A DNA stretch of 26,681 bases, taken from positions 1 to 26,681 of IMG/VR virus record IMGVR_UViG_3300047557_003354; one strand, 5' to 3'. The notes beneath the pieces are model-generated. The model saw only the letters and a program-made list of their open reading frames with translations. It did not search any database and had not been told where the DNA came from. Origin of the DNA: a virus. The position numbers were made by a program, and so were the translations under genes. Positions 1 to 26,681 of the stretch are shown here, in pieces; position 1 is the stretch's first letter, and the number at the start of each line of letters is the position of its first letter.

Positions 1-655
1 CTATATAGGGGTACTGCTCAGAAAGGGATACAACCCAATCTTGCAAATTCTGCGACATATGCGGGAAATCTGCAATATGTTCACGATGGTTTGTGTCGCC
101 GCGCAGAAATCTAGCTAGATGCATATCTGGCATTGCATCTATTTCGTCAAGTATAGATTGAGATGGATTGCATATTTCAAAAAACTTATTTGAGATAATT
201 GCCATTGGATGCTCGGAGTTAAATGGCTCACCAGAAATAAGTTGCCATTCCCTTAAGTTTTTAAGTAATTCAGACATTGAATGGCCGTGCCAAGTTGCAG
301 AACATGCGCCATCGTCTTCCATCTGGCGAGACTGTTCCATCCCATTAGGGCCCATGGCCTGAACTTCAACATATGTAATGAAGAAATGTGGAGACGCGTC
401 TATGACATTTACGAAACGCTTGATATTATCGAGCCTAAACTCGTAGTCAGAATACGGAGATTTTTTATTTAACATCGATGCTTCGTGTTCGTACTCTGTA
501 TTTGCCGTTGGCCATATTGGCGCATAGGAAAGATTGTCGCAGCGAGCTATGTCAGGAGCATTTACGCCAGCGACTAAAAGCTGACTTTTCTGTATAGAAA
601 AGAATCCGAAATTATTAAGCGATGGCGGACGTAGGAGGGTTTCTCTTTCAAGCAT
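1..655 (-). CDS. Hypothetical protein, 3' end cut by window edge
   Basis: This frame is open from an ATG at 655 to the window edge, giving at least 218 residues with no stop. I do not recognise the family. The visible part is soluble-looking, with no signal peptide or membrane segment. It is rich in aromatic residues and histidine, with short runs such as ATWHGHS and RGDTNHREH. The start is supported by a GGAG ribosome site 7 bases upstream. It overlaps the stop of the preceding 83-aa gene by 8 bases, so the two are probably translationally coupled. It is the last visible member of the cassette containing the 2OG oxygenase and the halogenase. A role linked to those enzymes is inference from position only. 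Confidence 0.75.
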   Translation of the reverse strand, partial: MLERETLLRPPSLNNFGFFSIQKSQLLVAGVNAPDIARCDNLSYAPIWPTANTEYEHEASMLNKKSPYSDYEFRLDNIKRFVNVIDASPHFFITYVEVQAMGPNGMEQSRQMEDDGACSATWHGHSMSELLKNLREWQLISGEPFNSEHPMAIISNKFFEICNPSQSILDEIDAMPDMHLARFLRGDTNHREHIADFPHMSQNLQDWVVSLSEQYPYI

Positions 656-899
656 TATTTAGCTCCGCAAGTTTTTGTTGGGCAGCGTGAAGCGATTTGC
701 ATTTGTTTTCTATATCGAGCAAGTGCGGAAATGGAACGCCAGAATCATCTAGGGGAGCTGTAAAAGAAGAATAATCCAATTCATCTGGGTCCATGCCAAA
801 TTTTAGAGACAGATAATATATTTCAGAAGCCAAAAGATACGTCAGCTTTTCCAGGGCTGCTTTTTTGTCATCTGTTGTCAGAAATTGTTCAATCCCCAT
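648..899 (-). CDS. Small helical protein, paralogue of the 74-aa protein at 4205-4429
   Basis: This 83-aa protein is predicted mostly helical, with heptad-like leucines and a conserved GMDPDE turn in the middle. Residues from about LTTDDK to GMDPD align without gaps with the 74-aa protein at 4205-4429, with 11 identities in 33 positions including the G-x-DPD turn. The two genes bracket the oxygenase/halogenase block, which suggests duplication of a small accessory protein, perhaps a fibre chaperone or adaptor (inference). The ATG at 899 lies 7 bases after the preceding stop and has only a weak AGG ribosome site. No enzymatic motif is visible. Confidence 0.8.
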   Translation of the reverse strand: MGIEQFLTTDDKKAALEKLTYLLASEIYYLSLKFGMDPDELDYSSFTAPLDDSGVPFPHLLDIENKCKSLHAAQQKLAELNNA

Positions 900-906
900 G
901 CCAAAC

Positions 907-1689
907 CTACTTACGCCTCAGGACTCTATTTATTATTCCATGTTTTTCTGGGCACTCGGCCAAAGCCTTGTCGACCGTTATTCCATGACGCCTATATGGA
1001 CCGGCGGTTCCCCCGCGCGGAGCTATGCTCCCCATCCCAAATCCGCGAGTAGCCACGTACTTGTAATCTGACTCATCTGCAAAATCAATTTCAGAAAAAT
1101 CGGCACTTCGCTTGAACGGAATGAGCTGAGCTATTGGTGTTCCAAATGGGATTGTAAATGCTGCGTCGCTCGTTATGTTGAGAACAATATTTGCAGTGTG
1201 GTAATAATCCGTGTGCACAATTGCTGGGACAACAGAAAAGTTAGGATTTGGCTCCCAGTACAAAGGCAGGAGCAGCGTTGACCATCCCGGTGCTGTTTCA
1301 ATTCTCCATGGATTAACCAGCTTAGGGTACTGTCCTTCCTCTATCTTCCTCATGGCGGTCATTGGGCACGAACCGGTCGAATCAAAACCGAATCCCTGTA
1401 CCTGCCCTATGTCTGCAGGAGGTGAGTAGTCATCAGAGCCAGTCTCCCAGAACATCCCGCTTTCGTGCGGCCTGAACCTATAGTTGGTCCACAGCGGCAA
1501 CGTAACACCGGCGGCGAGCAAGTCGATTGTCCCAGCACATCTCCTAATAGAGCCAGGGTGCTTGCCTATTCTTTTAAACCAGGTTGGAGGATTTCCGATT
1601 GTATTAACAGTTGGGGCACAGTCAAGCATTCTGTTGTCGGGAGGGGTGAACCTTATCTGCCCTGGCTTTAGTTTCGGCTTGTGTCTCAT
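907..1689 (-). CDS. Phage protein resembling DUF6065-type proteins, unknown function
   Basis: This 260-aa protein is probably rich in beta structure. Three blocks stand out: PWRIETAPGWS at about 127-137, VVPAIVHTDYYH at 153-164 and GTPIAQLIPFKR at 183-194. This pattern (Pro-Trp, a PGWS turn, a TDxY strand, then a G-x-P-x-A-Q-x-I-P-F-x-R strand) matches my memory of DUF6065-like proteins and of unknown cyanophage proteins; I could not run a search. A longer start at 1701 exists, but the ATG at 1689 is preferred. It has GGAG 6 bases upstream and forms a four-base ATGA overlap with the halogenase stop. That coupling suggests co-expression with the halogenase. It could be a binding partner or substrate-handling protein, but the function is unknown. 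Confidence 0.85.
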   Translation of the reverse strand: MRHKPKLKPGQIRFTPPDNRMLDCAPTVNTIGNPPTWFKRIGKHPGSIRRCAGTIDLLAAGVTLPLWTNYRFRPHESGMFWETGSDDYSPPADIGQVQGFGFDSTGSCPMTAMRKIEEGQYPKLVNPWRIETAPGWSTLLLPLYWEPNPNFSVVPAIVHTDYYHTANIVLNITSDAAFTIPFGTPIAQLIPFKRSADFSEIDFADESDYKYVATRGFGMGSIAPRGGTAGPYRRHGITVDKALAECPEKHGIINRVLRRK

Positions 1690-3185
1690 CTGCTGCTCCA
1701 TTCCTGGTCTAGTCGAGCAGTTTCCCTCAGTGCCGCCGCATGGTCGACTAATTCGTGATTATTGCGGGCCTGGCGCAACTTGTCTATTTCTGAACTAATA
1801 CGCTCGCGCAGTCCCATCCTGTTGATAGTCAAACTACAAGGAGTAGTGGTAATGACTCCCTGTCCTTGCGCGACATGGGCTAGGTGGGGGGACATAAACA
1901 TTTCGCCATTGTTGTTAGGTATGTCATACCGAGTAGGCGGCCGCTCTTTCCAAAGTTCCAAAAGTTCCTCTAGCTCTGGGTTTATCGGCATATCCGCCAT
2001 TGCGCGCCAGAATGGGGTATCTACTCTGTCCGAATAGTAGTGAAGGCGAATCATTGTCAAAATATTGCGCATTAACGTCGAAAATGACTTGTTGAAATGT
2101 TTTTGTGATGCCGTATTCCCTGGCTGATATGCGGCCACATATGGGACGATTTGTTTTATTTGCTGGATAGTTGACCCAATGCTCGTTGCTTCTAGGGGCT
2201 CAACAAAGCTAGATGCCAAGCCAATAGCGCAACAATTTTTAACCCAACAATTTTTTAAATACCCAGCATCAAACCTGAAATGACGGTTTTTTTCTATTGC
2301 GTATCCAGACTTTTGGGAAGCCTGATGTACAGCCTGTTCCTCATCGCAGAATTGCGAGCTGAACACGTAACCATTGCCACGACGCTCTTGAGTTGGTATT
2401 TCCCACATCCAACCCGAATCCATTGCCATTGCTCTCGTATACCCGCGTATCTGGCCGCTTGGGTCGCTTTCTGTTGGAAAAGCAATAGCGCTATCGCACA
2501 AAAGGTATTTTGAGTACGATTCCCAATCTGCAGAACCAATTGAATTCATTAAAACGCGGTTGAAGCCAGTCGCATCAAAGAAAAAATCACCAGGTATTTC
2601 AGTGCCGTCATCAAGTACCAGTGATTCAATATCTCCTGTGTCGCTATTCGTTTTGACAGTAGAAATTTCGGCGTCGACAAACCGTATACGCCTATTAAAC
2701 GCAAGCGATGTCAAAAACTCGTTCAATTTGAAAGTATCGAAATGATACTGGTTTGTAGAGTTATGCAAATTTTGACGGCTAATTTTATTTCGTATTAAGC
2801 CAATGCTGGAAGTTTGATTCGTGAGCAATTTTTCTTGTTCAAAGAATCCAACATATGTTGCATGTACACCAAAAGCAAATATGTCATCGGACCCAGAAAT
2901 ACTATGAAAGTAGTCTGGTGTATGTGTTGACCAGTCTTCAAACCTAATTCCATATTTATGAGTTGCCGCCGTGTCGACAATCATGCGTTCAAGAGGAATA
3001 TCACAAAGCTCCATGAAACTGCGCCAGTGTTCGGTGCTTCCCTCCCCCACGCCGATTATCCCAATTTTGGATGACGAGACTATGGTTATTGGCAAGTCGG
3101 GAAAAGCTCTACGCAAAATTAGGGATGCTAGTAACCCGGCTGTTCCTGAACCAGCTATGACAATACTGAAAGGTCTATCTTGCAT
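1686..3185 (-). CDS. Flavin-dependent tryptophan halogenase-like protein
   Basis: This 499-aa protein is of the FAD-dependent tryptophan halogenase family (PrnA/RebH type), whose members use FADH2, O2 and halide to halogenate an indole or similar ring. Visible hallmarks are the FAD motif GSGTAG at residues 12-17, a GVGEGST segment at 45-51, and K77 at the place of the catalytic lysine (K79 of PrnA). The signature GWMWEIP is at 258-264, and SFVEPLEATSI at 326-336 puts E332 at the place of PrnA E346 and T334 near the chloride site. Length is close to the family's roughly 500-540. The ATG at 3185 has AAGGAA 7 bases upstream. No flavin reductase is visible in the window, so host FADH2 would be needed. 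Free tryptophan, a peptide or another aromatic could be the substrate. Confidence 0.95.
   Translation of the reverse strand: MQDRPFSIVIAGSGTAGLLASLILRRAFPDLPITIVSSSKIGIIGVGEGSTEHWRSFMELCDIPLERMIVDTAATHKYGIRFEDWSTHTPDYFHSISGSDDIFAFGVHATYVGFFEQEKLLTNQTSSIGLIRNKISRQNLHNSTNQYHFDTFKLNEFLTSLAFNRRIRFVDAEISTVKTNSDTGDIESLVLDDGTEIPGDFFFDATGFNRVLMNSIGSADWESYSKYLLCDSAIAFPTESDPSGQIRGYTRAMAMDSGWMWEIPTQERRGNGYVFSSQFCDEEQAVHQASQKSGYAIEKNRHFRFDAGYLKNCWVKNCCAIGLASSFVEPLEATSIGSTIQQIKQIVPYVAAYQPGNTASQKHFNKSFSTLMRNILTMIRLHYYSDRVDTPFWRAMADMPINPELEELLELWKERPPTRYDIPNNNGEMFMSPHLAHVAQGQGVITTTPCSLTINRMGLRERISSEIDKLRQARNNHELVDHAAALRETARLDQEWSSR
1696..1699 (-). promoter_or_regulatory. Ribosome binding site deciding the 1689 start
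   Basis: GGAG lies 6 bases before the ATG at 1689, inside the region that a longer start at 1701 would treat as coding. The longer start would have AGGA immediately adjacent, a poor spacing. Confidence 0.55.
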
Positions 3186-3194
3186 AAATTTTCC

Positions 3195-3779
3195 TTATTT
3201 GAACCATGTGACAAGCGAATACTTTATTCCACCCGTTACAGGGTGAGCGATATGTGCATACGGGAAATTGGCTGGGAAACAAACGACAGTTCCGCATTTT
3301 GGCTCTACAGAAAAGTCGAAAAGTGGAAACTCCAGTTCGCCACCAGACTCCGGAGACAATATGAATGCAACCATACTCCAAACACGCGAGTTGTCTGGCC
3401 CATGGTCATGATGGGCGTGATACTCTCCACCGCCGATGTACTTCAATAGTCCATACGGTTCGTGTGCCCCATGTGGCAATAAATGCTGTAGCCGATAATC
3501 GGCGGTAGCCATTTCTATAGGGTTTCGTATGTCGGATGTGAAAATCTCAGATAGTTCTGTAGGTTCGTATGGTGGCATCAAGGGAATCATTGAGCACGAT
3601 AGGGAAGTCCTGTGCTGCGTAACTTGCCCTATCTCACCCACGGCAGACTGCGTCCACGATAGGTCGCTAAACCCGGATTTTATTTCTTTCTCTATCGCAT
3701 CAATAAAGTTTGATGCGGCAGATTCTGTAAATACGTCTGTATATATAGAAATAGCTGTTGCTGGTGAGTGGTGTTTCAT
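3195..3779 (-). CDS. 2-oxoglutarate/Fe(II)-dependent oxygenase (prolyl-4-hydroxylase-like fold)
   Basis: This 194-aa protein is of the 2OG-Fe(II) oxygenase superfamily, which hydroxylates or otherwise oxidises substrates using Fe(II), O2 and 2-oxoglutarate. The iron triad is visible: H123 and D125 in the YHAHHDHG stretch and H179 in AHPVTGG. K186, seven residues after the distal histidine, sits where 2OG is bound. Lysine here is typical of prolyl-4-hydroxylases, whereas PKHD-type enzymes use arginine. The double-stranded beta-helix core covers about residues 108-194. The start overlaps the stop of the 138-aa gene (ATGA), and the halogenase begins 9 bases downstream, so the enzymes are probably co-expressed. 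The substrate is unknown; protein side chains or small molecules are both possible. Confidence 0.93.
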   Translation of the reverse strand: MKHHSPATAISIYTDVFTESAASNFIDAIEKEIKSGFSDLSWTQSAVGEIGQVTQHRTSLSCSMIPLMPPYEPTELSEIFTSDIRNPIEMATADYRLQHLLPHGAHEPYGLLKYIGGGEYHAHHDHGPDNSRVWSMVAFILSPESGGELEFPLFDFSVEPKCGTVVCFPANFPYAHIAHPVTGGIKYSLVTWFK

Positions 3780-4192
3780 TGGACGTAAATTTCTCCTGTT
3801 AGATATTCTGTTCCGCAGTTTATTATTGAATAACGGACAGTTCCCACAGACTCAAATCTGGGGCGAAACAGAATCTTGTGGGTTTCCCGAAGCCTAGGTT
3901 TCAGTGTAAATGATTCATCATTTAGCACATATTCCATGCGGGCGTCATTGCAAAAAACAGTGAATTCGTCTGTTATGTCGACCATATGTACATACCCAAC
4001 ACGAGCCTGCTCAGGTGCGTCTAAAAACCTATGCTCAGGCATGGCGGCAAAAGTAATTAAATCGCTATGAATCCCATCATCTTCTGAACCAAGAACTATA
4101 GACAGACAGCTGTCCATAGCCATCTCTAGCGCTTTCTGCGGTGGATTTTCTCCATCATGGAGATTATGTGGGACGTATACAAATCGCTTCAC
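3776..4192 (-). CDS. Hypothetical protein in the oxygenase/halogenase cassette
   Basis: This 138-aa protein belongs to no family I recognise. It starts with a GTG at 4192, 12 bases after the 74-aa gene, without a clear ribosome site, and overlaps the oxygenase start by four bases (ATGA). The sequence mixes acidic stretches (GSEDDG, VDITDEF) with beta-like strands and has no signal peptide or membrane segment. Strict coupling to the oxygenase suggests a shared role, but no catalytic motif can be seen. Confidence 0.8.
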   Translation of the reverse strand: MKRFVYVPHNLHDGENPPQKALEMAMDSCLSIVLGSEDDGIHSDLITFAAMPEHRFLDAPEQARVGYVHMVDITDEFTVFCNDARMEYVLNDESFTLKPRLRETHKILFRPRFESVGTVRYSIINCGTEYLTGEIYVQ

Positions 4193-4204
4193 GCGACCAG
4201 GCTA

Positions 4205-4429
4205 CTACATAGCTGCGAGCTTGGTCTCCACCATCGAAAGTGCATTAACAAGAGAATCTAGACGCATTTTTTCGCCCATCATGAGGTCGCTCACTTCAGT
4301 CACGCCATGCTCATACGTATCTGGGTCAAGCCCCATGCGAATCAAAATATTAAAAATGTCTGTTGACAAGTTTGATTTTGCTGCCTGAAGAGCAGAAAGT
4401 TTTTGCTGAGTGCTTAAATTGAGTTCCAT
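4205..4429 (-). CDS. Small helical protein following the His-rich adhesin
   Basis: This 74-aa protein is predicted as two or more helices separated by a GLDPDTYEHG turn, with coiled-coil-like leucine spacing. It is a paralogue of the 83-aa protein at 648-899; 33 residues align without gaps. The ATG at 4429 has a strong AGGAG site a few bases upstream, and the gene begins 12 bases after the stop of the His-rich adhesin. Small helical genes directly after phage fibre genes are often assembly chaperones, so that is a plausible but unproven role. Confidence 0.85.
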   Translation of the reverse strand: MELNLSTQQKLSALQAAKSNLSTDIFNILIRMGLDPDTYEHGVTEVSDLMMGEKMRLDSLVNALSMVETKLAAM

Positions 4430-4441
4430 GTTTTCTCCTGT

Positions 4442-6130
4442 TTAACTTATTAAAACATACGCTGCGCCTGAACTGGCGGTAAACGAATTTTCTCCAGCCC
4501 CAAGCAAGCCAGCATTTGTATTGTAAGTTATTGACGGACTAATCTCTCGAGTAACAATTATAACCGCTCCTCCCCCGCCGCCGCCGCCACGTTTTCCTGT
4601 CTGGCCAATTTGCGCAGGGGCACCTCTGCCATGAGAGGCATCGTTTACGCCACCAGCGCCTCCTGCGTATACGGTGTCTGGATTTGGGTGCGACGTTGGA
4701 GCAACGTGATTATGACTATATGTAGCGTTGTGGTTGGGGTGATGTGAATGGCCTCCACGAGTAGGGGAATGCCCGTTGGAGTGGGTTGAAATATCCTTAT
4801 GCGTGTGGCCGTCATGTCCGCCAACATTCCCGTGCCATACACCCGAGTGATGGTGGCCGTATGGGGAGCCATGTGAGTGGCCATGCGGCCCACCATTGGG
4901 CTTGCTATGCCAATGCCCAAAATGGTAGTGGTGGCTTATTTGAAAATAGGCATGCCAGTGATGGCCGTCGTAATGGTGCATACCCCCATGAGGCCCGTCA
5001 TTGTGAGGGTGGTGCCAATGTCCACCATGGTGGTGGTGTGGAGTCGCATGGTGATGTGGGGTGCCATGATGGTGTGGGGTGCCATGGTGATGTGGGGTGG
5101 TATGGGCGACATGCGCACCATGTTTATAGTCCGGCGCATGCACGTGTTCCTGGACGTGTTGTTGAACATGTTGCTGTACGTGCTGACGGGCGGCATGTAA
5201 GTGGGCGTCTGAGTGATTAGTTTGATGATGGTGGTGCGAAGGGTTTAGGGTTGGCGGATTGGGGTGAGAAGTAGCAGGGTTTGTATGCGTTAGATTGGGG
5301 GCGGCAGCACCATTTGCACCACCAGGAGCGCCGCCGGAGCCAGCCGAGCCAGCCGAGCCAGCCGAGCCATCTATTCCTAGAGACACAAACTGACCACTTC
5401 CCGTTATGGTGTTTGCAATAACTGCGACTACGCCACCGCCAGCTCCACCCGCGCCGCCAGCTCCACCTGGTCCTGCTGTTGCACCAGTGGCTGTTCCATC
5501 CGGTGCGGGATAACCTTTCCCGCCGGATGCTCCAATAATATTCGCATTGGGGGCATATCCACCAGGGCTTCCTTCTTTACCAGCTTTATTTGGCCAACTA
5601 GCAGAGTTGGTTAGAGCTGGTGTCGACGCTCCCGTTGCACCCTGCGAGCCTCGAGAACCTCCGGCAATCACAGCAGTATTCCCGGATACGCCAGAAGTGA
5701 AGACCCCACCAATCATAGTGTCTACGGATTTATATAAGTACGCAGGCAATACAGACACGTTTGGGTTTGTGTTGCCACCGCCCTGGCCGCCCAGTCTGTA
5801 AGTAATTGACGAAGTAGTGCTTCCAGATACTGTTCCGGGGGAGGTAGCAGATGTTGGGTTAGTAACGCCACCACTTCCATTTGCAAGACCCAACCCTATG
5901 AAGCCATTGTTTGTAAGTGTGCCTTTTACAAATATCCTAAACCCGTTTGTATTCAGGACAACCCCAGAGTTAACGGTTAGGTTGTTGTAGTACATGTCGG
6001 ATGTCAGTGTTGTGTTTGTTGAAACGGTTACGTTTCCGTCCTGGCCGTTTCCATATATGGCTATCCCACCAGCACGTTGTTCAAGCTTGTTATTGATTCG
6101 GAGAAGGCCAGTTTCTAGTTCGCGCGTCAT
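4442..6130 (-). CDS. Glycine-rich adhesin/tail fibre with a histidine-rich domain
   Basis: This 562-aa protein is modular. Residues 27-80 hold a beta module with TLTSDMYYNNLTV, also found in the 243-aa protein just upstream. Residues 110-275 are rich in glycine, alanine and serine (GGAGGAGGAGGG, GSA repeats). Residues 281-482 hold 64 histidines (about 32 percent), with four tandem TPHHHx units, QHVQ repeats and W in HWH settings at 372, 392 and 407. Residues 490-562 return to glycine-rich beta sequence (GGGGGGGAVIIV). Glycine-rich blocks of this kind resemble receptor-binding adhesins with polyglycine helices (T2/S16 gp38 style). That comparison is by eye. The histidines could bind metal ions. 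Placement in the fibre cluster supports a tail-tip role. Confidence 0.85.
   Translation of the reverse strand: MTRELETGLLRINNKLEQRAGGIAIYGNGQDGNVTVSTNTTLTSDMYYNNLTVNSGVVLNTNGFRIFVKGTLTNNGFIGLGLANGSGGVTNPTSATSPGTVSGSTTSSITYRLGGQGGGNTNPNVSVLPAYLYKSVDTMIGGVFTSGVSGNTAVIAGGSRGSQGATGASTPALTNSASWPNKAGKEGSPGGYAPNANIIGASGGKGYPAPDGTATGATAGPGGAGGAGGAGGGVVAVIANTITGSGQFVSLGIDGSAGSAGSAGSGGAPGGANGAAAPNLTHTNPATSHPNPPTLNPSHHHHQTNHSDAHLHAARQHVQQHVQQHVQEHVHAPDYKHGAHVAHTTPHHHGTPHHHGTPHHHATPHHHHGGHWHHPHNDGPHGGMHHYDGHHWHAYFQISHHYHFGHWHSKPNGGPHGHSHGSPYGHHHSGVWHGNVGGHDGHTHKDISTHSNGHSPTRGGHSHHPNHNATYSHNHVAPTSHPNPDTVYAGGAGGVNDASHGRGAPAQIGQTGKRGGGGGGGAVIIVTREISPSITYNTNAGLLGAGENSFTASSGAAYVLIS
5027..5098 (-). repeat. Four tandem 18-bp units encoding TPHHHx
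   Basis: Residues 345-368 are four adjacent copies of Thr-Pro-His-His-His plus one variable residue (Gly, Gly, Ala, His). Near-identical DNA units suggest recent expansion by slippage, so copy number may vary between strains. Confidence 0.85.
5138..5185 (-). repeat. 12-bp repeats encoding QHVQ
   Basis: Residues 316-331 read as repeated Q-H-V-Q/E units within the histidine-rich domain. They probably form a short amphipathic helix with histidines at regular spacing. Confidence 0.65.
5333..5368 (-). repeat. 9-bp repeats encoding Gly-Ser-Ala
   Basis: Three near-identical GSA units plus a partial fourth occur at residues 255-266 of the glycine-rich adhesin. This is a low-complexity expansion. 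Confidence 0.75.
5976..5998. repeat. 23-bp direct repeat, copy A (562-aa adhesin)
   Basis: This is identical to 6661-6683 and encodes the DMYYNNLT core. It is a candidate site for recombination between the two adhesin genes. Confidence 0.8.
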
Positions 6131-6131
6131 A

Positions 6132-6863
6132 TTATGAAACTCTTATATATATAGATGTTCCCGCATTTTGGCCGCTTACATCTGTTGAAACATTTGATGG
6201 CAATTGCTCACCGGAAGAAATAACAATTACTACACCACCGCCAGCAGGAGGTGTTGCTGGAGCTGCTATTTTAGAGTTTGTTGTCGTCGCAGAACTTGTT
6301 ATATACCTAGCGGCAACAATTACTACCCCACCGCCAGCTTGGCCAACTCCTCCTGCACCGCCACGCAAGAATAGGGGGCTTGATTGCGACGCTGAAATAG
6401 CCCAACCTCTTATTGCATTATGCGCCTGGTAGTAGTATTTAGCACCACCAACAGATGCAGCAGGAAGTGTCGCCGACAAAGTTGCGGATGCGCCGCCAAG
6501 ACTGTTGGTTACAGCCTCAAGCAGTGTTCCACCTCCGGCTATTGTTCCGGTAGCAGAAGAGCCTGTAGTAAAACCTATTACGGAACCATTGTGCAATTGC
6601 AGTAAGTTTTTAACAAACAAACGATATCCGCCAGTGTTTAAAACAACATTCGCACCAATTGTTAGGTTGTTGTAGTACATGTCTGCGGTAAGTGTGGTGT
6701 TGCTGGATATTGTCGCATCACCGTCGGCCCCAGTTCCATATATTGGGTCGGCATACTGCGTGAACGAGCCAAGAAGGTTTGCAGACGTATAGCCCTCTTC
6801 TTGCGCTATATCAGCAAGAGAGCGGTTCATTCGCCTAAAACTAAATCTTGACCTATTGGCCAT
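6132..6863 (-). CDS. Glycine-rich tail fibre/adhesin, paralogue of the His-rich adhesin
   Basis: This 243-aa protein shares a central module with the next gene: a D/N-x-T/S-x-S-NTTLTxDMYYNNLT segment, then VVLNTGGYRLFVK. The later part contains glycine-rich strands ending in hydrophobic tails (AGGGVVIVAARYI and AGGGVVIVISSGE), a pattern common in phage and bacterial surface adhesins. It lacks the histidine-rich insert. The first 22 residues are basic (MANRSRFSFRRMNR). It starts by a one-base TAATG overlap with the 110-aa gene. It is likely an exchangeable receptor-binding or shaft part. The function is inferred from context and composition. Confidence 0.8.
   Translation of the reverse strand: MANRSRFSFRRMNRSLADIAQEEGYTSANLLGSFTQYADPIYGTGADGDATISSNTTLTADMYYNNLTIGANVVLNTGGYRLFVKNLLQLHNGSVIGFTTGSSATGTIAGGGTLLEAVTNSLGGASATLSATLPAASVGGAKYYYQAHNAIRGWAISASQSSPLFLRGGAGGVGQAGGGVVIVAARYITSSATTTNSKIAAPATPPAGGGVVIVISSGEQLPSNVSTDVSGQNAGTSIYIRVS
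6661..6683. repeat. 23-bp direct repeat, copy B (243-aa adhesin)
   Basis: This is identical to 5976-5998, about 685 bases away. Recombination between them would delete or fuse the adhesins in frame. Confidence 0.8.
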
Positions 6864-7195
6864 TACGACTCCACTATGCCCGTAAATACGGCGTTAACAA
6901 CGTTCCCCGTACTAGCGCTTGCCCAAACTTTATATCCACTAGGAACAAATAAATCAGGAGTAAGCATGATTGTTTCTTGCGCCGTCATGCTGAGCTCATG
7001 AAAAATTCTATTAGCTGCAGCAGTAGATGATGCCCCAGAGTTCGTTAAAGAAATACGAACAGTCACTGTCGACGAACTTGTATTGCAAAGAATAATCTGC
7101 GTAACCAGCGTGTCGGCCGATGCCGTAATAGTGGCCGATTCGCTTGCGTGAACAGGCAACTGTGCTTGAGTCAAGAGTGATTGTACTAATTCCAT
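6863..7195 (-). CDS. Small beta-rich fibre-associated protein
   Basis: This 110-aa, beta-rich protein is a paralogue of the 110-aa protein at 11662-11994. Both contain a strand of the form I/V-x-Q-I-I-x-CNTS, then an NRIF or NRFM stretch and a C-terminal G-I-V/W-E. The shared length and position beside fibre genes suggest a repeated structural part, perhaps a small capsid- or fibre-decorating sandwich domain (inference). A strong AGGAG lies about 6 bases before the ATG. Confidence 0.8.
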   Translation of the reverse strand: MELVQSLLTQAQLPVHASESATITASADTLVTQIILCNTSSSTVTVRISLTNSGASSTAAANRIFHELSMTAQETIMLTPDLFVPSGYKVWASASTGNVVNAVFTGIVES

Positions 7196-7202
7196 GATGC
7201 TC

Positions 7203-9017
7203 CTATATCTTTATGATGTAGTTAAGAACTATGTAAGGCTGGAGATTCCCGGCATTGCCGCCACCAGAAGAGCCGGTGTATTCAGTCGAAGATATACCTG
7301 TCGTGAATGTATGTGAGTGAGCTGTTCCAGCTTGACTTGTTCTTGTGTAGTTTGTAAGACCGCCAACTGTATATTGAGAGCCAAAGTTAACGGCTGCTCC
7401 ACCATCTGGCGTATAGTCGACATAGTTGTGAACGTGAGCACCTTCTGTATTTGTCGTCCCCGTATGGGTATGTGCTGCGCCAGGGTGAGTGTGTGCCTGT
7501 AGTTCTTTATGCCCCCCCGTTTCGCCAAGGGCATCAAAAGACGTATCTCCAGAATCAAGTCCTACAGGAACTTTTCCTTTTAGATTAGGAACATTAAACG
7601 TTGTTGAACCATCGCCGGAACCATACAGAGTCCCTATGGCAGTGAAGAGGCTTGCATAAGTTGTCCTTGATATCGCCTGGCCATCACAAAGGACCCACCC
7701 ATCAGGTATTGACAATCCTGCAAACATTGAAATCATTCCAGGAGGCGAGTACCAAGAGCCTTCTTGACTATCTAGAAGGTCAGAGTTTAGGTTTGAAACT
7801 TTCGTAGTTGAAGATACTGTTAGTGGTGCAGTGCCAGTAGGTTGCGTTAGTTCAATCTTTAAAGCCTTAATTGGGGCATCTTGATAAGAGGCATGAGCAA
7901 CATTGATGTCTGCCCCTGGCTCTTCCGTATAACCCTGAAAGAATTTAAATGTCCCATCTGTGGCGTCACGAAACATACCAGCATGCTTATAGGTGCCGTC
8001 GTTATAGTTTCCAGCAATACCAAGGTCTGGATTTGTTATCGTGCTGCCGTCATTTAGATAAATAAACGCATCTTCGACCGCAAGGTTTGTTTCATTAACG
8101 GTATTTAATGTCCCAGAAACAGTTAAATCACCAGTAATAGTTAAATTATGAAATTCGACGTCATCAGTAGTTGCTACTGCTTGACCTATTGAGATGGTGG
8201 GTGTGGCTGTTTCACCAGAATTATTAGCTAGCGCAACACCTGTTCCGGCAACGAGAGAAGCAACGTAGTCTCCAGTTGTTTGTGTTCCAAGAGTAATGGC
8301 TAGGTCGGATTTAACAACTTCGGTGACTTGGCCGTATGAGTTAGTAGAAATATCATGTATATACTGAGTCTTTGACCCAGCAATTCCATTTGTTCTTGAA
8401 ACAGTATCCAGGCTTACTGTTGGGCTAGAACCTTCTCCGGGGGTGTGGGTAACAATTATCCCCGACCCAGCTGTTAAGTCAGAGACATAGCTCCCTGTCG
8501 TATCGGTCCCAAGGGCAATAGTCCCAAGGAGAGCAACTGTGCCACTCGCGTCCTGAAGAGTCACTGTTCTATCTGCAGTAGCATCAGTGGCAACAATTAC
8601 TGTTTTATAATCATTGGCTGTGCCTTCGATAATTAACGATGTTCCGACTGTTGCAGAACCGGTAATTGTTAGGGCTGCGAATGTTGGCGAATCTCCTGTT
8701 CCGACTGCTTGGCCAATGGCAATTGTTGGGGTAACACCCTCGCCAGAGCCACTAGTTACGGTCACTCCGGTACCTGCGTTGACTGCCTCAACATAGTCAC
8801 CGGTTGTTGAAGCGCCTAGCTCGATAGAACCTGCTGACGTCGAGATTACGTCTATAACGCCAGATTCAGTGACTCTAAAAACAGAGTTGCCTGCCTCATC
8901 CTTAATGTCAAGTAATGCTCCAGTTGATTCTGAATCAGCTTTTTGGATAACGAAAGAATCGTCCCCGATAGTAAATATGGGGGCCGAATCAAATCTTTTC
9001 CGCTTAAATAGAGGCAT
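7203..9017 (-). CDS. Tail fibre with phage tail-collar domain and HxH motifs
   Basis: This 604-aa protein has an N-terminal KRKRFDSAPIFTIG segment, then a shaft of repeats such as LGTDTTGSYVSDLTAG and HTPGEGSSPTVSL, which recur in the 1380-aa fibre. A TGDLTVSGTLNTVNETNLAVED module follows. A tail-collar domain sits at about 426-485 (PPGMISMFAG, PDGWVLCDGQ, NVPNLKGKVPVG). The tip has four HxH motifs at about 509-511, 516-518, 528-530 and 567-569, and the protein ends in LQPYIVLNYIIKI, the usual end of collar-type short fibres. HxH motifs in the T4 gp37 tip coordinate iron, so metal binding is plausible. A TTG two codons upstream would leave no spacing from AAGGA, so the ATG at 9017 is preferred. 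Confidence 0.92.
   Translation of the reverse strand: MPLFKRKRFDSAPIFTIGDDSFVIQKADSESTGALLDIKDEAGNSVFRVTESGVIDVISTSAGSIELGASTTGDYVEAVNAGTGVTVTSGSGEGVTPTIAIGQAVGTGDSPTFAALTITGSATVGTSLIIEGTANDYKTVIVATDATADRTVTLQDASGTVALLGTIALGTDTTGSYVSDLTAGSGIIVTHTPGEGSSPTVSLDTVSRTNGIAGSKTQYIHDISTNSYGQVTEVVKSDLAITLGTQTTGDYVASLVAGTGVALANNSGETATPTISIGQAVATTDDVEFHNLTITGDLTVSGTLNTVNETNLAVEDAFIYLNDGSTITNPDLGIAGNYNDGTYKHAGMFRDATDGTFKFFQGYTEEPGADINVAHASYQDAPIKALKIELTQPTGTAPLTVSSTTKVSNLNSDLLDSQEGSWYSPPGMISMFAGLSIPDGWVLCDGQAISRTTYASLFTAIGTLYGSGDGSTTFNVPNLKGKVPVGLDSGDTSFDALGETGGHKELQAHTHPGAAHTHTGTTNTEGAHVHNYVDYTPDGGAAVNFGSQYTVGGLTNYTRTSQAGTAHSHTFTTGISSTEYTGSSGGGNAGNLQPYIVLNYIIKI
8419..8438. repeat. 20-bp direct repeat, copy A (604-aa fibre)
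   Basis: This is identical to 12456-12475 and encodes part of the GEGSSPT shaft repeat. Confidence 0.75.
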
Positions 9018-9023
9018 AGACAA

Positions 9024-9028
9024 TCCTT
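9024..9028 (-). promoter_or_regulatory. Ribosome binding site deciding the 9017 start
   Basis: AAGGA lies 6 bases before the ATG at 9017, good spacing. It directly abuts a TTG at 9023, which rules against that upstream start. Confidence 0.6.
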
Positions 9029-9037
9029 AAAACCAGC

Positions 9038-9066
9038 GTTCTACTCTAATTATGGCATAGTAGAAC
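9038..9066 (-). terminator. Hairpin in the 106-base gap upstream of the collar fibre
   Basis: A perfect 8-bp inverted repeat, GTTCTACT and AGTAGAAC, is separated by a 13-base loop. On the minus strand it is followed by a GCTGGTTTTAAGG stretch. It could be a weak terminator or an RNA processing/protection hairpin ahead of the 604-aa fibre. The short T-run makes full termination doubtful. The rest of the gap (9067-9123) contains a TTGACA but no convincing -10 box at the right spacing. Confidence 0.4.
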
Positions 9067-9123
9067 ACCGCCACGGTCCACAAATCCCACGCTCTAAATG
9101 CGTAGTGTCAATAATTGACGAGT

Positions 9124-9285
9124 CTATTCAGATGCATCTGGTGCAGTATTTTGCCCAGCGGTCATCATCTTATTTAATTCTACGACGAGCTGGGAAACAC
9201 GAGCCTGCAGCACGATGTTTTCCATAGTTAGCGAGTGAATGCGCTTTGACATCTCGTCAATAATTACTTGTGGATTTAGTTCCAT
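9124..9285 (-). CDS. Small coiled-coil protein
   Basis: This 53-aa protein starts MELNPQ and is mostly one helix with heptad-like hydrophobics (IVLQARVSQLVVELNKMM), then a short polar tail. The ATG at 9285 is two bases after the stop of the C1q-like gene. A GTG at 9363 in the same frame would overlap that gene by 76 bases and add cysteine- and aromatic-rich residues unlike the rest, so the short form is preferred. It may be a fibre-assembly or chaperone-like peptide, comparable in size and position to the 74-aa gene. The function is unproven. Confidence 0.75.
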   Translation of the reverse strand: MELNPQVIIDEMSKRIHSLTMENIVLQARVSQLVVELNKMMTAGQNTAPDASE

Positions 9286-9287
9286 GA

Positions 9288-9890
9288 TTAACCAATCAAG
9301 CTTCCTCTGAAATATGTGTGAAAGGAGTTCGAATAGACAGTCACAGACGAACCACCGGACCACGAAACAAAACCAACTGTATCATTTGCATTAAGATACA
9401 AAAATCCACTTCCAGACACATTAGCTGAGTTTGTGTTATCTAAAGCAAAAGACCTTTCTCTCGCTCCATTAATAACCCACCAAAGCTGACTAACTAGCCC
9501 GCTTTGATATACACCAGCCTGGAATATATATGTACCAGATACTGGTGCAGTGAATAGACCAGTGCTAGTGCTGTAGTGTCCACCAACATTGTAGGTTGTA
9601 GAATTCATTATTACTGGTGTTGTCTGAGCCGCCGGGTTATAAGAGTAATCAGAAGACCTTGTAGCGAGAAATCTAGGCTGGTTTGGTGTCTGCACAATGC
9701 CAGTAGCACTAACTGTTAGGGAATCAATTTTCCCTATGCCAACCCATGCTGCTCCGCTCCAAACTAAAACCCTGTCAGTATCGGTCTCGTAAATGACTTG
9801 CCCCTCGTAGGGCGATGTTGGTCGCGTTGACGATGTGCATACACCCGGCTGAGATATGCGGCTGCTTGGAAGATAATTAGAAAGACCCAC
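9288..9890 (-). CDS. Short tail fibre with C1q-like C-terminal domain
   Basis: This 200-aa protein has two parts. Residues 14-53 form a shared anchor (PGVCTSSTRPTSPYEGQ, then VIYETDTDRVLVWSGAAWV), found with 29 of 40 residues identical in the next gene upstream. Residues of about 85-200 look like a C1q/TNF-like jelly-roll (VGGHYSTSTGLFTAPVSGTY, then FLYLNANDTVGF and a final aromatic strand), a trimeric binding domain common at phage fibre tips. The GTG start at 9890 is two bases after the preceding stop and matches the GTG start chosen for its paralogue. It is probably a receptor-binding or carbohydrate-binding part. Confidence 0.85.
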   Translation of the reverse strand: MGLSNYLPSSRISQPGVCTSSTRPTSPYEGQVIYETDTDRVLVWSGAAWVGIGKIDSLTVSATGIVQTPNQPRFLATRSSDYSYNPAAQTTPVIMNSTTYNVGGHYSTSTGLFTAPVSGTYIFQAGVYQSGLVSQLWWVINGARERSFALDNTNSANVSGSGFLYLNANDTVGFVSWSGGSSVTVYSNSFHTYFRGSLIG

Positions 9891-9892
9891 AA

Positions 9893-10546
9893 CTATGACC
9901 TATATCCATAAACAAAGTAATTGAACGTATTTGTGTCATTGGAAACTGTATTTGTTATCCTGAAGCCATCAAATGACTGCGCAGCGCTTTGATATCCACC
10001 GCCCGAGTATCCAGCATCATAGTTTGTTGAAACCCACTGAACTGTAGTTTGGTCAGTCTCGAATGGGCGCTGGATTTCTATCTGTGAAGCGCTAGGGCTA
10101 CCATTGGAAGATGTAATTACAGTGAAGTAAACAAGACCGCCAGAGCCAGAGTTTGCAGGGCCAAATCCTCCGGACCATGTTGAATAGTAAGCCCCCCAAT
10201 AATATGCGGAGCTAGGCGCAGAACCTGAGCTTGTCATTTGCAGTGCAATTGTTCTAATTCCTCCAGGGGAAGTAAAATCATTAAGAATTATTCTGTAGTT
10301 AGTGTACTCAGAAGAAAAAACATTATTCAGAATAAAGTTATTCCCAGAATATGAACCTGAAGTAATTAACTGTAGTCCTGGAGGCTGGTCAGTGTCTGCA
10401 ATCATTACCCATGCGGCACCCTCATACACCAATACACGATTTGTGTTTGTTTCGTATATCATCTGACCTTCGTACGGCGTTGTGGGTCGAGTTGTAGACG
10501 TACATATACCAGGACGAAGATTGCTTGATACGTTACTGATTCCCAC
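9893..10546 (-). CDS. Short tail fibre sharing an anchor with the C1q-like fibre
   Basis: This 217-aa protein has the same anchor as its neighbour (residues 11-50, RPGICTSTTRPTTPYEGQ and so on) followed by a different beta-rich tip containing YYWGAYYSTWSGGFG and an FDGFRITNT strand near the end. A longer start (ATG at 10594) exists, but the GTG at 10546 is preferred. It has GGAG 5 bases upstream, its product begins VGISN like the paralogue's MGLSN, and it shortens the overlap with the 53-aa gene at 10533-10694 to 14 bases. The tip fold is not recognised. A receptor-binding role is inferred from the anchor and neighbours. Confidence 0.8.
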   Translation of the reverse strand: MGISNVSSNLRPGICTSTTRPTTPYEGQMIYETNTNRVLVYEGAAWVMIADTDQPPGLQLITSGSYSGNNFILNNVFSSEYTNYRIILNDFTSPGGIRTIALQMTSSGSAPSSAYYWGAYYSTWSGGFGPANSGSGGLVYFTVITSSNGSPSASQIEIQRPFETDQTTVQWVSTNYDAGYSGGGYQSAAQSFDGFRITNTVSNDTNTFNYFVYGYRS

Positions 10547-10694
10547 TAGAGCTCCATTCCTCTGGCGTATTCCCTTCAGATAACCAAACAGCATAATCTA
10601 ATGCATATTCAGTTGTGCCGGTAGGGTCAAAATTGGCTGACCAATTTTCAGCAACAACAATAATATCGTCACCTTTTGTATAGTACTTAATCAT
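10533..10694 (-). CDS. Small hypothetical protein nested between two fibre genes
   Basis: This 53-aa frame starts with an ATG overlapping the stop of the 323-aa fibre gene (ATGA) and ends 14 bases inside the next gene. It accounts for the only sizeable space between these two genes. The product begins MIKYYTKGDDIIVVAENW and continues with FDPTGTTEYALDYAVWLSEG, with acidic and aromatic residues and no repeats. The ATGA coupling and the protein-like composition argue that it is real. It is unlike the fibres, and no function can be given. Confidence 0.65.
   Translation of the reverse strand: MIKYYTKGDDIIVVAENWSANFDPTGTTEYALDYAVWLSEGNTPEEWSSSGNQ
10552..10555 (-). promoter_or_regulatory. Ribosome binding site deciding the 10546 GTG start
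   Basis: GGAG lies 5 bases before the GTG at 10546. A second AGAGGA sits slightly further upstream at 10558-10563. No comparable site was noted for the ATG at 10594. Confidence 0.55.
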
Positions 10695-11662
10695 AGTTCC
10701 GCATCCTGAATCAACGTTGAACTACCGCTATTCGAATAAAACCCGCTCTGATTTGTATTACCTATAGATGGATTGACTGTCGACGTCAGAATCATCCAGT
10801 TTGCTCCCCTGTCATAAATAGAAGGAGAAGCAGAAGTGTTTATGACTGTCCAAGAGCCAGATATAGTAGCACTAGACGGCCTAGACCTCATAACGACAGG
10901 CATGGGAACAAGAAGTGTAAAAGTTGTGCTTGCTGGTTGATATACGCTGCACCACAAGTCTCCATTATTTGCACTTACCCAGCGCCAGTAATACCTTTGA
11001 CACAGTTCTAGTTCCACTCCAATAGGGCGCTGCTCAAACGGGGTGGCAACAGAACCTCTCTCTAACTGAACATCTGCGACTTTGACAATTTTTCCATATG
11101 TTGTATGCCCGCTAGTTTGAATTTCAACCTGCAAGCCATTATTGATATTGGAGTAACCAGATATATCAACGGTATGTGTAACTTTTGTCCAAGTCGCATT
11201 ACTGCAAGATTGTAAAGGCTGCGTGAGCATGTTGGTTACGGTTGTGAAGTTGTCCGCAGCAGATGGCGTACCGAGCAATAAGTTCGGGGTGATGGAAGAA
11301 CCTGTACTGTTATAAATCCAGGCAGAGAATGTAACAAAACCCTTGAGCCCATAAACATGGGCTGACTCTATTTTTTGCCCTAATCTGCACGTGCTTCCCC
11401 CAACACCATTGGGGGTAATGGCTAGCGAATATCTAGAATTGTTTTCTGGCGGAACAGATGTATCTCGGATAGCCCCCATTAGTGCTCCAACTGGAGACAT
11501 AAACCATCTATCTGCTGTATACCCTGTTGCACCAGAGGCGACATCTATTGATGTTGCAATCCATCTTTGCCATACATCAAACCCCCCGTTGATTAGCTTG
11601 TTACGAAAACTTAAACCAGCAGGGGCAAGTGCAGCAGCACCCAGTCCAGAAGAAATACCCAT
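10691..11662 (-). CDS. Tail fibre / carbohydrate-binding-like adhesin
   Basis: This 323-aa protein begins with a Gly/Ala-rich leader, then the widespread phage-fibre opening FRNKLINGGFDVWQR at about 19-33 and a YTADRWFM segment. The middle forms a jelly-roll-like sandwich of the kind often annotated as a carbohydrate-binding module, ending near DVQLERGSVATPFEQRP and followed by LCQRYYWRW. The last 90 residues are a separate beta-rich tip. It starts by a one-base TAATG overlap with the 110-aa gene. The likely role is binding host surface sugars from the tail, based on the family pattern and neighbours. Confidence 0.87.
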   Translation of the reverse strand: MGISSGLGAAALAPAGLSFRNKLINGGFDVWQRWIATSIDVASGATGYTADRWFMSPVGALMGAIRDTSVPPENNSRYSLAITPNGVGGSTCRLGQKIESAHVYGLKGFVTFSAWIYNSTGSSITPNLLLGTPSAADNFTTVTNMLTQPLQSCSNATWTKVTHTVDISGYSNINNGLQVEIQTSGHTTYGKIVKVADVQLERGSVATPFEQRPIGVELELCQRYYWRWVSANNGDLWCSVYQPASTTFTLLVPMPVVMRSRPSSATISGSWTVINTSASPSIYDRGANWMILTSTVNPSIGNTNQSGFYSNSGSSTLIQDAEL

Positions 11663-11994
11663 TAGTTCTGTCTCTCCCAGCCAATAATAAACAGGTTTAT
11701 GCCAGCCCTATCCGCATACCCATAAAGCTGGGTAGTTGATTCAAGAACGAGTGCAGTATCAAGAACGATTGTGTCATTGATGGCTATGGGGAGCGCCGAC
11801 ATGAATCTATTCCCTGGCGTATTTGCATTGCCCAGGGCCATGTAAATCAGAGCCTCGACACCTGATGTATTGCAAAAAATGAGCTGCTTAATTACCCATG
11901 TATAACCCGATGAAGGGCTAATAATCCAGCTGCTCGACGTACCGAGGCCGTATGGGCCATAAAGTAGTTTCTCTGTTCTGTCTCCACTTGCCAT
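11662..11994 (-). CDS. Small beta-rich fibre-associated protein (paralogue of 6863-7195)
   Basis: This 110-aa protein shares length and core strands with the protein at 6863-7195: WVIKQLIFCNTS, a GNRFMSALPI stretch and LFIIGWE near the end. Its start codon is one base past the stop of the 1380-aa fibre, and it ends in the start codon of the 323-aa fibre. Each copy thus sits between fibre genes, which suggests a standard accessory part of a fibre unit. No catalytic motif is visible. Confidence 0.8.
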   Translation of the reverse strand: MASGDRTEKLLYGPYGLGTSSSWIISPSSGYTWVIKQLIFCNTSGVEALIYMALGNANTPGNRFMSALPIAINDTIVLDTALVLESTTQLYGYADRAGINLFIIGWERQN

Positions 11995-11995
11995 T

Positions 11996-14900
11996 TCAGA
12001 CTCCTATGTCCATTGTAATGAGGGCAGCGCTCGATGAGCTAGACATTACACTTCCTCCAATTGCTGTGTATGTCATGCCGTCGTTGGTGAATTCCCACTT
12101 GTCGTCCATTTCGTTCCAGCGAATAGCGGTAGTGGGATACATGCCACCACCACGATTAACCTCTATTCCAGCATTCCCGGTTGGGAACATGGCTCCACTA
12201 TTCAAGGTTATTATGTTGTCTTTTACCTGTAGTTCGGCTGTATTTATAGTTGTTGTTATACCAGAAACGGTCATGTTCCCTGTAACCACTAGGTCGTCGT
12301 CAATAGTTACAGTACCGCCGGCAGAGTCAATTGTAAGATTTCCAGATACTGTGTCTATCTCTCTATCGTCAGTAATGCCAACTTGTACTTTTTTAGATGT
12401 GACACCAGTAAAGTTAACTTCTGCTTGAGGCGCTACATCCTGACCTATTGCGATAGTTGGGCTAGAACCTTCTCCTGGGGTGTGTGTAACCGTAACTCCA
12501 AGGCCAGCAGTAATGTCTGATACATAGTTCCCTGTTGTATCTGTTCCTAATTCAATAGAACCAGTTGTCCAGTTAGAGCCATCGTGTTTTAAAAAATCAC
12601 CAGAAGATACAACTTCGTAAAAAACGCCAGACAAATTATTTAGGGCAGTCATCCCCTCTAGGGCTATAGGGGCATTAGCCGAGCCTCCCTCTACGTGCTC
12701 GTAAAGCACCCTCCATCTCCCGAATGTGCCATATTCATCCCAGAAAAGTTTTGCGTTATACCTTGTCCCGCGTTCGACTTCTATGCCAGCTTCCAGCACC
12801 GGACTGCCAGTAACTCCTGAATTGAGGATAACAACATTGTCTTCAACTAAAAGATTTTCTGTATTAAGCGTCGTTGTTGTTCCGGAAACAGTTAGGTTCC
12901 CAGTTACGGTCAAATCGCCATTTAGTTGCGAAGATGTTTCACCAACCTCAAGTCCATACCCGCCAACGGGCTTGATATATACAGAGCCCTGTAGTGACTG
13001 GATTGTAGTATCGCCAGCCCAGCCTCCTAGCTGAAGCTTGTCTAACGACAGGCTTGAGAATTGTGGGGTAGACACTACAGCAACGGTTGGACTGGAGCCC
13101 TCTCCAGGAGTGTGAGAAACGCTTATGTTTGTACCAGCCGTTACGTCAGATACGTAGTTGCCAGTAGTGTCGGTGCCAAGGGCGATTGAACCGAGAAGAG
13201 CTATTGTTCCAGTTGCGTTTGGAATTGTTATTTCATTTGTGCCAGTAATAGTCGTCGGCTTTTTAATGGAAACGTAATTGCTTCCACTGATAAACATAAG
13301 TTTTGCTGAGTCAAAATCTGCAATTGGGTTTCCGTTCTCGTAGACCTCTATACCGCTTACGCCTATGTTTGTTGAATATGTTCCGCCGCTATCGCCATAA
13401 TAAACAGCTATTCCAGAAGACTGAATAGAAGAATATCTGGAACCGCCACTAATTGATTCAGATACCCGGAGTGAATATGGGCTTGTGTAGAGACCATTGG
13501 GTCCGTTTTTAGTAACAACCCAATCAGTTCCGTTGTAATAAAGAAGTGTCCCGCCAGCGCCATCAAAAGACTGGCCAGACGTATTCACATTAGAAAGGTC
13601 GTCGAGGAGAGCATTAAGTGAAACTGTTGGGCTTGACCCTTCTGATGGTGTGTGAGAAACGGAAATTCCTGTTCCAGCATTTAACCCAGAAACATAGTTG
13701 CCAACCGTGTCGCTGCCAAGGGTAATTACACGGTTTTCCCAGCGTGATTCCGCAGCGTCCCAAAAGAGAACTTGGTTTGTTTGAAGTGCGTAATCATAGA
13801 GTGTTGCTACCCAAGCATTTACGCCTTCCGATGAGTCGTAAACAAGAAGTGAACCCTCTGTGAAAGTTGTCGCCTCGACGTCTTCAAGGCTGTTGATTGA
13901 AAAACTACCAATAAAATCATTTGCATTAATTGTTTGCCAATATGGCGGCTGCTCTTCCCCGGGAGACCTATGTATAAGTAAACTGTTGTAATCAATGCCG
14001 GCAGTATCAACGTCGCTTAAGTCGTTTATTGCTAGTTGTGAGTTAACCCACAGCGAGCCGTTGTACTTAAGGACATCACCAGATATTTTTCCACTAATAG
14101 CAACATCATGTAATTCGTCTAGTTCGTAGCCGTTTTGTGTCGCAACATAGATGATTCCATTTACTGTCGCCCGCACAACCACACCAATAAATACCAAATG
14201 GTCTGGTGCTGTTGGTTTTGTCGTGGTGAATGCACCGTTTTCCCCAAGCCACAGAACATCTCCGGCTGTATATCCAGTAGATAGGTTTATGCCGTCAACA
14301 TATCCTCGGGTGACAATTGGTCCATTTTCATTTGCAAGAATATTTGCACCAGCAACACCAACTGTTTTTGATGAGGTTGTGTCTGAACTGTTATCCGCTC
14401 TTTTTACAGTCGCATGGTCGCCTGTTGAACCAAATAAATAGACACAGGTTCCTGTCGTGATAGTTGTCGACTCCGCATTTCTCACATAAGAGACAAGGGG
14501 GATATGACCGTTTACCCAGTTTGTGCCGTCATAAGAAAGACCCTGAAATTCTTCAGGTGCAGTAATAACCACATCTGATAAACCATTTAGGTCTGAAGCA
14601 AATCCACCTATTGCGTCCTGCACAAATTCGGTTGTGGCTATTTGAGTTGTATCCGTTCCGTATGCGGCTGTTGGCGCTGTTGGCGTCCCTGTTAGGCCTG
14701 GAGACGCGAGGGGGGCTTTGTCCGCTAGAGCGTTAGTTACAGTTGTAGCAAAGTTTTCGTCATCACCTAATGCAGCAGCTAATTCATTTAGTGTGTCTAG
14801 AGCGGCTGGGGCAACATCTACTAAGTTTGATATCGCTGTATCGACATATGTCTCCGTAGCAACGCCATCTTGTGGAACCCAGTTTGTGCCGTCAAATTTC

Positions 14901-16138
14901 AGGAAATCACCAGAAGCTGCAGTAGAAACGTTTACATCAGAAATATCATCAAGAGAATCAATTGTTGCAGCAGCAGACTGATTAACCCAACTAGTTCCGT
15001 TATATGTAAGCACTTGGCCATTTGCGGCGGACGTAATGGCGACATCGCTCAGCTCATCTAACGAGCTTGCACCACCACCCCCACCAGAACTCCCACCAAA
15101 AAGAACTTGTGACGAATATACAGTTACGCGAACGTCATTTAGTGCTGGAGGTTCGGAAAAATATATAGTTGCTGTATCAACTGTCGTTGCTTCCCAGGCT
15201 ATGTCTATTACTCCATATGGAGACGATTCTTCGCGACAAACAATATTAATGTCTCTGGTATTTAAATTATGAGACAAAAGATACTGGAGAGATGTCCCAT
15301 CGCCAATTGTTGTTGAGTATGTTCCGCTTAGTGTTGTTGCGCCTGTATATAGAACATTTATCCTTACTCCGTCTACAGCAGGAGGCTCAGAAAAAATAAT
15401 CCCGACAGTATTAGAGTCAGTAGACTCCCAGCCGATTTCGATATTTTCGTATGGCGAGGCATTATTTCTGGCTATTACGAGAACATCTCTGCTGCCAAAA
15501 TTATGAACTACAGAAAATTCAGTTGTTGTGCCGTCGCCTATTACTGAAGCTATTGCGTACTTTGAGTTGTTGCCAAGCGATGGCACCCATGATGTTCCAT
15601 CATAGGAAAGAATGTCCCCTTCTTGAACTCCGGATACGTCCACATCGTCCAGCTCAGCCAGAGTCAAAGAACCGCTAACGCTTACCCATGATGTGCCGTT
15701 GAGGATATATAGAACTAGAGTGTCAGAATCAAACCACAAATCTCCAGACTCAGCGTCAAGCGGCTCTGTAGCCTGGATAGTTACGTTTGCCCCAGAAGAT
15801 ACTTCAAGCCACTCGTTATTTGAGCGAAAATAGAAAACGTTGTTAGTCGTATCAACGGCTATTGAGCCATTAGGAAGTTCGGCTGTAGGTGTCCCATTGG
15901 TAGTGAGTGTTATTAAGCCACCGGTAGCTTCAAGTATGTCGTCCGTCTTTAAGTGGTTTGCATCGTCTCTATATAAAACAACATCGCCACTTGCTGAACC
16001 GCTAGACCACGTAATACGGCCGCCTGCGTCAATGCGTATCCTTGCATGAGAATCATTCACAACACGGGCTGAAATAGCCTCATCGCTGACGCTAGAAAAT
16101 TCTATTCCGCGTAGGGGTGTTCCTACAAAACGTGTCAT
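11996..16138 (-). CDS. Long repeat-rich tail fibre
   Basis: At 1380 aa this is the largest gene here. It has an N-terminal segment (1-115) and two copies of an IGDG-x(5)-HN-x(2)-R domain (about 198-266 and 276-342). About nine repeats of the form L-x-D/S-V then G-D-x-L-x-Y-x-G-T-x-W-V follow, near 161, 360, 396, 519, 673, 706, 751, 847 and 1169. Three LGTDTTGNYVSD/HTPGEGSSPT shaft repeats lie near 806, 986 and 1196, and two NLTVSGTTTTLNTENLLVED plus GIEVERG modules near 1080-1140 and 1287-1345. The last type I associate with T4-like cyanophage fibres. A TGTPTAPTA collagen-free linker occurs near 483. No enzymatic domain is visible. It is probably a trimeric fibre shaft and tip. Confidence 0.92.
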   Translation of the reverse strand: MTRFVGTPLRGIEFSSVSDEAISARVVNDSHARIRIDAGGRITWSSGSASGDVVLYRDDANHLKTDDILEATGGLITLTTNGTPTAELPNGSIAVDTTNNVFYFRSNNEWLEVSSGANVTIQATEPLDAESGDLWFDSDTLVLYILNGTSWVSVSGSLTLAELDDVDVSGVQEGDILSYDGTSWVPSLGNNSKYAIASVIGDGTTTEFSVVHNFGSRDVLVIARNNASPYENIEIGWESTDSNTVGIIFSEPPAVDGVRINVLYTGATTLSGTYSTTIGDGTSLQYLLSHNLNTRDINIVCREESSPYGVIDIAWEATTVDTATIYFSEPPALNDVRVTVYSSQVLFGGSSGGGGGASSLDELSDVAITSAANGQVLTYNGTSWVNQSAAATIDSLDDISDVNVSTAASGDFLKFDGTNWVPQDGVATETYVDTAISNLVDVAPAALDTLNELAAALGDDENFATTVTNALADKAPLASPGLTGTPTAPTAAYGTDTTQIATTEFVQDAIGGFASDLNGLSDVVITAPEEFQGLSYDGTNWVNGHIPLVSYVRNAESTTITTGTCVYLFGSTGDHATVKRADNSSDTTSSKTVGVAGANILANENGPIVTRGYVDGINLSTGYTAGDVLWLGENGAFTTTKPTAPDHLVFIGVVVRATVNGIIYVATQNGYELDELHDVAISGKISGDVLKYNGSLWVNSQLAINDLSDVDTAGIDYNSLLIHRSPGEEQPPYWQTINANDFIGSFSINSLEDVEATTFTEGSLLVYDSSEGVNAWVATLYDYALQTNQVLFWDAAESRWENRVITLGSDTVGNYVSGLNAGTGISVSHTPSEGSSPTVSLNALLDDLSNVNTSGQSFDGAGGTLLYYNGTDWVVTKNGPNGLYTSPYSLRVSESISGGSRYSSIQSSGIAVYYGDSGGTYSTNIGVSGIEVYENGNPIADFDSAKLMFISGSNYVSIKKPTTITGTNEITIPNATGTIALLGSIALGTDTTGNYVSDVTAGTNISVSHTPGEGSSPTVAVVSTPQFSSLSLDKLQLGGWAGDTTIQSLQGSVYIKPVGGYGLEVGETSSQLNGDLTVTGNLTVSGTTTTLNTENLLVEDNVVILNSGVTGSPVLEAGIEVERGTRYNAKLFWDEYGTFGRWRVLYEHVEGGSANAPIALEGMTALNNLSGVFYEVVSSGDFLKHDGSNWTTGSIELGTDTTGNYVSDITAGLGVTVTHTPGEGSSPTIAIGQDVAPQAEVNFTGVTSKKVQVGITDDREIDTVSGNLTIDSAGGTVTIDDDLVVTGNMTVSGITTTINTAELQVKDNIITLNSGAMFPTGNAGIEVNRGGGMYPTTAIRWNEMDDKWEFTNDGMTYTAIGGSVMSSSSSAALITMDIGV
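12456..12475. repeat. 20-bp direct repeat, copy B (1380-aa fibre)
   Basis: This is identical to 8419-8438. It shows recent exchange or strong conservation between the two fibre genes. Confidence 0.75.
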
Positions 16139-16164
16139 GAATACAGCCTCAACTGTCTTCTAAA

Positions 16165-16180
16165 GCGCCCCTCGAGGCGC
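16165..16180 (-). terminator. GC-rich hairpin between the small membrane gene and the long fibre
   Basis: A 5-bp GC stem (GCGCC and GGCGC) with a 6-base loop is followed on the minus strand by TTTAG. It sits in the 55-base gap before the 1380-aa gene. It resembles a short intrinsic terminator, but the U-run is only three bases, so it may be leaky or a processing hairpin. Confidence 0.4.
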
Positions 16181-16193
16181 GGTGATTAAATTG

Positions 16194-16385
16194 TTAGTTT
16201 GCGCCTTTGCCGAAAGCTGTATCTTTCGGGTTTAGGTAACGAAGAACAACTGGTAGAGCAGCAGCCCACAACGAGTTTAGTGCGGCTTTCCAGTCGCTGG
16301 TAGCTGCATACGTCGCAACAGCTGCACCAAGAACGCTTCTTGCGTATGAGGCAAGCATTGCTTTGTTTGCATCAGTGAGTTTCAT
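16194..16385 (-). CDS. Small membrane-like protein, possible holin
   Basis: This 63-aa protein has two alanine-rich hydrophobic stretches (about residues 8-26 and 30-46) separated by TSDWKAA, then a polar tail LNPKDTAFGKGAN. Size and layout suit a small phage membrane protein such as a holin. The segments are only moderately hydrophobic, so this is tentative. A strong AAGGAG site precedes the ATG at 16385, the best ribosome site in this part of the window. It lies between two fibre genes and has no endolysin gene next to it. Confidence 0.75.
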   Translation of the reverse strand: MKLTDANKAMLASYARSVLGAAVATYAATSDWKAALNSLWAAALPVVLRYLNPKDTAFGKGAN

Positions 16386-16394
16386 AATGTCTCC

Positions 16395-17864
16395 TTATCC
16401 AGTTACCACAACGGTAAACGCATTGCTTGCTGGCGCAACAGAAAATGTTACGTCAACAGAATCTGTTGTTGTGCGAACCACGTCAGCAATGACGGTGTCA
16501 TAGCTAGATGAATCAAATACTTGAACTATTACGGCCCGTGTACCGAAATTATGTGTAATGGTAAATGTTGTGCTTGCTCCATCACCAATTACTTTGCTCG
16601 CGACTCTTGCCAACACAGGTGTAGTGGTATTTGCTCCTGTTGGTGAGGTGGCGGCAAGGTTTGTACGAGCCTGCGATTCTGTAGATGCATTCGTGCCGCC
16701 ATTGGCTATTGGCAGCTGCCCGCTAACACCATTGCCAACACTTGAAGTGAGGTCAATTGTGTCTACAGACAAAACTCCGGCTGTAAATGTAAGGCCTGTG
16801 CCAGCAATGCCGTTCGTAAGATGTAGACCGTCCACTGTCGTCTCAAGGCCGGCAACAGACTCGTCAATATTAATCTGTATGTCGTCGCCAGAAAGTTCCA
16901 GACCACCAGTAGACACAAGGTTGACGGACAATACGCCGTCATCCCAGCTAAGGCCGTCGCCGGCCGCGCCAGAAGCTATACGAAGCGTGTCGTCTGTGAT
17001 TTCGATGGATGTTTCATCTACGTTTACATCAAGAACATCGCCTGTCTTAGAAAGACCAGCCCCAGCAAGAATATTTCCCGCTACCGAAAATAGCGCAAAT
17101 TCAAGACCTGTTGTTCCGAGAGAAATGGAACCATCGGTAATAAGAACCCAGCCAGAATCGGCGTTTAATGTTCCCTGCTCAACAAACGTGAACATTCCGC
17201 CAGTTACTTCAAGCGACGAGTCTGCATCTTCCGACCTAGAAGGCGCACCAGACTCTGCTACGACGTAAATACCATTTTCTGAAGCGGTATCTTGGTCTTT
17301 GACAAGAACTCTGTCTCCGGCAACAAGCGTATAGCCGTCAATAACGTCGCCAGCTTCAAGGCCGGTTGAAAGAGTTATTGGGCCTGTTGTTGCAACTTTT
17401 ACTGATGCTTTTACATCTAGTCCAGTTCTAGCCGAATCAACATACGATTTGTTGGCAGCATCAAGACCACTAACTGGAGTTGCGACCTGGAATCGACCAT
17501 TGGAGTCTCTGATGACAAGCGTATTGACAGAGTCGGACGCGGACGCAGCGTCTAGTTTTGATTTGTCCTCTGCGGACATAACACCATCGTCAGACCCTGT
17601 CGCTAGATTTGGTGTAATTGTTACTGTGCCGTCGGAGTTGTTAGTTACAGTAATTGCTTCTGACGCGGCACCAGCAGAGGAAACGCCAACAACTAGCCTC
17701 TGCCATGCGGAACCGTCGTAATACTTGAGGGTCTTTTCTGTTGAGTTATATATAACCCAACCAGTGAACGTGCCGGATGTCGGGTCGCTCGAGACAGATT
17801 CAAATCGACCCTTCAGAATCTGATTCTGTACTAGGTCAAGATTTGTTACGAATTTAGTTGCCAT
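16395..17864 (-). CDS. Tail fibre protein
   Basis: This 489-aa protein starts with VTNLDLVQNQILKGR and a YYDGSAW strand. A GLDVKASVKVATTGP segment with DRVLVKDQ, NGIYVV and SGWVLI motifs follows, which is a common phage-fibre block. Repeated GLxxTxxGL-like strands form the shaft, and GQLPIANGGTNAS marks the usual trimeric fibre linker. Residues 424-489 form an IGDG-x(5)-F-x(2)-THNFGTR domain that recurs in the 1380-aa fibre and in the 103-aa protein next door. It probably attaches to the baseplate through its N-terminus. The ATG at 17864 follows an AAGGCAGGG stretch. Confidence 0.88.
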   Translation of the reverse strand: MATKFVTNLDLVQNQILKGRFESVSSDPTSGTFTGWVIYNSTEKTLKYYDGSAWQRLVVGVSSAGAASEAITVTNNSDGTVTITPNLATGSDDGVMSAEDKSKLDAASASDSVNTLVIRDSNGRFQVATPVSGLDAANKSYVDSARTGLDVKASVKVATTGPITLSTGLEAGDVIDGYTLVAGDRVLVKDQDTASENGIYVVAESGAPSRSEDADSSLEVTGGMFTFVEQGTLNADSGWVLITDGSISLGTTGLEFALFSVAGNILAGAGLSKTGDVLDVNVDETSIEITDDTLRIASGAAGDGLSWDDGVLSVNLVSTGGLELSGDDIQINIDESVAGLETTVDGLHLTNGIAGTGLTFTAGVLSVDTIDLTSSVGNGVSGQLPIANGGTNASTESQARTNLAATSPTGANTTTPVLARVASKVIGDGASTTFTITHNFGTRAVIVQVFDSSSYDTVIADVVRTTTDSVDVTFSVAPASNAFTVVVTG

Positions 17865-17874
17865 TTGCCCTGCC

Positions 17875-18186
17875 TTAGGTCAAGTATGCGTATCCAGAGA
17901 ACGGAGTTGTGAACGACACAGTCACCTGCGATGTACTGTTATATGTTACCTCACCAATAACGTAGGTATCAGCAGAATCAACTATTGTTACTGATGGCTT
18001 ACCACCTAATGTGTGTGTAATGACCCATGTTTCTGCCGGCACCGCTTGTGAGTGGACGTGACGCCTCGTGTTTCCGGCTGCGCCACCAGTTCTAACTATG
18101 ACTTGGTTTGGCGCATCCTGGTCAATGATTATTTGGTTTGGAGTGTCTTGGTAAACATTGACATTGTTCGGAACTGTATTACTCAC
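17875..18186 (-). CDS. Single-domain fibre-like protein
   Basis: This 103-aa protein has an N-terminal asparagine/aspartate-rich leader with two near repeats (YQDTPNQIIID and DQDAPNQVIV), then one copy of the beta domain found at the end of the 489-aa fibre (ITHTLGGKPSVTIVDSAD, VSFTTPFSGYAYLT). The GTG start overlaps the stop of the preceding gene (GTGA). Cyanophage-like tail proteins of this size occur near baseplate genes, so it may cap or attach fibres. The role is inferred from domain sharing. Confidence 0.8.
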   Translation of the reverse strand: MSNTVPNNVNVYQDTPNQIIIDQDAPNQVIVRTGGAAGNTRRHVHSQAVPAETWVITHTLGGKPSVTIVDSADTYVIGEVTYNSTSQVTVSFTTPFSGYAYLT

Positions 18187-18548
18187 CGCGTCACCTCCAG
18201 CGACAGCGTAAATGTGCCCTGTATAACGCGTGACACATTGCCTCCGGCGTCAATAATTTCAAGGTCATAGACACCACTTGAGGTAAGCCCAGCTGTGTCG
18301 GAGTCGCTCATGCGAATTGTTATTTTCCCCTCATCACCGTCTATTTCTACTCCGCCATTTTCTGTAGTTAGAGTAATCATTACAGAAGAAGAGTCAATTG
18401 TGCGTCTAACCTGCATTCTGGCGGTATGCCCAGACAGGTCATAAACGTTATAAACAGTGTCGTCAAGCGGGTCTGGTGCTTGAAGCTCGAGTACGCGTAC
18501 GAAAGTAGTGCCCTGCTCACACAGAATGTTATATGTGCCTGCTATCAC
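18183..18548 (-). CDS. Beta-rich baseplate/fibre-attachment-like protein
   Basis: This 121-aa, predominantly beta protein has FVRVLELQ, a DLSGHTARMQVRR strand, GGVEIDGDEGKITIRMSD and a GVYDLEIIDAGGNVSRVIQGTF ending. This resembles the N-terminal immunoglobulin-like domain of BppU-type baseplate upper proteins and many unnamed phage proteins that precede fibres. It starts with a GTG at 18548 preceded by GGAGAG at 8 bases. A role linking baseplate and fibres is inferred from position and fold impression. Confidence 0.78.
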   Translation of the reverse strand: MIAGTYNILCEQGTTFVRVLELQAPDPLDDTVYNVYDLSGHTARMQVRRTIDSSSVMITLTTENGGVEIDGDEGKITIRMSDSDTAGLTSSGVYDLEIIDAGGNVSRVIQGTFTLSLEVTR

Positions 18549-18580
18549 GGCGTACTCTCCATATGTCTATTGTAGATTAC

Positions 18581-18588
18581 GATTTATA
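18581..18588 (-). promoter_or_regulatory. T4-like late-promoter-like octamer (weak)
   Basis: TATAAATC on the minus strand differs by one base from the T4 late promoter octamer TATAAATA and lies 33 bases before the GTG at 18548, in one of the three largest gaps. AT-rich context makes chance occurrence likely, and there is no evidence for T4-type late factors in this window. Confidence 0.25.
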
Positions 18589-18597
18589 TACACATAA

Positions 18598-18622
18598 GCT
18601 AATAATGTATTGACATTATAGC
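18598..18622 (-). terminator. AT-rich imperfect hairpin after the acidic 78-aa gene
   Basis: Inverted arms GCTAATAATG and CATTATAGC (one bulge) with a 6-base loop start at the stop codon of the 78-aa gene and occupy the 73-base gap that ends the baseplate module. No clear U-run follows, so it could be a processing site or a weak terminator. Confidence 0.35.
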
Positions 18623-18858
18623 TATTGCTCTCCGGGGTAAGAACACTCTCCGGACATAATCATTTCTGACGCGCATTCCAACATTCCGCTAGCCAACCAT
18701 GGGCTCATGCCAGCAGATACGGAAACTGACAATTCGCTGGATTCGTTGCTCGCAACCTCTGCAACAATAATGAAGTTTGTCACCAGTTTTGAGGGCAAAA
18801 TGTCTCTCATTAGGAGCTCAAACTGCTCTCGTAGCGCCTGCTCTTCACTGTCGGACAT
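18622..18858 (-). CDS. Small acidic hypothetical protein
   Basis: This 78-aa protein has a strongly acidic start (MSDSEEQALREQFE) and end, with a helical front half, a serine-rich middle and a MSPWLASGMLECASEMI helix. A very good GGAGGTT ribosome site precedes the ATG at 18858. It ends the baseplate block and is followed by a hairpin. I do not recognise a family. Possible roles are a baseplate assembly factor or a small regulator, neither shown by the sequence. Confidence 0.78.
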   Translation of the reverse strand: MSDSEEQALREQFELLMRDILPSKLVTNFIIVAEVASNESSELSVSVSAGMSPWLASGMLECASEMIMSGECSYPGEQ

Positions 18859-18877
18859 AATGAACCTCCATATGTTC

Positions 18878-20095
18878 TTATTCCGTCATAACATGCGTCA
18901 GCTTGACGCCAATTGGTTTAGCTTTCTGCACAGCCTCGAGAACAAGGCTAGAAGACTCCCCAATCATTGATTCGTCCCCACCAATTGTTTCATGCCATGG
19001 TGTTTCTATTGTTATTTCAAATGGGTGTATTGAGTAGTCGTAGATTAGAGATACAGTTTTATCCCCGACCAGCATCAACTTGACTGCTTCTTCGATGGCC
19101 TGCGTTGTTCCGGCCTTGAAACCAAAACTCTGTGTTTCCACTTGCCACTGTACAAGTTCTCTTTGTGTCTCAGCATTAAATGTTGGCGGGTTGAGGTCTG
19201 AGTATGAAGTTAAACGCAATCCATCTTCTCCGTCTAATAAAGAAGAGTTAAGAAGAAACGGGTCACGGTCTATTTCAAGAGATGATGTAAATCTAGTAAC
19301 AGGCTTAGTCCCAACGAACTTAGAAATCCACAGAAGCCTATCCACATCTGTAACCTCTGGGCTTACTATCGTGCTAAGTGTTGCGTTGCTCGTGTCATTA
19401 TTCCGCATAGCAGTATCTAGATATGCCATTTGTAGGGTTTCCCTGACAGCATCGTCTAATCCACCTGTAGATATATCAATAAATCTATGTAGCGGAATAT
19501 CTATTGGCGCAACGGTAGTGAAGTCATCTTCAAGCATAAAGTCTGGCAAAAATCCAGAAACGTACTGCAGAGCAATATTGTTCTGTATAAATTCCATTTG
19601 TGGACACAAAACAGGGCTTGTGAAATAAACAGTTTCGTTTACTGATTTATCAACAGTGATATTGATTGCTATAGACGGAGAAGGCGAAGTGAACTCTTCC
19701 GTCAAAACGCGTATTATCGACCACTGAGGAGATAACACACCTTCTGCATTAACAGACGAACTAGCGGCAGTAATTTCATATGTGTATATTTGCTGTATCG
19801 ATAGAGAAACTGATGCATCTTCTATGGCGACACTGACAGTACCCCCGTTGGGAGCTTTTAAGCCGAAAACAAATAGAGCTCTAGCGTCATGAAAGCTAGT
19901 GTCTCCTGGCAGGGGGTCTATATATATTGTGTTGGATAAACCGCCACTAAGAGATATCTGACGACAATTAAGTGCCGGAGTCAGCTCTGTAAACCCGGCG
20001 TCACTTATTGTGGTTCCTGGCCCAGCAGTCCAAAATCCGTTTGTATTTAGCGAACGAAGAGTGAATGCATCGCCAGTGAATCTATTACTAATCAC
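18878..20095 (-). CDS. P2 gpI-like baseplate/tail protein with N-terminal extension
   Basis: This 405-aa protein has a beta-rich N-terminal part of about 200 residues (jelly-roll-like strands FTELTPALN, LFVFGLKAP, VSVAIEDAS). Its C-terminal half fits the tail_P2_I family: FLPDFMLED, LLWISKFVG, then FGFKAGTTQAIEEAVKLMLVG and a final AKPIGVKLTHVMTE. gpI joins the baseplate wedge to the fibres. The extension makes it about twice the usual length and could be a binding domain. It starts by a GTGA overlap with the baseplate J gene, the normal gene order for this family. Confidence 0.82.
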   Translation of the reverse strand: MISNRFTGDAFTLRSLNTNGFWTAGPGTTISDAGFTELTPALNCRQISLSGGLSNTIYIDPLPGDTSFHDARALFVFGLKAPNGGTVSVAIEDASVSLSIQQIYTYEITAASSSVNAEGVLSPQWSIIRVLTEEFTSPSPSIAINITVDKSVNETVYFTSPVLCPQMEFIQNNIALQYVSGFLPDFMLEDDFTTVAPIDIPLHRFIDISTGGLDDAVRETLQMAYLDTAMRNNDTSNATLSTIVSPEVTDVDRLLWISKFVGTKPVTRFTSSLEIDRDPFLLNSSLLDGEDGLRLTSYSDLNPPTFNAETQRELVQWQVETQSFGFKAGTTQAIEEAVKLMLVGDKTVSLIYDYSIHPFEITIETPWHETIGGDESMIGESSSLVLEAVQKAKPIGVKLTHVMTE

Positions 20096-21564
20096 GAGAC
20101 CGTAACCTCAACTGTTGCTCTAGGGAGACTTCCCTTGTACAAAAGCTGGAGTGCTGTTACTCCGGTACCGGGGTTTATTTCTTGAATTGCTTTTTCGTTT
20201 CCTGCCATGGCCTGCGCTATGTCGCCGTATTCTGGAATTATGGGCGTCACAGAGTTAACATACGCAACACCATCAACAGAGTTTGCTTTTACTACGACGT
20301 CAAAAACGCGTATTGTTTTTTCCCATTGGGGCCACGCTTCCGGGGAAACAAAATACTGTAGTTCTTCTGCTACGGAAGCTACTACGCCAGATGCAGAATA
20401 TTCACTATCGACAGTTACGTCTACGGAGAATTGTATGTCACATATAAGGGCATCGAGAACAACAAAACTCAATCCAGCGACGATGCGTTCATTTACGGCG
20501 TCATAAATAGCTGTTTTTACGTCACTGGATAACGGGTGACCTTCTTCGTCACATACGAATATTGCAAAAAATCCCGGATACTCAGTTGTATTATCGTGTC
20601 GTAACCTAAACATGTCTATTAGGTCTGCTGCAACCGGAGATATTCCTACGTTTCCTTCGGCAGTAAAGCCTATTTCATTCCCGCTCGGAGAAGTGTCATA
20701 TAACCCTGAAGCTACAGAGGCAATCCCACCGGAACCAGGCTCTCTGTTTATAATGCGTGTATAGTCAGTAAAGTCTGAATTTGTAGCAAAATTATCACTG
20801 ACCAATACGGACGCTGTTTTCAGTGGCACATTTGTTATGACTATAGATTTATCTATATCGTAAACCGGGTTCACTAGGTCGTACACTTTGCATCTGAATG
20901 CATCCGGGAAGTTCGAGACAATGAACTCCTCTATTTGTTCCGCTGTAACTAGTGAGCTACTCAAGGAAGCAAGGTACGAAGTGGCCCTATTAAAGTACTC
21001 TTCGTCCGTTTCTGGTTCGTTTCCTTGATTAATCAGTGTCAATGTTTGGCATGCCAACACAGAAGGATTAGGCTGGACAATTGTCAAGTCTGTACCTGGC
21101 AAAAGTGTGGGTATAACACCAGGCACTTCACACACTAAAGTTGCGTATGCTATTGCTTCTGCTGGCTCTGCAGTTATTTCGGAAGTGGTCCTAAATGGGT
21201 ACTGAACAGTTTCGTTGCCGACAACGGCTTCATAGACAACGAAAAAATTGTTAGGTACAGAAGAGCTGGAATCTACGAGAGTAAACTCGACGTTGACTGT
21301 TGAGAACGTGGCTTCATATCTATTGAAACCCATCAGGCGCAGGATTCCCTCCATTAGACCATGGGGCAATCTATTGATTGTGCTCAGGTTCATTGACGCC
21401 ATCAGTGCACATGCTTGGAGTATCGAGTCCTCGATGGTCCCAACGCGCGGCGTAAATTCGGGCATTGCTATTCTGGCGTATTCAACTGCACTGTCGTAGA
21501 CGTCTGTCGCATCCCTATCGTCAATAGTTAAGTCAATGTATTGGGAAAAATCAGGTGAAGCCAT
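20092..21564 (-). CDS. Baseplate J-like (gp47-like) wedge protein
   Basis: This 490-aa protein is of the baseplate_J family, which forms the wedge arms of contractile tails. The N-terminus has the family pattern MPEFTPRVGTIEDSILQACA, INRLPHGLMEGILRLMGFNR. A TDEEYFNRA motif at about 190 and AEQIEEFIVSNFPDAFRCKV follow, then a C-terminal part with AVNERIVAGLSFVVLDALIC. Length is typical. It is coupled to the gp25-like gene by a one-base TAATG overlap and to the gpI-like gene downstream, as in P2 (W, J, I) and in PBSX-like elements. Confidence 0.92.
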   Translation of the reverse strand: MASPDFSQYIDLTIDDRDATDVYDSAVEYARIAMPEFTPRVGTIEDSILQACALMASMNLSTINRLPHGLMEGILRLMGFNRYEATFSTVNVEFTLVDSSSSVPNNFFVVYEAVVGNETVQYPFRTTSEITAEPAEAIAYATLVCEVPGVIPTLLPGTDLTIVQPNPSVLACQTLTLINQGNEPETDEEYFNRATSYLASLSSSLVTAEQIEEFIVSNFPDAFRCKVYDLVNPVYDIDKSIVITNVPLKTASVLVSDNFATNSDFTDYTRIINREPGSGGIASVASGLYDTSPSGNEIGFTAEGNVGISPVAADLIDMFRLRHDNTTEYPGFFAIFVCDEEGHPLSSDVKTAIYDAVNERIVAGLSFVVLDALICDIQFSVDVTVDSEYSASGVVASVAEELQYFVSPEAWPQWEKTIRVFDVVVKANSVDGVAYVNSVTPIIPEYGDIAQAMAGNEKAIQEINPGTGVTALQLLYKGSLPRATVEVTVS

Positions 21565-21884
21565 TACCGACCCTCGAATGACACATTGAGACGGACAACG
21601 CCACCAGCGTTGGCGCTGCTCGAAACGGAAAGGTCAGAGATTTTTATTTCTGGCCAAAATGTTGACACATTCCTGTAGAACTCAGACTTGATAAATACGG
21701 TAAACGTGGGGTCAGTTATTCCGTATGTCGGCTCTAGTACCATTTCACCTCGGCGGGTACGTGCTATTAACGCAATGGCCTGTGCCTTATAGTCGTCAGA
21801 ATTTTCAGACAGCGTGACGGCACGCCCCCTGTTGAAAGATAATGGGAATTTTAAAGTGTCCATAACATACCTGCCCGTAGCCAT
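21564..21884 (-). CDS. gp25/GpW-like baseplate wedge protein
   Basis: This 106-aa protein matches gp25-like (also XkdS or P2 gpW-like) wedge proteins: N-terminal LKFPLSF, a helical AQAIALIARTRRGEM at about 35-48, then the signature LEPTYGI at 50-56 and a beta end. A longer TTG start at 21923 would overlap the previous gene by 20 bases and lacks a good ribosome site, so the ATG at 21884 is taken, although its GGGGC site is also weak and somewhat far. The 119-aa version cannot be excluded. It sits directly before the baseplate J gene, as expected. Confidence 0.9.
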   Translation of the reverse strand: MATGRYVMDTLKFPLSFNRGRAVTLSENSDDYKAQAIALIARTRRGEMVLEPTYGITDPTFTVFIKSEFYRNVSTFWPEIKISDLSVSSSANAGGVVRLNVSFEGR

Positions 21885-21903
21885 TTTATAATAGATTGCC
21901 CCA

Positions 21904-22170
21904 TTATGAAGCCTTCTTGCCAATAACTACAACCTCATCAAGTTTGGCGTCAAGAAATCCAACAAGCACGCTGTCGCCAGTTACTATTGTTGCATTCGTG
22001 AATACAAGGCATGGGCCAATAGTCTGACCAGGGTTTACGCTCGGTATTGTCACAAACACATTTGAACCGGTCACCCTCGTGACCTTGGCTATGTGGAGAC
22101 CTGCCTTGAACCCCTTGCCAGGCGAGCCTTTTGTGGAGTTTGTAAATCGTGAAGTTGGGTCGTATAGCAT
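21904..22170 (-). CDS. OB-fold-like baseplate hub/spike-associated protein
   Basis: This 88-aa protein starts directly after the hub gene stop (TAAATG). The pattern GLHIAKVTRVTG, VFVTIPSV, GPCLVF, then GDSVLVGFLDAKLDEVVVIGKK fits a small OB-fold of the gpV/gp5-N or XkdR kind, which lies between the hub and the membrane-piercing spike. It lacks a spike beta-helix, so the spike may be elsewhere or this may be a minimal one. The function is inferred from position between the hub and gp25-like genes and from the fold pattern. Confidence 0.8.
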   Translation of the reverse strand: MLYDPTSRFTNSTKGSPGKGFKAGLHIAKVTRVTGSNVFVTIPSVNPGQTIGPCLVFTNATIVTGDSVLVGFLDAKLDEVVVIGKKAS

Positions 22171-24027
22171 TTATAACCTTATATTTCTCTGTGCTAAGGA
22201 AACCGGACTTGTCGCCGCAATGTTCTTTATTGGCTTGCCATTTTGTTTTGTTGGCTCTATTGGGGTTCTGAATGTAACTTGAGCAGATTCTGGTGAACCT
22301 TCTGAAAAAGAAACATTAGTAACAAGATATGCGCCAAAAAAGTAATCAGGCTTAGGACCAACAAGAACCGTGTGGCCAGGGCGTATTTGGCCACCGTTAG
22401 GCATTAATACTTTACATGAACCATTTGCTGCCAGCGCGTCATTGTCTGATGTCTCAAAAGTGGGCCATGTTTCTAATCTAAAACCTAGCCTGTTTAGCGA
22501 GTGCTGAGCATACTTTATGTTTGTAGCTTCACCCAGCCCTATTCTCTCCAGCTCATAGTCGGATATTGGACCATCGTTCCCAGGGACATACAAAAGGGGC
22601 AAATACTTTCGTATTAAGGATTTCCCACCTTCTCTCACTAGGGCTTCTATCAATCCATATTTCCACATCAAATATTCATGCTGTGCATATATGAGTATGC
22701 CGTCAACCTCAAAACATACAAATTGATTATTACCAGCAGTTCGAGTCAATACATCCCATACTGATTCTTCCTGCTCTCCGCTTCGTGCATTGAACTGCGA
22801 TTTCGTCTTTGCTGTTTTTTGACCAATGAAGCCAAGATTGTATTTAGTCGCAGCATTTTTTGCATACTCATACCCTGAGCCACCTTTGACAGAGCCACGC
22901 TTTTTATCACGCTTCATTTGCTGTATTGCCCTACTGCATATTGTTATGGATACTTCTGGAGAACCACCAGAGCCAGCTTGGCATGATATATCCGCTATTT
23001 CATAGTCTCTTCCCCTATATTGAACAACCCTTCGTGGAACAAAATAATTATTGTCCATCATTAGATATGCTTCATCGCGAACACGTATTGTTACAGATGA
23101 GTTTAAATCCATGTTATAACTTACATTGATATCTAGAAGATTGCTCTGAAAATACTTTTGCGCTTCACCAACCAGGTCAGGAAGAGTTATTATCCCGGCA
23201 AATGGTGGTTCACCAACACCCTCTTTAAGAAGAAGCTCAACTGGTTTCCATGCCTTTAGTGGAAGTTCAGACTGTGTTGTTTTGTAATATTTTGCATAAT
23301 ATGACGACTGCTGACGCTCAATTATTTTTATGGCGGCTGATGCTTCTCTTGCGGAAGCATATTTGCCCAGATGTTCCCCTGTTTCTAGATATAAATCTGT
23401 CGCTTCTGCGGAAGAAAGCAAAGTTGGTTGACCATCTATAGATGCAACCCTAGGTATAACAATATGCTCAGAGCCTATTTTTATTGCTATTGCAGAAACA
23501 GTTTCTATTTTTTTGTTTGCCAACTCAACAATTGGTCTTGCAAACAAATCTATATTTCCCCTATACCAAGATAGGGCGGTGTTATCAGAGTATTGAAAAG
23601 TGAAGTCTATTAAATCTTTATCACTTTTGAATTCTTCGTTGAGCGACTTTTTTGCATATGCTTTGTAGGTTCTTTCAAGAACCGGTGCATATTTATCAGC
23701 AGATTTTTTGTCTTTGAAAACGCCCAAATGTGCGCCCGTATCGTCGTATAATGCCCTCGCTTCAGATGCAGACAAAGCTTCGCCATCAGGGGTAAAGCGA
23801 GGGATAATTATGTAGTGAAGAGTTTTAGAGGAAAATGAGTATATTTCAGGTCCGCTTACAACATTTCCCTTTACTGAAATAACAAGTGGATTTAGACCCT
23901 GAACTCCACCGCTAATTCGTTTAACAAATCGGGAAGTTAAATTTATTGTCCCATATGACCACACTGAACGAGCCGATATGCCGACATCTCTGGCGGATGG
24001 GTAAACTTCTAGAGGTGATGAGAACAC
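22171..24027 (-). CDS. Baseplate hub protein (gpD/XkdQ-like) with two inserted repeat motifs
   Basis: This 618-aa protein is hub-like. Residues 305-460 carry beta strands and a Q-x-x-SVWDVLTRTAG and VDGILIYA pattern typical of late-control gpD/XkdQ-type hubs, and 540-590 carry GHTVLVGPKP and AYLVTNVSFSEG. The front contains two related motifs, at about 71-124 and 187-245: IIPR or VIPR, SAxEAxxLYxxTGxHLGxF/Y, then an alanine-rich helix. The start is a GTG at 24027. The preceding gene ends in TGA only two codons upstream in the same frame, and no ATG lies between. A fused or read-through product is possible but not shown. Confidence 0.85.
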   Translation of the reverse strand: MFSSPLEVYPSARDVGISARSVWSYGTINLTSRFVKRISGGVQGLNPLVISVKGNVVSGPEIYSFSSKTLHYIIIPRFTPDGEALSASEARALYDDTGAHLGVFKDKKSADKYAPVLERTYKAYAKKSLNEEFKSDKDLIDFTFQYSDNTALSWYRGNIDLFARPIVELANKKIETVSAIAIKIGSEHIVIPRVASIDGQPTLLSSAEATDLYLETGEHLGKYASAREASAAIKIIERQQSSYYAKYYKTTQSELPLKAWKPVELLLKEGVGEPPFAGIITLPDLVGEAQKYFQSNLLDINVSYNMDLNSSVTIRVRDEAYLMMDNNYFVPRRVVQYRGRDYEIADISCQAGSGGSPEVSITICSRAIQQMKRDKKRGSVKGGSGYEYAKNAATKYNLGFIGQKTAKTKSQFNARSGEQEESVWDVLTRTAGNNQFVCFEVDGILIYAQHEYLMWKYGLIEALVREGGKSLIRKYLPLLYVPGNDGPISDYELERIGLGEATNIKYAQHSLNRLGFRLETWPTFETSDNDALAANGSCKVLMPNGGQIRPGHTVLVGPKPDYFFGAYLVTNVSFSEGSPESAQVTFRTPIEPTKQNGKPIKNIAATSPVSLAQRNIRL

Positions 24028-24033
24028 TAAACA

Positions 24034-24978
24034 TCATCCCCGTTGGTAATTCGCAATTTCGTTAATTAACGACTGAGGGATATCTATGTATGGTGGGATA
24101 GCTCTTCCGGGGACCTGGAGACCTCTTAGTAGGTCCTGAACGCTGTACGGATAGCCAGGAACGCCATTCGCTTTATTGGAATCAATTTTTTGCTCCAGGG
24201 CTTTCCGCAGCCAGTACAAGTTTGCTGCTGAACCAGGACCTCCGCCACCAGGTGTTGTTCTCTTTTTTGAAGAAGCGCTAGGAACACCGTATCTAAATCG
24301 TGGCAAAAGAATAAACCTTTGACGTAGTTCTTTGTACTCTATGCATGAGACAGAACATGAGGCTGCGACAGCATTTCCTGTAGCATCGTCGCGCGTAATA
24401 TTGAACGTCATATTGTCTATATACCAAGCATTTTCTTGTATTGAATTAGACATGTTCTCAAAGGCAACAGGGACACCAAGGTCAGATATTGTACGAAGCC
24501 TAAATATTTGGTCTTCGATTGAGTTACTGAAACCGTCATAGTAAGAGAAGTTCGCCGTACTTCTGTTTATGATTGGCTGGTTGAAGTTCGGATTGTTCCT
24601 ATTTTGCTCGATGTACTCCGGGGTTGTCTCCCGCAATGGGAAATTGGCAGGGCGGCGGGCAATATTTGTTGATGCCTGGACTCTCTTAACCACTGCAAAC
24701 TCAAACGACAGACGTCGTAATTTACCCCCAGTGATGTCGGCGATAGGTATTGCATATGGGCGCTGTATCTCGTTCAATTCAGCGCCAAATCCTTCAAGCT
24801 GGAATTGTGTTGGCGGTGCCTGAAAAACGTATGACAAACTCGGTTCCGCGATTGTGTACATGACCCTATCTTGAGTGGGTATATATATCCATTGCTTGGC
24901 GGCATTATCCAGCACAGGGCTCGGGTTATTGCTGTCAATATTATATTTTCGTCCAGTTATGCTTATACCCTGTGCCAT
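24034..24978 (-). CDS. Tail/baseplate protein of unknown type
   Basis: This 314-aa protein lies between the tape-measure-like gene and the hub, where XkdP-like or distal tail proteins are usually found. It is mainly beta with LRRLSFEFAVVKRVQAST, a NAWYIDNMTFNITRDD stretch and ASCSVSCIEYKELRQRF, the last pattern fitting a tube-like or distal-tail domain. A proline/glycine-rich linker (KKRTTPGGGGPGSAA) leads to a short C-terminal tail. No LysM motif is visible. It starts by a TAATG overlap with the upstream gene and ends in the TGA near the hub start. Confidence 0.82.
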   Translation of the reverse strand: MAQGISITGRKYNIDSNNPSPVLDNAAKQWIYIPTQDRVMYTIAEPSLSYVFQAPPTQFQLEGFGAELNEIQRPYAIPIADITGGKLRRLSFEFAVVKRVQASTNIARRPANFPLRETTPEYIEQNRNNPNFNQPIINRSTANFSYYDGFSNSIEDQIFRLRTISDLGVPVAFENMSNSIQENAWYIDNMTFNITRDDATGNAVAASCSVSCIEYKELRQRFILLPRFRYGVPSASSKKRTTPGGGGPGSAANLYWLRKALEQKIDSNKANGVPGYPYSVQDLLRGLQVPGRAIPPYIDIPQSLINEIANYQRG

Positions 24979-26681
24979 TACATTCTCCGTCTCGTCTGCT
25001 TTTGCAGGGCAATTATTTTTTGAATCACTTGGTCAGCTGTGGCGCTAGCGTCACTCGCTTCGACAACAGTAATATTGAAGCTGTCGCCACCATATGTTGT
25101 TGAGCCCGCCGTAGTTCCTCCAGAAACGGGAGATGACCTATCACCAATAGGCCCAATAGGGGGCACAACATGTAGATGCCGCTGACCAGCAACGCCGTGG
25201 AATTCAGCGAATCCGCCAGCATCAGTAATATTTTTGGCGTACTGCTGAAGGTTGTCACCCGTTAGGTCATATGCCCTTCCGGTTGCATGGTCTGAACTTG
25301 GGGAGCCAAGACCCCACTCGCGCCATGAAGAAGTAATCATTCGTTTCCCGGGCAGCATGCTATTGAATTTCGAGTGAGCGCCCATGGTGGCTCTAAGCGC
25401 TTTACTAGTAGAAGTGTCTCCTACTTTGACCGATGCGCCGAAACGACCTGTTATATACCACCCCGGTCCATCTGCTCCAGTAGCGTTGTATGTTGCATTT
25501 GGATAATTGGCTGGCGGACCTGACCCAGCACCAGCACCACCGCCTCCGGCAAAAGGACTTGAATTCCACCATGGCGGAGCATCTGTCCACCATTGCGGAT
25601 TATCTGTAGCTTGCGCAAGGCCATCTTTAAATGCTTGCGTCATTTGGTTGTAGATTTCCTGAGCACCTTCACTCATAGCATTAATTGTGTCCTGAGTCAT
25701 CTGACCAGTGTCTATAGTTTCTAGGAGCATTCCACCGACTCTTGTACCTCGCTTAGCCTGTCTGGTGCTCGTCAAGCCAAGACGAGACGCAAGACGCCCG
25801 CCCACTGCCCCCATTGTTCTGTCTGACGACGAGAAGAATGTCCCATCTTTGATTGCTTTTTCTAGCTGGTATAGCTGCGTCTGTGCTGTTTTGTCACCGG
25901 CTCTAGCCTTGGTTAAAAGACCAATAATTTGGTCTTGCATAACCTTACGGCCACCCTCAACGTCGCTAAAACCATATCCCTTTTCGACCAGCTGTTGGCC
26001 AATGTTTGTAACTAGCTGCGCTGCTATATCAGTCTGCTCAGTATCGAGCTGCGACTTCAGCAACGCATCAAATTCAGCATTCCGCGTTACTCCCGCCAAC
26101 TCGCTGCTATATATTTCGCCAGTTTCCATACCGGTTGCGCGCTTAAGGAATGCACCAACTCCACCTTCTGGTGTTGTTAGCTGTTCATAGTCAATAACTT
26201 TTTGGTAATAATCAATAAACGCTTCAGTAGATGTATCGCCACCAAGAAGGCGTGTTCTTGCAGCATTCAGGGCGTCTTCCATTTGCTTCGACTCAGCAAA
26301 ATTTTCAAATACGCTAGTTGATTTAATTGTTATATCGCGGAGTGATTGGTTGATTTGTTCCGCTGTTTGAACCATCCCAGCGCCGAGTTTGGCGATTACG
26401 TCAGTGAGCTTTACGGTTGGGTCAAATAGATTGACATTCATTTTTGAAGCGAGATTCATTATCTCTGCAGATGTCATGCCGGTAGCTAGTTGAAGACCTT
26501 TCATTGATTCATCGAACTGGTCAAACATGGGAGTTATAGCTTCTTCCATGTCTCTGGCTTCTTTTTTGAGACGTCCTACAGACTGTTCGCCATAACCACC
26601 CTGGCCAGACATGAGTTCGGCTGTCCGAGAATCTATGACTCCAGCGTCAACAAATCTTTTAAGCGAGGAAGTTCTTTGGTC
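24978..26681 (-). CDS. Tape-measure-like tail protein, C-terminal part with M15 zinc peptidase
   Basis: This frame is open at the window edge, so the N-terminus is missing; 567 codons are visible, with residue numbers below counted from the Met at 26612. The front is helical (about 1-335), as expected for a tape measure. A tryptophan/glycine hinge (WWTDAPPWWN) follows, and residues of about 385-485 form an M15-type peptidase: SSDHATGRAYDL with H442 and D449, and RHLHV with H479 and H481, the zinc-binding pattern of D-Ala-D-Ala carboxypeptidases and phage endopeptidases. It probably cuts peptidoglycan during injection. It could be a separate virion peptidase, but it sits in the tape-measure slot. 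Confidence 0.88.
   Translation of the reverse strand, partial: DQRTSSLKRFVDAGVIDSRTAELMSGQGGYGEQSVGRLKKEARDMEEAITPMFDQFDESMKGLQLATGMTSAEIMNLASKMNVNLFDPTVKLTDVIAKLGAGMVQTAEQINQSLRDITIKSTSVFENFAESKQMEDALNAARTRLLGGDTSTEAFIDYYQKVIDYEQLTTPEGGVGAFLKRATGMETGEIYSSELAGVTRNAEFDALLKSQLDTEQTDIAAQLVTNIGQQLVEKGYGFSDVEGGRKVMQDQIIGLLTKARAGDKTAQTQLYQLEKAIKDGTFFSSSDRTMGAVGGRLASRLGLTSTRQAKRGTRVGGMLLETIDTGQMTQDTINAMSEGAQEIYNQMTQAFKDGLAQATDNPQWWTDAPPWWNSSPFAGGGGAGAGSGPPANYPNATYNATGADGPGWYITGRFGASVKVGDTSTSKALRATMGAHSKFNSMLPGKRMITSSWREWGLGSPSSDHATGRAYDLTGDNLQQYAKNITDAGGFAEFHGVAGQRHLHVVPPIGPIGDRSSPVSGGTTAGSTTYGGDSFNITVVEASDASATADQVIQKIIALQKQTRRRM

Follow-up and report, generated by a model that had tools for sequence, protein, structure and literature searches.

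A halogenase and a prolyl 4-hydroxylase-like oxygenase accompany a Gly/His-rich phage adhesin: a candidate maturation cassette for the tail tip

Why a bacterial virus should encode a halogenase and a 2-oxoglutarate (2OG) oxygenase directly behind one of its own adhesins is the question raised by a 26,681-base viral record of IMG/VR, which was analysed here over its whole length and is referred to as the window. What phage halogenases do has been an open question from the time of their discovery in cyanophages (PMC2984593, PMC8407142), and a Gly/His-rich adhesin encoded next door offers a concrete and testable substrate for them. If this adhesin is the substrate, phages would install halogens on virion proteins, for which animals provide examples (worm jaws, sponge skeletons) and which was not found for viruses in the literature searched, and the enzyme might serve as a biocatalyst for protein halogenation. 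Even if the substrate differs, the obligate pairing of adhesin and halogenase strongly constrains any explanation. No report of a phage halogenase with an adhesin, or of tail-fibre hydroxylation, of this kind was found in the literature searched. An earlier note on this DNA had proposed a virion-modification cassette with the tryptophans of a His-dense adhesin domain as possible targets.

All long genes of the window are located on the minus strand. The features relevant for the analysis are the following:

20092..21564, minus strand: baseplate wedge / J-like protein
7203..9023, minus strand: fibre protein of the tail-collar type whose C-terminus bears an H-x-H segment; included as structural context
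6132..6863, minus strand: shorter Gly-rich adhesin paralogue, 243 aa, sharing the N-terminal domain of the adhesin and lacking the His insert
4442..6130, minus strand: putative Gly/His-rich adhesin, 562 aa (sequence, 22 homologues, AlphaFold, Pfam Collagen in 3 of the 22)
4688..5287, minus strand: adhesin residues 282-481, the His-rich insert, containing 64 His and 4 Trp and predicted to be disordered (composition, pLDDT)
4205..4429, minus strand: small helical product of 74 aa, retained in the closest cassettes
3776..4192, minus strand: 138-aa protein, overlapped by 4 bases by the start of the oxygenase
3195..3779, minus strand: 2OG-Fe(II) oxygenase, prolyl-4-hydroxylase-like, with HxD...H...K intact
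1686..3185, minus strand: FADH2-dependent (tryptophan-type) halogenase with intact catalytic motifs
907..1701, minus strand: protein with a predicted dUTPase fold, 264 aa, overlapping and co-occurring with the halogenase

In the order of transcription, the baseplate-wedge/J-like gene is followed by genes for large fibre proteins, the collar protein gene and the cassette, which due to the baseplate gene upstream was placed at the end of the tail module. This end of the module runs from 6132-6863 through the adhesin, 4205-4429, 3776-4192, the oxygenase and the halogenase to 907-1701, and its genes nearly touch or overlap (4-base overlap at 3776/3779, 9-base gap at 3185/3195, 16-base overlap at 1686/1701), which fits one operon. 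Scans for promoters and terminators yielded nothing exceeding shuffled sequences. The oxygenase starts 662 bases after the adhesin stop, in agreement with the roughly 700 bases given in the earlier note, and the halogenase follows 9 bases further; the gene list of that note was correct for the adhesin, the oxygenase and the halogenase, and omitted 4205-4429, 3776-4192 and 907-1701.

The halogenase is assigned to the flavin-dependent halogenases of PF04820 (Trp_halogenase, 1.5e-103) by both profile and motifs, and carries GxGxxG (GSGTAG), K77, WMWEIP and E332, with K77 and E332 at the positions of K79 and E346 of PrnA. The GxGxxG motif, the Lys and the Glu were retained in 30 of 30 distinct relatives, as was WxWxIP, with WMF in three of them. 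The search of NCBIfam gave nothing specific, and among cellular relatives only four genome contigs were found, at least two of which are phage-like or fragments. The best matches among solved structures were the XCC-type and BrvH halogenases (6Y1W at 5e-64, and 6FRL), followed at 1.6e-41 by VirX1 of phage Syn10; the XCC-type and BrvH halogenases are cellular enzymes with no tie to a phage adhesin, unlike the halogenase of the window, and to our knowledge their in vivo substrates are not settled.

The oxygenase matched PF13640 (2OG-FeII_Oxy_3, 3.8e-11), and its residues H123, D125, H176 and K186 were invariant in 17 aligned oxygenases, so that the intact catalytic residues previously noticed in both enzymes could be confirmed. 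Prolyl 4-hydroxylases were the only solved structures matched by its profile, at 1.8e-12 and weaker (B. anthracis P4H 5HV0/3ITQ with 5HV0 as the best, algal 2JIG, human C-P4H 7ZSC); HxD...H...K is common to all of these, and the match covers mainly the metal-binding core. Judged by the HxD...H iron triad, the basic 2OG residue and the profile match, the enzyme is prolyl 4-hydroxylase-like. Some cassettes comprise a collagen-like partner, and a hydroxylase-like profile together with collagen-like adhesins would correspond to a classical pairing of hydroxylase and substrate. In many relatives additional genes are located between oxygenase and halogenase, for which no confident Pfam match was obtained.

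The gene at 907-1701, which overlaps the end of the halogenase gene by the above 16 bases, is part of the cassette. Its model (pLDDT 87) displays a dUTPase-like fold with extra helices, and 100 PDB entries matched it below 1e-3, those listed as best being dUTPases throughout, which argues for membership in this superfamily at the level of predicted structure, the sequence match to dUTPase being weak (0.022 in Pfam).

The product of 4442-6130 is considered an adhesin on the grounds of its position, its Gly-rich architecture and its fibre neighbours. As previously observed, it comprises 64 His within 200 residues (282-481) and five Trp, four of which are located in this segment (GHWHH, HHWHA, GHWHS and GVWHG, that is three HWH and one VWH). 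The chance of finding four of five Trp within 200 of 562 residues is about 0.06, and the concentration of Trp in the His segment is therefore unremarkable; His on both sides of three of the four segment Trp has P about 0.004, and relatives did not share this pattern. The His domain as such lies far beyond chance and is conserved. All 22 homologues analysed share the N-terminal domain (DMYYNNLTV...TNGFRVFVKGTLTNNG), the Gly-rich core and a C-terminal Gly-rich strand, while the insert between core and strand is hypervariable and yet His-rich in nearly all of them, with a mean composition over 48 distinct adhesins of 24% His, 13% Gly, 9% Asn and 9% Pro and with very few acidic residues. In the AlphaFold model the N-terminal and Gly-rich parts are ordered and the insert is disordered (pLDDT <50 over residues 286-483), giving an architecture of a conserved N-terminal beta domain, a Gly-rich collagen/polyglycine-II-like core, the His-rich insert and the Gly-rich C-terminal strand.

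Besides the three homologues matching Pfam Collagen, the best matches of the adhesin model among viral structures were collagen-like proteins, which due to low TM-scores are only a hint, and in the comparison of the model, of low confidence, with solved structures no PDB match with E below 7 was obtained. A tblastn search of the adhesin against annotated phages gave no match. As in the polyglycine-II sandwich adhesins (T2/S16/PP01 gp38; PMC12892980), a fibre module ends in a protein whose Gly-rich motifs alternate with exposed, variable segments; the window adhesin differs by the lack of a significant structural match, by its 200-aa His-rich insert and by an N-terminal domain that was unrelated in the searches made. 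An identity with gp38 was therefore not adopted, no PDB match to a polyglycine-II sandwich being returned by the low-confidence model.

Such a density of His could also be read as a metal-binding or pH-sensing stalk resembling the tip of T4 gp37, with the enzymes serving another virion protein, for example that of 6132-6863. The 64 His, the H-x-H segment of the collar protein and the presence of the paralogue beside the adhesin in nearly all relatives would agree with this. However, in the 48 adhesins a His-His spacing of 2 was not enriched over composition (z -1.7), spacings of 3-4 were depleted and those of 5-7 mildly enriched, which indicates clusters of His and not a regular H-x-H needle of the gp37 type; since the paralogue moreover lacks the insert, this explanation is highly improbable.

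In order to place the cassette in its wider context, the loci of the best 80 halogenase matches were inspected, and by far most of those at or above 44% halogenase identity showed the complete cassette in conserved order. The proper test of linkage is given by scans seeded from the adhesin instead of the halogenase. Among the best 80 matches of a first adhesin scan, in which adhesins with at least 6 kb of downstream DNA were counted, a halogenase was located within 6 kb in 52 of 52 cases (37/37 distinct) and an oxygenase in 48 of 52. A second scan with divergent queries yielded both enzymes for 51 of 51 His-rich adhesins (35/35 distinct), again among the best 80 matches. The two scans overlap partly and cover metagenomic fragments, and the distinct sets were crudely dereplicated. 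This was the survey of related phages that the earlier note had called for, and it bore out the co-occurrence expected there: in the sampled loci of this family of bacterial viruses from lakes and the sea, the halogenase is always and the hydroxylase usually found beside the adhesin.

Two phages carry two complete cassettes, with one enzyme set per adhesin. In one of them the cassettes stand in tandem (G001/G002), the halogenases being 63% and 48% identical to that of the window and each located behind its own adhesin and oxygenase; in the other (G018) one cassette is rearranged and inverted, and the second adhesin is convergent with a block of oxygenase, partner and halogenase. Rearranged or inverted cassettes that nevertheless remained together were found at L099, L025 and L146. 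The linkage and the presence of one enzyme set per adhesin are predicted by a virion-modification cassette, and the gene neighbourhoods support the view that the three genes, for adhesin, halogenase and oxygenase, have stayed together as a stable unit in evolution. At least two unrelated large terminases occur among the cassette-bearing phages, from which it follows that the cassette moves between lineages as a unit.

Neutral hitch-hiking, in which the tail module is inherited whole in related phages and carries unrelated enzymes along, has to be weighed against these data. Loci were sampled by similarity, and in a Mantel analysis of co-divergence every gene pair correlated (r 0.36-0.80), structural neighbours included and to a similar degree; inheritance as a block thus explains part of the linkage, and the test does not single out the adhesin. 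Nevertheless, hitch-hiking is very unlikely to be the whole explanation, as the cassette is common to phages with unrelated terminases, stays together when rearranged or inverted and is duplicated whole.

The same counts bear on a small-molecule role, in which the halogenase would produce a halogenated indole or another metabolite, as proposed for the cyanophage prnA, and the tail neighbourhood would reflect genome organisation. Free Trp and natural products are the best-known substrates of the flavin-dependent halogenase family, and many cultured cyanophages have the halogenase outside tail regions. An antibiotic role of the cyanophage halogenase that protects the host has been put forward as a speculative suggestion (PMC2984593). 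Neither the linkage in 52/52 and 51/51 cases (best 80 matches each) nor the duplicate sets are explained by such a role, and the cassette contains no biosynthetic partners beyond oxygenases and the dUTPase-fold protein. A free metabolite, regarded earlier as an equally open substrate, is accordingly rated below an adhesin-linked substrate and appears rather improbable.

Regarding the residue that might be modified, Trp did not withstand the comparison of relatives. HWH was present in 6 of 48 distinct adhesins and 20 of the 48 His domains are devoid of Trp, and the halogenase is retained beside adhesins lacking any Trp over their whole length (L047, L153, L171 and L183), so that Trp in the His domain was rejected as the common target. 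The virion-modification cassette of the earlier note was thus upheld with respect to the stable linkage of adhesin, halogenase and oxygenase, and given up with respect to tryptophan. His, in turn, was always present in the halogenase-bearing adhesins examined, the lowest numbers being 11-16. The only long homologue with zero His among the matches listed (L260) has the same N-terminal domain and a similar insert, in which Asn, Pro, Thr and Tyr are abundant in place of His, and no halogenase was found anywhere on its 16.7-kb contig, a single fragment. It retains the hydroxylase (7.4e-40), three partner-like proteins and two glycosyltransferases of PF11397 (GlcNAc-type), a family that includes the GlcNAc-transferase acting on hydroxyproline of Skp1. 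Glycosylation of a hydroxyproline formed by a prolyl hydroxylase is described in a published account (PMC11570480).

In adhesins from loci in which no oxygenase was detected the Pro content was 3.7% versus 8.6% (P 0.0024; n=4, one of the four loci being truncated; uncorrected and with kinship ignored), which is suggestive of Pro hydroxylation and no stronger than that, Asn being lower in the same four adhesins as well (P 0.009, kinship likewise ignored). On the basis of the swap in L260 and of the low Pro at these loci, the oxygenase is tentatively assigned to Pro and the halogenase to His (or Tyr). Halogenated His occurs naturally as 5-bromohistidine in sponge skeletons (PMC8659048). For the Nereis jaw protein Nvjp-1, which is His/Gly-rich and Zn-binding, halogenation and cross-linking are described as probable (PMC13120676); the likeness may be taken as a functional analogy only, as Nvjp-1 is an animal protein with different enzymes. 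With regard to the enzyme class, we know of no flavin enzyme that halogenates His.

A cultured counterpart may be provided by phage Syn10, whose VirX1 (PDB 6QGM), the characterised viral flavin-dependent halogenase, belongs to the same Pfam family and is encoded in a similar neighbourhood. Immediately upstream of the VirX1 gene are the genes for three Gly-rich adhesin proteins; loops containing His, for example FSHNHQTHS, occur in two of them, and the one tested matched PF21722. The VirX1 gene is followed by a second, unannotated halogenase, the dUTPase-fold partner as a homologue of 907-1701 (2e-9) and several oxygenases, among them one with a JmjC_2 protein-hydroxylase domain; the scanned stretches of Syn10 contained only one further Gly-rich ORF. 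VirX1 differs from the window halogenase by an identity of only about 29%, and the Syn10 adhesins by being short, with a few His loops and no His-rich insert. For VirX1 surrogate substrates only have been reported and the natural substrate is not stated (PMC8407142).

A Gly-rich gene near the halogenase was also detected in S-SZBM1, S-H38 and S-SRM01, the last having one annotated as adhesin tip complex, and for 5 of 13 distant, distinct environmental halogenases; none was found near the halogenases of P-SSM2, S-PM2, S-RIM44, S-MbCM25, Sf-CH3, S-B64 and HTVC008M, which belong to other families. Enzyme pairs lacking any His/Trp-rich fibre, which the earlier note had named as evidence against its proposal, were thus encountered in part: L044, L051, L056-L059 and Syn10 have Gly-rich adhesins with few His, and several cultured cyanophages carry the halogenase away from any Gly-rich gene. 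In addition, one locus (L050) has halogenase and partner with no adhesin within 10 kb upstream. The pairing with an adhesin is strict in the family of the window and only partial for phage halogenases at large.

Taken as a whole, these comparisons give slightly better than an even chance that the cassette is a dedicated unit for maturing the distal adhesin of the phage itself. This protein, Gly-rich, collagen/polyglycine-II-like and with an exposed insert very rich in His, Pro and Asn, would be synthesized in the infected cell and hydroxylated by the prolyl-4-hydroxylase-like oxygenase, most likely at Pro in the Gly-X-Pro/Asn-Pro-rich parts. The FADH2-dependent halogenase would act on ring side chains within the insert, for which His (or Tyr) is the most likely and Trp an occasional target, with the dUTPase-fold protein as an obligate partner. 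The modification might harden the tip, alter metal binding or tune receptor binding; what the data show directly is the gene content, the intact catalytic motifs, the near-perfect linkage and the presence of one enzyme set per adhesin, and substrate, changed residues and benefit are inferred. The more specific proposal that phages halogenate His and hydroxylate Pro in their own receptor-binding tip and so obtain an adhesin hardened by metal or halogen, that halogenation is swappable for the addition of sugar as in L260 and that VirX1 of Syn10 is its cultured instance, is tentative and, with all its parts combined, unlikely.

The enzymes could alternatively alter an aromatic or peptide receptor of this adhesin on the host surface, or its cytoplasmic precursor, and thereby block re-adsorption of progeny or infection by rivals, the pairing then reflecting receptor specificity. 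Phage genes that alter receptors are an established strategy, and the same linkage of one set per adhesin and the same horizontal transfer as a unit would be predicted. However, the two reactions depend on cofactors of the cytosol (reduced flavin, 2-oxoglutarate), neither enzyme showed an export signal on informal inspection, and the His-rich adhesin, the hydroxylase-like oxygenase beside collagen-like adhesins and the swap in L260 would be left unexplained. Receptor modification is therefore the most serious alternative to maturation of the adhesin, but not a probable one.

The host is likely actinobacterial. A 92%-identical halogenase in the same gene order is present on a 9-kb contig (L182) that was binned to an Actinomycetota genome, and the only matches of the baseplate protein among annotated phages were to Arthrobacter, Gordonia and Brevibacterium phages. 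A halogenase is also carried by a putative actinophage from Dishui Lake (PMC10611076).

The window's enzyme genes are flanked, one per side, by genes for two similar-looking small proteins, which are possible candidates for assembly factors, and the gene at the edge of the window was found again in the closest relatives, on the downstream side of their halogenase block:

4205-4429, small protein of 74 aa with a G-[LM]-D-P-D motif
648-899, small protein of 83 aa with the same motif
2-655, 218-aa gene at the window edge

In many of the relatives' cassettes the oxygenase is separated from the halogenase by an additional gene of 230-390 aa, for which Pfam gave no confident match. Examples are:

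L005:9302-9997, intervening gene
L017:8836-9999, intervening gene

The adhesins at L015:6754-8616 and L013:4392-7520 contain an additional domain in which W/FLPSYNELEQM...YWSS...VRPVRSF occurs; this domain recalls variable receptor-binding domains of the C-type-lectin/FGE-like kind. The locus L260:1238-11113 has an adhesin homologue that is devoid of histidine and contains repeats of Tyr/Pro/Asn; no halogenase was found on this contig, which instead encodes a hydroxylase and three dUTPase-fold-like proteins, along with two glycosyltransferases of the PF11397 family.

In cyanophage Syn10, VirX1 is immediately followed by a second halogenase, CPUG_00131 (L086:9502-11094; PF04820, 5e-105), annotated only as a hypothetical protein, and then by a homologue of the dUTPase-fold gene at 907-1701 of the window. 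Tandem arrays of at least three halogenase paralogues, accompanied by genes of 2OG oxygenase size, were observed in the marine loci L189, L192 and L062-L066, with three Gly-rich adhesin-like genes upstream in L189 and L192. On the 23-kb fragment of a human faecal phage clone (L201, MT835646.1) there are two halogenase genes, one on each strand, and neither has a Gly-rich neighbour. In the cultured freshwater Synechococcus phage S-SRM01, the halogenase has the tail fibre region on one side and, on the other, a gene whose annotation reads gp37-gp38 adhesin tip complex (L197:11989-14570).
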